NCBI GenBank assembly: GCA_017858255.1
Contig: JAFMBV010000014.1
Coordinates: forward strand, 1-55,445
Source: Bacteriovoracaceae bacterium
GTDB taxonomy: Bacteria; Bdellovibrionota; Bacteriovoracia; Bacteriovoracales; Bacteriovoracaceae
Reading direction: 5' to 3'
DNA: 55,445 nt
In this document: positions 1 to 55,445 of the stretch, piece by piece
Position numbering within the stretch: position 1 is the first letter of the stretch
Layout of the letters: every line of letters starts with the position of its first letter
Program-made: the position numbers and the translations under genes
Notes under the pieces: generated by a model
Databases searched by the model: none
Seen by the model: only the letters and a program-made list of their open reading frames with translations
What the model was told of the DNA's origin: nothing

Positions 1-302
1 TGAACAAGAGCACGTATTGCGTTTTCACGTCCAGCCCCTGGCCCCTTTACTCGAACCTCAACAGTCTGAAGACCATGCTCCATTGCTCTCTTAGCAGCTT
101 CTAAAGAAGCAGACTGTGCAGCGAATGGTGTTGATTTTTTCGATCCTCTAAACCCTAGCTGGCCAGCACTTGCCCATGCAAGAGCATTACCTTGAGTGTC
201 GGTAAATGTAACGATCGTATTATTGAAAGATGCCTGAATATGACATACTCCACTGGAAATATTCTTTTTAACTTTTTTCTTTGAAGCCGTTTTCTTAACC
301 AT
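1..302 (-). CDS. rpsK: 30S ribosomal protein S11 (partial, 3' end outside window)
   Basis: S11 forms part of the 30S platform near the mRNA exit and the 16S 3' end. Translating the minus strand from the ATG at 302 gives about 100 residues. After a Lys-rich N-terminus come the S11 signatures [25 protein letters not shown] and [10 protein letters not shown]. The reading frame runs off the left edge, so the C-terminal quarter is missing. It starts 14 bp after rpsM, which is the standard alpha-operon order; rpsD, rpoA and rplQ would be expected beyond the edge. Confidence 0.97.
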
Positions 303-316
303 TTTTCGCTCCTACC

Positions 317-700
317 TTATTTCAAAGACTTAATAGACTTCTTACCAGCAATTGAGACGGCAGGACCCTTACGCGTTCTAGCGTTTGTATGAGTTCTTTG
401 TCCTCTCATTGGTAAGCTTCTTCTGTGACGGATTCCGCGATAACATCCCATGTCCTTAAGACGTTTGATGTTAAGGCCTACCTCTCTTCTGAGATCACCC
501 TCTACAGTGAAATCTTCTTCTAAAATTTTACGAATGGTTTGAACTTCTTCTTCCGTAAGATCATTTGAATTTTTTAATGGATCTACACCCGCCTTATCAA
601 GAGCCTTTACTGCAATGGATGGACCAACGCCGTATAGGTATCTTAAGGCAATTCTCATGACCTTATTTCTAGGAATATCAACACCAAGTATTCTAGCCAT
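317..700 (-). CDS. rpsM: 30S ribosomal protein S13
   Basis: S13 sits in the 30S head and contacts the P-site tRNA and the B1 intersubunit bridges. The 127-residue length is normal for the family. The N-terminus ([10 protein letters not shown]) and the basic C-terminal tail with [20 protein letters not shown] and RTRKG are diagnostic. It follows rpmJ by 24 bp and precedes rpsK by 14 bp, so it is very likely co-transcribed with infA and rpmJ. Nothing looks abnormal. Confidence 0.98.
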
Positions 701-724
701 AGCTACACTCCCACTTTTAAGGTA

Positions 725-841
725 TTAACCTTGTTTTTGCTTATGTTTAGGGTTCTTCTTACAAACTATACGAAGGATACCCTTTCTTTTTACAACCTTA
801 CATTCTTTACAAATTGGCTTAACCGAAGCGCGTACTTTCAT
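725..841 (-). CDS. rpmJ: 50S ribosomal protein L36, zinc-ribbon form
   Basis: This 38-residue gene was found by reading the minus strand from the ATG at 841. The product starts [15 protein letters not shown] and ends with a Lys-rich tail. L36 binds 23S rRNA domain VI. The Cys-X2-Cys at residues 11-14, Cys27 and His33 form the zinc ribbon of the C+ type, so this is the zinc-dependent version and not the zinc-free paralogue. It lies between infA (20 bp upstream) and rpsM (24 bp downstream), its usual position. Confidence 0.96.
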
Positions 842-861
842 TTCAAATTCCTTTGCTTTCG

Positions 862-1086
862 CTATCTACCTTTACTACGGTAAGTTATTCTTCCCTTAGT
901 TAAGTCATATCTAGATATCTCTACCAAGACCTTGTCACCAGGAAGAATTTTAATAAAATGCATTCGCATCTTTCCACTAATATGAGCAATTACATTGTGC
1001 CCATTTGGTAGTTTTACTTTAAATTTCGTATTGGGAAGAAGTTCTGTAACCTCTCCCTCAACTTCGATGACTTCTTTATCTGTCAT
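862..1086 (-). CDS. infA: translation initiation factor IF-1
   Basis: IF-1 is a single OB-fold protein that occupies the 30S A site during initiation. The product is 74 residues with the family core [39 protein letters not shown] and GRITYR near the end. It starts 96 bp downstream of adk. Many bacteria have map between adk and infA; here the gap holds no gene but does hold a good promoter (1118-1146), so infA probably heads its own transcription unit as well as receiving read-through. Confidence 0.97.
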
Positions 1087-1117
1087 AAGTAAACATTAGC
1101 CTTTTTTACGTCTAGCC

Positions 1118-1146
1118 TATATATATGGTTGAAAACCATAAAGCAA
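1118..1146 (-). promoter_or_regulatory. Predicted sigma-70-type promoter for infA-rpmJ-rpsM-rpsK
   Basis: On the minus strand TTGCTT (1141-1146) is followed by a 17-bp spacer and TATATA (1118-1123). The expected transcript start is near 1111, about 25 bp before the infA ATG. The spacer contains a short inverted repeat (TATGGTT / AACCATA). The site sits in the only sizeable gap of the spc/alpha run, which supports an internal promoter. It was called by eye only. Confidence 0.55.
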
Positions 1147-1182
1147 GCCCACGTAACAGTGTTATATAATTACTACTAAAAA

Positions 1183-1821
1183 TTATGCTTCTGTTAAATC
1201 TCTAAGTGCAGCAAATACAACATCTGGTGCTAGAGAGGCATCAATCCTCGCTAACCGACCAGATTCTTCGTAATAGGCCAACACAGGGTCTATAGTATCC
1301 TTAAAAACCTGAAGACGCGTTTTTACCGTTTCTTCATTATCGTCTTTTCTTTGCGCCAAGGATTCACCGCAAAGATCACAGACGCCTTCTTTTGCCGGAG
1401 CTTTTGAAAGAAGGTTATATATTTCACCACATCCAGAACAAGTCCTGCGATTGGTGAGGCGTGCTGCTAGCTTATCAAGATCTATATCGAAATAAACTGC
1501 ACTACTTTTCGCATCTTTCATGACTTCAGTATCAAGTAAATTTGCTTGCTCATAGTTTCTTGGAAAACCATCAAAAATATAAGCATTCGCCGTTAAATCA
1601 CAATTTGCATTCAATAACTCAAGAACGGTATTATCATCAACCAATTTTCCTGCGTTCATTATTCCCTGAACTTTTTTTCCAAGTTCAGATTCTGATTTTA
1701 TTTCACTACGAAGAAGGTCGCCCGTTGAAATATGGTTATATGACAATTCGCTTACCAAACGAGCAGCTTGCGTACCTTTGCCTGAACCGGGAGCTCCCAA
1801 TAGAATCAGTTGTGGCTTCAT
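1183..1821 (-). CDS. adk: adenylate kinase, zinc-LID type
   Basis: Adenylate kinase interconverts ATP + AMP and 2 ADP in the cytoplasm. The product is 212 residues. The P-loop GAPGSGKGTQ lies near residues 9-18 and the AMP-binding segment includes HISTGDLLR and DGFPRN. The LID region near residues 130-155 holds two Cys-X2-Cys pairs (CSGC and CDLC), the four-cysteine zinc-binding version common outside enterics. It starts 2 bp after the secY stop, so translation is probably coupled to secY. Confidence 0.98.
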   Translation of the reverse strand: MKPQLILLGAPGSGKGTQAARLVSELSYNHISTGDLLRSEIKSESELGKKVQGIMNAGKLVDDNTVLELLNANCDLTANAYIFDGFPRNYEQANLLDTEVMKDAKSSAVYFDIDLDKLAARLTNRRTCSGCGEIYNLLSKAPAKEGVCDLCGESLAQRKDDNEETVKTRLQVFKDTIDPVLAYYEESGRLARIDASLAPDVVFAALRDLTEA

Positions 1822-1823
1822 AG

Positions 1824-3134
1824 CTAGAACCTTCTGTTTGCACCCTTGTATTTACCTCTCGACTTGTGTGAGGTTTCATACTTATCCGCATACATAAATG
1901 ATTGAATATTCATCATTACTCTAATTGATACTGATACAAGGATCAGCATGGCCGTACCGCCGAAGCGCGTTTGAGCGCCACTAATTAGAGAAGGTGTAAT
2001 ACAAATAACGACTAGGAATAAAGAGCCAAAAAAGGTCAGCCTATTTAGCATGTAATCAAGGTATTCTTTCGTTTGCTTACCTGGTCGATATCCAGGAATA
2101 AAAGCATTATTTTTTTGCAACATTTCAGAAACTTTCTTAGTTTTAAACTGAATTGGTGCATAAAAGTAGGCCATATAAATAATAAGTAAGCCAAATAAAA
2201 TATTGAATAATAACTGGCCAGGATAAAGGCTTTGCTGAATCTGATCAACGTATGGCTTAATCCAACTATCAGCCGGTACAAAACTTGCGAATGTTGCTGG
2301 AGCTGCCAATAGAGAACTTGCAAGAATTGCTGGCATAACTCCACCAGTATCAACTCTCATTGGTAGAGTTTGAGTTCCACCATATACACGATTATGAACG
2401 ACTTTCTTTGCATATTGAACTGGTATTCCTCTGAATGCCCTTTCAATAAAAGCTACGACATAGAATGCTACTGCTATTACTACAAAGAAAAGCAGTAGAT
2501 TGAATCCACTTAGCTCTCCGTTTCTAAAAAGAGTTAATTTTTGAATCACTTCAGTAGGTAACTCAACAGCAATACCTGCAAAAATAATTAAGGATACACC
2601 GTTCTCTAGACCAAACTCTGTAATTCTCTCACCAAGCCATAGTAAGAACATTGTCCCACCAGCTAAAGTAATCATTGTCGTTAATCTAAAAAGCATTCCT
2701 GGCTCAGGAATAACAGCTACGCCTCCAGGACTTTTAAAAGTCTCAAAAACTGCAGCCATTCCGTAACCTTGGACGCAACAAAGAACAACAGTTGCATATC
2801 TTGTCCACTTTTGAATTCTTTTGTGCCCATCAGAATCTTCTTGTAGCTCGGCAAGCTGAGGAATGACCTCACCTAACAGGCTAAAGATAATTGATGTCGT
2901 AATATAAGGCATTATCCCTAGAGCGAGTATTGAGAATCGCTTAAAGGCACCACCAGAAAAAGTATTAATAAGATCAAAAATTCCGCCACCAGACTCGGCA
3001 AAATAAGATTGAACAGCAGCACCATTAACACCAGGTACTGGTATTTGTGATGCCATTCTATAAACGAATAATAATAAGAGAGTGAAAAAGATCTTTTTCT
3101 TTAGCTCTTCAATCTTTCCTTGAGCGGATGACAT
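1824..3134 (-). CDS. secY: preprotein translocase subunit SecY
   Basis: SecY is the channel subunit of the SecYEG translocon in the inner membrane. The 436-residue product has about ten hydrophobic segments. Recognisable features are the first helix after KIEELKKKIFFTLLLL, the plug-region text IPVPGVN, and the cytosolic loop NNAFIPGYRPGKQT. It follows rplO by 27 bp and is tightly followed by adk. Its partner secE is also in this window (28462-28848). Confidence 0.98.
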   Translation of the reverse strand: MSSAQGKIEELKKKIFFTLLLLFVYRMASQIPVPGVNGAAVQSYFAESGGGIFDLINTFSGGAFKRFSILALGIMPYITTSIIFSLLGEVIPQLAELQEDSDGHKRIQKWTRYATVVLCCVQGYGMAAVFETFKSPGGVAVIPEPGMLFRLTTMITLAGGTMFLLWLGERITEFGLENGVSLIIFAGIAVELPTEVIQKLTLFRNGELSGFNLLLFFVVIAVAFYVVAFIERAFRGIPVQYAKKVVHNRVYGGTQTLPMRVDTGGVMPAILASSLLAAPATFASFVPADSWIKPYVDQIQQSLYPGQLLFNILFGLLIIYMAYFYAPIQFKTKKVSEMLQKNNAFIPGYRPGKQTKEYLDYMLNRLTFFGSLFLVVICITPSLISGAQTRFGGTAMLILVSVSIRVMMNIQSFMYADKYETSHKSRGKYKGANRRF

Positions 3135-3161
3135 TATAGGACTTCCCTTTGTAGCAGAATT

Positions 3162-3614
3162 TTATTCCTTGATCTCACAGCCAAGCTTTTCAATAGCTTC
3201 GCGAGCAGATTTTGAAAACTTGCCAATGCCAACAAAAGTAAGCTTTTTTGTAAGCTCTCCATTTGCCAAAATCTTAACTGGAAGTTGTCTATTAGCACCT
3301 TTGATTAAGCCTTTTTCGATAAGAGCAGCTTTTGTAACTTCCCCACCGTCAAATTTACTTTCAATTTGGCGTAAAGATACTTCAGAAAAGTTATTACGAA
3401 ATGGAGCGTTTGAGAAACCTCTTTTTGGTAATCTCATATAGAGAGGCATTGCCCCTCCTTCGAAACCAGTTCTAACTCCGCCGCCAGCACGAGCCTTTTG
3501 ACCCTTGTGACCTTTACCAGCCTGAGTACCTTGACCTGAACCTTGCCCACGTCCAATTCTTTTTATATTTCTGTGGGCGCCTTTTGGGCTTTTTAAATTA
3601 TTTAAAGTAAGCAT
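3162..3614 (-). CDS. rplO: 50S ribosomal protein L15
   Basis: L15 is a 23S-binding protein needed late in 50S assembly. I start at the ATG at 3614 (150 residues, MLTLNNLKSPKGA) and not at an earlier in-frame codon, because GAGG stands 6-7 bp upstream and the family begins with this LNNLxP text. The longer version would overlap rpmD. The Gly/Lys/Arg-rich N-terminal tail (GRGQGSGQGTQAGKGHKGQ) is typical. It follows rpmD by 16 bp and precedes secY, the standard order. Confidence 0.97.
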   Translation of the reverse strand: MLTLNNLKSPKGAHRNIKRIGRGQGSGQGTQAGKGHKGQKARAGGGVRTGFEGGAMPLYMRLPKRGFSNAPFRNNFSEVSLRQIESKFDGGEVTKAALIEKGLIKGANRQLPVKILANGELTKKLTFVGIGKFSKSAREAIEKLGCEIKE

Positions 3615-3630
3615 AATTTCCTCTCGAGCT

Positions 3631-3813
3631 TTATTCTGCAACTTCTAATAGGTGAATAACCTTTTTAATCATGCCACGAACAGCAGGAGTATTTTCCAGA
3701 GTTCGCGAAGTTCCTGTCTTTCTAAGACCAAGTCCTCTAACACATGCTTTTTGCTTTTCAGTACAGCTAATCACACTTTTTTTCAATTTAACTGTAATAT
3801 TTTTACTTGTCAT
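3631..3813 (-). CDS. rpmD: 50S ribosomal protein L30
   Basis: This 60-residue protein is the normal bacterial L30 length. It has the VKLKKSVISCTEKQKACVRGLGL and GMIKKVIHLLEV segments split by the KTGTSRTLENTPAVR loop of the family. It lies between rpsE (13 bp upstream) and rplO (16 bp downstream), as in other spc operons. L30 binds 23S rRNA on the 50S solvent side and is absent from some bacteria; here it is intact. Confidence 0.96.
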   Translation of the reverse strand: MTSKNITVKLKKSVISCTEKQKACVRGLGLRKTGTSRTLENTPAVRGMIKKVIHLLEVAE

Positions 3814-3826
3814 GATTTTACCCTAT

Positions 3827-4441
3827 TTATAACCTAAGGCCTTTGGCCTCTTTTCCTCTAACTTTTGCAATTTCTTCTACTGATCTTAGATCAGACAATG
3901 CCTTAAAAGTTGCCTTAACAACATTGTGAGGGTTTGTTCCTCTCAATGATTTTGTTAATACATCTCTTACACCTGCAAGCTCAAGTATTGCTCGACAAGC
4001 ACCGGCTGCTTTAACACCAGTACCTTGAGCTGCTGGCTTAAATAGTATTTTTCCTGCATCAAATTCACCGAGAATTTCATGTGGGATTGTTCCGCCATCT
4101 AATGGAACATGGATAAGATTCTTTTGTGCACACTGTGTAGCTTTACGAATAGCTTCAGGCACTTCTTTTGCCTTACCTAAACCATAACCAACACGGCCTT
4201 TCTTATCACCAACAATCATTAGTGCTGAGAATGAAAATCGACGACCACCCTTAACAACTTTTGCAACTCTATTTACAGCAACAACTCTCTCTTCAAATTC
4301 AGGAGGTGCCATAGGCGCTCTTGGTTTTCTAGGAGCCTGAGGGCGTCTTTTACCCTTTGATTCAGTTTTTTTATCAGCAGTAGCTTCAACTTTAACTTCA
4401 GCATTTACTTGGGCTTCTTCTGTTTTATTTTCTTCGCTCAT
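3827..4441 (-). CDS. rpsE: 30S ribosomal protein S5 with acidic/basic N-terminal extension
   Basis: S5 acts in translational accuracy and mRNA unwinding at the 30S entry site. I start at the ATG at 4441 (204 residues), which has GAGG 6 bp upstream; an upstream TTG would place that GAGG inside the gene. The S5 core begins near residue 50 ([21 protein letters not shown]) and includes [17 protein letters not shown] and [14 protein letters not shown]. The first ~45 residues are a low-complexity Glu/Lys/Ala stretch followed by a Pro/Arg-rich stretch, absent from the short enterobacterial S5. Similar tails occur on L3 and NusG here. Confidence 0.97.
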
Positions 4442-4456
4442 ATCTTTCCTCAAGGA

Positions 4457-4831
4457 TTAAACTTGAATTCCGTTTTCTCTAATTGAATCAGCAAGAGCTG
4501 CAATAACTCCATGATACTTGTAACCTGAACGGTCAAAAACGATCTTAGAGATATTTTTTCCTTTTAACTCTTCAGCTACCTTGGCACCGACGAGCTTAGC
4601 TCCATCTTTATTAGCCTTTGCCACAACAGCCTTTTTACCAAATGTCTGAACTGAAAAAAGTGTCTGACTTTCATCATCATTAACAACTTGTACAAAAAGG
4701 TTCTTGCTAGACTTAGTGATGCAAACACGGGGTCTCTCAGAATCGCCAGAAATTTTCTTTCTAATAGAAAGTTTTCTTCTAAGACGTTTTCTTTGCGATT
4801 CGCTTTTTACTTTTCCGTTTGGCTTTCTCAT
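4457..4831 (-). CDS. rplR: 50S ribosomal protein L18
   Basis: L18 binds 5S rRNA and anchors it in the central protuberance together with L5. The product is 124 residues with a very basic N-terminus (RKRLRRKLSIRKK) followed by RPRVCITKSSKNLFVQVVND and the conserved C-terminal FDRSGYKYHGVIAALADSIR. It lies 29 bp after rplF and 15 bp before rpsE, the usual spc position. Confidence 0.97.
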   Translation of the reverse strand: MRKPNGKVKSESQRKRLRRKLSIRKKISGDSERPRVCITKSSKNLFVQVVNDDESQTLFSVQTFGKKAVVAKANKDGAKLVGAKVAEELKGKNISKIVFDRSGYKYHGVIAALADSIRENGIQV

Positions 4832-4860
4832 TTTTATTGTCCTACTTACTCAAATTCCTA

Positions 4861-5400
4861 TTACTTTTTACCACCGGTCTTACCAGCTTTTCTGATAATA
4901 TGCTCATCAATGTACTTAACACCTTTGCCCTTGTAAGGCTCTGGTGGTCTAAATGAGCGAACTTTAGCTGCAACAAATCCAACAAGTTCTTTATTTGCAC
5001 CGCTAATATCAATTACGTTTTTTGTTACTTTTGCACTTACTCCCGCAGGAAGGGCATACTCAATCGGGTGAGAATAACCAAGGCTCAAAGTAAGTGTGTT
5101 TCCAGAAACTGCAGCCTTGTAACCAACACCTGTGTATTCTAAAGACTTAGTGAATCCCTGGGACACGCCTGTAACCATATTACTTATAAGAGTTCTAGTC
5201 GTTCCCCACAACGAAAGACTTTTCTTAGTCTTATCAATAGGAGTAACCGTAACTTCTTTATCTTTTAAAACAATGTTTACACTGTCAGTAAATGTATACT
5301 CAAGTTGTCCATTTGGGCCCTTAACAGCTACGTGAGAACCATTAACCTTAACTTCAACTTTATCTGGTACACCAACAGGCATTTTTCCAATACGTGACAT
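4861..5400 (-). CDS. rplF: 50S ribosomal protein L6
   Basis: L6 lies near the sarcin-ricin loop at the factor-binding site of the 50S subunit. The 179-residue product shows two repeats of the L6 fold. It starts MSRIGKMPVGVPDKV and carries GVSQGFTKSLEYTGVGYKA in the middle and PEPYKGKGVKYIDEHIIRKAGKT at the end, all family signatures. It sits between rpsH (25 bp) and rplR (29 bp). Confidence 0.98.
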   Translation of the reverse strand: MSRIGKMPVGVPDKVEVKVNGSHVAVKGPNGQLEYTFTDSVNIVLKDKEVTVTPIDKTKKSLSLWGTTRTLISNMVTGVSQGFTKSLEYTGVGYKAAVSGNTLTLSLGYSHPIEYALPAGVSAKVTKNVIDISGANKELVGFVAAKVRSFRPPEPYKGKGVKYIDEHIIRKAGKTGGKK

Positions 5401-5425
5401 CTTTAATTCCTCTTTATCTTAGTAT

Positions 5426-5809
5426 TTACCAAACACTACAGATTACTTCTCCACCAATCTTCTTTGACTTTGCTTCTCTTGTGCTCATCACACCTTGAGA
5501 AGTTGAAATCACAGATACACCAAGACCACTTAAAACCTTTGGCATTGCTCTATAACTTCTATACTGTCTTAGACCTGGCTTTGAATATCTTTCTAATCCA
5601 ACAATAGCGTCCTCTTTAAATAGGACCTTAATTCTTATATCAGCCTTACCTTTTGCTATAATTTTAAATGAACGAATATAACCTTCGTCCTTCAAAACTT
5701 TACAAACATTGGCTTTCATTCTACTGGCTGGGAATTCAACACGATCATGGCCCGCCTGCACTGCATTTCTTATTCTTGTTAGCATATCTGCTATAGGATC
5801 TGTCATCAT
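5426..5809 (-). CDS. rpsH: 30S ribosomal protein S8
   Basis: S8 is a primary 16S-binding protein and, in enterobacteria, the translational repressor of the spc operon. The product is 127 residues: TDPIADMLTRIRNA at the start and the C-terminal GLGVSVISTSQGVMSTREA plus GGEVICSVW. Two adjacent ATG codons (5809 and 5806) could start it; I keep the first. I could not recognise an S8-binding hairpin near rplE by eye. Confidence 0.97.
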   Translation of the reverse strand: MMTDPIADMLTRIRNAVQAGHDRVEFPASRMKANVCKVLKDEGYIRSFKIIAKGKADIRIKVLFKEDAIVGLERYSKPGLRQYRSYRAMPKVLSGLGVSVISTSQGVMSTREAKSKKIGGEVICSVW

Positions 5810-5826
5810 AACTTTATTCTCCGACC

Positions 5827-6132
5827 TTACCAGCTTGACTTTGTAACACCAGGAAGCATGCCACGGAGAGCGAGTTCCCTAAACTTAATTCTTGATAGAC
5901 CAAAGGCCCTGTAATAACCACGTGAACGACCTGTTAGTTCACAACGATTTCTTACTCTATTTTCGCATGTATTTCTTGGAAGCGACTGAAGCTTCAATTG
6001 AGCCTCGAATCTTTCTTCTTCAGAAACCTTTTCATCACGAACTTTCTTTCTAAGCTCTTTTCTCAAAGCTAACTGCTTTTGAGATTGCTTCTTTCTTCTT
6101 TCGTTTTTTACAACTAGCGCTAATCTTGCCAT
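5827..6132 (-). CDS. rpsN: 30S ribosomal protein S14, zinc-independent long form
   Basis: S14 helps assemble the 30S head. This 101-residue copy is the long form. It has the C-terminal [30 protein letters not shown] and the ending KSSW, but not the CxxC...CxxC zinc motif of the ~61-residue form. It follows rplE by 11 bp and precedes rpsH by 17 bp. Confidence 0.97.
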
Positions 6133-6143
6133 CTCATCTCACC

Positions 6144-6683
6144 TTATTTTCTGAAGGGCATTCCAAATTGTGTTAATAACTCACGACCCTCTTCATTATT
6201 AGAAGCCGTTGTTACAATTGAAATTCCCATTCCTCTAACTTTATCAATTTTATCGTAGTTAATTTCTGGGAATATAATCTGCTCTTTTAAGCCCAGAGTA
6301 TAATTCCCTTTTCCGTCAAATGCCTTAGGCGATACGCCCCTAAAGTCACGTACACGTGGTAATGAAATAGAGATGAGTCTATCTAAAAACTCATACATTT
6401 TTTCACCCCTAAGAGTTACAGAAGCCCCTAAATCCATCCCTTCACGAACTTTAAAGGAAGCAATTGATTTTTTCGCTTTTGCAGTTATAGCTTTTTGGCC
6501 AGTAATCGCAGCCAAGTCATTCTTAATACTTTCTACAACTTTTGAATTAGTAACACAGTCTTTAGTGACACAGTTAACAATCACTTTCTCGATTTTAGGG
6601 ATTTGGTTTACATTTTTATAACCAAATTTATCCTGCATTAACTTTTTAATTTCGCTATTGTATTTTTCTTTTAATCTACTCAT
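6144..6683 (-). CDS. rplE: 50S ribosomal protein L5
   Basis: L5 binds 5S rRNA and contacts the P-site tRNA through bridge B1b. The product is 179 residues: N-terminal [13 protein letters not shown], then [40 protein letters not shown] and [17 protein letters not shown], which is a full-length L5. It is 17 bp after rplX and 11 bp before rpsN. Confidence 0.98.
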
Positions 6684-6700
6684 TATAGCCTCTATATTTA

Positions 6701-7012
6701 TTAACTGAGTACGCTACCGCACGCTACAGCTACTCTTACTTTTTTCCCATCTTTCTCTTCAATTCTTACTCTTGTGCTTTTCTTAGTCTTAGGACTAACA
6801 ACCGCTACATTAGAAACATGAAGAGGTCTTTCTACCTCTGCAAATCCACCCTGTGGATTTTCTTGTGAAGGCTTAAGTGCTTTTTTAACAATGTTTACAC
6901 CGGCAACGATCACTTCGTTCTTTTTAAAGTTGATCTTATCAACTTTACCAGTTTTCCCTTTGTCTTTTCCTGCAACAACAATCACTTCATCATTAACTTT
7001 TAGCTTTTGCAT
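6701..7012 (-). CDS. rplX: 50S ribosomal protein L24
   Basis: L24 initiates 50S assembly and later lies by the peptide exit tunnel. The 103-residue product starts with a KOW motif ([20 protein letters not shown]) and contains [20 protein letters not shown], a clear family signature. It is 18 bp after rplN and 17 bp before rplE. Confidence 0.97.
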
Positions 7013-7030
7013 ATATCAACCTTTTTCTGA

Positions 7031-7399
7031 CTAAAGTACTTCTGGAGCCAGTGAACAAATTTTTGTAAAATTACGAGCTCTTAACTCACGAGCTACGGGC
7101 CCAAAAATACGTGTCCCAACAGGCTCATTATTAGCGTTTAAAATAACGGCACTGTTTTTATCAAAACGTATATATGAACCATCTTCTCTTCTGATTGGAT
7201 AAGAAGTTCTAACGATTACCGCTTTTTTAACTTCACCTTTTTTAATTTTTCCACCAGGTAATGCCTGTTGAACGGCTACAACTATAATGTCGCCAAGCCC
7301 AGCACTCATTCTTTTTGAGCCACCAAGCACTTTTACACACTTAACAACTTTGGCACCTGAATTATCTGCTACATCTAGCTTTGTCTGCATTTGGATCAT
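7031..7399 (-). CDS. rplN: 50S ribosomal protein L14
   Basis: L14 contributes to bridges B5/B8 and contacts the 16S h14 and h44 regions. It is exactly 122 residues, the usual length. It begins [17 protein letters not shown] and has the signature [20 protein letters not shown] and GPVARELR. The first ATG is preferred over the fourth-codon ATG because MIQ is the conserved start. It opens the classical spc gene set but follows rpsQ by only 35 bp, with no terminator visible. Confidence 0.98.
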
Positions 7400-7434
7400 G
7401 ACTTTATCTCCGAACCACTTCTAACTTTTAAATC

Positions 7435-7683
7435 CTAGTTAATACTAAGGAGTTCCCACTTCTTCTTTTTCGAATAAGGTCTAGATTCAATGATAGCTAC
7501 TCTATCTCCAGCCTTTGCCGTGTTTTCTGCATCATGAGCATGATACTTCTTAGATTGAGATACGAACTTATTATAAGTTCTGTGCTTAAACCTTCTCTCA
7601 ACATTAACGACAATAGTTTTGTCATTAACATCTGAAGTAACTACACCGTATAATTTTCTTTTAAACTTTGTTTCTACAGTCAT
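7435..7683 (-). CDS. rpsQ: 30S ribosomal protein S17
   Basis: S17 is a primary 16S-binding OB-fold protein. The 82-residue product contains [31 protein letters not shown] and [20 protein letters not shown], matching the family from end to end. It is the last gene of the classical S10 set, 18 bp after rpmC. Confidence 0.97.
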
Positions 7684-7701
7684 TTTAAAACCTTATCTCT
7701 T

Positions 7702-7899
7702 CTATTTATTAGCTGCTTTAGCTGTTAAGAGTTTAGCAATGTTCTTTTTTTGAACCTTTAACTTATGAGGTTTTTCAAGCCCAGAAGTTGCTTTCTCCAT
7801 TTTCATATTAAAGATTTCTCTTTTAATTTCAGACACTTTTGCATCAATCGCTTTTGCATCCATCTTTTTTAAATCAGTGAACTTCATTACTTCTGCCAT
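7702..7899 (-). CDS. rpmC: 50S ribosomal protein L29
   Basis: L29 is a small two-helix protein beside the exit tunnel, near the trigger factor and SRP docking site. The product is 65 residues, almost all helical. It carries LKKMDAKAIDAKVSEIKREIFNMKMEKATSGLEKPHKL, the expected L29 pattern with the turn after KAT. It is spaced 18 bp from both neighbours. Confidence 0.95.
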   Translation of the reverse strand: MAEVMKFTDLKKMDAKAIDAKVSEIKREIFNMKMEKATSGLEKPHKLKVQKKNIAKLLTAKAANK

Positions 7900-7917
7900 A
7901 ATATCCTCGCGCCTTAT

Positions 7918-8343
7918 TTAGCTTGCACTCTCAGCAGTTACTTTTTGTATAATCTTAGTTTTAACAGGGAGCTTATAGCACGCTAACCTAAGAGCACTTT
8001 TAGCAAGATCGTGGTCAAAGTGACTAATCTCAAAGAGAACACGCCCTGGCTTAACAACTGCCACCCAACTATCCGGTGACCCCTTACCTTTACCCATACG
8101 AACTTCCGCAGGCTTACGAGTTAGGACCTTGTCTGGAAAAATCTTGATCCAGACATTACCACCCCTCTTAATCTTACGGGTCATTGCAATACGAGCTGCT
8201 TCAATTTGGCGATTCGTTATATACCCACATGTCATGGCCTGTATAGCAAAATCACCAAATGTGATAGTATTTCCACGATAGGCTTTGCCTTTCATGCGAC
8301 CTTTTTGCTGTTTACGCCACTTAACTTTTTTTGGACTAAGCAT
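7918..8343 (-). CDS. rplP: 50S ribosomal protein L16
   Basis: L16 lies between the A-site finger and the peptidyl-transferase entrance and organises late 50S maturation. The product is 141 residues. It starts [19 protein letters not shown], followed by GFLAIQA-like text ([25 protein letters not shown]) and the highly conserved [23 protein letters not shown]. It is 43 bp after rpsC and 18 bp before rpmC. Confidence 0.98.
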
Positions 8344-8386
8344 ATTCTACCTCGACTTCATCAATAGTCTTTTTGTTTAGACTTAC

Positions 8387-9016
8387 TTACTTGTAAATCT
8401 CACCTTTATATACCCACACTTTTACACCAATAATCCCATATGTTGTTAGGGCTTCGGCAGTATTGTAATCAATATCTGCTCTAAGGGTGTGTAGTGGAAC
8501 TTTTCTTTCTGAGTAACCTTCAGCTCTTGCCATCTCAGCACCGCCAAGGCGACCAGCCGTTCTAACACGAATTCCTTTAACGCCAGCTCTAAAGGCTGAC
8601 TGAATAACCTTTTTCATGGCTCTTCTGAAAGCAACACGTTTTTCTAACTGAGATGCAATATTCTCTGCGATAAGTTTTGCATCTGCATCAGGTCTCTTAA
8701 CCTCAGCTATATTAAAAATAAGAGTTCCTGAAGTTAATTTCTTTAGGTCGATTCTTATCTTTTCAATACCTGCGCCTTTCTTACCAATAGCAACACCAGG
8801 CTTGGCCGTGAAAACAGTCACTTTTACTTGGTCGGAAGTACGGGCTATATCTACACTAGCAACTGAAGCGTTCTTCATTTGCTTTTCGATATACTTTCTG
8901 ATGGCCAAATCTTCTTGAAGGGTTTTTGCGTATGATGTTTTATCAGCATACCAATTTGAGTTCCAACCCTTAATATAACCTAATCTAAATCCGTATGGAT
9001 GTACTTTTTGTCCCAT
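8387..9016 (-). CDS. rpsC: 30S ribosomal protein S3
   Basis: S3 forms part of the mRNA entry tunnel with S4 and S5. The 209-residue product begins MGQKVHPYGFRLGYIKGWNSNWYA. It has a KH domain with TAKPGVAIGKKGAGIEKIR (GxxG type) and the C-terminal RAGVKGIRVRTAGRLGGAEMAR. It follows rplV by 8 bp, so coupling is likely. Confidence 0.98.
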   Translation of the reverse strand: MGQKVHPYGFRLGYIKGWNSNWYADKTSYAKTLQEDLAIRKYIEKQMKNASVASVDIARTSDQVKVTVFTAKPGVAIGKKGAGIEKIRIDLKKLTSGTLIFNIAEVKRPDADAKLIAENIASQLEKRVAFRRAMKKVIQSAFRAGVKGIRVRTAGRLGGAEMARAEGYSERKVPLHTLRADIDYNTAEALTTYGIIGVKVWVYKGEIYK

Positions 9017-9024
9017 AACTTTTC

Positions 9025-9360
9025 CTACGCTTCCTTCATTTCAACTGTAACGTGACTTGTTCTTTTACGTACTCTAAATGCACGACCCTGAGCTCTCGGC
9101 TGGATCCTTTTTAGAGTAGGTCCTTCGTCAGCGAAAATAGTACTGATAACGAGATTATCAATATCGTATTTTTCAGAATCTGCAGCAATTGCAAGTCCAC
9201 TATTGATAAGCTTAGTAAGCATGATTGCGATTTCTTTTTTTTCAGAAAATCTCAATACTTTTAACGCCTCTGAAGCCCTCTTATTTCTAATTAGGTCACA
9301 AACTTGTCTTACCTTGCGTGGTGCAATACCGACTCTACTGTTTTTTACTAAAATGGCCAT
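9025..9360 (-). CDS. rplV: 50S ribosomal protein L22
   Basis: L22 has a globular part on the 50S surface and a beta-hairpin lining the exit tunnel. The 111-residue product has SRVGIAPRKVRQVCDLIRNKRASEAL and the hairpin/C-terminal text EGPTLKRIQPRAQGRAFRVRKRTSHVTV. The tunnel loop associated with macrolide resistance looks intact, without insertions. It is 30 bp after rpsS. Confidence 0.98.
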   Translation of the reverse strand: MAILVKNSRVGIAPRKVRQVCDLIRNKRASEALKVLRFSEKKEIAIMLTKLINSGLAIAADSEKYDIDNLVISTIFADEGPTLKRIQPRAQGRAFRVRKRTSHVTVEMKEA

Positions 9361-9390
9361 AATGACCCTCTCCTATTAATTCGACTTAAA

Positions 9391-9669
9391 TTACTTTTTC
9401 TTTTTATCTGCACCGTGACCATTAAAGGTACGTGTCAATGCAAACTCACCTAACTTGTGTCCAATCATATTGTCTGTAACATAAACTGGAATAAACTTTT
9501 TCCCGTTATGAACAGCAAATGTTAATCCAATAAACTCAGGTACAATCGTTGAGCGACGTGACCAAGTTTTAATAACTTTATTTGATTTATTACTATCATC
9601 ACTAGCAGCAATTACTTTATTCATGAGCGATGTATCAACAAATGGACCTTTTTTTAATGAACGGGCCAT
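9391..9669 (-). CDS. rpsS: 30S ribosomal protein S19
   Basis: S19 pairs with S13 in the 30S head. The product is 92 residues, with [19 protein letters not shown] at the start, then [32 protein letters not shown] and [13 protein letters not shown], all diagnostic. It is placed 15 bp after rplB and 30 bp before rplV. Confidence 0.98.
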
Positions 9670-9684
9670 ACTAATTCTCCCTAA

Positions 9685-10509
9685 TTACTTTCTACGCTTA
9701 ACGATGAAGCGGTTAGTTCTCTTGTTATTTCTAGTCTTATAACCTTTAGTTGGCATACCCCAAGGAGACACTGGATGGCGTCCACCAGAAGTTCTCCCCT
9801 CACCACCACCATGCGGATGATCAACAGGGTTCATAGCCACACCTCGTACACTTGGCCTAAAGCCTAATTTACGAGTAGCACCAGCTTTACCTAAGTTTCT
9901 TTTTTCGTGATCTATATTTCCAACCTGGCCAATCGTGGCTCGACAGTTGTCTTTTACACGTCTTAACTCGCCAGAGGGCATTCTAAGAAGAACTTCATTT
10001 CCTTCCTTTGCCATTAACTGGATATAAGCACCTGCTGAACGAGCCATCTGGCCGCCGGCACCTGGATTGATTTCCACATTGTGAATCAGGGTACCAACAG
10101 GAATGTCCTTAAGTAGCTTTGAGTTGCCTACTTTAATATCGGCTTCTGCAGAACTAATTACCTTGTCACCAACCTTCAAGCCTTGTGGAGCCAAGATGTA
10201 AGTCTTAAGCCCATCAGCATATACAATTAAGGCGATATTACAGGTTCTATTTGGGTCATAAGAAATAGCTTCAACAGATGCAGGAATATTTTCCTTATTT
10301 CTCTTAAAGTCGATAATTCTATAACGTCTCTTAACACCACCACCTCTATGTCTAGTGGTAATTCTACCCGCGTTATTACGTCCAGCTTTTGATTTAAGAG
10401 GAGCTATTGCAGATTTGAGGACTTTTGCTTTTTTAGTAAGGTCCGCACTATTTACAACTGCTTTTTCTCTTTGAGATGGAGTGGTTGGTTTAAATTTTTG
10501 AATAGCCAT
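9685..10509 (-). CDS. rplB: 50S ribosomal protein L2
   Basis: L2 is needed for subunit association and the peptidyl-transferase centre. The 274-residue product includes [20 protein letters not shown], the central SH3-like part with [14 protein letters not shown], and the C-terminal [24 protein letters not shown], which carries the conserved His near the active centre. It is 27 bp after rplW. Confidence 0.99.
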
Positions 10510-10536
10510 TTTACTAATTCCTTATCTCAAGCCTAA

Positions 10537-10827
10537 TTAAACGCCCTTAAAAAACTCAATTTTTTGACCTTCAGCTAATTGAACATAAGCTTTCTTGGTC
10601 TTAGATGTTTTTTTAACAGTCTTGCCAGCTCTTTTAATTTTGCCAGGCATGATGCTTGTCTTAATATTAAGAACTTTTACATCGTAAAGAGTTTCAATTG
10701 CGGCTCTTATTTGATTTTTGTTTGCTTTTAAATCAACAACAAAACCATACCTATTAGTTTTTTCACCAATAATAGATGTTTTTTCAGTAATAAGTGGTTT
10801 CTTCAATACTTCTTCTAACTGGGCCAT
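10537..10827 (-). CDS. rplW: 50S ribosomal protein L23
   Basis: L23 is the trigger factor and SRP docking protein at the tunnel exit. The 96-residue product has KKPLITEKTSIIGEKTNRYGFVVDLKANKNQI and LYDVKVLNIKTSIMPGKIKRAG, the L23 core and loop. It starts 2 bp after the rplD stop, so translation is probably coupled. Confidence 0.97.
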   Translation of the reverse strand: MAQLEEVLKKPLITEKTSIIGEKTNRYGFVVDLKANKNQIRAAIETLYDVKVLNIKTSIMPGKIKRAGKTVKKTSKTKKAYVQLAEGQKIEFFKGV

Positions 10828-10829
10828 AG

Positions 10830-11447
10830 TTACACCAATCGATTAAGCAAAGTTTCCAATGCTTGTTTTTCAATTATTAAATTTTCATATTTCACTGCTG
10901 CATAAACACTAAAATGTTCAACAGGTAATGAGGTTGCTCTTTCAATATTCTTAGCGGCTCTTAAAGCAGGATCACTTTTTTCCTGAGTGACCACTAAGGC
11001 AGGCAAAAGACCCTTGTCGTTCAAGGTCTTAAACATTTCCTTAGTTTTGCCATTTGACTCAAACTTATCAACGACAATTAATTTTCCAGCCTGTAGCTTG
11101 TCTGCGATTATTGACTGGATGGCTACTTTAGTTACCTTTTTATTAACTTTTTGATCATAGTCTCTTGGCAATGGGCCAAATACACGTGCACCACCAACCA
11201 TTAAACCTGAACGAATTGTACCCTGACGAGCACGACCAGTACCTTTTTGCTTAAAAGGCTTAGCTCCACCACCGCTTACAAAAGCTCTTGTCTTAGTGGA
11301 ATGCGTCCCTTGTCTTCTACCGGCCAGAGTCGCTTTCACAACTTGATGAACAGCAGGTCCCTTAATATTTTCAGCAGCTAATGCTACAGCTGTAGACATT
11401 TTCCCTGAATCTTCAAATTTTGAGTTAAGAACTGTTATATCAGTCAT
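10830..11447 (-). CDS. rplD: 50S ribosomal protein L4
   Basis: L4 reaches into the exit tunnel, and in E. coli it also attenuates the S10 operon. The product is 205 residues, with RRQGTHSTKTRAFVSGGGAKPFKQKGTGRARQGTIRSG (the tunnel loop) and the C-terminal Rossmann-like part. It lies between rplC (24 bp) and rplW (2 bp). The leader before rpsJ is very short here, so an E. coli-type L4 leader seems absent. Confidence 0.98.
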   Translation of the reverse strand: MTDITVLNSKFEDSGKMSTAVALAAENIKGPAVHQVVKATLAGRRQGTHSTKTRAFVSGGGAKPFKQKGTGRARQGTIRSGLMVGGARVFGPLPRDYDQKVNKKVTKVAIQSIIADKLQAGKLIVVDKFESNGKTKEMFKTLNDKGLLPALVVTQEKSDPALRAAKNIERATSLPVEHFSVYAAVKYENLIIEKQALETLLNRLV

Positions 11448-11471
11448 TTCATTATCCTCTTAACTAAACTG

Positions 11472-12176
11472 TTACTTCTTTACTGCTTTAGAAATCTTTA
11501 CCCAGCTATTTTTACTGCCAGGAACCGAACCTCTAATTAACATATATCCCTTGTCTGCATTTACTTCTACTACTTGAAGATTTTGCGTTGTTTTTATTTC
11601 ACAACCCATGTGACCAGGCATTTTCTTATTTTTCCAAACACGTCCAGGAGTGGCTCTGTTACCGATAGAACCTGTAGTTCTATGGAATTTTGATCCGTGA
11701 GTTTTTGGTCCACCAGCAAAGTTATAACGCTTAATTACACCCTGAAAACCTTTACCCTTTGATTTTCCTGTTACATCAATCATTGTTGTTGCTGGAAACA
11801 TATTTAATGAAACTTCTTTTCCAAGAGCATCATCACTTACGCCCTCAACACGAATCTCAGAAAACTTTGTTAAGCCAGCCTTAATATTAGCTTTCGCTAA
11901 ACGACCCTTAGTTGGCTTGTTAACAAGCTTCTCTCTTTTTGCCTGATAACCAACCTGATAGGCTTCGTATCCGTCATTTTCTTTTGTTTTGATTTGTGTG
12001 ATGAAGTTTGGCTCAAGCTTGATTACTGTAACGGGAACGTGATTACCCTCTTCGTCAAAAATACGAGTCATCCCAGCTTTGATACCATAAAAAGAAGATA
12101 ATTCTACAGCAGCAGCTGTACTTTCATTGGAATTTTTTGCTTCAGTCTCTTCGACTGACTTTGTTTCTTCGGTCAT
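11472..12176 (-). CDS. rplC: 50S ribosomal protein L3 with acidic N-terminal extension
   Basis: L3 is an assembly initiator whose loop reaches the peptidyl-transferase centre. At 234 residues it is longer than usual. The first ~28 residues are rich in Glu, Ser, Thr and Ala, and the canonical L3 start (GIKAGMTRIFDEEGNHVPVTVI) follows. Further signatures are DVTGKSKGKGFQGVIKR and the GPKTHGSKFHRTTGSIG loop. GGAGG stands just before the ATG, so the extension appears to be translated. It is 82 bp downstream of rpsJ, an unusually long gap that contains a hairpin. Confidence 0.98.
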   Translation of the reverse strand: MTEETKSVEETEAKNSNESTAAAVELSSFYGIKAGMTRIFDEEGNHVPVTVIKLEPNFITQIKTKENDGYEAYQVGYQAKREKLVNKPTKGRLAKANIKAGLTKFSEIRVEGVSDDALGKEVSLNMFPATTMIDVTGKSKGKGFQGVIKRYNFAGGPKTHGSKFHRTTGSIGNRATPGRVWKNKKMPGHMGCEIKTTQNLQVVEVNADKGYMLIRGSVPGSKNSWVKISKAVKK

Positions 12177-12188
12177 TCGGCCTCCACA

Positions 12189-12212
12189 GCATCACCCTGA
12201 CTTCAGGGATGC
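12189..12212 (-). other. Hairpin between rpsJ and rplC
   Basis: A near-perfect inverted repeat: CCCTGA/TCAGGG around a 2-nt loop, extended by GCAT/ATGC with a 2-nt bulge. It lies 13-36 bp before the rplC start and just upstream of its GGAGG. No T-run follows, so it is not a terminator. It could set the level of rplC translation or act in operon autoregulation; that is inference. Confidence 0.4.
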
Positions 12213-12258
12213 GTGCATGGGTTAATAATTTATAGCGGGTCTAAACCCAAATCACTCT

Positions 12259-12567
12259 CTAGTACTTAATTTCAACATCAACACCTGAGGACAGGTCAAG
12301 CTTCATTAGGCTGTCAACGGTTTGCTGTGTTGGATCGACGATATCGATCAATCTTTTGTGGGTCCTCATCTCGAATTGTTCACGAGACTTTTTGTTAACG
12401 TGAGGTCCACGAAGAACTGTAAACTTATTTATTTCTGTTGGTAAAGGGATAGGACCAGCAACTCTTGCACCAGTCTCTTTCGCAGTCTGAACAATCTCAT
12501 TCACAGAATTATCTAGTAACTTGTGATCATAGGCTCTTAATTTTATTCGCAATCTAGACGCTTTCAT
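12259..12567 (-). CDS. rpsJ: 30S ribosomal protein S10 (NusE)
   Basis: S10 is a 30S head protein and also the NusE partner of NusB and NusG in antitermination. I start at the ATG at 12567 (102 residues, [16 protein letters not shown]); an in-frame TTG two codons earlier would only add two residues. Conserved text includes [12 protein letters not shown] and [21 protein letters not shown]. It heads the S10 gene set, 25-30 bp below the predicted promoter at 12600-12628. Confidence 0.98.
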
Positions 12568-12599
12568 TCTCAACCATTCCTAATTTTTTTTGAAGCACA

Positions 12600-12628
12600 C
12601 TTTTAAGGTTTTTGCGGCCCAATGTCAA
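12600..12628 (-). promoter_or_regulatory. Predicted S10-operon promoter
   Basis: On the minus strand a perfect TTGACA (12623-12628) is followed by exactly 17 bp and TAAAAG (12600-12605). The predicted start is near 12593, giving a leader of only ~25 nt before rpsJ. It lies inside the 137-bp gap between tuf and rpsJ. The -35 element lies in the loop of the GGCCGC hairpin at 12613-12660. Confidence 0.6.
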
Positions 12629-12668
12629 ATGCTTTTCATAGCTTTTTGCGCTAGGCCGCATTTTTTTT
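12613..12668 (+). terminator. Terminator-like hairpin read on the plus strand, antisense to the S10 promoter
   Basis: TGCGGCC (12613-12619) pairs with GGCCGCA (12654-12660) and is followed on the plus strand by eight T (12661-12668). The loop is long (34 nt) but contains a smaller AGC/GCT pairing. No plus-strand gene precedes it nearby. On the minus strand the hairpin is not followed by T. It might stop antisense transcription, or serve as a structural element between tuf and rpsJ. Confidence 0.35.
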
Positions 12669-12704
12669 AGGGGCTTTTTAAAATCGCCCCGTAACTATTT
12701 GTAT

Positions 12705-13895
12705 TTACGAGATAATATCTGAAACAGTTCCAGCACCGATAGTACGTCCACCTTCGCGAATCGCGAACTTAAGACCTTTTTCCATCGCTATTGGTTGAAT
12801 CAACTCTACTTCAAATGAAGTGTTGTCTCCTGGCATTACCATCTCAACACCTTCTGGAAGCTTGATCGATCCTGTTACGTCTGTTGTTCTAAAGTAGAAC
12901 TGTGGACGGTAACCCTTAAAGATTGGAGTGTGACGTCCACCTTCATCTTTTGAAAGAATATATACTTCGCCTTTGAAGTGCTTGTGTGGGTTTACTGAAC
13001 CTGGCTTACAAAGTACCTGGCCACGCTCCACATCTTCCCTCTTAGTACCACGAAGTAGAAGACCTACGTTATCCCCTGCCTCTCCACGATCAAGAAGCTT
13101 ACGGAACATCTCAACACCCGTTACTGTCGTCTTTACAGTGTCACGAATACCAACGATCTCTATTTCTTCGTTTATGTTCACAATACCACGCTCAATACGA
13201 CCTGTTACAACCGTACCACGACCTGAAATTGAGAAAACATCTTCTACTGGCATTAAAAATGCCTTATCGATATCACGAGCTGGCTCTGGAATATAGCTAT
13301 CAACCGCTTCCATTAGCTCCGCTACTTTATCTCTACCAATCGCTGCATCTCTATCTTCTACTGCCGCAAGTGCTGATCCCGCGATAATTGGAATATCATC
13401 ACCTGGAAAGTCGTAAGAAGAAAGAAGCTCTCTAATTTCCATTTCAACTAGCTCAAGTAGTTCTTCATCATCTACCTGATCAACCTTGTTCATGAAAACT
13501 ACGATCGCTGGTACACCAACCTGACGAGCAAGAAGAATATGCTCTCTTGTCTGTGGCATTGGACCATCAGCTGCTGAACAAACTAAAATTGCTCCGTCCA
13601 TCTGAGCTGCACCTGTAATCATGTTCTTTACATAATCAGCGTGACCCGGACAATCTACGTGAGCGTAGTGACGGTTTTTTGTTTCATACTCAACGTGAGC
13701 TGAGTTAATTGTAATACCACGTGCCTTCTCTTCTGGAGCCGAGTCGATCTCTGCGTAACCTCTTGCAGATCCACCGTTTAAAGCTGCCATTGTCATTGTG
13801 ATTGCAGCTGTAAGCGTCGTCTTCCCATGATCAACGTGACCAATTGTTCCGATGTTTACGTGGGGTTTACTTCTATCAAATTTTTCCTTAGCCAT
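12705..13895 (-). CDS. tuf: elongation factor Tu, copy 1 (str-operon copy)
   Basis: EF-Tu delivers aminoacyl-tRNA to the ribosome as a GTP complex. The 396-residue product has GHVDHGKT (residues 19-26), DCPGH, NKVD and the domain 2/3 text [13 protein letters not shown] and [12 protein letters not shown]. It lies 15 bp after fusA, as in the classical str operon, with an AGGAG-type ribosome site. The encoded protein is identical to the copy at 32819-34009. DNA identity runs from the ATG to the last two codons, where ATC TCG replaces ATT TCT. Confidence 0.99.
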
Positions 13896-13910
13896 AATTA
13901 TCTCCTTAAA

Positions 13911-15992
13911 TTAAATATAAATACCTTTCGATTCTAAAACTTTTTTTGCCAAATCTTTAGCAACAATTTGATACTTTGCAAACTCCATAGAAAAGCTAGC
14001 TCTCCCCTGTGACTTTGACCTTAAGTCTGTCGAGTAGCCAAACAATTCCGCGAGGGGTACTTCAGCATGTATCAGCTCTTTATTTTGCTTTGCCCCCATA
14101 CTGTTGATATGTCCTCTTTTTTGATTAATATCTGAAATCACATCTCCAGTATATTCTGAAGGTGTAATTATTTCTAAATCCATTATGGGTTCCAACAACT
14201 CCAAGTTGGCTTTTCTTATAGCATCCATGAAAGCCTGTGAAGCTGCAATCACGTAAGCAACCTCTGAACTATCATCTTCGTTATATTTAGCCTGAAGAAG
14301 AGTTACTTTTAAATTTATCATTGGATAACCAGCAAGAGCTCCACCTGGCGCAGTATCGCGAATCCCCTTTTCAATAGCTTCAATGTATCCATTAGGTAGT
14401 TGTTTAATGGGAACTTCAGACTCAAATTGAATTGTTCCCTTTCCATCAAAAGGCTCTACTTTTACCTTCGCATGTCCAAACTGAGTTTTACCTGCTTGTT
14501 CCTTATTGAAAAGTGACTCAGCTTCAGAAGAACTAGAAACTGTTTCTCTGTAAGAAACTTGAGGTTTACCTACATTTACGCCAACTTTAAATTCTCGTTT
14601 TAATCTGTCAGCTATAATTTCAAGATGGAGCTCTCCCATCCCATAAATAAGTAGCTGACCAGTTTCCGGGTTATTTTTAAAACTAAAGCTGGGATCTTCA
14701 ATTTTTAACTGGTCTAGAGTGGCCAGAAGTTTTTTCTCATCTGCCGCTGTTTTTGGTTCTATCGCTACGGAAATAACTGACTCTGGAAACTCCATGAGGT
14801 CATAAATTATTGGTTTATGATCCGTACAAAGAGTTTCACCAGTAGTTGTGAACTTCATACCCGACAATGCCACGATATCACCGGCCCTGGCCGTTTCAAG
14901 CTCAGTTCGTTTATCAGCGTGCATTTGCAGGATCTTATTTATACGTTCTTTTTTCTTTTTCAACGGGTTATAAATATTTTGTCCGACCTTAATTTCACCG
15001 CTATAAATTCTCACATAAGTTAAGAGGCCAACAAAAGGGTCTGTTGTAATTTTAAAAGCCAGGCCAGAAAATAATTCATCAGGGTCAGGTTTTCTGACAT
15101 CGATTTTTTCATTATCCTTGCCACTAACTCCTTTAACCTCACCTCTATCGAGAGGAGAGGGGAGATAGTCGCCTATAGCATCAAGTAATGGCTGTACGCC
15201 CTTATTCTTGAAGGCAGAACCACATAGGACCGGAATAAAAAAATCGTTAATAGTTGCTTTTCTTATTATTTCTTTGATTTCGTCGTTGGTTATTTCCAAT
15301 CCGCCTAAATACTTCTCAGCAAATTCGTCACTATAATCAGCCAACGTCTCGATTAATTCTTCTCTTGCTAACTCAGCAGATTCAACCATATCCTCGGGGA
15401 TTTCTTCAATAGAAACAGAAGCGCCAAGGTCTTCACTTTTAAAAGTTATTGCCTTCATTTCTACTAAATCAATAACCCCTGAAAAGGTATCCTCAGCACC
15501 AATAGGAAGCTGTATAGGGCAGGCCACTTTATTAAGCTTGTTCCTAATTTCTTCGACACAATTACTGAAGTCAGCCCCAACACGATCCATTTTATTACAA
15601 AAAGCTAATCGAGGAACATGGTAACGATCCGCCTGGGCCCAAACAGTCTCTGACTGAGGCTCAACACCATGTACAGAATCAAAGACACCAACAGCACCAT
15701 CTAAAACTCTCAACGCTCTCTCCACCTCGATAGTGAAGTCAACATGCCCTGGGGTATCTATTATATTAATTATATTATTCTTCCACTTACAGGTTGTAGC
15801 AGCTGAAGTAATCGTTATACCTCTTTCCTGCTCCTGCACCATCCAGTCCATAGTGGCGGCGCCATCATGGACCTCGCCAATTTTATAATTTTTTCCTGTA
15901 TAAAAAAGGATTCTTTCAGTAGTGGTCGTCTTGCCCGCATCAATATGGGCCATAATTCCAATATTTCGAATGTTCTCTAAATAACTAGACAT
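13911..15992 (-). CDS. fusA: elongation factor G
   Basis: EF-G catalyses translocation. I start at the ATG at 15992 (693 residues, [22 protein letters not shown]), which matches the family start; the frame stays open upstream but there is no family sequence there. The GTPase motifs [17 protein letters not shown] and NKMDRVGAD are all present, and domains II-V follow ([12 protein letters not shown] in domain [23 protein letters not shown] near the end). The C-terminus is followed 15 bp later by tuf. A terminator-like hairpin precedes the gene. Confidence 0.99.
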
Positions 15993-16024
15993 GCTTTCTC
16001 TCTTTAGGGAGACATTTAATAAAC

Positions 16025-16066
16025 GTAAAAAAAGGCTTCTCGAGTATAGAACCAAAGAAGCCTTTT
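16025..16066 (-). terminator. Rho-independent terminator/attenuator between rpsG and fusA
   Basis: Read on the minus strand, AAAAGGCTTC and GAAGCCTTTT form a 10-bp stem (16057-16066 with 16030-16039) around a 17-nt loop, followed by a run of T. It lies 25 bp after the rpsG stop and 33 bp before the fusA ATG. Since fusA-tuf lie just below and no separate promoter fits in the remaining 33 bp, it is more likely a partial terminator than a full stop. Confidence 0.65.
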
Positions 16067-16090
16067 AAAAATCTTAGAATTAAATAATTT

Positions 16091-16561
16091 TTACCACTTA
16101 AGGTGAGCAAATGCCTTGTTGGCCTCAGCCATTTTGTAGACATCTTCTCTTTTCTTAACAGATCCACCACGGTTGTTAGCTGCATCGATGAACTCTTCAG
16201 CAAGCTTTTCCGTCATTGTTTTTCCGTTTCTTGATCTTGCGTAGTCACGCAACCAACGAATAGCAAGAGACTGTCTTCTATTTGGACGTACTTCTACTGG
16301 AATTTGGTAAGTAGCACCACCAATACGACGTGACTTTACCTCAACAGCAGGTTTTACGTTTGAAAGAGCTTTTTTGAAAAGTTTCAAAGGCTCTTCACCT
16401 GTTTTTGTTTCTGCGATCTCTAAAGCTCCGTAGAAAATTTTCTCGGCTGTAGATTTTTTTCCACCAAACATAAGAGAGTTGATGAACTTTGTAATTACTA
16501 CATCTTGGTAGCGTGGGTCTGGTAATACCAGACGAGGGACTGCTCTATGCTTACGACTCAT
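16091..16561 (-). CDS. rpsG: 30S ribosomal protein S7
   Basis: S7 nucleates the 30S head and, in E. coli, represses the str operon. I start at the ATG at 16561 (156 residues, [20 protein letters not shown]), the conserved length; the eight extra codons upstream are not family-like. Conserved segments are VNSLM-like [49 protein letters not shown] and AFAHLKW. It is 77 bp after rpsL. Confidence 0.98.
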
Positions 16562-16638
16562 ATAAACTCCTTCTTCACCTGACATTTGCCAGATTACTCT
16601 CTAGTGCCCAAGAATCAGACAAAAGAGTACGTTAAAAA

Positions 16639-17013
16639 TTACTTCTTAGGCTTTTTAACACCGTACTTAGAACGACGTTGGTTTCTTTTATCAACACCAG
16701 TAGCATCAAGAGCGCCACGAATTGTGTGATATCGAACACCTGGAAGATCTTTTACCCTTCCGCCTCTAATAAGAACAATCGAGTGTTCTTGAAGATTATG
16801 TCCTTCTCCACCGATATATGAGGTGACCTCAAAACCAGATGTTAAACGAACACGGCAAACCTTTCTCATCGCTGAGTTTGGTTTCTTTGGGGTTGTCGTG
16901 TAAACACGAGTACATACGCCACGTCTTTGAGGACAGGCTTTTAGGGCGGGTGACTTAGTTTTTGTAAACTTGTCTTTACGACCCTTTCTAATCAATTGGT
17001 TAATAGTAGGCAT
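16639..17013 (-). CDS. rpsL: 30S ribosomal protein S12
   Basis: S12 lies at the decoding centre. The 124-residue product starts [13 protein letters not shown] and has [14 protein letters not shown] (Lys43/Lys44 region) and [13 protein letters not shown] (Lys near 88). These are the wild-type residues that, when mutated, give streptomycin resistance in other bacteria, so no resistance allele is visible. It follows rpoC by 88 bp, placing the str genes directly behind rpoBC. Confidence 0.98.
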
Positions 17014-17040
17014 CCTACAACTCCTTCCTACGGCTCACTT

Positions 17041-17091
17041 CTACATTAGCTACTAATCTAGCTAGTTGATGTAGCACACCAAACTAGCTAG
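17041..17091 (-). repeat. Alternative hairpins between rpoC and rpsL
   Basis: A perfect 10-bp inverted repeat, CTAGCTAGTT (17058-17067) and AACTAGCTAG (17082-17091), surrounds a 14-nt loop. A second possible stem pairs CTACAT (17041-17046) with ATGTAG (17069-17074), the latter lying in the loop of the first, so the two stems compete. No T-run follows, so it is not a simple terminator. It fills most of the 88-bp rpoC-rpsL gap. Confidence 0.55.
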
Positions 17092-17101
17092 CACAAGTAA
17101 T

Positions 17102-20100
17102 TTACAGCGTCAGTGTAACCGATTCTTCGTTCTCAGCACTTGCTGAATCGTTAATTGCGGCATCAAAGTCTCTATATCTTGATAATCCCGTACCTGCTGG
17201 AATCAAACGTCCCATTATGACGTTTTCTTTTAGGCCGCGAAGAGCATCTCTCTTACCTTCAAGCGCAGCTTGTGTAAGAACTTTAGTTGTCTCCTGGAAT
17301 GACGCTGCAGAGATAAAAGATTCTGTCGTCAAACTGGCCTTAGTGATACCAAGAAGTAATGGTCTTGCTTGAACAAGATCTAACCCTTCAGCTTCTAGTC
17401 TTTCATTAACTTCAATGAGCTCACCCTTAGTGATCGAATCTCCAATGACTAAGCCAGAATCACCAACATTAGTAATTTCAACTTTTTTCAACATCTGAGA
17501 AACGATAACCTCAATGTGCTTATCATCGATTTTAACCCCTTGAAGGCGATAAACCTCTTGGATTTCATCAACGATATAGCGTGCAAGCTCTTTAATTCCT
17601 TTAACTCTTAAAATGTCATGAGGGTTAGAAGGACCATCCATAATTGGCTCTCCAGATCTCACGTAGTCACCCTCGTTAACAGCAACAAAGCGACCCTTAG
17701 GGACTGTATAAGTTACAGGATCAGACCCATCATCAGGTCTTATTATAATTCTTCTACTACCTCTTAATTCTGGTCCAAATTCAACAGTACCAGCAACATC
17801 AGAAATTTGTGCGGCATTTGCAGGCTTACGTGCTTCAAAAAGCTCCGCAACCCTTGGAAGACCACCAGTAATATCTTTTGTCTTTGTTGTCTCTCTACCA
17901 ACTTTAGAAAGAGCAACACCAACACCAACAGTTTCGCCCTCTTGAACGATTATGTTAGCACCAGTTTGAAGACGATAGGTTGCATGTCTCTTGGTACCAG
18001 GGATCGTTATTGGCCCACCATCTTTATCAACAACAGAAATTCTAGGTTGAAGAGATGGATCTTTAGACTCGGAAACTATTCTTGTCGTTAAACCAGTTAC
18101 AGGGTCAACAGCTTCGTTAATAGTTTGACCGACAACAATGTCTTCAAACTTAACTACACCACCAACTTCTGTAAGAATCGGAATTGAGAACGGGTCCCAT
18201 TCAATAATCTTATCACCGACGTTAACTTCGTCGCCTTCTTTAAAGAAGATTTTTGCTCCATAAACAGCAGGATATCTTTCTTTTTCAACGCCAGTATTAT
18301 CTTTTACAAGAATCTCACCGACCTTGTTCATAATAATCATGCCGCCTTCAGAAGTATTTGCAACATTTACGTTATCAAAGTGGATAATACCAGCTGTTCT
18401 AACTTCAGTTTTATTAACTTGAGCACCAGCAGTTGCAGTACCACCTACGTGGAAAGTACGCATCGTAAGCTGAGTACCAGGCTCACCAATAGATTGAGCT
18501 GCAATAATACCTACTGTCTCACCGATACTAACAAGAGTTCCACGAGACAGGTCTCGGCCAAAACACTTAGCGCAAAATCCGTAGCGAACTTTACAAGTTA
18601 GAACTGTTCTAACTTTAATCTGATCGATCTCGTGTTCTTTCAATAAAGGAATATCAACGTCGGTTAATACGTAACTAGATGGAAGAACTTCCTCACCATT
18701 GGCGTTAAGGATTGGACCTGCAGTTGTACGTCCCATCACTCTTTCTGTTACGTCTTCAACAATCTCACCCGCTTCAATTCTAGAGTTAAGAATAATGCCA
18801 TCATTAGAACCACAATCTTCGAGTCTAATAATACCATCTTGAGCAACGTCGACTAAACGACGAGTCAAATAACCAGAGTTGGCAGTTTTTAGGGCCGTAT
18901 CAGCTAGACCTTTACGGGCACCGTGAGTTGAAGAAAAGTATTGAAGAACCGAAAGTCCTTCACGGAAGTTAGAAGTAATTGGGGTTTCAATAATTTCCCC
19001 CGAAGGCTTGGCCATAAGACCACGCATACCAGCTAACTGTCTCATTTGAGTTGTTGAACCCCTTGCACCAGAGTTTGCCATCATGAAAATTGAGTTAAAA
19101 GAAGGAGCTTCTTCTGTCTCACCTTTTTCATTTACAAAAACGTCCTTAGAGATTTTTTCAAGCATTACTTTTGTAAGGACCTCATTAGCTTGAGACCAAA
19201 CATCAATAACCTTATTGTATCTCTCACCATTGGTGATCGAACCTTCATTATATTCTTCAGTTATACGATCAACTTCACCATATGCTTCATTGAGAATATC
19301 AACTTTAGCCGCAGGAATCGTCATATCGTTAACGTTAATCGAAATACCCGCTTTTGTTGAGTAGTGGTAACCTAGTCTCATCAATGCATCAGCTAGTAGA
19401 ACAGTTTCTTTTTCTGTTCCGACTCTATAAGCAAGATCAATCAGCTTAACGAGCTCCTTTTTACCAAGGACCTTGTTAATATCATTATATTTAAGACACG
19501 TTGGAATAACGTCATAAATAAATGTTCTACCAACAGTTGTCTCAATAATCTCACCCTCAACTCTTACTTTGATAGGAGCTTGAAGGTGAAGGTTACCCGA
19601 ATGATAAGCAAACTGCGCTTCTTCTTTAGAAGAGAATGTTTTGCCATATCCACGAGCAAATGGACGAACTCTACTCATGTAGTAAAGGCCAAGTACAATA
19701 TCCTGTGAAGGTACGATAATTGGTGATCCATCTTTCGGAGAAAGAATGTTGTTTGTAGACATCGCCAAAATACGGCACTCAATTTGAGCCTCAAGAGAGA
19801 GTGGTACGTGAACGGCCATCTGGTCACCATCAAAGTCAGCGTTAAAAGCTGTACATACGAGTGGGTGAAGTTGAATTGCTTTACCTTCAATCAGAACTGG
19901 TTCGAAACCTTGAATACCAAGCCTGTGAAGAGTAGGTGCACGGTTAAGAAGTACAGGGTGCTCTTGAACAACTTCTTCAAGAATGTTCCATACTTCTTCT
20001 TTTTGTTGATCAACCATACGTTTTGCAACTTTAATAGTTGTACAGTGACCTCTTTCAATTAGTTTGTGGTAAATAAATGGTTTAAATAGTTCAAGGGCCA

Positions 20101-21223
20101 TTAACTTTGGCAGACCACATTGATGAAGCCTCAGGTTTGGACCAACAACGATAACTGAACGACCAGAGTAATCAACACGTTTCCCCAAAAGGTTTTGGCG
20201 AAAACGTCCTTGCTTACCCTTAAGCATGTCAGAGAGTGATCTCAATGGACGCTTGTTTGCTCCCGTAAAAACTTTACCCCTACGACCATTGTCGAATAGA
20301 GCATCAACCGCTTCCTGAAGCATTCTCTTTTCATTTCTAATGATAATTTCAGGTGCATTTAATTCTTTTAGTCTTTTAAGACGATTATTTCTGTTAATAA
20401 CTCTTCTATAAAGATCGTTAAGGTCAGAAGTTGCAAAACGTCCAGCCTCTAGAGGGACCAAAGGTCTCAAGTCAGGAGGAAGAACCGGAATTACATCCAT
20501 CATAAACCATTCAGGTCTGTTGTCAGATTTAAGAATTGATTCAACGACTTTGAGACGTTTGATAAATTTAGTACGAGCCATTTCTGTCGTAGCAGAATTA
20601 AGACCTCTTCTAAGTTCTTTATTATCAGTATCAAGATCAATTTTTCTCAAAAGATCTTTAACAACTTCTCCACCCATTCCGGCTTCAAATTCAATAGCTT
20701 GCTCTTTTAGATCAAAGTATTGTTGCTCAGTAATGACCTGGCCTATTTTTAAACCACCGTCTACTTCGTCAGTTGCTGATTGAGTGACAATATAAGCTTC
20801 GTAATAAAGTACTTTCTCAAGCTCCTTAAGTGTTAAGTTAAGAAGAGCCCCCAACCTTGAAGGAAGTGAACGGAGAAACCAAATGTGAGCAACTGGAGCT
20901 GCAAGCTCAATATGACCACATCTTTCACGGCGAACTTTTGAAAGAGTAACTTCAACGCCACACTTTTCACAAACAACACCACGATGCTTCATTCTTTTGT
21001 ATTTTCCACAAATACATTCGTAATCTTTTATAGGGCCGAAGATTTTCGCACAGAACAAGCCGTCTTTTTCAGGCTTGAAAGTTCTGTAGTTAATTGTCTC
21101 TGGCTTTTTAACTTCTCCAAAAGACCACTCACGTATAGTGTCTGGCGAAGCCATCTTAATAGAGACAGCTTCAACGCTAATTGGATCTTTTGGTTTATCA
21201 AAAAAGTTTAAAAGGTCTTTCAT
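17102..21223 (-). CDS. rpoC: DNA-directed RNA polymerase beta-prime subunit
   Basis: The largest RNA polymerase subunit, 1373 residues. The N-terminal zinc site is visible ([20 protein letters not shown], near residues 70-90). The catalytic magnesium motif NADFDGDQM lies near residue 460. The second zinc site is [15 protein letters not shown]. The trigger-loop/bridge-helix region includes [15 protein letters not shown]-like text. It starts 16 bp after rpoB, the universal bacterial order. Length and motifs indicate an intact gene. Confidence 0.99.
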
Positions 21224-21239
21224 TTTTTACCCTCAAAAA

Positions 21240-24200
21240 TTAGTTAAAGCTTTCTTCTTCGTTATTCTCTTCAAGTTTTACGTCAAGACATAATGCCTGA
21301 AGTTCACGAATCAAAACGTTGAATGATTCAGGTAAACCAGGCTCTAGAACTTGCTCTCCCTTAACGATAGATTCATACATTCGAGTTCTACCAATAACGT
21401 CATCAGACTTAACGGTTAGGAACTCTTGAAGTGTGTAAGCTGCACCATATGCTTCAAGTGCCCAAACTTCCATCTCCCCGAGTCTTTGCCCACCAAACTG
21501 AGCCTTACCACCGAGTGGCTGCTGAGTAACTAGTGAGTAAGGACCTGTTGAACGAGCGTGAATTTTCTCATCAACAAGGTGGTGAAGCTTAAGCATGTAC
21601 ATGATTCCAACAGTAACTTCTTCCGCGAAAGCATCGCCAGTCATCCCATCAAAAAGTGTTGTTTTGCCACTTTCATCGAGGTCACCTAGGCGAAGCATTT
21701 CTCGAATATCTTCTTCTTTTGCGCCATCAAAACATGGTGTGGAGAAGCGAACGCCTGTTCCCAATTGAGCTGCAATTTCACGAACTCGCTTATCGCTTGC
21801 TTTCTTTAAGAACTCTTTCACTTCATCTGTTTTATAGATGTCATAAATAAAATCTTTTATTTCATGAATCTCAGCTTGCTCTTCCATCATCAACTTGATT
21901 TTTTCGCCAAGACCACGTCCTGCCCAACCAAGGTGAAGCTCTAAGAGTTGACCGATATTCATACGAGATGGAACACCTAGAGGATTTAGAACAATTTCAA
22001 CAGGTGTACCGTCAGCAAGGTATGGCATATCTTCCTGAGGAAGAACGTTTGAAATCACACCCTTGTTACCGTGACGACCAGCCATTTTATCACCTGGCTG
22101 AAGTTTACGCTTGATAGCTACGTAAACTGTCACTTTCTTGATTACACCTGGAGGAAGCTCGTCACCACGATGAAGCATAGCAATCTCATCATTGGCACGT
22201 GTTCTAACTCTGTTAATTCTATTTCTAATGTCTGCAAAGTATTCACTTAGTTTTTCTTCAAGCTCAGGCATAAGTGGAAGGTAACCAATCAACTCGAAAG
22301 GAATTCCCTTAAGAACATCAGCTGTAACATCTGTCCCTTTCCCAAGTAATTCAGTAGAACCATCTTCAGAAACTAGTTTATCTGTAGTCTTAGTTCCCTT
22401 TAGAAGTTTTGCTATTTGATGAATCGCAGAGTTTTGAATTGCCTTGATCTCGATTCTCTCATCTCTTCTTATAAGAGTTGTTTCTTGATCAATAATTTCC
22501 TTAGACCTAGCATCGAGCTCAACACCTTCTCTTGTGTATACTTTTGCATCAATAACAGTACCGCGAACAGATGAAGGAACCCTTAAAGAGGTATCTTTAA
22601 CGTCACCAGCTTTATCACCAAATATCGCCTTCAGAAGTTTTTCTTCTGGTGATAATTGAGTTTCGCCTTTTGGTGTAATTTTACCGACAAGAATATCGCC
22701 CGGTTTAATTATCGCTCCAACTCTAATAATTCCGGCTTCGTCTAAATCCGCAAGAGCATCTTCACTAACGTTCGGAATATCTCTTGTGATTTCTTCTTTA
22801 CCAAGCTTCGTATCACGAGCCTCTACTTCAAATGATTCAATATGAACTGAAGTAAAAACGTCACGAGCGAGAAGGTTTTCCGTAATTAGGATCGAATCTT
22901 CGTAGTTGTAACCGCCCCAAGGCATGAAAGCGACAAGAACGTTTTGCCCAAGTGCCAAGTCACCCATATGAGTACCTGGACCATCGGCAATAACCATTCC
23001 CTTTTTAACTGTATCACCTTCAGTTACGAGTGCTTTTTGGTTATTACAAGTGTTCTGGTTAGTTCTTTGATATTTAATTAACTTATAAATATCAACGCCA
23101 GACTCACCCTCTTGGAATTTATCTCTTTGAATAACAATTCTGTTTGAGTCAACAAAGATAACTTTACCGTCTGCTTTTGCAATCAATATGGCACCAGAAT
23201 CTCTGGCCACAACAGCTTCAACACCCGTACCAATGATAGGAGCATCAGTCTTAACAACAGGCACCGCCTGTCTCATCATGTTTGATCCCATTAGTGCACG
23301 GTTAGCATCATCATGCTCAAGAAATGGAATTAATGAAGTTGCAATCGAGATCATCTGACTTGGTGAAACATCCATTAGATCAATTTCTTCTTCAGAACTA
23401 ATCGTAAAGTCACCCGAGTCACGAGAAGGAACATGTTCACCGAACACTTTTCCGTCTTTAATATGGTCTGTATCAATCTGAGCGATAACCTTTCCTTCTT
23501 CCTGAAATGCAGTGAAGTACTTTGGTTTATCAATTGAGCGGTCTTCATTAACAACCTGATAAGGGGTCTCAATAAAGCCATACTCAGATACGCGAGCATA
23601 AGTTGCTAATGATGTAATTAGACCAATGTTTGGTCCCTCAGGTGTCTCAACTGGACACATTCTTCCGTAGTGAGTTGAGTGAACGTCACGTACTTCAAAG
23701 CCAGCTCTCTCACGAGTTAGACCACCAGGCCCGAGGGCTGAAAGTCTTCTTTTGTGAGTTACTTCAGATAATGGATTGGTTTGATCCATAAACTGAGAAA
23801 GCTGCGAACTACCAAAGAATTCCTTAATGGCTGCAGCAACTGGTTTTTGATTAACGAGGTCATAAGGCATCATGGTATCAATTTCTTGAATGGCCATTCT
23901 TTCTTTAACCGCTCTCTCCATTCTTACTAGACCAACACGGAATTGGTTTTCAAGAAGTTCACCGACTGCGCGAACTCTTCTGTTACCAAGGTGGTCAATA
24001 TCATCAACTTTACCTTTACCGTTGTTTAGCTCAACAAGGTATTTGGCTGTTGTAATAATATCGTCTCTAGTTAGGACGGTGTTCTCAACAGGTATCTCTG
24101 TTCCAAACTTGTAATTAATTTTCATACGACCAACTTTTGATAGGTCATACTTTTCAGCATTAAAGAACAAGTTTTCAAATAGTGTTTCTGCAGCTTCTAC

Positions 24201-25367
24201 AGTTGGCGGCTCACCAGGTCTTAATCTTTCAAAGATTTTGATAAGGGCTTCTTCTCGTGAGTCAGTTTTGTCGAGAAGAAGAGTGTTACGAACCTGATCA
24301 CCAAAGTTAATGTTATCAATATAAAGAACCTTAACGTTCGTTACACCAGCTGCCATAAGCTCTTGAATTTTAGCTTCTGAAAGGGCTTCATTTGCTAAGC
24401 AAAGAACTTCACCAGTATTTTCATCGAAAATATCTTCAGCTACAACTTTCCCTACAACCTCTTCTGCCTCTGCATCTAGTTTATTAATACCAGCTTCATG
24501 TAGCTTTTTAATAGATGCTTTCGTAAACTTCTTACCTTTACGAACGAGCTCTGTACCAGACTTAGGGTCCAGGAGGTCTTGATTAGCACGAGTTCCGTTT
24601 AGGAGGGCAACATCTAGCTCTCTAGTAAATGAACCGTCTTTATTAAAATGAATAACTTCATTATTGTAGAACATATCAAGAAGTTCAGTTGTCGAATAAC
24701 CCATGGCCTTAAGGACCACTGTGGCGTGCAACTTTCTCTTTCTATCAATTCTTGCGAATAAAATATTCTTATGATCGAATTCAAAATCCAACCATGACCC
24801 TCTATGTGGAATAATTCTTGAGCTATAGAGTAGCTTTCCACTTGAATGCTTCTTGCCACCATCGTGCTCAAAAATAATCCCTGGGGATCTGTGAAGCTGA
24901 GAAACAATAACCCTCTCAGTTCCGTTGTATACAAATGAGCCAGTTTCAGCCATCAAAGGTATATTACCTAGATAAACCTCTTGCTCTTTAATTGAAGAGA
25001 CATTTCTTTGCTCATTGCCATCTTTATCAACGGCTACATCATAAAAGACCAACCTTACAATTACCTTAAGAGGTGCTTCATAAGACAAGCCCCTTTGACG
25101 ACATTCTTTAACAGTATATTTAGGTTGCTCAAGTGAGTAACTTACAAACTCCAAAGAGACTGTTTTATTAAAGTCATAAATAGGGAAAACAGAATTAAAG
25201 ACGGCTTGAAGCCCTGAGCTCTCTCTCTTCGCTGGCGGAACATCCTTCTGAAGAAATTCTTCAAAAGAGTTTGTTTGCAGCCTCATTAAAGGAGGAGTGT
25301 CTAAAACTGTTGGTACAGAGGAAAAGTTTTTACGGAACCATTCATTAGGTTTGAAAACCTGGGTCAT
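21240..25367 (-). CDS. rpoB: DNA-directed RNA polymerase beta subunit
   Basis: The beta subunit of RNA polymerase, 1375 residues. The rifampicin-binding cluster lies near residues 515-550 and reads [30 protein letters not shown], with the wild-type Asp, His and Ser of the usual resistance positions, so no known resistance substitution is visible. The C-terminal part has [12 protein letters not shown] and [27 protein letters not shown]. It follows rplL by 113 bp across a strong hairpin and precedes rpoC by 16 bp. Confidence 0.99.
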
Positions 25368-25414
25368 TTCTAGTTCTCCTAGTAGAGAAGTTTGAGCAGT
25401 TTAAAACATGTAAA

Positions 25415-25452
25415 CAAAAATAGGTGTGAAAGTGGGCTACACCTTCACACCT
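25415..25452 (-). terminator. Attenuator-like hairpin between rplL and rpoB
   Basis: On the minus strand AGGTGTGAA and TTCACACCT form a 9-bp stem (25444-25452 with 25422-25430) followed by ATTTTTG. A partial terminator in this gap is established in E. coli, where it lowers rpoBC relative to rplJL. The same position and form here suggest the same use. A T-run also flanks it on the plus side, so it could work in both directions. Confidence 0.65.
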
Positions 25453-25480
25453 GTTTTTTTAAGCAATTAAAACGTTAAGC

Positions 25481-25846
25481 TTATTTAAGCTCAACTTTTG
25501 CACCAGCAGCCTCAAGTTTTTTCTTGAGCTCTTCTGCCTCGGCCTTATCAACGTCCTCTTTAACTGCCTTAGGAGCACTTTCAACAAGCTCTTTAGCTTC
25601 TTTAAGTCCAAGACCAGTAATTGCACGTACTTCTTTAATAACATTAATTTTCTTAGCTCCTGCTTCAGCAAGAATCACAGTAAATTCAGTTTGCTCTTCA
25701 GTGGCTGCACCAGCTGCTGCACCAGCTACAGCTACAGGAGCTGCAGATACGCCAAACTTGTCTTCTAGTTCTTTAACTAGGTTTGCAAGATCGAGTACAG
25801 ACATTGATGAGATGTGTTCCATTAATTGTTCATTTGTAACTGCCAT
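25481..25846 (-). CDS. rplL: 50S ribosomal protein L7/L12
   Basis: L7/L12 forms the flexible stalk that recruits translation factors, as dimers on L10. The 121-residue product has the N-terminal dimerisation helices ([19 protein letters not shown]), an Ala/Gly-rich hinge (residues ~36-52) and the C-terminal domain with [21 protein letters not shown] and [20 protein letters not shown]. It is 42 bp after rplJ. Confidence 0.98.
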
Positions 25847-25888
25847 TTTATTCTCCTTAAATTTTATAATTTTTTAAAACCAATTCTA

Positions 25889-26431
25889 TTAAGCTTCTAC
25901 CGAAGCAACTTCAACCTTAAGATCACTAGGCTTATCTACCCCTTGACTCTCACACTCTTCTTTAATCGCATGAGTTAATCTAGCAAAGGCAGAAACTGGT
26001 GCCATAAATGTAGCGAGTAAAGTACCAAGCATTTCATCACGTGAAGGAAGATCTGCTAATTGATTTACTTGCGCTAAAGAGAGAAGCTCTCCATTTAAAA
26101 CGCCACCTTTTAATTCAACTGCTTCGAATTCTTTTCCTGCAATTTTCAAAGCTTTAGCCACTGCTGCTGCATCTTCATATGCAAATGCTAGCGCGTGTGG
26201 TCCTTTAAGATCGCCCAACATGGGCTCGGCAACAGTTCCCTCAACAGCTTTCTTAAAAAGAGTATTCCTTGTAACCACAACTTTACCTTGTGATTCACGA
26301 ATCTCTTTCCTAAGAGCAACTGCCTCGTTTGAACCGATGCCAACAAGATTGGTAAGAAAGACGGCCTTTGCAGACTCAATGTCTTTTTTCAGCCCTGAGA
26401 TAATCTTATCTTTCTCAGCTCTCATCAACAT
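25889..26431 (-). CDS. rplJ: 50S ribosomal protein L10
   Basis: L10 is the base of the L7/L12 stalk and, in complex with L12, represses its own mRNA in other bacteria. I start at the ATG at 26431, which has GGAGG five bases upstream; the open GTG two codons earlier overlaps that site. The product is 180 residues, with KAVFLTNLVGIGSNEAVALRKEIRESQGKVVVTRNTLFKKA and GPHALAFAYEDA. It has a structured 113-bp leader (26432-26544). Confidence 0.97.
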   Translation of the reverse strand: MLMRAEKDKIISGLKKDIESAKAVFLTNLVGIGSNEAVALRKEIRESQGKVVVTRNTLFKKAVEGTVAEPMLGDLKGPHALAFAYEDAAAVAKALKIAGKEFEAVELKGGVLNGELLSLAQVNQLADLPSRDEMLGTLLATFMAPVSAFARLTHAIKEECESQGVDKPSDLKVEVASVEA

Positions 26432-26437
26432 AAGCAC

Positions 26438-26518
26438 CTCCAGTGTTCGGAGGGAGTTTCAGGCAGGATTTAAGGGTTTCCCCACCGACCGTCATCAACC
26501 TCTAACAACATTAACGTT
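26438..26518 (-). ncRNA. Putative L10 leader (ribosomal protein autoregulatory RNA)
   Basis: The minus-strand RNA before rplJ contains a UGAUGA...CUGA pair of elements like a kink-turn, plus a CUUAAAUCCUGCC stretch. That stretch resembles the conserved CUUAAUCCUGCC of known L10 leaders, to which L10(L12)4 binds. The position directly before the rplJ ribosome site fits. I recognised it by eye; a covariance-model search would decide. Confidence 0.5.
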
Positions 26519-26519
26519 T

Positions 26520-26539
26520 ATAAAAAGGGGCATGGCCCC
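26520..26539 (-). terminator. Terminator-like hairpin between rplA and rplJ
   Basis: GGGGC and GCCCC form a 5-bp all-GC stem with a 3-nt loop, followed by TTTTTAT on the minus strand. It lies just after the rplA stop and before the L10 leader. It probably causes partial termination or transcript processing between the L11-L1 and L10-L12 pairs. Confidence 0.6.
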
Positions 26540-26544
26540 ACTAC

Positions 26545-27249
26545 TTAAATATTTGCAAGTGACAATGCTTCCAGCGTATCAATTTTGATACCAGGTCCCA
26601 TTGTTGTACTTAAAGTTAAAGACTTTAGGTAAGTTCCTTTAGAACTTGCCGGCTTAGCTTTAACAATTGCATTCACAATCGCATTTAAATTTTGACGGAT
26701 TTTTGTTTCATCAAATGAAATCTTACCGATTGGTACGTGAATGATACCAGTTTTCTCAGTTCTGTACTCAACTTTACCAGCTTTTTGCTCAGTTACAGCT
26801 TTCGCTACATCTGGAGTAACAGTTCCAAGTTTTGGGTTAGGCATAAGACCACGAGGTCCAAGAACACGACCGATCTTACCAAGTTTACCCATCATGTCAG
26901 GAGAGGCGATTACACGATCAAAGTCTAACCAACCACCGGCTATCTTTTGAACGATATCATCACCGCCAACAAAGTCAGCACCAGCTTCTTCAGCTTGGGC
27001 TATTTTTTCGCCAGAAGTAATGACACATACTCTTACTGTTTTACCAGTACCTGCAGGAAGAGCTATTGCCCCTCTTATCATTTGATCAGCATGTCTTGGA
27101 TCAACACCAAGGCGGAATGCAAGATCAACGGTTTCATCAAACTTTGTAAAAGATATTTCTTTTGCAAGCTTGATAGCGTCGTCTATTGCGTAATTCTTTT
27201 CTTCAACTTTTGTTTGAGCTTCTGTTAACTTTTTTGATTTATTTTTCAT
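26545..27249 (-). CDS. rplA: 50S ribosomal protein L1
   Basis: L1 forms the mobile stalk on the E-site side and represses the L11 operon in other bacteria. The product is 234 residues. It has [35 protein letters not shown] near the start, the signature [27 protein letters not shown] in the middle and [20 protein letters not shown] near the end. It is 42 bp after rplK. Confidence 0.98.
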
Positions 27250-27291
27250 AACATTACCTTTTATTCGGCTCTTGCAACGTGTGCAACCGAA

Positions 27292-27720
27292 TTATTTGTA
27301 GTCCAACTTAAGACCCATTGAACGAACAGATCCTTCAATGGTACGCATTCCAGCAGCTTCGTCAGCAGCAGTCAGGTCAGGTTTTTTACCTTCAACAATT
27401 TCTTTAACGATGTTTTCAGAAACTGAACCGGCAACCTCATGACCAGGCTTGTTTGAGCCGGACTTTAGCTTAAGCTTGTTTTTTAAGAACCAACTCGCTG
27501 GAGGTGTCTTTGTTATGAATGAGAATGAGCGGTCAGAATAAACTGTGATGATTGTTGGAAGAATCATTCCCGCAGATTTTTGAGTTTTTGCGTTAAACGC
27601 CTTACAAAACTCCATAATGTTCACGCCCTTTTGTCCCAGTGCTGGTCCAATTGGTGGTGAAGGGTTTGCCTTACCAGCTTCAATTTGTAACTTAATGAAG
27701 CCTGTTACTTTCTTAGCCAT
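27292..27720 (-). CDS. rplK: 50S ribosomal protein L11
   Basis: L11 is in the GTPase-associated centre and is needed for RelA sensing of uncharged tRNA. The 142-residue product has [34 protein letters not shown] and the C-terminal rRNA-binding part ending [10 protein letters not shown]-like text. Length is normal. It is 39 bp after nusG. Confidence 0.98.
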
Positions 27721-27759
27721 TTTCTACTCCTTTCGATTGTAAATTCAATCTTCCAACTT

Positions 27760-28446
27760 TTATGAAACCTTTTCTACTTGTGAGAAATCTAGTTCCACAG
27801 GGGTTGGTCGCCCAAAAATTGATACATTAACCTTGACCTTCCCTTTGTCGCTTACGGCCTCAATTGTGCCGACAAACGATGCAAAAGGTCCTTCAATTAC
27901 TTTAACTGTTTCGCCTTCCTCAAAATTCACACTTGAACGAGACTTCTTGGCCGGACCATCAGCTTGACCCAGCATGTATGCAGCTTCGTCATCTGTGATC
28001 GACTGAGGGCTCGTGGGTGTTCCTCCGACAAAACCAGTGATTTTATCGGTATTTTTTACGAGGTGCCAGGTATCATTATTCATAATCATTCTTATGAGTA
28101 CGTACCCAGGAAAAAACTTTTTCTTTATAGTTCTCTTCTTCCCGTTTGCATTAGTAACAACCGTTTCTTCAGGAACTACTATTTTAGAAAAATATTCAGT
28201 CTTTTTGTGATTGATTACTCTTTCTCGCAAAGACTTAGAAATTTTATTTTCTTGACCAGTAAGAGTCTTAGCAATGAACCACTTAAATCCCTCAGCAGAG
28301 CCATCCGCCAGATCAGGATCAGCGTGAGGATCTACTTCAGCATTCTCAGTAACTTCAGTAGTAGCTTTAACCTCTTCAGATTTCTCCTCAGTGGTGTTTT
28401 CTACTTTTGTTTCTTCTACTGAAGACTCATTATTTTCTTCGCTCAT
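27760..28446 (-). CDS. nusG: transcription termination/antitermination factor NusG with acidic N-terminal tail
   Basis: NusG binds RNA polymerase and links it to Rho or to ribosomal S10. At 228 residues it is longer than the ~180 typical. The first ~50 residues are a Glu/Thr/Val-rich, probably disordered tail. The NGN domain then starts at KWFIAKTLTGQENKISKSLRERV and contains FFPGYVLIRMIMNNDTWHLVKNT. The KOW domain is at the C-terminus (GETVKVIEGPFASFVGTIE). It is 15 bp after secE, the usual order. Confidence 0.97.
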   Translation of the reverse strand: MSEENNESSVEETKVENTTEEKSEEVKATTEVTENAEVDPHADPDLADGSAEGFKWFIAKTLTGQENKISKSLRERVINHKKTEYFSKIVVPEETVVTNANGKKRTIKKKFFPGYVLIRMIMNNDTWHLVKNTDKITGFVGGTPTSPQSITDDEAAYMLGQADGPAKKSRSSVNFEEGETVKVIEGPFASFVGTIEAVSDKGKVKVNVSIFGRPTPVELDFSQVEKVS

Positions 28447-28461
28447 TCAATACCTCAAGCT

Positions 28462-28848
28462 CTAGTAAATTGTATTTAGAACCCATCTAAATCCATTATC
28501 CACAGCTATAAAAATCAAGCTTAATATGGATAATCCAATCAATATTCCGATAGTGCTTTTCACAACGGATTCTGAATCAGGCCAAATAACCTTAACCAAT
28601 TCGCTATAAACTTCATCTAAGTGGTCTCTAGCAGTTTCATTCTTCTTAACAATTAAGAAAACTGAAAGACCTAGCAAAATGCCAATGCCCTGAGAGACTC
28701 CTATGAAGTAGGAAATCCTAGCCTCTAGATCGAACCACTCACCCATTTGACCAAGAAACTTGATCACTAAATATCCACACAACATTGAAATCAACGCTAC
28801 AAAAAAGTTGATCCATTTCTTGTTATCTTCTGCTTTTATAATCGACAT
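28462..28848 (-). CDS. secE: preprotein translocase subunit SecE
   Basis: SecE clamps SecY in the inner membrane. The 128-residue product has two N-terminal hydrophobic segments (near residues 13-32 and 45-66) plus the conserved amphipathic helix and final membrane segment. The key text is DEVYSELVKVIWPDSESVVKSTIGILIGLSILSLIFIAVD. It is thus the three-helix version, as in E. coli, and not the single-helix form. It heads the secE-nusG run; upstream lies a radical-SAM gene instead of the usual tRNA-Trp/tuf. Confidence 0.95.
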   Translation of the reverse strand: MSIIKAEDNKKWINFFVALISMLCGYLVIKFLGQMGEWFDLEARISYFIGVSQGIGILLGLSVFLIVKKNETARDHLDEVYSELVKVIWPDSESVVKSTIGILIGLSILSLIFIAVDNGFRWVLNTIY

Positions 28849-28870
28849 AAAACTCCGTAGAGTATTTGTT

Positions 28871-28887
28871 AAGCAGAAATTCTGCTT
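28871..28887. promoter_or_regulatory. Perfect palindrome in the secE leader
   Basis: AAGCAGAA and TTCTGCTT are separated by a single base, giving 8-bp arms, 23 bp upstream of the secE start and downstream of the predicted promoter. It could be an operator or a small leader hairpin. It has no T-run and is not a terminator. There is no direct evidence of what would bind it. Confidence 0.4.
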
Positions 28888-28921
28888 CCAAAAACGTGTA
28901 ATTAATGCATTAGCACTCCCT

Positions 28922-28949
28922 TATGTAACAAAACTTTCAAAAAGTCCAA
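28922..28949 (-). promoter_or_regulatory. Possible promoter for secE-nusG-rpl-rpoBC
   Basis: On the minus strand TTGGAC (28944-28949) stands 16 bp before TACATA (28922-28927), in the 153-bp gap between the radical-SAM pair and secE. The predicted start is near 28915, giving a ~65-nt leader that includes the palindrome at 28871-28887. The -10 match is only moderate; read-through from the radical-SAM genes is an alternative source of transcription. Confidence 0.35.
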
Positions 28950-29001
28950 TACTTCTACGGGAATAGATTAAAAGTTTAAACGCGCCGCGCCTTACTTTTG
29001 C

Positions 29002-30087
29002 CTAAATTTTGTTGAAATAGGATTGCTTTAGATGTTTTTTATCATCGACTTCTCCGTCTGATGTTCTGACTTTTTTAAGGGAACATTTTTCAACGCAACG
29101 CCATTTCAATGGCTTATCATTTCTCCATGCATCAATAAGGTCATTATTTAGGAAAGAATGAGACAAAATCTGATCAACTTCAAAGTCATTTATACTATTG
29201 AAGTTAGTTTCATATTTTTCAAATAACGTTGCTTCTAAAGCCTCTCTCTTTATTAAGTTTTCATAGCGAATATTTGACCAGAAGCAGCATGGCCAAATTC
29301 TTGAGTCCCAAGAAATGAAGAACATCTTCCTCGTGTCTTTATAAACGCAGCTTGTTTTATTTGTTAGTGAATTAAAAATACCATCTAAATAATCTTGATC
29401 ACCTGTTGAAGGTTTCGATTGAAGAGTGGATTTATTGTATCGAAGAGATTTAATTTTCTCCTCTCCCCACTTTGAGGCATTTGTCCTGTCTGGCCGAGCA
29501 AAGAAACCAACACAACCTAAGGTTTTTGCTATTTGCTCCATTTCTTCAATTTGATTTTCATTCCAAGGAAAAACGACCGTCTGCCAAATTGCTCTTCCAC
29601 CCTTATCGATAAAAGCCTTTAAATTAGTAATTACTTTTTCGTAGTTTCCACCAAATCGATAGATTGAATGAGTTTCTCCAATCCCATCAATACTAAACCT
29701 AACAACTGACTCGGGGGATGTCCTAACTAGCACCTGGGCCAGCTCCTGATAGTACTCTGGGTTTTGCAGAGAACCATTTGTATGAATAGATATTTTTATC
29801 TCTGGCTTTTCATTAACAAAAGATTTTAATATTTGAAGAAATTTTGTATGAGCAAAGGGTTCATCAACGGTTCCACAAAACTCAACCTCCAAAACTCTTT
29901 CTTTAAAAAACTGTGATTCAATGACCTTAGTTATTGTCTCCATAGGCATTTCCTGTCCAACTTCCAATAGTGGGTTTGTATGCCTTAGAGTCTTAAAATC
30001 TGTTCTTATGCATGATGGACACAGGTGATTGCATTTACTGGAAAGTTCTATTTGAATCGAACTGGTGTTCTCTAAATAAGAGCTCAT
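29002..30087 (-). CDS. radical SAM protein with C-terminal auxiliary-cluster domain (rSAM-1), function unknown
   Basis: Radical SAM enzymes use a [4Fe-4S] cluster and S-adenosylmethionine to generate a radical. This 361-residue protein has the cluster motif C-X3-C-X2-C (Cys19, Cys23, Cys26; CNHLCPSC), then FCGTVDEPF near 70-78, HTNGS near 102-106 and FSIDGIGETHSIYRFGG near 131-147. The C-terminal cysteines (247, 267, 268, 331, 335) resemble a SPASM/twitch-type domain that would hold a further cluster. It overlaps the upstream rSAM-2 gene by 4 bp, so the two are coupled. It is clearly related to rSAM-3 (31620-32642), with the same motifs and the same final cysteine pattern. The substrate is not evident. 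Confidence 0.85.
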   Translation of the reverse strand: MSSYLENTSSIQIELSSKCNHLCPSCIRTDFKTLRHTNPLLEVGQEMPMETITKVIESQFFKERVLEVEFCGTVDEPFAHTKFLQILKSFVNEKPEIKISIHTNGSLQNPEYYQELAQVLVRTSPESVVRFSIDGIGETHSIYRFGGNYEKVITNLKAFIDKGGRAIWQTVVFPWNENQIEEMEQIAKTLGCVGFFARPDRTNASKWGEEKIKSLRYNKSTLQSKPSTGDQDYLDGIFNSLTNKTSCVYKDTRKMFFISWDSRIWPCCFWSNIRYENLIKREALEATLFEKYETNFNSINDFEVDQILSHSFLNNDLIDAWRNDKPLKWRCVEKCSLKKVRTSDGEVDDKKHLKQSYFNKI

Positions 30088-31220
30088 CTTTTATTTTCAC
30101 CGTAAAAATTATGTTTTAAAAATAAATCAACCACTTTCTTATCTGGTGACTTAGTAATACATAACCCACAGTTACATAGCTTATTAGGACATACTACGGG
30201 TTCTATCGTCTTATTCATTATAGAGGAGTGGAGATCATCTGCTATTTTTTCGATATCTGAAAAGGTACCAATTGGCCCTCTTTCATTTCCGTGTTTAGCT
30301 TGGCATGTTTGATGATAATATATTTTCTCTTCATCCTGATGGATGTGAATAAAAAACAAATTTACTAAACAGTACCAACCCTTAAAGTTTCTTTCCGTAA
30401 CCAACGACTTACTTTCACTAGTATCAATAGATTCGAATTCAAAATCACTTGGGAGCACTTTAAAGGATCTTCCACCACAACAAGGTCGCCCTATATTGGT
30501 TCCCGTCGTTTTTTCTTTGGCTTGGTTTTGATTATCTTTACAAGACTTCGAGCCTTTTTCGGATGTCCAGCTGTTCTTAAAAAAGTTCAACTGATTTTCA
30601 TTATAAACATGCGCACCCTTATCATTAGGATGTTCACCGATATATCGAGCCGTAAAGGTTATTTCATTTTCCTTAAAGTCCTCAGCAAGCTGACAACATT
30701 CCAAAAAGTAATCCTCATAGGCGTGAACCATTAAATTAATATTAAAGCTCTTAAGGTAACTTTCCTTATTCTTCTGGGCCTTATTTAGTCTTTTAATATT
30801 TTCTTTTATTACCGTCTTCTGCTCTTTAGATGCTTCACAGTGATAACTTAAGGTTACATAGTCCATTTTTTCAATTAACTCCTGACACTTGGATTCGGAA
30901 AACAATCCATTTGTTGTTACTCCAAGAGTTAGAAGATCATCTTGTGATCTTAAATAATCCACAATTGATATAAAGTTTGGATTAAGCGTCGGCTCTCCAC
31001 CAGTAAAGCTAACATTTACTTTAACTTTTCCCGGTGCAACCTTATTTAAGCTTTTTGAATAAGTTAGTGGCAGTAGTGCAGCTCTTTTTAACAAGTCAAG
31101 TTGTGCATGAGGGCTAATCAAGTCGTGGCGATGAGGTGGACAGTAGGAACAATCCAAATTGCATCTCTTTCCAAGGTCCCAAGTACAGGTAACTTCAAGT
31201 GAGTCCTGCCAAATGCTCAT
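30084..31220 (-). CDS. radical SAM protein with Cys-rich C-terminus (rSAM-2), function unknown
   Basis: This 378-residue protein has the radical SAM motif C-X3-C-X2-C (Cys20, Cys24, Cys27; CNLDCSYC) and a good GGEPT motif at residues 74-78 for SAM binding. It then has TTNG near 102-105. The C-terminal third carries eight cysteines (247, 248, 284, 306, 344, 349, 351, 354), enough for one or two auxiliary iron-sulfur clusters, with a final C-X4-C-X-C-X2-C. It is a different subfamily from rSAM-1 and rSAM-3. The gene starts at the ATG at 31220 and ends in a 4-bp overlap with rSAM-1. I do not recognise a named family and assign no substrate. Confidence 0.85.
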   Translation of the reverse strand: MSIWQDSLEVTCTWDLGKRCNLDCSYCPPHRHDLISPHAQLDLLKRAALLPLTYSKSLNKVAPGKVKVNVSFTGGEPTLNPNFISIVDYLRSQDDLLTLGVTTNGLFSESKCQELIEKMDYVTLSYHCEASKEQKTVIKENIKRLNKAQKNKESYLKSFNINLMVHAYEDYFLECCQLAEDFKENEITFTARYIGEHPNDKGAHVYNENQLNFFKNSWTSEKGSKSCKDNQNQAKEKTTGTNIGRPCCGGRSFKVLPSDFEFESIDTSESKSLVTERNFKGWYCLVNLFFIHIHQDEEKIYYHQTCQAKHGNERGPIGTFSDIEKIADDLHSSIMNKTIEPVVCPNKLCNCGLCITKSPDKKVVDLFLKHNFYGENKR

Positions 31221-31619
31221 ATTATCGCCTATCCAGTTTTATCGCTTTTTTAATAAAGTTATCTATTTTTCTATACTTTAATTCTTTAAATTAAGAATTC
31301 TTCTTAACTCAAGAAATATCTCTTTAAATGAAAGACCTCTAATCTTATCAAGTGTTTTAGTAAAATGCCAAAACACACCTTTTGCTCTTCCCCTCTTAGG
31401 ATACTATCATACATAGGAGAAGTTAAAAGTAAGCGTTAACATTGGAATAGGCATTAGGCTGGAAGAGAGTTAAATTTAGTATCACAACTTAATATCAGAC
31501 AAATTCTCCACTAAACTGATCACTGAGCTACTTTATAATAATTTTTATACGCAACTCTCTTCACTTAATAAGGTGATTAAAGAAGCTGTGCTAATACTTG
31601 CTTAAAGGACCTTTTTAAA
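31221..31619. other. Divergent intergenic region between rSAM-2 and rSAM-3 (399 bp)
   Basis: The region is AT-rich. It holds a perfect TATAAT on the plus strand near 31533-31538, which may be the -10 of rSAM-3 with a poor -35. Short AT-rich dyads lie near 31281-31310, where AATTCTT and AAGAATT are separated by six bases and AAGAATTCTT follows. A possible 32-codon minus-strand reading frame is listed separately (31278-31376). I see no integrase, tRNA or terminator. Confidence 0.5.
31278..31376 (-). CDS. Candidate small ORF (32 residues) upstream of rSAM-2
   Basis: From a GTG at 31376 the minus strand encodes MFWHFTKTLDKIRGLSFKEI followed by FLELRRILNLKN. This is a basic amphipathic sequence that looks more protein-like than chance translation. 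It ends 57 bp before rSAM-2 and runs in the same direction. The frame is closed upstream by a stop nine codons before the GTG. The only Shine-Dalgarno-like text (AGGGGA) is about 12 bp away and weak. It may be a small co-transcribed peptide, the remnant 3' end of a lost gene, or chance. Confidence 0.25.
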   Translation of the reverse strand: MFWHFTKTLDKIRGLSFKEIFLELRRILNLKN

Positions 31620-32642
31620 ATGCTATACAACGCATATCTTAAAAGCCTTCACATTGAACTAAGTAGTCATTGCAATGCAAGCTGCTTGGGTTGCTCAAGA
31701 ACTAGCGAATTTTCAGAGAAGGCTCATTTACCTATCTCTCCTAAAAACCTAGAACTAGAAAATATTAAAAATATATTTAAAGATGAATCAGTTAAAAAAG
31801 TTGATTGGGTTTATCTCTGTGGAAACTTGGGTGATCCACTTGCCTCTCCCCTCTTTAAGGAAGCATTATTTATAATATTTGAGCATCTTCCAAAAACAAG
31901 GGTCTCGGTGCACACCAATGGTTCAATTGGCTCACAATCCTTATGGCGCTCCCTTGGAAGTGAATTTAAAGATTATAATTTAAAAATTGTTTTCTCAATC
32001 GATGGTCTAGCGGATACCAACCATCAATATCGAGTCGGTGTTCCTTGGAACGCAATCATGGCGAATGCAAAAGCCTATATTGATAATGGTGGCCATGCTA
32101 TTTGGAAGTTCATAAAGTTTCCTCACTCTTCTCATCAAATTACAGAGGCTCAAAGGATATCCCAAGAGATGGGTTTTAAAGAGTTCCAGATTAGAGAACC
32201 ATATGATCAGGACCGTGTTCCCGGTAAAAGTAGTCTCGAGAGTATTAAAGAGTTTAAAAGTGAATATCGTCCCTACAAAGATGCGACAACAAGCGAGCTT
32301 CTTCGTCATTTTTCTAAAAAAGGAAAAGAGACAATCAAATGCCAAGCAAAAGAAGCGCAACAGATTTACATCGATTCATTTGGTAAAGCTTATCCCTGTT
32401 GTTGGCTTGGAAATTTAGGTCTCGATAGACGCTCTATAAGAGAGAGTGAACTTTTTTTCCGACATGTTACTAAAAAGTATGCTCCAAACTTCAACTCTCT
32501 TTATCACTTCTCTTTAAGTGAAATCTTAAAGCACCCTTGGTTTAGTAAATCACTTGTTGATTCTTTAGATAATGATATTGAGGATCCTACTAACCCTTGT
32601 ATTCCTACATGTTTAAAACACTGTAAAAATCAATCAAGATAA
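31620..32642 (+). CDS. radical SAM protein with C-terminal auxiliary-cluster domain (rSAM-3), function unknown
   Basis: This 340-residue protein has the radical SAM motif at Cys18, Cys22, Cys25 (CNASCLGC), then LCGNLGDPLA near 66-75, VHTNGS near 97-102, and FSIDGLADTNHQYRVG near 125-140. The last third has Cys241, a Pro-Cys-Cys at 259-261 and Cys327, 331, 335, the same layout as rSAM-1. Shared text with rSAM-1 includes IELSS, the CxRT after the cluster motif, NxKAxID and YxxNFNS, so the two are paralogues pointing in opposite directions. It ends 33 bp before the 3' end of tRNA-Trp, converging with it. AAAGGA lies 10 bp before the ATG. The substrate is unknown. Confidence 0.85.
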   Translation: MLYNAYLKSLHIELSSHCNASCLGCSRTSEFSEKAHLPISPKNLELENIKNIFKDESVKKVDWVYLCGNLGDPLASPLFKEALFIIFEHLPKTRVSVHTNGSIGSQSLWRSLGSEFKDYNLKIVFSIDGLADTNHQYRVGVPWNAIMANAKAYIDNGGHAIWKFIKFPHSSHQITEAQRISQEMGFKEFQIREPYDQDRVPGKSSLESIKEFKSEYRPYKDATTSELLRHFSKKGKETIKCQAKEAQQIYIDSFGKAYPCCWLGNLGLDRRSIRESELFFRHVTKKYAPNFNSLYHFSLSEILKHPWFSKSLVDSLDNDIEDPTNPCIPTCLKHCKNQSR

Positions 32643-32675
32643 AAAATTAAACCGTAAGTTTGATACTAATGATAG

Positions 32676-32751
32676 TGGCGGGTGCAGTAGGATTCGAACC
32701 TACAACCTACTGATTTGGAATCAGCCGCTCTACCGTTGGAGCTATACACCC
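32676..32751 (-). tRNA. trnW: tRNA-Trp (CCA)
   Basis: The minus strand folds into a 76-nt cloverleaf. The acceptor is GGGTGTA/TGCACCC, the anticodon stem GCTGA/TCAGT with loop TTCCAAA (anticodon CCA), the T arm GTAGG TTCGAAT CCTAC, and the 3' CCA is encoded. It lies between the tuf terminator and the radical-SAM cluster. In many bacteria this tRNA sits directly before secE. Confidence 0.96.
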
Positions 32752-32776
32752 ATTTATTTTTTTGAATTAAAATGAA

Positions 32777-32801
32777 AAAGGGCCGGAAGAACCGGCCCTT
32801 T
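32777..32801 (-). terminator. Strong rho-independent terminator after tuf copy 2
   Basis: AAAGGGCCGG and CCGGCCCTTT form a 10-bp stem with a 5-nt loop, followed on the minus strand by TTCATTTT and on the plus side by a T-rich tract. It lies 18 bp after the tuf stop and separates tuf from tRNA-Trp. It may act in both directions, also protecting against read-through from rSAM-3. Confidence 0.85.
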
Positions 32802-32818
32802 ATTATTTTTTCTTATAA

Positions 32819-34009
32819 TTAAGAAATAATATCTGAAACAGTTCCAGCACCGATAGTACGTCCACCTTCGCGAATCGCGAACTTAAGACCTTTTTCCATC
32901 GCTATTGGTTGAATCAACTCTACTTCAAATGAAGTGTTGTCTCCTGGCATTACCATCTCAACACCTTCTGGAAGCTTGATCGATCCTGTTACGTCTGTTG
33001 TTCTAAAGTAGAACTGTGGACGGTAACCCTTAAAGATTGGAGTGTGACGTCCACCTTCATCTTTTGAAAGAATATATACTTCGCCTTTGAAGTGCTTGTG
33101 TGGGTTTACTGAACCTGGCTTACAAAGTACCTGGCCACGCTCCACATCTTCCCTCTTAGTACCACGAAGTAGAAGACCTACGTTATCCCCTGCCTCTCCA
33201 CGATCAAGAAGCTTACGGAACATCTCAACACCCGTTACTGTCGTCTTTACAGTGTCACGAATACCAACGATCTCTATTTCTTCGTTTATGTTCACAATAC
33301 CACGCTCAATACGACCTGTTACAACCGTACCACGACCTGAAATTGAGAAAACATCTTCTACTGGCATTAAAAATGCCTTATCGATATCACGAGCTGGCTC
33401 TGGAATATAGCTATCAACCGCTTCCATTAGCTCCGCTACTTTATCTCTACCAATCGCTGCATCTCTATCTTCTACTGCCGCAAGTGCTGATCCCGCGATA
33501 ATTGGAATATCATCACCTGGAAAGTCGTAAGAAGAAAGAAGCTCTCTAATTTCCATTTCAACTAGCTCAAGTAGTTCTTCATCATCTACCTGATCAACCT
33601 TGTTCATGAAAACTACGATCGCTGGTACACCAACCTGACGAGCAAGAAGAATATGCTCTCTTGTCTGTGGCATTGGACCATCAGCTGCTGAACAAACTAA
33701 AATTGCTCCGTCCATCTGAGCTGCACCTGTAATCATGTTCTTTACATAATCAGCGTGACCCGGACAATCTACGTGAGCGTAGTGACGGTTTTTTGTTTCA
33801 TACTCAACGTGAGCTGAGTTAATTGTAATACCACGTGCCTTCTCTTCTGGAGCCGAGTCGATCTCTGCGTAACCTCTTGCAGATCCACCGTTTAAAGCTG
33901 CCATTGTCATTGTGATTGCAGCTGTAAGCGTCGTCTTCCCATGATCAACGTGACCAATTGTTCCGATGTTTACGTGGGGTTTACTTCTATCAAATTTTTC
34001 CTTAGCCAT
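32819..34009 (-). CDS. tuf: elongation factor Tu, copy 2 (tRNA-linked tufB-type copy)
   Basis: This second EF-Tu gene encodes the same 396-residue protein as 12705-13895. I start at the ATG at 34009, preceded by AAGGAG seven bases away; the ten codons open upstream are not part of EF-Tu. All the GTPase motifs are as in copy 1. Reading both copies side by side, I found no difference from the ATG to the last two codons. The flanks are unrelated apart from the ribosome site, which points to gene conversion limited to the coding region. It follows tRNA-Thr(GGT) by 133 bp, as tufB does in E. coli. Confidence 0.99.
32826..34009 (-). repeat. Long direct repeat with 12712-13895 (the two tuf genes)
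   Basis: About 1,184 bp appear identical to 12712-13895 in the same orientation, 20.1 kb apart. The differences start at the third base of the penultimate codon. A direct repeat of this size can recombine to delete the 20 kb between the copies, which contain rpoBC and much of the ribosomal operon, so such deletions would be lethal. Confidence 0.9.
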
Positions 34010-34142
34010 CTTGCGACTCCTTAAAAAAAACAAAACCAAGTTTATTGTTGGTATTTATGCCTATATATCAGCTTTTAAAAGCCAAAGTATCATCTATTTC
34101 TTCGTCCTAGGCAAGCTTAAAGCGCACTGGCTTCAATCTTCC

Positions 34143-34217
34143 TGGAGCTTGCGGCGGGAATTGAACCCGCGGCCTCTCCCTTACCAAGGGAACGCTCTAC
34201 CCCTGAGCTACGCAAGC
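34143..34217 (-). tRNA. trnT: tRNA-Thr (GGT)
   Basis: A 75-nt cloverleaf on the minus strand. The acceptor is GCTTGCG/CGCAAGC, the anticodon stem TTCCC/GGGAG with loop TTGGTAA (anticodon GGT), the T arm GCGGG TTCAATT CCCGC, and the 3' CCA is encoded. It is the thrT equivalent directly before tuf, and a terminator separates it from the three tRNAs upstream. Confidence 0.96.
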
Positions 34218-34313
34218 GTCTTAAGATTTTTTCTTATTTAAAAAAATTGGCACGCTATGTAAATACAAAAGTATTTAAAATCACATAATTATTCACAAAC
34301 ACTGCGTTATTAA

Positions 34314-34340
34314 TAAAAAACCCGGCCACTAGGACCGGGT
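34314..34340 (-). terminator. Rho-independent terminator after the Thr-Tyr-Gly tRNA cluster
   Basis: On the minus strand ACCCGG and CCGGGT (34335-34340 with 34320-34325) form the stem around a 9-nt loop, followed by a run of T. It lies 17 bp after the tRNA-Gly 3' end. It implies that tRNA-Thr(GGT)-tuf is at least partly transcribed separately, from a promoter in 34218-34313 that I could not identify. Confidence 0.75.
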
Positions 34341-34356
34341 ATTTTATTTTTCAAAA

Positions 34357-34432
34357 TGGAGCGGGCGACGCGATTCGAACGCGCGACATCCAGCTTGGAA
34401 GGCTGGCACTCTACCAACTGAGCTACACCCGC
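34357..34432 (-). tRNA. trnG: tRNA-Gly (TCC)
   Basis: A 76-nt cloverleaf on the minus strand. The acceptor is GCGGGTG/CGCCCGC, the anticodon stem CCAGC/GCTGG with loop CTTCCAA (anticodon TCC), the T arm GCGCG TTCGAAT CGCGT, and CCA is encoded. It corresponds to glyT, 7 bp from tRNA-Tyr. Confidence 0.96.
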
Positions 34433-34439
34433 TTAAAGG

Positions 34440-34524
34440 TGGTGGCGAGAGATGGATTCGAACCATCGAAGGGAAACCCGTCAGATTTACAGTCTGATGC
34501 CTTTGGCCACTCGGCAACCTCGCC
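34440..34524 (-). tRNA. trnY: tRNA-Tyr (GTA)
   Basis: An 85-nt class II tRNA on the minus strand with a long variable arm. The acceptor is GGCGAGG, the anticodon stem TCAGA/TCTGA with loop CTGTAAA (anticodon GTA), the T arm TGG TTCGAATCCA, and CCA is encoded. It corresponds to tyrU and lies 6 bp after tRNA-Thr(TGT). Confidence 0.96.
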
Positions 34525-34530
34525 TCAATA

Positions 34531-34606
34531 TGGAGCTGGTGATAGGATTTGAACCTACGACCACCGGTTTACAAAACCGATGCTCTACCAACTGAGCTAC
34601 ACCAGC
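34531..34606 (-). tRNA. trnT: tRNA-Thr (TGT)
   Basis: A 76-nt cloverleaf on the minus strand. The acceptor is GCTGGTG/CACCAGC, the anticodon stem TCGGT/ACCGG with loop TTTGTAA (anticodon TGT), the T arm GTAGG TTCAAAT CCTAT, and CCA is encoded. It is the first tRNA of the cluster, equivalent to thrU. Confidence 0.96.
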
Positions 34607-34619
34607 ACGCATTATTGAG

Positions 34620-34649
34620 ATTATGTTTTTAAACGATGGCGTCTTTAAA
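34620..34649 (-). promoter_or_regulatory. Possible promoter of the tRNA cluster
   Basis: CATAAT (34620-34625) is a good -10 match and ends 13 bp before the first tRNA base. With an 18-bp spacer, TTTAAA (34644-34649) is a mediocre -35. The site lies in the 59-bp gap between the rlmB stop and tRNA-Thr(TGT). Confidence 0.4.
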
Positions 34650-34665
34650 ATCAAGATTTTTAATC

Positions 34666-35418
34666 TTAGTTAAGAAACTTTTCCATGGCCAAGGCCGCAG
34701 CGACTGAAACATTTAGGCTTTTTATGGGTCCCTTGGGGGGTAGACTGACAAAATCATTGAGTGTTCTGCGCAATGCATGAGAAATACCCGTCTCTTCAGC
34801 ACCCATGACTAAACATATTTTGGATTGATCCAGGTTTAGACTCGAATTTTCCTCTTCTTCTGCAAGTCCTACGCATTGAACTCCCATATCCATTAACTTT
34901 CTTACTACTTTATTGAGATTTGGTGCGGGAATTAAAGGAGTAAACTCCGCGGCTCCAGATGCTACACGGAAGAAACCAGGAGATTTATTTTCATCCCCTT
35001 TTTTTCCATAAACAACAAAGTCTATATTATAAAAAGCAGCTGTTCTTAAGATTGCTCCGAGGTTGTGAACATCTGTAACCTGATCCAAGATTAGTGCTTT
35101 AAAATTATCGAAAGTCTCTGCCGCATTGTAAAAGTCATTGATATCTGCGGTTTCTAATTCTTCTGCTATTAAAAAAATATTTGATGGAACTCTTTGGTCT
35201 TTAAAATCTTTTTCCTTAAGAACTATTCGACCCTCTTCTTTTAATTTATGAAGGCTAAAAAGCAATACTTGGCAATGGTCTGGAATATTATTTCCTTTAA
35301 AATGAAGTTTTCTTAATTCCTTTATAGAGTCCTCTGTAGCGTATAAGGAAAGGTTTTCTCGTTTTGGATTATTGATGGCCTCGGCAATAGAGTGCATACC
35401 AAAAATTAAATCACTCAT
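34666..35418 (-). CDS. rlmB: 23S rRNA 2'-O-methyltransferase of the TrmH/SpoU family
   Basis: SpoU-class knotted methyltransferases add a 2'-O-methyl group to rRNA or tRNA ribose; RlmB acts on Gm2251 of 23S rRNA in E. coli. The 250-residue product has an N-terminal substrate-binding domain (residues 1-~90). The three SpoU motifs are LDQVTDVHNLGAILRTA (near 110-126), LVMGAEETGIS and SLNVSVAAALAMEKF at the end. It follows proS by 13 bp. Assignment to RlmB over other TrmH members is likely but not certain. Confidence 0.85.
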   Translation of the reverse strand: MSDLIFGMHSIAEAINNPKRENLSLYATEDSIKELRKLHFKGNNIPDHCQVLLFSLHKLKEEGRIVLKEKDFKDQRVPSNIFLIAEELETADINDFYNAAETFDNFKALILDQVTDVHNLGAILRTAAFYNIDFVVYGKKGDENKSPGFFRVASGAAEFTPLIPAPNLNKVVRKLMDMGVQCVGLAEEEENSSLNLDQSKICLVMGAEETGISHALRRTLNDFVSLPPKGPIKSLNVSVAAALAMEKFLN

Positions 35419-35431
35419 TGATGGTATCCCC

Positions 35432-37156
35432 TTAACACTTTTCTAAAACTTCTTTTAGTTTTGATGTTAGTTCATTTTTTGTAACAAATAATTTCTCATT
35501 CGTTTTTCTTATTACAATTTCAAGTTGGCCTTTCTCTTTAAAATCTCTTTCCCCTAGTACGAGCCGAATAGGCAAACCCAAGAGATCAGAATCTTTAAAT
35601 TTAAAACCAGGACCGGCTTTTCTATCGTCAAAAAGAACTTCAAACCCTGCATTTTGTAATGACTTATAAATCAGTTCTGCCTCTTCTTTAATCTCCTCGC
35701 TCTTTCCTATTAAGGCGAAGTAAATATGATAGGGAGCAATTGCTTTAGGCCAAATAATTCCCGCGTCATCATAGTTTTGCTCTACTGCTGCTGCCATCAC
35801 GCGTGTAATACCAATTCCATAACAACCCATCAAAGGGTTCTTTGCCTTGCCGTTATTATCTAAGACAGTAACATTCATGGCCTTTGTGTATTTGTCACCT
35901 AGTTGGAAAATATGTCCGACCTCAATACCTTTTTTCTCATCAACTTCATGTTTACCATCTAGGGTGAAGTCACCCTTTCTTGCTAATCTCATATCAAAAG
36001 CTTCAGAGTCTTTTGTGTCTCTACTGGGACGGAAGTTTTCAAAGTGAGTATCTACTTTCATAGCACCCGTTACATATGAAGCTTCTAGATCAATGGCCTT
36101 ATCGAAAAACACTCTCATTGGTAGAGGAAGATTAACCGCTCCAATAAATCCCTTTGGTAAGCCCATCTTTGCTAGCTTATGCTCAGGTGTTGGTGTCACT
36201 TGATCTGCACCAAAATAATTTTTTAATTTTAATTCATTTAACTCATCATCTCCCAAGAGTTGGAGAAGAACGATCTCTTCATCCTCTTCCTTGATCAGAG
36301 AATAGACGAGAGATTTTATAGAGTGATGTTGATCTTTTTTTAGAAAGTCACAAACATCTTTGATAGTCGACATCTCGGGAGTTGATACTTCTTTCAACTC
36401 TCCATCATTTTTTTCAAAAACTAAACCACTTCTAAGGGTCTCTGCTTTTTCCGCGTTTGCTGCATAACCGGCCTGCTCACTAAAGATGATTATATCTTCT
36501 CCTGTATCAGCAGTGACTTGAAACTCATGGGTCTTTGAATCTTTACTTCCCATATCACCAGCATCAGCTTCAACAACTAAGAACTTTAATCCCATTCGCT
36601 CAAATGAATTCACATATGCTTGGTAAATTTCATCGTAAACTTCATCAAGACAAGCCTTGTCCATGTGAAAGCTATAAGCATCTTTCATGGTAAATTCACG
36701 TGCTCTCATTAGTCCAAAGCGAGGGCGTATTTCGTCACGAAATTTTGTATTAATTTGGTACAAAGTCATAGGAAGTTGTTTGTATGACCTTACCGACTTC
36801 CTAAAGACGTCGGTAATTGCTTCCTCGTTAGTTGGAGAAATGCAAAGATCACGGTCACCCTTATCAAGAAACTTAAGCATTAAGGTCCCCATCTTATCCC
36901 AGCGGCCAGACTCCTGCCAAAGCTCGCCAGGTGTAACGACAGTCATTAAGAGTTCCTGTGCTTCGATTTTGTCGAGCTCTTCTCTTACTATCTGCTGTAT
37001 TTTCCTAATCGTTCTATAGGCAAACGGCATATAGCTATAAAGACCCGAACCAAGCTTATGAATAAGACCAGCTCTTAACATTAATTGATGGCTAGGTATT
37101 TCAGCCTCATTAGGTACTTCTTTATATGTTTGCCATACACTTTTACTTAATTTCAT
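35432..37156 (-). CDS. proS: prolyl-tRNA synthetase, bacterial type with editing insertion
   Basis: ProRS charges tRNA-Pro. I start at the ATG at 37156 (574 residues) because GAGG stands four bases upstream and MKLSKS fits the family start. Class II motif 2 is visible (TKFRDEIRPRFGLMRAREFTMKDAYSF), and motif 3 is GCYGIGITRVMAAAVEQ. The long insertion between them (residues ~220-390) is the YbaK-like domain that edits mischarged Ala-tRNA. The gene is 76 bp after lpxC. Confidence 0.97.
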   Translation of the reverse strand: MKLSKSVWQTYKEVPNEAEIPSHQLMLRAGLIHKLGSGLYSYMPFAYRTIRKIQQIVREELDKIEAQELLMTVVTPGELWQESGRWDKMGTLMLKFLDKGDRDLCISPTNEEAITDVFRKSVRSYKQLPMTLYQINTKFRDEIRPRFGLMRAREFTMKDAYSFHMDKACLDEVYDEIYQAYVNSFERMGLKFLVVEADAGDMGSKDSKTHEFQVTADTGEDIIIFSEQAGYAANAEKAETLRSGLVFEKNDGELKEVSTPEMSTIKDVCDFLKKDQHHSIKSLVYSLIKEEDEEIVLLQLLGDDELNELKLKNYFGADQVTPTPEHKLAKMGLPKGFIGAVNLPLPMRVFFDKAIDLEASYVTGAMKVDTHFENFRPSRDTKDSEAFDMRLARKGDFTLDGKHEVDEKKGIEVGHIFQLGDKYTKAMNVTVLDNNGKAKNPLMGCYGIGITRVMAAAVEQNYDDAGIIWPKAIAPYHIYFALIGKSEEIKEEAELIYKSLQNAGFEVLFDDRKAGPGFKFKDSDLLGLPIRLVLGERDFKEKGQLEIVIRKTNEKLFVTKNELTSKLKEVLEKC

Positions 37157-37232
37157 AAGACCTCTATACACTCCAACCCTAGCTAATACTAGCTGTTGTG
37201 GCTTAATTACTTAATTTTATTGGAAGTTTATA

Positions 37233-38153
37233 TTAATGAAAAGCTGGGGCAAGTGCCCTCGGGAGTTCAAAGGCTTCAATTGCTTCTTTTTGAAGAGAGC
37301 TAGCTGAAACAACCTGATAAGCTTGTGGATTTTCTAGTAACTTACGGCATAGAAGGTTATGGAGATTATGTCCGGACTTAAAGGTCGTAACCTTTCCTGC
37401 AATTTCGTACCCAAGAAGACTTATATCGCCAATTGTATCAAGAATTTTATGACGGATAAATTCGTCACCAAAGCGCAAACCGTCATTATTGATAACTTTG
37501 TAGTCATCTAAAACGATCGCATTGTCGAGGGATCCGCCTTTAGCAAGACCTCTTCTTTTCAACACATCTACGTCTCGAAGCATGCCAAATGTTCTAGCGC
37601 GAGATATTTCATTGATATAATTTTCGCATGTAAATTCAAAAGTCTTTCTCTGCGTTTTAATTATTGGATGAGTAAAGACAATCGTTGAATCAATTATCAA
37701 TTTAGATGATGGTTCTATCATCGCCCACTTATCGCCGACCTCAACCTTAACTGGCTCAAGGACAACTAAAAACTTCTTAGATTTATTTAGAGTAGAAATT
37801 CCGGTCTCTTTTAAAAGAAATACAAAAGAGGCACCAGAGCCATCCATGATAGGAACTTCTGGTCCGTCTATTTCACAATAAACGTTATTAATACCAAGGC
37901 CGTAGAAAACAGAGAGAAGATGCTCAACTGTATGAACGGCGTTTAAACCTTCACCAATGGTTGTATTATTCTCAGTAGCACCAACAGTTTTTGCTGTGGC
38001 CTTTAGGCGTTCGGCGTTAGGAAGATCAGTTCTTTTGAATTGGATACCAAAATCAGCTATGGCCGGATAAAGAGTTAGGGTCACTTTTTTACCGGAATGG
38101 ATACCGATTCCAGTGACCTCAACTTTTTTTGCAATAGTCCTTTGATATAACAT
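37233..38153 (-). CDS. lpxC: UDP-3-O-acyl-N-acetylglucosamine deacetylase
   Basis: LpxC is the zinc enzyme for the committed step of lipid A synthesis. The product is 306 residues, the normal length. Zinc ligands fit His78 (VEHLLS), His235 and Asp239 (RHKILDTIGD). Glu77 and His262 (GHNLHN) fit the catalytic residues. Its presence shows an outer membrane with lipid A. It has its own predicted promoter (38188-38215). Confidence 0.97.
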   Translation of the reverse strand: MLYQRTIAKKVEVTGIGIHSGKKVTLTLYPAIADFGIQFKRTDLPNAERLKATAKTVGATENNTTIGEGLNAVHTVEHLLSVFYGLGINNVYCEIDGPEVPIMDGSGASFVFLLKETGISTLNKSKKFLVVLEPVKVEVGDKWAMIEPSSKLIIDSTIVFTHPIIKTQRKTFEFTCENYINEISRARTFGMLRDVDVLKRRGLAKGGSLDNAIVLDDYKVINNDGLRFGDEFIRHKILDTIGDISLLGYEIAGKVTTFKSGHNLHNLLCRKLLENPQAYQVVSASSLQKEAIEAFELPRALAPAFH

Positions 38154-38473
38154 TTGATCGCCTTAATTATTTCAATGAGTTAATAATTTTATAAAGTTTT
38201 GTTCAATTTTGGCAACACACATTATTAAGTATAAACTATGAATTCACTCCGGAATCCCAGTAGGCAAAATCTCCTCAAAACATAAGTGCCCCTGTTTAAC
38301 AAATTTTATGACGCTTGGCCCCCTGATTTTGTCAAAGTTGTAATTTGTACCAATTTCAAGGACTTCGGTGGTTTTTCGAAAAACTCAAAATCACAATAAA
38401 ATTGAAAATTGCCATTTTTTGTAGTCTTCTGACACAATCTAGCTCTGCAACCTATTGAAAAAAGGAAGAGTAG
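38154..38473. other. Divergent intergenic region between lpxC and the thioesterase gene (320 bp)
   Basis: No gene seen. It contains the lpxC promoter (38188-38215) and, further out on the minus strand, a perfect TTGACA (38330-38335) with a weak TCATAA 18 bp downstream (38306-38311). On the plus strand TTGCCA near 38409 and CACAAT 18 bp later could serve the thioesterase gene, whose start has AGGA seven bases upstream. Confidence 0.5.
38188..38215 (-). promoter_or_regulatory. Predicted lpxC promoter
   Basis: On the minus strand TTGCCA (38210-38215), a 16-bp spacer and TATAAA (38188-38193). The predicted start is about 28 nt before the lpxC ATG. Both elements match the sigma-70 consensus at five of six positions. 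Confidence 0.55.
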
Positions 38474-38917
38474 ATGAGTGATAGCAGTGTTTGGATAAGA
38501 GATGACTTTAAACTCGATCAAATTAATGAGAGGGGCAAGGACACTCTTGTCGAGCACCTTGGGATCATAGTAACAGAAATAGGCCCCAACTACCTCCTAG
38601 GCACCATGCCCGTTGATAATAGAACGGTTCAACCAGCACGAATTCTTCATGGCGGTGGCTCGTGTGTACTTGCCGAAAGCCTTGGTTCAATTGCGGCCAA
38701 TATGGTTATTGATTCAAAAAAGTATATCGCTGTTGGGCAGTCAATTACTGCCAGTCACTTGAGGCCTGCGCCCGAAGTTACCCTCGTTACAGGTAAGGCC
38801 ACTGCCCTTCACTTAGGGAAGAGGTCCCAGGTTTGGGATATTGATATAACTAACGAACAAGGAAAGTTGGTCTGTTCAAGTAGACTTACTATGGCAATCG
38901 TTGAGAAGCCTATTTAA
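38474..38917 (+). CDS. hotdog-fold acyl-CoA thioesterase, PaaI/YdiI type
   Basis: Hotdog thioesterases hydrolyse acyl- or aroyl-CoA esters. The 147-residue product has the signature ILHGGGSCVLAESLGSIAAN (residues 58-76); the Glu at 68 lies where the family's catalytic acid is. Later it has VGQSITASHLRPA. The pattern is close to 1,4-dihydroxy-2-naphthoyl-CoA hydrolases (MenI/YdiI), but no other menaquinone gene is nearby, so the substrate is open. It converges with ruvB and overlaps its stop by 4 bp. Confidence 0.85.
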   Translation: MSDSSVWIRDDFKLDQINERGKDTLVEHLGIIVTEIGPNYLLGTMPVDNRTVQPARILHGGGSCVLAESLGSIAANMVIDSKKYIAVGQSITASHLRPAPEVTLVTGKATALHLGKRSQVWDIDITNEQGKLVCSSRLTMAIVEKPI

Positions 38918-39909
38918 GAATTAGCACTTAAATGAATCTTTCCTTTTTCACTAAGTTCTCGCCCGCGAGGTGTCCTAGTAATAAAGCCTTCTTTTAAGAG
39001 ATAGGGCTCAAAAACGTCCTCTATTGTTGATCTCTCTTCACCGAGAGTTGCACAGAGGGCTTCAATTCCAACAGGGCCTCCAGCGTAATAGTCATTCATC
39101 ACTTGAAGAATTTTTCTATCCATTCGATCAAGACCTGACCCATCTATTTCCATAAGGTCTAGCGACTTTAGGACCTGAGTTTCAGAAATTCTTTCAACCC
39201 CCTCAACGAGAGCGAAGTCCCTTACTCTCCTTAAAACTCTATTAGCTATTCGAGGAGTTCCTCTAGAGCAACGAGCAATATGAAGCTCTGCTTCTGGGTC
39301 AATTTTAATATCAAGTTTAACGGCATTGTTCTTAACTATTTTAGCAAGATCAGAGGTTTCATAATAATCAAAGTGAAGGTTACCCATAAACCTAGTTCTT
39401 AAAGGATTACTCAGAAGGCCTGACTTAGTAGTTGCTCCAATAAGAGTGAATGGTGCTACCTCAATTTGCATTGTTCTGGCACTAGGACCCTGACCTAATA
39501 CTATATCTAATCTGTAATCTTCCATCGCAGAATAAAGTATTTCTTCAACTGATATATGCATGCGATGAATTTCATCAATAAACAAAACATCTCTTGGCTG
39601 AAGATTTGTCAAAATCGCTGCGAGGTCCCCTTTCTTTTCAATAGCTGGGCCCGATATCAAGTGAAGCTCACTACCTAAGCTTTGGGCTATAAGCATTGCT
39701 AAAGAGGTTTTTCCAAGTCCTGGAGGACCTGAGAGAAGGCAATGATCCATTGCCTGCTTTCTAATATTCGCGGACTCTACCATCACGAGAATATTATCCA
39801 CGACCTTCTTTTGACCAATATATTCTGAAAAGCCTTGAGGTCTTAAACGATTTTCATATTGATTTTCATTTCCGCCAGTTCCAGAAGAGAGAAATCTATC
39901 GAGTTCCAT
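38914..39909 (-). CDS. ruvB: Holliday junction branch-migration ATPase RuvB
   Basis: RuvB is the hexameric motor that moves Holliday junctions with RuvA. The product is 331 residues. It has the RuvB start with RPQGFSEYIGQ, Walker A GPPGLGKTS, Walker B FIDEIHR, the hairpin region ending PFTLIGATTKSGLLS, the arginine-finger text LRTRF and a winged-helix C-terminus. It starts directly after the ruvA stop (no gap). Confidence 0.98.
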   Translation of the reverse strand: MELDRFLSSGTGGNENQYENRLRPQGFSEYIGQKKVVDNILVMVESANIRKQAMDHCLLSGPPGLGKTSLAMLIAQSLGSELHLISGPAIEKKGDLAAILTNLQPRDVLFIDEIHRMHISVEEILYSAMEDYRLDIVLGQGPSARTMQIEVAPFTLIGATTKSGLLSNPLRTRFMGNLHFDYYETSDLAKIVKNNAVKLDIKIDPEAELHIARCSRGTPRIANRVLRRVRDFALVEGVERISETQVLKSLDLMEIDGSGLDRMDRKILQVMNDYYAGGPVGIEALCATLGEERSTIEDVFEPYLLKEGFITRTPRGRELSEKGKIHLSANS

Positions 39910-40539
39910 TTAAACCTCTTTTAAAACTAAATGAACAAGTTGTTCTGGTTTTTGGATATCATTTTCTGCAAGAATCCTTTGTGCTTTAGCGAGAATCAAA
40001 TCTTCTCTAAAGCCCAATTCCTTGCATGCCATCAGGGCCTCTTCCAAAATTGGTGTAGAAAAGCCAAAAGGAATTTCTTCATTTTCAATGACCCTATCAA
40101 CACCAGGAGAAAGAGGCGTCCCCTTTCTTGAGCCTGAATACATCAAAACGCTTTGTATTTTTGAAGATAAGTCTAAGCAAATTTGTGCCGCAGCCTTGGC
40201 GCCAATTCCAGGGGCCTTGCTTAATGACTTCTTATTTTCTAATTGAATCGATTGAATGACTGTTTCGACACCCAAAGCTGTGATTAAGCTGTATCCAGAC
40301 TTTGGACCAACACCCTTAACAGAAGTTAAAATTTCGAAGAGCTTCTTTTCTCTTAATGTTTCAAAACCGAAGAGCTCTTGGCCCGGGTCTTTAAATACAT
40401 GAGAAATAAAAACATCTGCCTGGCTACCTTCGACCAAAAGTTTTTGTAAATAAACCTGGTGACCAACACCACTTGCCGTTTTGATAATGACTTCTTTCCC
40501 ATCACTAAATATTACTTCTCCAGATAGATATCCGATCAT
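39910..40539 (-). CDS. ruvA: Holliday junction branch-migration protein RuvA
   Basis: RuvA tetramers hold the four-way junction and load RuvB. The product is 209 residues. It starts MIGYLSGEVIFSDGKEVIIKT, the OB-fold; LTSVKGVGPKSGYSLI and LSKAPGIGAKAAAQI are the two helix-hairpin-helix motifs of domain II, and a short C-terminal RuvB-binding domain follows. It overlaps ruvC by 4 bp. Confidence 0.97.
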   Translation of the reverse strand: MIGYLSGEVIFSDGKEVIIKTASGVGHQVYLQKLLVEGSQADVFISHVFKDPGQELFGFETLREKKLFEILTSVKGVGPKSGYSLITALGVETVIQSIQLENKKSLSKAPGIGAKAAAQICLDLSSKIQSVLMYSGSRKGTPLSPGVDRVIENEEIPFGFSTPILEEALMACKELGFREDLILAKAQRILAENDIQKPEQLVHLVLKEV

Positions 40540-41093
40540 GAATTCTCCAAATGGCGGAAAGCTTGTTTTAAACTACTTCCGCCCTTTAATGTTTTAGCGT
40601 GCCCTTTTTTACCCATTGGCACATTTCTCATCAGACCATGACATAGGGCAATTGCGACGGCATCTGACTCATCATGGGATTTAAATTCTAACCCCACTCC
40701 TAATATTAGTTTTAAACCTTTTTCCAAAGACTCTTTGGTGGCATGGCCGTGACCAGAGACTGTACTTTTCACCAGGTTTGGGGAGTATTCAAAAACCTTT
40801 TCTTGGTGAGTGCGCATAAATGCGGCGATCATCGCCCCTCGCGCTTGAGCAAGTTTTGCTAAACTTGGAATCGACTTAACATAGATTAGCGACTCGATAG
40901 CAATTTCATCAGGATCATACTTCTTTATGAGGGCATCGCACGAATCATAAATCAGACCAAGCCGATCCATAAAGTTTGGCACCTTGTCATAGGCTAGTGA
41001 GCCAGAGTCAATGTACTTGAAAGTCCTCCCCTTCTGTTCAATCAGGCCAAAACCTGCTTTTCTTGATCCGGGGTCAATTCCTAAAAAGAGCAT
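40536..41093 (-). CDS. ruvC: Holliday junction resolvase RuvC
   Basis: RuvC cuts Holliday junctions. The 185-residue product has the acidic active site: Asp7 in LGIDPGSRKAGFG, Glu in IAIESLIYVKS, and the pair in KSHDESDAVAIALCH. The stop overlaps the ruvA start (4 bp). The order ruvC-ruvA-ruvB is common, giving a complete resolvasome in one operon. Confidence 0.97.
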   Translation of the reverse strand: MLFLGIDPGSRKAGFGLIEQKGRTFKYIDSGSLAYDKVPNFMDRLGLIYDSCDALIKKYDPDEIAIESLIYVKSIPSLAKLAQARGAMIAAFMRTHQEKVFEYSPNLVKSTVSGHGHATKESLEKGLKLILGVGLEFKSHDESDAVAIALCHGLMRNVPMGKKGHAKTLKGGSSLKQAFRHLENS

Positions 41094-41143
41094 ATAGTCA
41101 TTCTACCTACAGGGGGCATCAATCGTCTAACAATAGGTCATGA

Positions 41144-41323
41144 CTAAGACTCACCGCCACCCTTAACCTTAACGAAGTGACCGCCATAGAACAGTAGAGC
41201 CCCTCCAACAAGTTGAATTAACTCAAGCTGGCCGTAGTCACCCTTGTTTAAACCAGAGAATAAACAAAGCCCTACACTAGCAAAGCCAATTAATTGAAGA
41301 CCAAAGCCAATGTAAAAAAGCAT
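41144..41323 (-). CDS. small predicted membrane protein upstream of ruvC
   Basis: This 59-residue frame was read from the ATG at 41323 on the minus strand. GGGAG stands five bases before the ATG. Two hydrophobic segments (residues ~2-23 and ~33-52) are split by a short polar GLNKGDYGQ stretch, and the C-terminus is Lys/Gly-rich (KVKGGGES). It is therefore probably a two-helix membrane protein. It ends 50 bp before ruvC on the same strand and may share its transcript. I do not recognise a family. Confidence 0.65.
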   Translation of the reverse strand: MLFYIGFGLQLIGFASVGLCLFSGLNKGDYGQLELIQLVGGALLFYGGHFVKVKGGGES

Positions 41324-41412
41324 ATACTCTCCCTTATTACTAAAAGTGCTGTGGATAATCAGTATCCGATAAACTATTATGCAAACGAATTAAATAAGCA
41401 AAGGACCTACAG

Positions 41413-42279
41413 ATGGCAACTGTTCTTAAGGCTGCCCCTATTTCTCAACAAATTGTTGAAGATCTTACAAAGCAATGCTCCCTGCTTAAAAACAACGGTT
41501 GTATACCTTGTTTAAAAGTTATTCTCGTCGGTGCTCATCCACCAAGTGTGATTTATACCAGAAATAAAAAGAAATTTATGGAAGATATTGGGGCAGAATG
41601 TGAAATCATAGCGCTAGAAGAAGATGTTAGTGAGGATACATTCTTAAGCACCTTGCAAACATATGCCAAAGATAGCTCCGTAAATGGACTTTTCGTTCAA
41701 CTCCCTCTTCCGAAGCACTTAAGTCATATTGATGTTGGTCAAATGGTTCCACCTGAAAAGGATGTAGATGGCTTCCATGCCCAAAACCTCTATAAACTAA
41801 TGGCCGGTGACAAAGGTGAGAGAGCTCTTCTTCCCTGCACGCCAAAGGGCGTTATAACGATGCTTAAATATGCTGGGGTAAACTTAGAGGGTAAAAGTGT
41901 CGCTGTTATCGGTCGAAGCCTTATCGTAGGTAAACCTTTAAGCCTCTTAATGATCAACTACAACGCCACCGTTACGATGTGCCATTCAAGAACTTCTGAT
42001 TTAAAAAAAATCACCAAATCTGCTGACATTATTGTTGCAGCAATTGGTAAGGCAAAGTTTATAAACAGTGAATATCTCAGAGAAAGTGGTGATCAAATCC
42101 TCATAGATGTTGGTATTAACCACGATGAGTTCGGAAATTTATGTGGTGATATCGATCAGTCAGATGTCGAAGATAAATGCGCACTTATTACACCTGTTCC
42201 CGGTGGGGTTGGGAAAATGACAATTGTAAGTCTTGGGCAAAATTTAATTGCCGCAACTAAAATTCAGATGGAGAAATAA
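41413..42279 (+). CDS. folD: methylenetetrahydrofolate dehydrogenase / cyclohydrolase
   Basis: FolD converts 5,10-methylene-THF to 10-formyl-THF with NADP. The 288-residue product has the catalytic pair Tyr48/Lys52 (SVIYTRNK), PEKDVDGFH (Asp near 119) and the NADP site VIGRSLIVGKPLSLLM. The usual invariant PGGVGPMT near the end reads PGGVGKMT, with Lys268 in place of Pro. The start has AAAGGA seven bases upstream. It touches gcvT with no gap, linking folate one-carbon units to glycine cleavage. Confidence 0.96.
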   Translation: MATVLKAAPISQQIVEDLTKQCSLLKNNGCIPCLKVILVGAHPPSVIYTRNKKKFMEDIGAECEIIALEEDVSEDTFLSTLQTYAKDSSVNGLFVQLPLPKHLSHIDVGQMVPPEKDVDGFHAQNLYKLMAGDKGERALLPCTPKGVITMLKYAGVNLEGKSVAVIGRSLIVGKPLSLLMINYNATVTMCHSRTSDLKKITKSADIIVAAIGKAKFINSEYLRESGDQILIDVGINHDEFGNLCGDIDQSDVEDKCALITPVPGGVGKMTIVSLGQNLIAATKIQMEK

Positions 42280-43359
42280 ATGGATAATATCAAAAAAACC
42301 TCCCTTCATGAGGTGCACCTGAGCTTAGGCGCTAAGATGGCGCCATTCGCCGGTTACGATATGCCTTTGCAATACACCTCAGTAAAAGATGAATCTAAGG
42401 CCGTAAGGGATTCTGCTGGAGTTTTTGATGTTAGCCATATGGGTGAATTTTTTGCTGAAGGAGAGGATGCTGTAAAGTTCGTTGACTACCTCCTCACCAA
42501 TGATTTCGCTAAGGCAGAAGTGGGGAAGGCCGTCTACTCTCCCCTGTGTCGAGAAGATGCGACTATAATTGATGATCTTATTGCTTATAAATTAAGTGAT
42601 AAAAAGGTTCTCATTTGTGTAAATGCTTCGAATATTGAAAAAGATTATTCATGGTTTGAAAAACACGCGCCTCAATTTGACTGTAAACTTTCAAACCAAT
42701 CAGAAGACTTTAGCTTACTGGCCCTTCAGGGACCTAAAAGCGAAGAGATTTTAAGAGCGCTGGAAATCTTCCCTTCAGAGGATTTTACTTATTACAGTGC
42801 GAGAGAAGTTCAAAGCCCAGTGGGACCATTAATTCTTGCGCGTACCGGCTATACTGGTGAAGATGGGTTTGAGATTTTTGGAGACCATGATGCAATAGGA
42901 ACCGTTTGGTCCCAGTTAATGGAAAAGGAAGTGGTTCCCTGCGGTCTTGCTGCGAGAGACGTTCTAAGGCTTGAGGTTGGCTATCCTTTGTATGGTCACG
43001 AACTGTCTGACGACTGGACACCATTTGATGCTGGCTTAAAGTGGACCGTTAAAATGGATAAAGAAAGCTTTATAGGCAAAGAGTTTTTAAGTACTTATAA
43101 ACCAAAATACCGCCTTGCAAAGCTTTCCCTTGAAAAAGGCATTCCCAGAGAAGGTTATGAAGTTCTAAACTCAAAAGGTGAAAAAATTGGCTGGGTTACT
43201 TCAGGTACAATGTCTGTTGCCACAGGAAAAGGTATTGGATTGGCCCTTGTAGAAAAAGAAAAGTTTCCAGAAGATAAACTATTTAAAATAAAAGTCAGGG
43301 CAAATGAATTGGACGCGAATTATCACACCAAGGCATTTGTCGCGGGAGGACACAAGTAA
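42280..43359 (+). CDS. gcvT: aminomethyltransferase (glycine cleavage T protein)
   Basis: T protein transfers the methylene group from the lipoyl arm of H protein to tetrahydrofolate, releasing ammonia. The 359-residue product has FAGYDMPLQYTSVKDESKAVRDSAGVFDVSHMGEF, the conserved LARTGYTGEDGFEIF and CGLAARDVLRLEVGYPLYGHEL, with the folate-binding text in place. The ATG directly follows the folD stop, and the TAA overlaps the gcvH ATG by one base, so all three are translationally coupled. Confidence 0.97.
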   Translation: MDNIKKTSLHEVHLSLGAKMAPFAGYDMPLQYTSVKDESKAVRDSAGVFDVSHMGEFFAEGEDAVKFVDYLLTNDFAKAEVGKAVYSPLCREDATIIDDLIAYKLSDKKVLICVNASNIEKDYSWFEKHAPQFDCKLSNQSEDFSLLALQGPKSEEILRALEIFPSEDFTYYSAREVQSPVGPLILARTGYTGEDGFEIFGDHDAIGTVWSQLMEKEVVPCGLAARDVLRLEVGYPLYGHELSDDWTPFDAGLKWTVKMDKESFIGKEFLSTYKPKYRLAKLSLEKGIPREGYEVLNSKGEKIGWVTSGTMSVATGKGIGLALVEKEKFPEDKLFKIKVRANELDANYHTKAFVAGGHK

Positions 43360-43739
43360 TGGCAAATGAAATTCCTAGTAATCTAAAATACACAAAAGAT
43401 CATGAATGGGCCCTTATCGAAGGCGATGTGGTAACTGTTGGAATTACCGACTTTGCACAATCGCAACTAGGCGACATCGTTTTTGTAGAACTTCCAGAGG
43501 TTGGAACTCAACTAGACTCGGGTGCAACTTTCGGTGTTATTGAATCAATAAAGTCAGTAAGTGATCTTTACGCCCCCATTGCTGGCGAAGTCCTAGCGGC
43601 CAACAACGATCTTGAGGGTGAGCCAGAGAAATGTAACGAAGCTCCTTATGAGTCCTGGCTTATAAAAATTAAATGTTCTCAGGAGACTGAACTAGAGGGC
43701 CTTCTGAGCCCCGATGATTACGAAAAAGTTTGTGAATAG
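43359..43739 (+). CDS. gcvH: glycine cleavage system H protein
   Basis: H protein carries the lipoyl arm between P, T and L proteins. The 126-residue product has KYTKDHEWALIEGDVVTVGITDFAQSQLGDIVFVELP and the lipoylation site ESIKSVSDLYAP with Lys65. It is the last gene of the operon and a terminator follows. gcvP is not in the window. Confidence 0.97.
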   Translation: MANEIPSNLKYTKDHEWALIEGDVVTVGITDFAQSQLGDIVFVELPEVGTQLDSGATFGVIESIKSVSDLYAPIAGEVLAANNDLEGEPEKCNEAPYESWLIKIKCSQETELEGLLSPDDYEKVCE

Positions 43740-43746
43740 TTAGTAG

Positions 43747-43772
43747 AGCCTCCCTCGCGGGAGGCTTTTTTA
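43747..43772 (+). terminator. Rho-independent terminator of folD-gcvTH
   Basis: AGCCTCCC and GGGAGGCT form an 8-bp stem with a 4-nt loop (TCGC), followed by TTTTTTAT, starting 8 bp after the gcvH stop. It is a classic strong terminator and shows that gcvP is not part of this operon. Confidence 0.9.
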
Positions 43773-43912
43773 TGTCAACTTTTTTTTGAGTAAAATTCAA
43801 GTCAAGAGCCAAGCAAGATAAAATTTATATGAAGAAGTGATTTAACATATAATTTTCAACGCCCGAGTAACAACAAAGATGTTGACGTTTTATTTTCATT
43901 TCTTTTTTGAAG

Positions 43913-43940
43913 TATTTCGAAAAATTCACTTTACGAAATA
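43913..43940. promoter_or_regulatory. Inverted repeat upstream of a small unknown gene
   Basis: TATTTCG (43913-43919) and CGAAATA (43934-43940) are perfect inverted repeats separated by 14 bp, 62 bp before the ATG at 44002. The size and spacing fit a repressor operator, or a hairpin. Another small dyad (CAACA/TGTTG) lies just upstream near 43870-43885. Confidence 0.35.
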
Positions 43941-44001
43941 TGGAAAAGCTCGGATACTCGCCTCCTTCTAAAGTTAATTAATCGATAGGTTGATTCCCGT
44001 T

Positions 44002-44298
44002 ATGGTTGAAAATCAAGAACTCATACAATTATTAAATACGGCTATTGTTAAAACAAAAGAAAAAAGAATTGATAGCTCTTACGAAGACAGACTTTCTGAA
44101 ACTTGTAAAAAGCCAGCTATTCATGCTCTTTCAATTGCTATTGAAACGTTATCTGAGTCGGAAAATATTTCTCGAGACCAAGCAGCTATGCAGCTTGTTG
44201 AAACTGTTCGTGAGCTTGATTCTATCTGGACTGATTACGTGATGATGGAAGGATTAAGTAAGCTTAAAGATCTTCTTAAGACTCCCCCACAACAATAG
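44002..44298 (+). CDS. small hypothetical alpha-helical protein
   Basis: I do not recognise this family. From the ATG at 44002 the product is 98 residues; an in-frame TTG four codons earlier is possible, and the Shine-Dalgarno is weak for both. It is charged, mostly helical in appearance, without a signal peptide or membrane segment, and contains two cysteine/aromatic residues only. It stands alone after the gcvH terminator and ends 2 bp before the convergent TonB-like gene. Confidence 0.6.
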   Translation: MVENQELIQLLNTAIVKTKEKRIDSSYEDRLSETCKKPAIHALSIAIETLSESENISRDQAAMQLVETVRELDSIWTDYVMMEGLSKLKDLLKTPPQQ

Positions 44299-44300
44299 TC

Positions 44301-45269
44301 CTAGGACTTAATAACAAATCCCCATTCAATTTTAGCTAGACCGTTTTTCATCATACCACTTGGTGGGTTAGGAAATGGACCGGCCTTATTGAAACTTTCT
44401 ATCGCAGCGTCATCTAATTCACGAACACCACTAGAGCCCTTCACATTTATTTTTACAATATTACCCTTCGTATCCAGGATAATTTCTAATGATGTAATCC
44501 TATTCTTACTTGCAGGAAGACGACGGCCACTTTTCCATAAAGCTTGCGCCTTCTTCTGTATTGAATTACCCCAATATTGCTCTAGCTTTTGTTTAATACG
44601 ATGATAAAAACCATAATACTTGTATTCAACAGTATTCAGACGGGTCATATCCCCTAAAGGCAGATCCTCTACAAAGTCGTTGTTTGCGGAAAGACCAGAC
44701 TTCCCTTTTAGGCCATTTTTGATTCCTAGTGCCGCTAATGAAGTCTGTGCTCTCTTTTTCTTACGTTTTGCCTTTGGGGCATTTGTGCCTACAGCAAGAT
44801 CAGCAAACTTTATTTGCTTCTTTTTTGACACTCTGCCGCGCTTCTTTTGCTTCTGGGCCCTGACTGGAATCTTCGCCAAGGAAGTCGTTGGTGTTACTTT
44901 TTGTTCTTTAGCCTGGGACTTTCGACCCATTTTTGTGCCTTTTCCTGCTGCCTTAAAAGACCCAGTATTTTTGGAGGCCATTTGCTTTCTGAACTTTTGG
45001 GTATCCTTACTTAGAAACTTAGCGTCAGGATCTCGTGTCTTATCTTTACTCTTCTCAGAAGTAACAATCTGCTTAGGTTTACTTTTATTGCTTTGAAGTA
45101 CTATACGAATTCGTTTTTCTGGTGGCTTTGGTTGAGACTTGGAAATGTCTGCGAAGCGTTTAAACTCAATAACCCCCAAGAAGCTCACATGAAAGAAAAG
45201 CGAGAGCATTAAGCTCCAGAAAATAAATTTTTTCGCCTTTTCAACATTTTTATTCAAGCTAATCACCAT
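44301..45269 (-). CDS. TonB-like protein with basic linker
   Basis: TonB-family proteins span the inner membrane and transmit energy or contacts to the outer membrane. The 322-residue product has a short cytosolic N-terminus, one membrane segment (near residues 16-35) and a long Lys/Arg/Ser-rich periplasmic linker (~45-185). The C-terminal TonB domain includes TSLEIILDTKGNIVKINVKGSSGVRELDDAAIESFNKAGPFPNPP. The linker is strongly basic, not the Pro-rich type of classical TonB, and no exbB/exbD is adjacent. It lies downstream of the PBP1A operon on the same strand. Confidence 0.8.
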   Translation of the reverse strand: MVISLNKNVEKAKKFIFWSLMLSLFFHVSFLGVIEFKRFADISKSQPKPPEKRIRIVLQSNKSKPKQIVTSEKSKDKTRDPDAKFLSKDTQKFRKQMASKNTGSFKAAGKGTKMGRKSQAKEQKVTPTTSLAKIPVRAQKQKKRGRVSKKKQIKFADLAVGTNAPKAKRKKKRAQTSLAALGIKNGLKGKSGLSANNDFVEDLPLGDMTRLNTVEYKYYGFYHRIKQKLEQYWGNSIQKKAQALWKSGRRLPASKNRITSLEIILDTKGNIVKINVKGSSGVRELDDAAIESFNKAGPFPNPPSGMMKNGLAKIEWGFVIKS

Positions 45270-45357
45270 CTCGACAAGGTTGTTAATACCTATCGGTCAA
45301 AGTTTTAAGCTTTTAATGAAAATATTACGCTAATTAAAAATAGGAAAAAATTGGTTG

Positions 45358-48105
45358 TTACTGATTGTTATAATAGTCATCTTCTTCTAAAATTGGACCA
45401 GTTGGAGCACTATCCCGACTGTTTTCATCAACCTCCAACTCTCCACCAGGCTCGCTGCCCTCAACAAAAGATTCTAAAAATCCATTTTCAGCACCAGGCC
45501 CTACGGGTTTACCTGTTACCTTATCAATCAAAACATTTACGATTCCAAGTGGTGGTCTAAAGTCATACTCACCATACTTCTTAAGACCTGCTGCCATAAA
45601 CTCTTTCCAAGTTGGCAGAGCTGCTTTTGCACCAGTTTCACCGAAGCCTAGGGTTTGGTTTTCATCAAAGCCAGTCCATACACCTGTTACTATATTTTGG
45701 CTGAATCCTAAAAACCAAGCATCAACATAATTATTTGTTGTGCCTGTTTTTCCACCTAAGAAAGTAGAAACAGACTTTGCTCTTCTCCCAGTACCATGAA
45801 GAACAACTCCACGAAGTAAATTTGTCATTAAATAGGCAAGCCTAGAGTCATAGACTTGATCGCCGCCCAGTGTGAGAAGAAATGGGTTTTGCTTTTCATC
45901 AGCAATCTCTTCTTCGGCCCCTTTTTCCCCCATATCCTGAATTTCAGGAACTGGAGTGGACTCCGTCATTACTGTATCAACTTTTTCAATAGGCTTGAGG
46001 TCTTCGTAACTCTCGTCAAATGGCACAGCATTTCCAAAACGATCAGTAATAGAGATTATTGATTTCGGTGTAACCCTCTTTCCACCATTTGGAAAAATGG
46101 CATATGTACTTACGAGGTCCATCAGTGTCACACCAAAAGAACCAAGGGCCAACGAAAGGTCTTCATCAAGGGCAGAATTTAGCCCTATTCGATCAACAAA
46201 TTCTAATATTTTTTTAACGCCCAAATCACTCGCTATTTTTACAGTTGGGACATTTCGAGATTGTTCAAGACTATTTCTTAAGGTCGTAGGCCCCTTGAAT
46301 TTTCCATCATAATTTCGAGGCTTCCAATTTAAAGTCGCGTCTACTCCGCCTAGGGTTTCAGGAGAATCAATTATAATTGATGCCGGTGTGTATCCATTTT
46401 CAAGAGCCGCAGCAAAAAGAATAGGCTTAAAAGATGAGCCCGGTTGCCTTTTCGATTGAATAGCACGATTGAACTGACTCTTTTGAAAGTCTGATCCCCC
46501 TACCAATGAAATTAAATGACCATTCTCAGGATTCATTGCCACCAAAGCGCCCTCGGCTTCCGGTTCCTGATCAAGAAGAAGTTTTAAATAGGTTTGTTGA
46601 TTAAGGTATTTTTTTACATCTTTAGACTGCTTATCGAGATATTCTACAAACCCTTGGCTAGTGTGACTTCGAAGTTTAACACTATCTTTTAATACCTGAA
46701 CGTGAACAACATCCCCTGTCTTCAAAACCGAACTAGGTTTCGTAACGTAAGGGTAGAAGTTTCTCTCTTCAGAAATTTTCCTTTCATGGGCCCATCGAAA
46801 ACCATCGTAAGGAATGATCCCAATAACACCACCTATATCAACGTAAACGATTCGTGCCCAATCATCGATTGAAATCACTACACCTTTATACCTTGTATTC
46901 TCTTTAATATATTTTTTAAAAATGGAGTTAGGTGATGTACCAGGAACAAACCTCTTCCTTTTTACAATTTTTCGGAAATCTTCTTGATAGTCTAATATGT
47001 CTTGTATTTCTTCTAAGGTTAATGAAAGTTCATATTCTTTTTCGTTTGCATTATTTAAGATAAAGTAAGTCGATTCATTTCTATAAAAGTCTTTTAAGAA
47101 CTTCTCTCTCCACTCACCTAATGTCTCAAGTTCAATATGTGAGAGCGCTCCCTTATACCCTTGTCTTTTATCGACCTCTTTGACCGTTTTTAATACTTCC
47201 TCTTCTGCCTTTTTTTGTAGCTCATAATCAATCGAGGTCTGGACAATGTACCCGTTTGCCAAGAAGTTATCTTTTCCCACTAGCGCGACTACTCTCTGGC
47301 GTACCCAATCAGTAAAGTGACCAGCTTTAAAATTTTCGTTCTTTCTAATTCTGAATTGAGTCTTTTCCTCTATCGCACTTTCGTATTCCTCTTTTGTGAT
47401 CTTGCCAGTATCGTGCATCCTTCTTAAAACATACTGTTGCCTTATTCTTGCTCTTTTTGGATTTACATAAGGTGAATATTTCCCAGGTGCAACCAAAAGA
47501 CCTGCAACTTGGGAAGCTTCTGCGATGGTGGCCTCTGAGAGTGCTTTTCCAAAGTATCCTTGAAATGCTGATTTTACCCCATAATAGCCTCCCCCCAAAT
47601 ACACTTGATTTAAGTAGAGATATAAGATTTCTTCCTTCGTAAACTTTTCTTCAATTCTTTGGGCAAGTAGAAAGTCTTTAATTTTTCTAGATATTGATCT
47701 CTCCCTACTTAAGAGTAGAGACTTGGCCACCTGTTGAGTTATGGTACTTCCCCCTTGCACAACTCGTCCTGCCCGCAAGTTTGCTATCAAAGCGCGAATC
47801 ACTCCCATATAATCCACACCAGTGTGTTCATAAAACGAGTCATCCTCTGCTGATAGGAAAGCGTCTATTACTCTTCTTGGAATTTCTTCAAACTTTGCGA
47901 CTTCACGATTTTCAAGCCCAAGGTCAGCTAGAACTGTCCCATCCCTTGAAAGGATCTTAGAGGGTATCGCAGGATGATAATCATTTAGTGAGCTTATCTT
48001 TGGTAGATCAAAAGAAAAGAAGATTAAAATTGAGGTTCCACAAATACCACCGAGAATCCCTAGACTAATTATCGCAATCACAAATCTTATTAAATACTTT
48101 TTCAT
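45358..48105 (-). CDS. mrcA: bifunctional penicillin-binding protein 1A
   Basis: Class A PBPs polymerise glycan strands and cross-link peptides at the inner membrane. The 915-residue product has an N-terminal membrane segment (~8-30). The GT51 domain contains Glu87 in AEDDSFYEH and QGGSTITQQVAK. An inserted OB-type domain follows (~400-500). The transpeptidase has Ser557-X-X-Lys560 (GSSFK), the SRN motif in EQSRNVPT and the KTG in GGKTGTTNNYVDAWF. The long insert and acidic C-terminus fit PBP1A. Its start overlaps the upstream lipoprotein gene by 4 bp. Confidence 0.95.
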   Translation of the reverse strand: MKKYLIRFVIAIISLGILGGICGTSILIFFSFDLPKISSLNDYHPAIPSKILSRDGTVLADLGLENREVAKFEEIPRRVIDAFLSAEDDSFYEHTGVDYMGVIRALIANLRAGRVVQGGSTITQQVAKSLLLSRERSISRKIKDFLLAQRIEEKFTKEEILYLYLNQVYLGGGYYGVKSAFQGYFGKALSEATIAEASQVAGLLVAPGKYSPYVNPKRARIRQQYVLRRMHDTGKITKEEYESAIEEKTQFRIRKNENFKAGHFTDWVRQRVVALVGKDNFLANGYIVQTSIDYELQKKAEEEVLKTVKEVDKRQGYKGALSHIELETLGEWREKFLKDFYRNESTYFILNNANEKEYELSLTLEEIQDILDYQEDFRKIVKRKRFVPGTSPNSIFKKYIKENTRYKGVVISIDDWARIVYVDIGGVIGIIPYDGFRWAHERKISEERNFYPYVTKPSSVLKTGDVVHVQVLKDSVKLRSHTSQGFVEYLDKQSKDVKKYLNQQTYLKLLLDQEPEAEGALVAMNPENGHLISLVGGSDFQKSQFNRAIQSKRQPGSSFKPILFAAALENGYTPASIIIDSPETLGGVDATLNWKPRNYDGKFKGPTTLRNSLEQSRNVPTVKIASDLGVKKILEFVDRIGLNSALDEDLSLALGSFGVTLMDLVSTYAIFPNGGKRVTPKSIISITDRFGNAVPFDESYEDLKPIEKVDTVMTESTPVPEIQDMGEKGAEEEIADEKQNPFLLTLGGDQVYDSRLAYLMTNLLRGVVLHGTGRRAKSVSTFLGGKTGTTNNYVDAWFLGFSQNIVTGVWTGFDENQTLGFGETGAKAALPTWKEFMAAGLKKYGEYDFRPPLGIVNVLIDKVTGKPVGPGAENGFLESFVEGSEPGGELEVDENSRDSAPTGPILEEDDYYNNQ

Positions 48106-49055
48106 AAGTTGGTCTTTTCACTTTTTAAAGATTGAATCTTTTCTTTAGCAATTGTTTTACTTTTAAATACTAAGTCCGCTAATTGCGATAAATCATCAAT
48201 TCTATATTCCTTTAATGGGTAGGAAATCATTATATCCGCTTTTGCTTCACTCTTTAAGGTGACAGAGGCAGCTTTTTCAAAAATTCCATTTAAAAAACCC
48301 GACCCTCTTGACCATGTAATTCCATTTATAAGGAGGTCGACAAAGATTATTCTATTTACTCCGAGGTCTTTTATTTCTTTTTCACCAATCGTTCTAAAGG
48401 TAAACGCAGGCCGGAGGTCTTTATTTAAAATACCTTTATGGTCAAGATTTGCCATTAAGATGGCACCAAGGTCTCCTCTTTTGTGGAAGACAACTCGCTG
48501 CTTAGATTCACTCCAAGTTGGTATTATTAAGGTCAGTCGACCTTCTTCAACCCTATTTCCTATAAGTTCATTAACTAGCTTCTTTTTAACTAGTTCTAGC
48601 CAGTCCTTTTCGAAAATCTCTTCGCCATTAAGTTCATTTATAAATTTGAAAAATTTCCATTCTATATAATCTGGCTCGTACCCAAAGGCATAATAGGCTG
48701 CTATTACGCTCGCAAGTCCATGCCCAACGATAACTGAAGGCTCTTCGCTTTGGAGTCTCAATTCTTTTAGTAAAGCAATGTGACTCAAACTCCTATAGCC
48801 TCCGGGGCCTAATATTAAGGCCGTTGGAACCCTTCCCTTCTTTGGTGTAGATGTAATCTCGACATTTTTAGTCAGGGGTAATGGTCCAACAGTAGTTGTA
48901 GCTTGATCTAATATCTTAGGAACAGGCTTTATGTTTACATTGGACCAGTCAACAGTCATCGACTGATCATTAAGCCTATTAGAAGGATCCTGGTGGCCAC
49001 AAGAAAAGTAAGAGAGGGCCAAAGAAATTAACAATAACCTTTTAGCTATCTTCAA
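48102..49055 (-). CDS. patatin-like lipoprotein with degenerate active site
   Basis: Patatins are lipid acyl hydrolases with a Ser-Asp dyad. This 317-residue product has a signal sequence with a probable lipobox ending at Cys19 (weak: Tyr-Phe-Ser-Cys), then the patatin oxyanion loop LGPGGYRSLSHI (residues 82-93). The nucleophile elbow, normally GxSxG, reads GHGLA at 111-115, so the Ser is Gly113. The Asp motif (DGG/DGA) reads DLL at 240-242. It is therefore probably a non-catalytic relative. It overlaps xseB (14 bp) and PBP1A (4 bp), so it is part of that operon, possibly a periplasmic or outer-membrane partner of the synthase. Confidence 0.75.
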   Translation of the reverse strand: MKIAKRLLLISLALSYFSCGHQDPSNRLNDQSMTVDWSNVNIKPVPKILDQATTTVGPLPLTKNVEITSTPKKGRVPTALILGPGGYRSLSHIALLKELRLQSEEPSVIVGHGLASVIAAYYAFGYEPDYIEWKFFKFINELNGEEIFEKDWLELVKKKLVNELIGNRVEEGRLTLIIPTWSESKQRVVFHKRGDLGAILMANLDHKGILNKDLRPAFTFRTIGEKEIKDLGVNRIIFVDLLINGITWSRGSGFLNGIFEKAASVTLKSEAKADIMISYPLKEYRIDDLSQLADLVFKSKTIAKEKIQSLKSEKTNL

Positions 49056-49263
49056 TTAACTCTTCCTCTAAACTTTGAGAAAGCTTAGAAATCTTTTTTT
49101 CAACCTTTTCCAAATGCTTCTTACACTCTTTATATAGGTGAACACCTTTTTCAAACATTTCAAGGCTTCGCTCTAATTCCAGATCCTTAGACTCAAGCTC
49201 TTCGACAATATTTTCCAAATTGTGGAGAGAGGATTCAAAGCTGTCTTTTTTCTTAATCGTCAT
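49042..49263 (-). CDS. xseB: exodeoxyribonuclease VII small subunit
   Basis: XseB is the small helical subunit of exonuclease VII, which degrades single-stranded DNA with XseA. I start at the ATG at 49263 (73 residues) since AGGAG stands five bases upstream; the longer frame has no family sequence. The product has FESSLHNLENIVEELESKDLELERSLEMFEKGVHLYKEC, the family pattern, and a coiled-coil-like charged tail. xseA is not in the window. Its end overlaps the patatin-like gene. Confidence 0.93.
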   Translation of the reverse strand: MTIKKKDSFESSLHNLENIVEELESKDLELERSLEMFEKGVHLYKECKKHLEKVEKKISKLSQSLEEELIEDS

Positions 49264-49448
49264 GAAAACTCCTGACGCGCCGTCACAAGAGTGACAGACC
49301 AATTAACTTATAAGTGAAAATAGTGCCCTATTAATGGAAGTCTGTACACAATATCGATTAGTTACGCAGGGGGATAAATTTTCCCGTGTGAAGAAATTGG
49401 CACCTATTGTTATATTGTAAATAGACAAAACCACCATGGAGGGTGCGT

Positions 49449-50291
49449 TTGAAAGAATTATGGGTTCCTTTATCCGGCGCTTTGGCCCAACAACGGAAGG
49501 TTGAGACCATCGCGAACAATGTTGCTAACGCAAATACTACGGCCTTTAAAAAAGATCGTGCGGTATTTAAAGAGCACCTTACTGCCTATGAAAAGGGAGT
49601 GGATGTTGATCTGCCTAATAAAGAGTGGGCTCCGGAAGATTTTTACAGAACTTATGGTGCTGAAAATGCCCATGTTGTTGTCGATGGCACTTACACAAAT
49701 TTTTCTCAAGGACCTATTAGGCCCACAAGAAACCCCTTTGACCTTGCTCTTGAAGGTAATGGCTTCTTAGAAGTATTGGGACCAAATGGAATACGCTACA
49801 CAAGAAAAGGAAACTTATCTGTTAACTTGGATGGTGAGGTTGTAACTGACCTCGGCATGCGAATTCTTTCAAGGGTTGATCTACCAGAGGTTGGTAACGG
49901 AAAAGAAGTCATCGATGTTGTTAAGCAAATCCCCTCCCCAAATGAAAGGGTACTTAAGCTACAAAAAGGTCCTGTAACGATTAATAATCAAGGTCAGCTT
50001 TTTCAAAGCGGTAATCTTGTCGGCCAGATCAATATCGTTGAATTTGCAGATCCAAGTATCCTAAAGAAGGAAGGCAATTCTCTTTACATAAATAACGACA
50101 GCAGAAATGTTTTAAAATCTCAACGTAAGACTATCGTGCATCAAGGCGCCTTAGAGCTTTCGAATGTAAATACCGTTGAAGAAATGAGTAACCTGATAAA
50201 GGCGCACAGACAGCTCGAAACAATTCAAAGAGCAATCAAGTCCTACGACAATATGGCGAACAAAGCCTACAACGAAATAGCGAGGTTTTAG
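49449..50291 (+). CDS. flgF: flagellar basal-body rod protein FlgF
   Basis: FlgF is a proximal-rod protein exported by the flagellar type III apparatus. I start at the TTG at 49449 (280 residues, MKELWVPLSGALAQQRKVE), because GGAGG lies six bases upstream; the GTG two codons earlier abuts it. The N-terminal rod motif is VETIANNVANANTTAFKKDR, and PFDLALEGNGFLEV plus the C-terminal LELSNVNTVEEMSNLIKAHRQLE are typical. It has no signal peptide, unlike the next gene. First gene of the operon; the 185-bp gap to xseB must hold its promoter, but no clear flagellar-sigma site was seen. Confidence 0.9.
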   Translation: MKELWVPLSGALAQQRKVETIANNVANANTTAFKKDRAVFKEHLTAYEKGVDVDLPNKEWAPEDFYRTYGAENAHVVVDGTYTNFSQGPIRPTRNPFDLALEGNGFLEVLGPNGIRYTRKGNLSVNLDGEVVTDLGMRILSRVDLPEVGNGKEVIDVVKQIPSPNERVLKLQKGPVTINNQGQLFQSGNLVGQINIVEFADPSILKKEGNSLYINNDSRNVLKSQRKTIVHQGALELSNVNTVEEMSNLIKAHRQLETIQRAIKSYDNMANKAYNEIARF

Positions 50292-50294
50292 ATT

Positions 50295-51131
50295 ATGAAA
50301 TATTTAATTCTATTTAGTCTTTTACTCTCTCTTAAGACTTTTGCTTTATCTAGAGCACTCAATACAGCCGCCACCGGTATGGCCGCACAAGAAGCACATG
50401 TAAACACGATTTCCAATAATATCGCCAACGTTAATACCACTGGTTATAAAAAAGAGCGCACTGAGTTTGAAAGCCTCCATTACCACACCATTAAAGAGGC
50501 TGGCAGTAGAACAAGTAATAACAGTGTTCACAATGTTGGCCATCAAGTTGGTAGTGGGACAAGGGTTTCAGGCATCACTCGAGAGTTTAGTCAGGGTGCT
50601 CCGCAAATTACCAACAGCCCTTTTGATCTAATGATTAATGGTGAAGGATTTTTTGGTATCTTAATGCCTGATCAAACCATCGGGTACACCAGAGACGGTA
50701 GTTTTAATGTTAATAGCCAAGGTCAACTTGTTAACAGACAAGGCTATACAATTATACCCAATCTGCAATTTCCAACCAATACAATGAGTGTAAACATTAC
50801 CGAAGCCGGTACAGTTGAAGCATTTATCAAGAACCAAGTTGAGCCGGTTAATGTCGGTCAAATACCAATATTCACTTTTACAAACCCAACTGGATTATCA
50901 GCTCTCGGTGGAAATAACTACAGACCTTCAATGTCTAGTGGAGCTCCCGTTCAAAACATTGCAGGTGATTCTAATGCCGGAATTGTTAGACAGGGAGCAC
51001 TGGAAGCCTCCAACGTATCAATAATGAGTGAAATGACCAATCTTATTAAAGCTCAAAGAGCATATGAAATGAATTCCAAAGTTATGAAAGTTGCTGATGA
51101 AATTTTGCAAACCGTTAACACTATTAGGTAA
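50295..51131 (+). CDS. flgG: flagellar distal rod protein FlgG with signal-peptide-like N-terminus
   Basis: FlgG builds the distal rod and is normally exported, uncleaved, by the flagellar type III system. The 278-residue product has the normal FlgG core (LNTAATGMAAQE, TISNNIANVNTTGYKKER, C-terminal GALEASNVSIMSEMTNLIKAQRAYEMNSKVM). In front of it are 17 residues, MKYLILFSLLLSLKTFA, with a charged start, a hydrophobic core and a Thr-Phe-Ala cleavage-type end. No alternative ATG, GTG or TTG lies between these and the core. Cleavage after Ala17 would leave a core of canonical length. It is 3 bp after flgF. Confidence 0.9.
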   Translation: MKYLILFSLLLSLKTFALSRALNTAATGMAAQEAHVNTISNNIANVNTTGYKKERTEFESLHYHTIKEAGSRTSNNSVHNVGHQVGSGTRVSGITREFSQGAPQITNSPFDLMINGEGFFGILMPDQTIGYTRDGSFNVNSQGQLVNRQGYTIIPNLQFPTNTMSVNITEAGTVEAFIKNQVEPVNVGQIPIFTFTNPTGLSALGGNNYRPSMSSGAPVQNIAGDSNAGIVRQGALEASNVSIMSEMTNLIKAQRAYEMNSKVMKVADEILQTVNTIR

Positions 51132-51133
51132 AT

Positions 51134-52009
51134 ATGCTTAAGACTTTTATTGCGTTATTAATATTTACAAGCTCAACATTTGCGTGTGACATCAGCGGTC
51201 CAAAGCTAATTTTATGGGACAAAAGTAAAATTCGAAGTCTACCGATGAGTAGTTTTTCGTTTAAAGATTGTTCAAAAAAAGCTATTAAGAAAATTGAGTC
51301 ATTTACGAGTGACTTTGAAGGGACATTAAGCTCTCGAATAATCCAAATTGAAGCAGGTCTTAAAGTTAATGTACTAAACGCGATTCAGATAAGCACTCTC
51401 GAAAGCTTTTTAAATGATCGAGTTGAAAAAAATAAAGACTGGCGTTTTATAAAGACTGGTTTCGTTGGAACAAATAGTGCGACATTTATTATAAAAGAGA
51501 ACCAGTCAATAAGTGTCAATTGCTCCCTCTGTAAGAACACTGGTAATAAAAATATAAAGATAGAATTAAGGGACCCTATTAGTGGTGAATATAGGGCCTT
51601 ATGGGCGAAAGCGGACCTTGCGGCCAAAACTAAAGCTCTTGTATGTCTTGAGAATCTCAATGTAAACAATCAACCTCTTTCACCAAAACAGTTTAAAGAA
51701 ACGATCACATACAGCACTCGTCCGGATCAATTTTTCACAAGCGAGTCTCAAACTATTTTTTATAAGCTCAACAAGCCTAAAGTCATGGGTGAACCTATTA
51801 GGTTCCAAGATCTTACGCCTGTTAACCTTGTTAAAATGGGGAATCCAGTAACGGTTATTCTTAGAAACGAAAGTTTGTTTCTAGAAGGCACTGCGATTCC
51901 AGGACAATCAGGAAAGCTTGGAGAGAGGATTCGTCTAAAAAATACTCGTACTCAAAAAACAATTGTTGGTAAAGTTATAGATTTTAATAAAGTTGAGGTG
52001 GAACTGTGA
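51134..52009 (+). CDS. flgA: flagellar P-ring assembly chaperone FlgA
   Basis: FlgA is a Sec-exported periplasmic chaperone needed to assemble FlgI into the P ring. The 291-residue product has a signal peptide (residues 1-~17, ending FACD) and, at the C-terminus, the SAF-type domain with NLVKMGNPVTVILRNESLFLEGTAIPGQSGKLGERIRLKN, the FlgA signature. It is 2 bp after flgG and overlaps flgH by 4 bp. Confidence 0.88.
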   Translation: MLKTFIALLIFTSSTFACDISGPKLILWDKSKIRSLPMSSFSFKDCSKKAIKKIESFTSDFEGTLSSRIIQIEAGLKVNVLNAIQISTLESFLNDRVEKNKDWRFIKTGFVGTNSATFIIKENQSISVNCSLCKNTGNKNIKIELRDPISGEYRALWAKADLAAKTKALVCLENLNVNNQPLSPKQFKETITYSTRPDQFFTSESQTIFYKLNKPKVMGEPIRFQDLTPVNLVKMGNPVTVILRNESLFLEGTAIPGQSGKLGERIRLKNTRTQKTIVGKVIDFNKVEVEL

Positions 52010-52761
52010 ATTATCTTCGTGGTCTATTAATTATATCCGTATGTCTCCTTTTTACATCTTGTGCAAATTACATCTCTCAGATGCACCGAGAGTTTGATCG
52101 AGCAGACGGTGCTCCACCCCCAATTGAGCGCGATAAATTTGCACTTTATCGGAAAGGACAGCGAGATCAAAGAAGACCAATGGTTAACTCTCAAAACAAT
52201 CCCTCTATTATTCCTTCAATAAAGAGACAGTACGAACCACAAAATCAACCAAAGAAGCGGTTTAAAGCACGTGATATTGCCGATAATGCTAGTGATGGAT
52301 CTTTGTGGTCTGGTGCAGAAGGAAAGAATAATTTCTTATTCACAGAAAATAAAGATAAGTCCAACGGAGACATTCTTCTGTTAAAAATAGCTGGAAAACT
52401 TAAAAATGAGATTACTGCAGAATTAAAAAGAGCTTATCCATCGCCTATAAAAAGGAAGGGTAAAGACGCTGAGAAAAAAGATCCAGAAAAAGAAAAAGCT
52501 CCTGCTTCAGCTGCCAAAGCTTCGGAAGAAGACTCAGATGTCGACGCTGGTTCTGACAAAGTCTACGACAGAATTTCAAGTGTTGTTGTAGAAGAAATTA
52601 ATCAGGACCACCTTCTTATTAGAGGTCGTAAAAATGTTTTATATAAAAATAGAAAGAGGGTCGTAGAGGTTCAGGCCTTAATCTCTCGTCGTGATATTTT
52701 AGACGACGATACCGTTCACAGTAATAAAGTCCTCGAGAGTCAGGTTGTCGTTTTAAGGTAA
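52006..52761 (+). CDS. flgH: flagellar L-ring protein FlgH with charged insert and short C-terminus
   Basis: FlgH forms the L ring in the outer membrane as a lipoprotein. The 251-residue product starts at a GTG that overlaps the flgA stop. The signal sequence ends in FTSC (Cys19). The family text GSLWSG...NFLFTENKDKSNGDILLLKI is at residues 98-128, and the C-terminal part is RISSVVVEEINQDHLLIRGRK and DDDTVHSNKVLESQVVVL. Between them (residues ~146-186) is a Lys/Glu/Ala/Asp-rich low-complexity stretch, and the usual extra C-terminal tail (GxxxxGWLxxFF-like) is missing. Confidence 0.82.
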   Translation: MNYLRGLLIISVCLLFTSCANYISQMHREFDRADGAPPPIERDKFALYRKGQRDQRRPMVNSQNNPSIIPSIKRQYEPQNQPKKRFKARDIADNASDGSLWSGAEGKNNFLFTENKDKSNGDILLLKIAGKLKNEITAELKRAYPSPIKRKGKDAEKKDPEKEKAPASAAKASEEDSDVDAGSDKVYDRISSVVVEEINQDHLLIRGRKNVLYKNRKRVVEVQALISRRDILDDDTVHSNKVLESQVVVLR

Positions 52762-52764
52762 ATT

Positions 52765-53760
52765 ATGAAAAAAATTATTTGCTTCATTATTCTATTTTCC
52801 TCCCTGTCTTCTTTGGCGAAAATGAGTCGCCTAAAGGACCTTGTCCACATAAAGGGAGTCAGAGAAAACCCCGTTATTGGCTACGGTCTTGTTATCGGGC
52901 TTAATGGTACCGGTGATGGCGGCGGAGAGATCGTAGATTCCTCGTTAAAAAGAATGTTTCAAAAACTTGGCCTTAATCCTCAAAAAGAGGTTTCCTCTAA
53001 GAATGTCGCTTCTGTAATCGTCACCGCCAAACTTCCCGCTTTTGGTCGAATCGGACAAAAGATTGATATTACAGTATCAAGTATCGGTGACTCTAATTCT
53101 CTTGCTGGCGGAATACTTCTAGTAACACCTCTCAAGGGGGGCGACGGTAAAGTGTACGCCGTTGCAAATGGAAGTATTTCAATCGGTGGTCTCAATAAAG
53201 GAAAAGCGTTTCCTACAACAGGTTTGATAAGTAGTGGTGCCACCATTGAAAAAGAGGTTAACTTCGCATTTAATGAAAAGAAATCGATAAGACTCAGTCT
53301 AAACAACCCAGACTTTACAACAGCTGCCCGAGTAGAAAAAACGATAAACCAGGAGCTCGGTGGTAAATATGCGATCAGTAAGGACGCCACCACTATCGAC
53401 CTGGTCGTTCCAGTTCACTATCAAAGAAAAGTTGTGCAGTTAATGGCAATTCTTGAAAACTTCAAAGTCCATAGTGACCAAAAAGCGAAAATCGTTATTA
53501 ATGAAAGAACAGGCACCATCGTCGCTGGAGGTGAAGTTCTTATTCAGCCAGTAGCAGTTAGCCATGGTGACCTCACCATTGAAGTCAAGGGTGGAGGAAG
53601 CGGTAAACCCGAAAGATTCTACTTACTCGACAAAAAGACTACGCTTAATGACCTCGTCAAAAGTTTAAATGCCTTTGGGGCGACACCAGAAGACCTTATT
53701 TCGATATTTCAGGCACTTAAGAGAAATGGTGCTTTAATTGGGGAAATTGAACTAATTTGA
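52765..53760 (+). CDS. flgI: flagellar P-ring protein FlgI
   Basis: FlgI forms the periplasmic P ring around the rod. The 331-residue product has a signal peptide (MKKIICFIILFSSLSSLAK) followed by the family start RLKDLVHIKGVRENPVIGYGLVIGLNGTGDG. It also has ASVIVTAKLPAFGRIGQKIDITVSSIGDS, NERTGTIVAGGEV and LNAFGATPEDLISIFQALKRNGAL. It starts 3 bp after flgH. Confidence 0.97.
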   Translation: MKKIICFIILFSSLSSLAKMSRLKDLVHIKGVRENPVIGYGLVIGLNGTGDGGGEIVDSSLKRMFQKLGLNPQKEVSSKNVASVIVTAKLPAFGRIGQKIDITVSSIGDSNSLAGGILLVTPLKGGDGKVYAVANGSISIGGLNKGKAFPTTGLISSGATIEKEVNFAFNEKKSIRLSLNNPDFTTAARVEKTINQELGGKYAISKDATTIDLVVPVHYQRKVVQLMAILENFKVHSDQKAKIVINERTGTIVAGGEVLIQPVAVSHGDLTIEVKGGGSGKPERFYLLDKKTTLNDLVKSLNAFGATPEDLISIFQALKRNGALIGEIELI

Positions 53761-53843
53761 TATGAAATTTTTTCGCCCCTTGTGGGCACAGGACAATTGC
53801 TCAAAAAAGTGATAAAATAACGATAGGCAGGGGCTCTCAAGGA

Positions 53844-54344
53844 TTGAAAGTTCTCAAGTTAGGCAAAGGAAGGCCATTGGAAATTCACCGTAGCCATATT
53901 GAAAATCACAGTCAAAAGGCTCAGAAGAGTAAAGTGAAAGCCTCTTCTGATCCGTTCGAACACGTCCCTCAAGATTATAAAAAAGTTGCTCAAAGTATCG
54001 AACAACAATTTGCAGAGTATATGCTGAAGCAAATGCATACTTCCATTGGACGCGAAGAGAATAACGATTCTGCCATGAATTACTACGAAGATCTCAATCA
54101 AAAAGAACAGGCAAAAACCATGGCCCAAGTTAATAGTGGACTTGGAATTCAAAAACTAATTTTAGATGAAATCTATCCGGAAAAATTTCGTAATCCAGAA
54201 GCAATAGCCGCTTATAATCAACACAAAGAGAAATCTCAAATCAAGAAAAATAAAATTGAAATGATGGGTCCCCCATCAGAGTTGAAGCCTACTATGAAAG
54301 AGAAGGCTTCCATCACCATTGGCCGGGAGGCTAATCATGAGTAA
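53844..54344 (+). CDS. flgJ: FlgJ-type rod-binding protein (no muramidase domain)
   Basis: The N-terminal domain of FlgJ caps and binds the growing rod. The 166-residue product has the rod-binding text AQSIEQQFAEYMLKQMHTSIG and MNYYEDLNQKEQAKTMAQVNSGLGIQKLIL. It lacks the C-terminal muramidase found in enterobacterial FlgJ, as in many other phyla. The start is a TTG at 53844 with AGGGG ten bases upstream. The C-terminus is long and basic. It overlaps flgM by 8 bp. Confidence 0.82.
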   Translation: MKVLKLGKGRPLEIHRSHIENHSQKAQKSKVKASSDPFEHVPQDYKKVAQSIEQQFAEYMLKQMHTSIGREENNDSAMNYYEDLNQKEQAKTMAQVNSGLGIQKLILDEIYPEKFRNPEAIAAYNQHKEKSQIKKNKIEMMGPPSELKPTMKEKASITIGREANHE

Positions 54345-54672
54345 AATTGATCCAAATTCAAACCGTTCAAGTTTCTTTCCTAGAAGCAAAGAACCTCAAT
54401 CAAGCGTAAAGTCTCGAGCTCTAAATCCTAGTCATATTCAAAGGAATGCTCCTGCTAGAATGAAAGAGCTCGAATCAACGACTGCTCGCCATGCTAAGGT
54501 CGACATTCCCCTTGCTGTTAAAGACTTTGCGAAAATTAAAAAAGCCGTCGACCAATCTCAGCCTACAGATAACAGCGACAAAGTTGCTCGCCTAAAGGCT
54601 CAAGTACAAGCTGGATCATATAAAGTTGATTTCGACGCTCTTGCAGAAAAGATTTTATCTTCAGAGTTTTGA
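54337..54672 (+). CDS. flgM: anti-sigma factor FlgM
   Basis: FlgM holds sigma-28 inactive until the hook-basal body is complete and FlgM is exported. I start at the ATG at 54337 (111 residues), since GGGAGG stands six bases upstream. The C-terminal part, KVARLKAQVQAGSYKVDFDALAEKILSSE, is the sigma-binding FlgM signature. The N-terminal half is low-complexity and probably disordered, as usual. Its start lies inside the end of flgJ. Confidence 0.82.
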   Translation: MSKIDPNSNRSSFFPRSKEPQSSVKSRALNPSHIQRNAPARMKELESTTARHAKVDIPLAVKDFAKIKKAVDQSQPTDNSDKVARLKAQVQAGSYKVDFDALAEKILSSEF

Positions 54673-54692
54673 TTTTTTTTAAGAGGTAAGTA

Positions 54693-55202
54693 ATGACACA
54701 AGATAAGAATGAGCTCCATGTCCTTTATTTTCAGGTAACTGATATATGGCGTCGATTTTGTGAAACGCATACTGAGCTACTCGACAAAACTTTTGAAGAG
54801 TACGCACTACTTCTATCTAGTGACATTGAGGCACTCGAAGAGGTGTTATCACAAAAACAAGAAATCATTAAAAGGATTAACTTTCTCGAAGCAGCTCGCG
54901 AAAGAGTTATCACTTCACTCAACGTCTTTCTTAGCGATAACAATCAAAAAGAAGTTGATTCTGTTAGTGAACTCATTGAAGTCATGCAGATTTTTGAAAA
55001 TGAAAACAATAGTAAGCATCTCTATCGATTTAATATGCTTTTAATAGATGTTATTGAAAAAATACAAGATCAAAATAAAAAGAACCAGGTCTTTTTGAAT
55101 AAAGCCATTAACAGCTTAAGAGAAATTCGGGAGGAGGCCATGGGAGTTAAATCCTACGCCACCTATAACCAGAAGGGTTTCTCCGTTAAGCCCCTAAGGT
55201 AG
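54693..55202 (+). CDS. flgN: FlgN-type flagellar export chaperone
   Basis: FlgN is the cytosolic chaperone for FlgK and FlgL. The 169-residue product is almost entirely helical with coiled-coil character, containing LLSSDIEALEEVLSQKQEIIKRINFLEAARERV, the FlgN core, and a basic C-terminus. The identification rests on this pattern and on the position between flgM and flgK, which is conserved; the sequence itself is divergent. Confidence 0.75.
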   Translation: MTQDKNELHVLYFQVTDIWRRFCETHTELLDKTFEEYALLLSSDIEALEEVLSQKQEIIKRINFLEAARERVITSLNVFLSDNNQKEVDSVSELIEVMQIFENENNSKHLYRFNMLLIDVIEKIQDQNKKNQVFLNKAINSLREIREEAMGVKSYATYNQKGFSVKPLR

Positions 55203-55209
55203 GAATAAA

Positions 55210-55445
55210 TTGGTTGATATTTTAGGCATTGGAAATTCAGGTTTAATTGCTGCTAAGAAATCTCTAGAGACGACGGGGCACAATATATCCAACGTCAACA
55301 CGAAAGGCTACTCACGTCAGCGGGTAGAGCAGATTACCAATAGTCCCGTTAATCGTGCAGGAATAATTCAAGGTACCGGTACAAGAGTAAGAAGTATCAA
55401 TAGAACTCACGACCCTTTTGTGGAGAAGCGACTACAAAAAGCGAC
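55210..55445 (+). CDS. flgK: flagellar hook-associated protein FlgK (partial, cut by window edge)
   Basis: FlgK joins the hook to the filament. Translation from the TTG at 55210 (AGGA five bases upstream) gives about 78 residues. They start LGIGNSGLIAAKKSLETTGHN-like text and have NISNVNTKGYSRQRVEQ, the N-terminal rod/hook motif in its FlgK form, and GTGTRVRSINRTHDPFVEKRL. The rest lies beyond the right edge. Confidence 0.93.
   Translation, partial: MVDILGIGNSGLIAAKKSLETTGHNISNVNTKGYSRQRVEQITNSPVNRAGIIQGTGTRVRSINRTHDPFVEKRLQKA

What the first reader, a model, noticed from the sequence alone, without database searches (positions are those of the whole stretch)
29002..32642. Three radical-SAM genes inserted between secE and tRNA-Trp/tuf
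Seen: rSAM-2 and rSAM-1 are coupled by a 4-bp overlap, and rSAM-3 is divergent. They separate secE-nusG from tRNA-Trp and tuf, which are neighbours in many bacteria. Known: radical-SAM enzymes with extra C-terminal cysteines often modify peptides, proteins or small molecules. Inferred: an uncharacterised modification system of which all three genes are part. No transporter, regulator or clear substrate gene is attached. Possible targets include a small peptide (see 31278-31376) or a component of the translation machinery.
Basis: partly seen in the sequence, partly recalled or inferred. Interest (0 to 1): 0.72.

Follow-up and report, generated by a model that had tools for sequence, protein, structure and literature searches.

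The report
Phage-type radical-SAM cassette beside tRNA-Trp
Three intact radical-SAM enzyme genes in a bacterium of the Bdellovibrio phylum, plus the stump of a fourth, are a shrunken copy of a multi-enzyme cassette of unknown product that is common in large marine T4-like viruses, and they sit at a chromosomal spot where related bacteria also carry extra genes.

Summary
In detail: rSAM-1 (30084-31220) and rSAM-2 (29002-30087) overlap by 4 bp on the minus strand, and rSAM-3 (31620-32642) is divergent. They widen the trnW-secE gap to 3.8 kb; 19 of 22 relatives have 92-360 bp there. The "small peptide" 31278-31376 is not a substrate gene. It matches the last ~29 residues of the twitch radical-SAM family NF033640 ("N_Twi"), which often lies just before rSAM-1-type genes elsewhere, so it is the stump of a fourth enzyme. 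rSAM-1 orthologues are rare in this phylum (5 of 340 genomes) but relatives were confirmed at 374 stretches of IMG/VR viral contigs; the large contigs carry T4-type capsid or terminase genes. In 77 viral loci, N_Twi accompanies rSAM-1 in 77 and an rSAM-2/3-type gene in 76. One viral contig has the exact order N_Twi, rSAM-1, rSAM-2. A second genus carries a 47-kb island with rSAM-1, rSAM-2 and N_Twi genes at the same trnW-secE site. Best reading: a pared-down member of a virus-associated multi-rSAM cassette at an insertion-prone site. The product is unknown; a surface glycan or similar small molecule is my first guess, a peptide the main rival. No link to translation was found beyond location.

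The parts
30084..31220 (-). rSAM-1: radical SAM enzyme (378 aa), core CNLDCSYC, C-terminal auxiliary-cluster region (GRPCC..., GWYC, HQTC, CPNKLCNCGLC); member of a mainly viral orthologous group
   Evidence: AlphaFold2 model pLDDT 85.5, SPASM/twitch-type fold
29002..30087 (-). rSAM-2: radical SAM enzyme (361 aa) with C-terminal auxiliary-cluster cysteines C247, C267, C268, C331, C335; 4-bp overlap with rSAM-1
   Evidence: nearest relatives lie next to or within a few kb of rSAM-1 orthologues in G207, G116 and viral L296; model pLDDT 84.2
31620..32642 (+). rSAM-3: divergent paralogue of rSAM-2 (340 aa), same cysteine pattern
   Evidence: nearest relative is the paralogue at G000:C10 (281 bits, 40% identity), which is also divergent from an N_Twi gene
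31278..31376 (-). Relic: C-terminal stump of a lost N_Twi (NF033640-type) radical SAM gene directly upstream of rSAM-1; the open frame runs 31281-31403
   Evidence: hmmsearch E = 7e-4 over all six-frame segments of the window, model positions 373-401 of 403
32676..32751 (-). tRNA-Trp (trnW), one border of the variable site
28462..28848 (-). secE, other border of the variable site
   Evidence: orthologues in 85 of 129 genomes of the family
32778..32800 (-). terminator-like hairpin after tuf, before trnW
   Evidence: consensus scan only

Best explanation
The trio is a pared-down chromosomal copy of a multi-enzyme radical-SAM cassette. Its full form (N_Twi twitch-rSAM + rSAM-1 + one or more rSAM-2/3-type enzymes, often with a PP-loop ATPase and a short-chain dehydrogenase) is widespread in large marine T4-like phages and occurs sporadically in Bdellovibrionota. 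In the window the N_Twi gene has been lost down to its last ~30 codons, while rSAM-1, rSAM-2 and rSAM-3 keep all conserved cysteines. The cassette sits in the trnW-secE interval, a site that takes foreign genes in several relatives. Shown: homology, co-occurrence, gene order, relic, site. Inferred: horizontal spread between phages and bacteria (direction not resolved), and that the enzymes act on one shared substrate, each using its core [4Fe-4S] cluster to make a 5'-deoxyadenosyl radical and its auxiliary cluster(s) for substrate binding or electron transfer. My first guess for the product, at about 35-40%, is a sugar or similar small molecule used to alter a cell or virion surface.
For: rSAM-1 relatives confirmed at 374 stretches of viral contigs but orthologues (E <= 1e-100) in only 5 of 340 genomes of the phylum and in none of the six other genomes of its genus searched. 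rSAM-1 is 33-41% identical to viral copies over its length with the cysteines invariant. In 77 viral loci N_Twi is present in 77, rSAM-2/3-type in 76, PP-loop ATPase in 56, SDR in 34; the gene just before rSAM-1 is N_Twi in 40 of 80 copies and PP-loop in 25. Viral L296 has N_Twi 8602-10011, rSAM-1 10001-11197, rSAM-2-type 11160-12266 (218.6 bits to rSAM-2 against 161.6 to rSAM-3), the window's order. Viral contigs are genuine: Gp23 capsid in 11 of 25 and terminase in 7 of 25, and all six of 240 kb or more have at least one. Relic. Same site in G116: trnW 148045-148120, 47-kb island with rSAM-1, rSAM-2 and N_Twi homologues, secE 195438. Surface or sugar hint: glycosyltransferase-2, UDP-glucose dehydrogenase, SDR and PP-loop genes in the full clusters, and rSAM cassettes reported in the host-recognition island of pelagimyophages (PMC7029224).
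Against: No direct evidence on substrate. Structural matches to sugar enzymes (BlsE, DesII) and peptide enzymes (SkfB, SuiB, CteB) tie in Z-score. The window copy has no glycosyltransferase, SDR or PP-loop gene of its own. No integrase and no direct or inverted repeat of 10 nt or more at the borders, so no integration event is visible. rSAM-3's nearest relatives are cellular paralogues, so it may have a separate history. Cellular rSAM-1 copies form at least two lineages among viral ones, but the deep branching is unresolved. Without N_Twi the cassette may be non-functional or may borrow an N_Twi from elsewhere in the genome.
Confidence: 0.62

Rival explanations
1. Peptide-modifying (RiPP-like) system: the SPASM/twitch enzymes modify a short peptide encoded elsewhere.
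For: SPASM/twitch rSAM enzymes are known peptide maturases (general knowledge), and the models match SuiB (Z 19.2 for rSAM-2), SkfB and CteB.
Against: The only candidate peptide nearby is an N_Twi relic. No PqqD/RRE domain was found in the three proteins by Pfam. The one small conserved protein in the viral clusters (about 74 aa, 39 of 77 loci) has no convincing homologue in the window or the bacterial loci fetched (best E 0.16).
Confidence: 0.25
2. Modification of the translation machinery (tRNA-Trp, EF-Tu, ribosomal proteins), as the neighbours suggest.
For: Position between tuf/trnW and secE/nusG/rplK; radical-SAM enzymes that modify tRNA and ribosomal proteins exist (general knowledge).
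Against: The same gap holds an SGNH-hydrolase-like gene in G004 and G005 and an outer-membrane-like ORF in G017, and is short in 19 of 22 relatives. The paralogues and viral homologues are not next to translation genes in the loci examined. Neither SAM methylthiotransferase nor tRNA-modifying models were among the best family matches.
Confidence: 0.04
3. Three unrelated enzymes that landed in a variable site by chance, each with its own function.
For: rSAM-3 has its closest relatives elsewhere in the genome (C10) and in related genomes without rSAM-1 next to it; this genome has 45 Radical_SAM matches.
Against: rSAM-1 and rSAM-2 are linked in the window, in G207, in G116 and in viral L296, and rSAM-3-like genes accompany N_Twi genes too.
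Confidence: 0.1
4. Anti-phage defence of the prokaryotic-viperin (pVip) kind.
For: pVip profiles match the radical-SAM core of rSAM-1 (48.9 bits, residues 13-148) and NCBIfam viperin matches weakly (41.1 bits).
Against: Well below the NCBIfam cut-off of 180 bits; MoaA (58.9 bits) scores higher. The conserved auxiliary-cluster cysteines of rSAM-1 lie outside the region matched. The genes are carried by phages themselves.
Confidence: 0.03

Closest known systems
Radical-SAM cassettes in the host-recognition island of pelagimyophages and other marine T4-like viruses (PMC7029224; PMC5332604 reports one T4-like genome with 12 rSAM genes)
   Same: Several rSAM genes in a row, in T4-like marine viruses, near glycan-type genes; homologues of rSAM-1 and rSAM-2/3 are abundant in IMG/VR contigs of this kind
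   Different: Here the cassette is on a bacterial chromosome, reduced to three genes plus a relic, without glycosyltransferase, SDR or PP-loop partners. That the papers' cassettes are the same family was not tested sequence by sequence.
NF033640 twitch domain-containing radical SAM protein (N_Twi)
   Same: Radical-SAM core of rSAM-2/-3 matches it (49.9 and 46.9 bits), and the relic matches its last 26-29 positions
   Different: rSAM-1/-2/-3 are far below its cut-off of 170 bits and do not match its N-terminal twitch part; only the relic derives from it
SPASM/twitch radical-SAM enzymes of known structure (BlsE, SuiB, SkfB, CteB, DesII, BtrN, MoaA)
   Same: Overall fold of both models: rSAM-1 best BlsE Z 17.9; rSAM-2 best SuiB Z 19.2, BlsE 18.4
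   Different: 12-19% identity; sugar-acting and peptide-acting enzymes tie, so the substrate class is not resolved
Large rSAM island between trnW and secE in genome G116 (another genus of the family)
   Same: Same site; orthologues of rSAM-1 (41% identity) and rSAM-2 (42%), N_Twi present
   Different: About 47 kb with many further genes (GT2, UDP-glucose dehydrogenase, TauD-type dioxygenase, desaturase-like); the window has only 3.8 kb

Membership tests
Radical SAM superfamily (PF04055) | CxxxCxxC core and profile match above curated cut-off | tested here: met
   All three over 29.5 bits; CNHLCPSC, CNLDCSYC, CNASCLGC
SPASM/twitch auxiliary-cluster enzymes | Curated SPASM profile PF13186 above cut-off | tested here: not met
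   rSAM-2 14.6 and rSAM-3 15.9 bits against 21.5; none for rSAM-1
SPASM/twitch auxiliary-cluster enzymes | Conserved C-terminal cysteines and SPASM/twitch-like fold | tested here: met
   rSAM-2/3: C247, C267, C331, C335 invariant and C268 nearly so in 41 sequences; rSAM-1: C247, C248, C284, C306, C344, C349, C351, C354 invariant in 42; models align to SPASM/twitch enzymes. Cluster number and type cannot be shown here.
Virus-type multi-rSAM cassette (N_Twi + rSAM-1 + rSAM-2/3; my grouping) | rSAM-1 orthologue with a linked rSAM-2/3-type gene | tested here: met
Virus-type multi-rSAM cassette (N_Twi + rSAM-1 + rSAM-2/3; my grouping) | Intact N_Twi gene | tested here: not met
   Only a ~30-codon C-terminal relic at this site; other N_Twi genes exist elsewhere in the genome
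NF033640 (N_Twi) for rSAM-1/-2/-3 themselves | Score above 170 bits | tested here: not met
   49.9, 41.5 and 46.9 bits
RiPP biosynthetic cluster | Precursor peptide gene nearby | tested here: not met
   The only candidate ORF is the N_Twi relic; a precursor encoded at a distance is not excluded
RiPP biosynthetic cluster | RRE/PqqD-type leader-binding domain | tested here: inconclusive
   None found by Pfam in the three proteins; cryptic RREs can be missed
Prokaryotic viperin (pVip) | NCBIfam NF038283 score above 180 | tested here: not met
   41.1 bits for rSAM-1; PADLOC pVip matches the core only
Integrative element at a tRNA gene | Duplicated tRNA 3' end or flanking repeats; integrase | tested here: not met
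   No shared or inverted 10-mer between the two borders; no further gene-sized ORF in the interval

The most novel reading that the evidence does not exclude
An undescribed biosynthetic system of several cooperating radical-SAM enzymes (N_Twi, rSAM-1, rSAM-2/3, with PP-loop ATPase and SDR) that makes a new surface or signalling molecule is shared by large marine T4-like phages and bacteria of the predatory Bdellovibrionota, moving between them and entering a common chromosomal site; the window shows it in a reduced state.
Probability: 0.3. Interest if true: 0.8.

Novelty: new variant of a known kind. Interest (0 to 1): 0.55.

Why it matters
Marine T4-like phages carry rows of radical-SAM genes whose purpose is unknown. 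A three-gene bacterial version, with a defined order and a relic that shows which partner was lost, is a small and tractable entry point to that chemistry, and it shows the cassettes are not confined to viruses. It also marks the trnW-secE interval as a variable site in this family, and it removes a misleading lead (the supposed peptide substrate).

Tried and rejected
Small ORF 31278-31376 as substrate: rejected, N_Twi relic. Translation-machinery target: no support. Viperin-type defence: scores far below cut-off. Site-specific integration at trnW: no repeats. Single-protein scan of genome contigs with rSAM-3: no relatives; of viral contigs with rSAM-2: none. An alignment of 15 diverse rSAM-2/3 proteins was too divergent to scan with. 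Phage isolate records (INPHARED): only distant hits. PDB by sequence: weak hits only, e.g. MoaA E 4e-4 for rSAM-1. The ~74-aa viral protein at cluster starts as a possible precursor: no convincing homologue in the bacterial loci. Promoter scan: fewer sites than shuffles, uninformative.
Full report
OBSERVATION. On the minus strand rSAM-1 comes first and rSAM-2 second. Each passes the Radical_SAM cut-off. They lie between secE (28462-28848) and trnW (32676-32751), with tuf beyond. The genome has 45 Radical_SAM matches over 207 contigs, so rSAM genes are plentiful in it; their position and linkage are the points to explain.

THE SITE. Taking secE from relatives and measuring the distance to tRNA-Trp, 19 of 22 have 92-360 bp. 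G004 and G005 (same genus) have one SGNH/GDSL-like gene there and G017 one outer-membrane-like ORF on the other strand. Genome G116 (another genus of the family) has tuf at C34:144863-146053, trnW at 148045-148120 and secE at 195438: a 47-kb insertion full of radical-SAM genes, with homologues of rSAM-1 (L327:9832-11052, 41% identity), rSAM-2 (L327:7747-8805, 42%) and N_Twi (L327:11052-12368). So the trnW-secE interval is a variable site, and it holds this gene family in two genera. Of 129 genomes in the family, 11 have rSAM-2/3-type genes at E <= 1e-25; by place, only G000 and G116 have them next to secE. I found no repeats at the borders and no integrase, so how genes enter is unknown.

THE 'PEPTIDE'. 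The 32-aa ORF 31278-31376 matches the last positions of NF033640 (372-397 of 398; E 0.036). tblastn of fetched proteins puts it at the extreme C-terminus of N_Twi-type rSAM proteins, 59% over 27 residues at best, and a short-query blastp finds the same place in dozens of N_Twi proteins from other genomes and viruses. A profile built from 130 N_Twi proteins picks the frame 31281-31403 out of all six-frame segments of the window with E = 7e-4, at model positions 373-401 of 403. N_Twi is the gene just before rSAM-1 in half of the viral copies, and just before a more distant rSAM-1-like gene in the related genomes G002, G006 and G020. The ORF is therefore the stump of a lost N_Twi gene.

THE FAMILY. 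rSAM-1 has 25% identity to rSAM-1-like genes of related bacteria but 33-41% to viral copies, with all cysteines of core and C-terminal region invariant across 42 sequences. A viral scan confirmed 374 stretches with relatives of the query; orthologues at E <= 1e-100 are in only 5 of 340 genomes of the phylum, with three more holding shorter, weaker matches. In 77 viral loci N_Twi occurs in 77 and rSAM-2/3-type genes in 76 (loci extend up to 10 kb either side), with PP-loop ATPases in 56 and SDRs in 34. Viral contig L296 reproduces the window's order N_Twi, rSAM-1, rSAM-2, and its third gene is closer to rSAM-2 than to rSAM-3. The full-length bacterial rSAM-1 copies besides the window (G207 twice, G085, G116, G147) all have N_Twi and rSAM-2/3-type genes within a few kb. 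In G207 the closest relatives of rSAM-1 (50% identity) and of rSAM-2 (38%) are 1.6 kb apart with an intact N_Twi between them. The contigs are viral: Gp23-type capsid in 11 of 25 and terminase in 7 of 25, at least one in all six of 240 kb or more. A tree puts window rSAM-1 with G207 and the other bacterial copies in a separate clade that also holds a viral row, beside viral lineages: at least two cellular lineages among viral ones, direction unresolved. rSAM-3 differs: its best relatives are cellular paralogues, first C10 of the same genome, which also lies head-to-head with an N_Twi gene.

STRUCTURE AND MECHANISM. AlphaFold2 models (pLDDT 85.5 and 84.2) match SPASM/twitch enzymes: rSAM-1 to BlsE (Z 17.9), SkfB, CteB, DesII; rSAM-2 to SuiB (19.2), BlsE (18.4), MoaA, SkfB. 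Sugar-acting and peptide-acting enzymes tie, so the fold does not decide the substrate. From established radical-SAM chemistry I infer a 5'-deoxyadenosyl radical made at the CxxxCxxC cluster and auxiliary cluster(s) bound by the C-terminal cysteines. The full clusters include glycosyltransferase-2, UDP-glucose dehydrogenase, SDR, PP-loop and TauD-type genes, and pelagimyophage radical-SAM cassettes lie in the host-recognition island (PMC7029224). That leans me to a surface sugar or similar small molecule, but only at about 35-40%; a peptide product stays possible. The window copy may act with an N_Twi from elsewhere in the genome, or may be decaying: I cannot tell which.

KNOWN OR NEW. Rows of rSAM genes in marine T4-like phages have been reported (PMC7029224; PMC5332604). 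In the papers I could search I found no description of this gene set as a system, nor of its bacterial copies at trnW-secE; the library lacks most subscription journals. I rate it a new variant of a known kind.

IDENTITY OF THE ORGANISM. Contig G025:C26 of a genome in the same family has the same length (409,610) as JADGAN010000001.1, named Oligoflexia bacterium, which with the other hits points to Bdellovibrionota; this is an inference.

Noticed in passing
L072 (G000:C101:98000-117900): Another island in the same genome shares gene families with the viral rSAM clusters: a B12-type rSAM-like protein, desaturase-like proteins, a dioxygenase-like protein and an N_Twi gene, with an acyl-carrier-protein-like ORF alongside (groups; the ACP by eye).
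   Followed up: partly
L074:1-12000 (G000:C108): N_Twi-type rSAM genes near a PqqD-like 95-aa ORF, a short peptidase-like ORF and ABC-type transporter ORFs; looks like a separate peptide-type cluster. Read by eye only.
   Followed up: no
L212:5640-6826, L229:6637-7805, L230:8824-9995 (viral loci): rSAM-1 is split into two genes with a 4-nt overlap, separating the radical-SAM core from the C-terminal cysteine domain; bacterial loci L329-L331 have a similar 234-260 aa plus 114-123 aa pair.
   Followed up: no
PHROG 21308 (735 positions): The second half of this phage family (positions about 410-667) matches rSAM-2 and rSAM-3, suggesting a fused viral protein; the first half was not examined.
   Followed up: no
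L335 (G116:C34:137001-157000): Besides the trnW-secE island, this genome has extra genes between tuf and trnW (including an N_Twi-like gene) and between tRNA-Gly and tRNA-Thr, so several gaps of this tRNA/tuf region are variable.
   Followed up: partly
L089, L090 (G004, G005): An SGNH/GDSL-hydrolase-like gene of about 400 aa occupies the trnW-secE gap in two congeners.
   Followed up: partly
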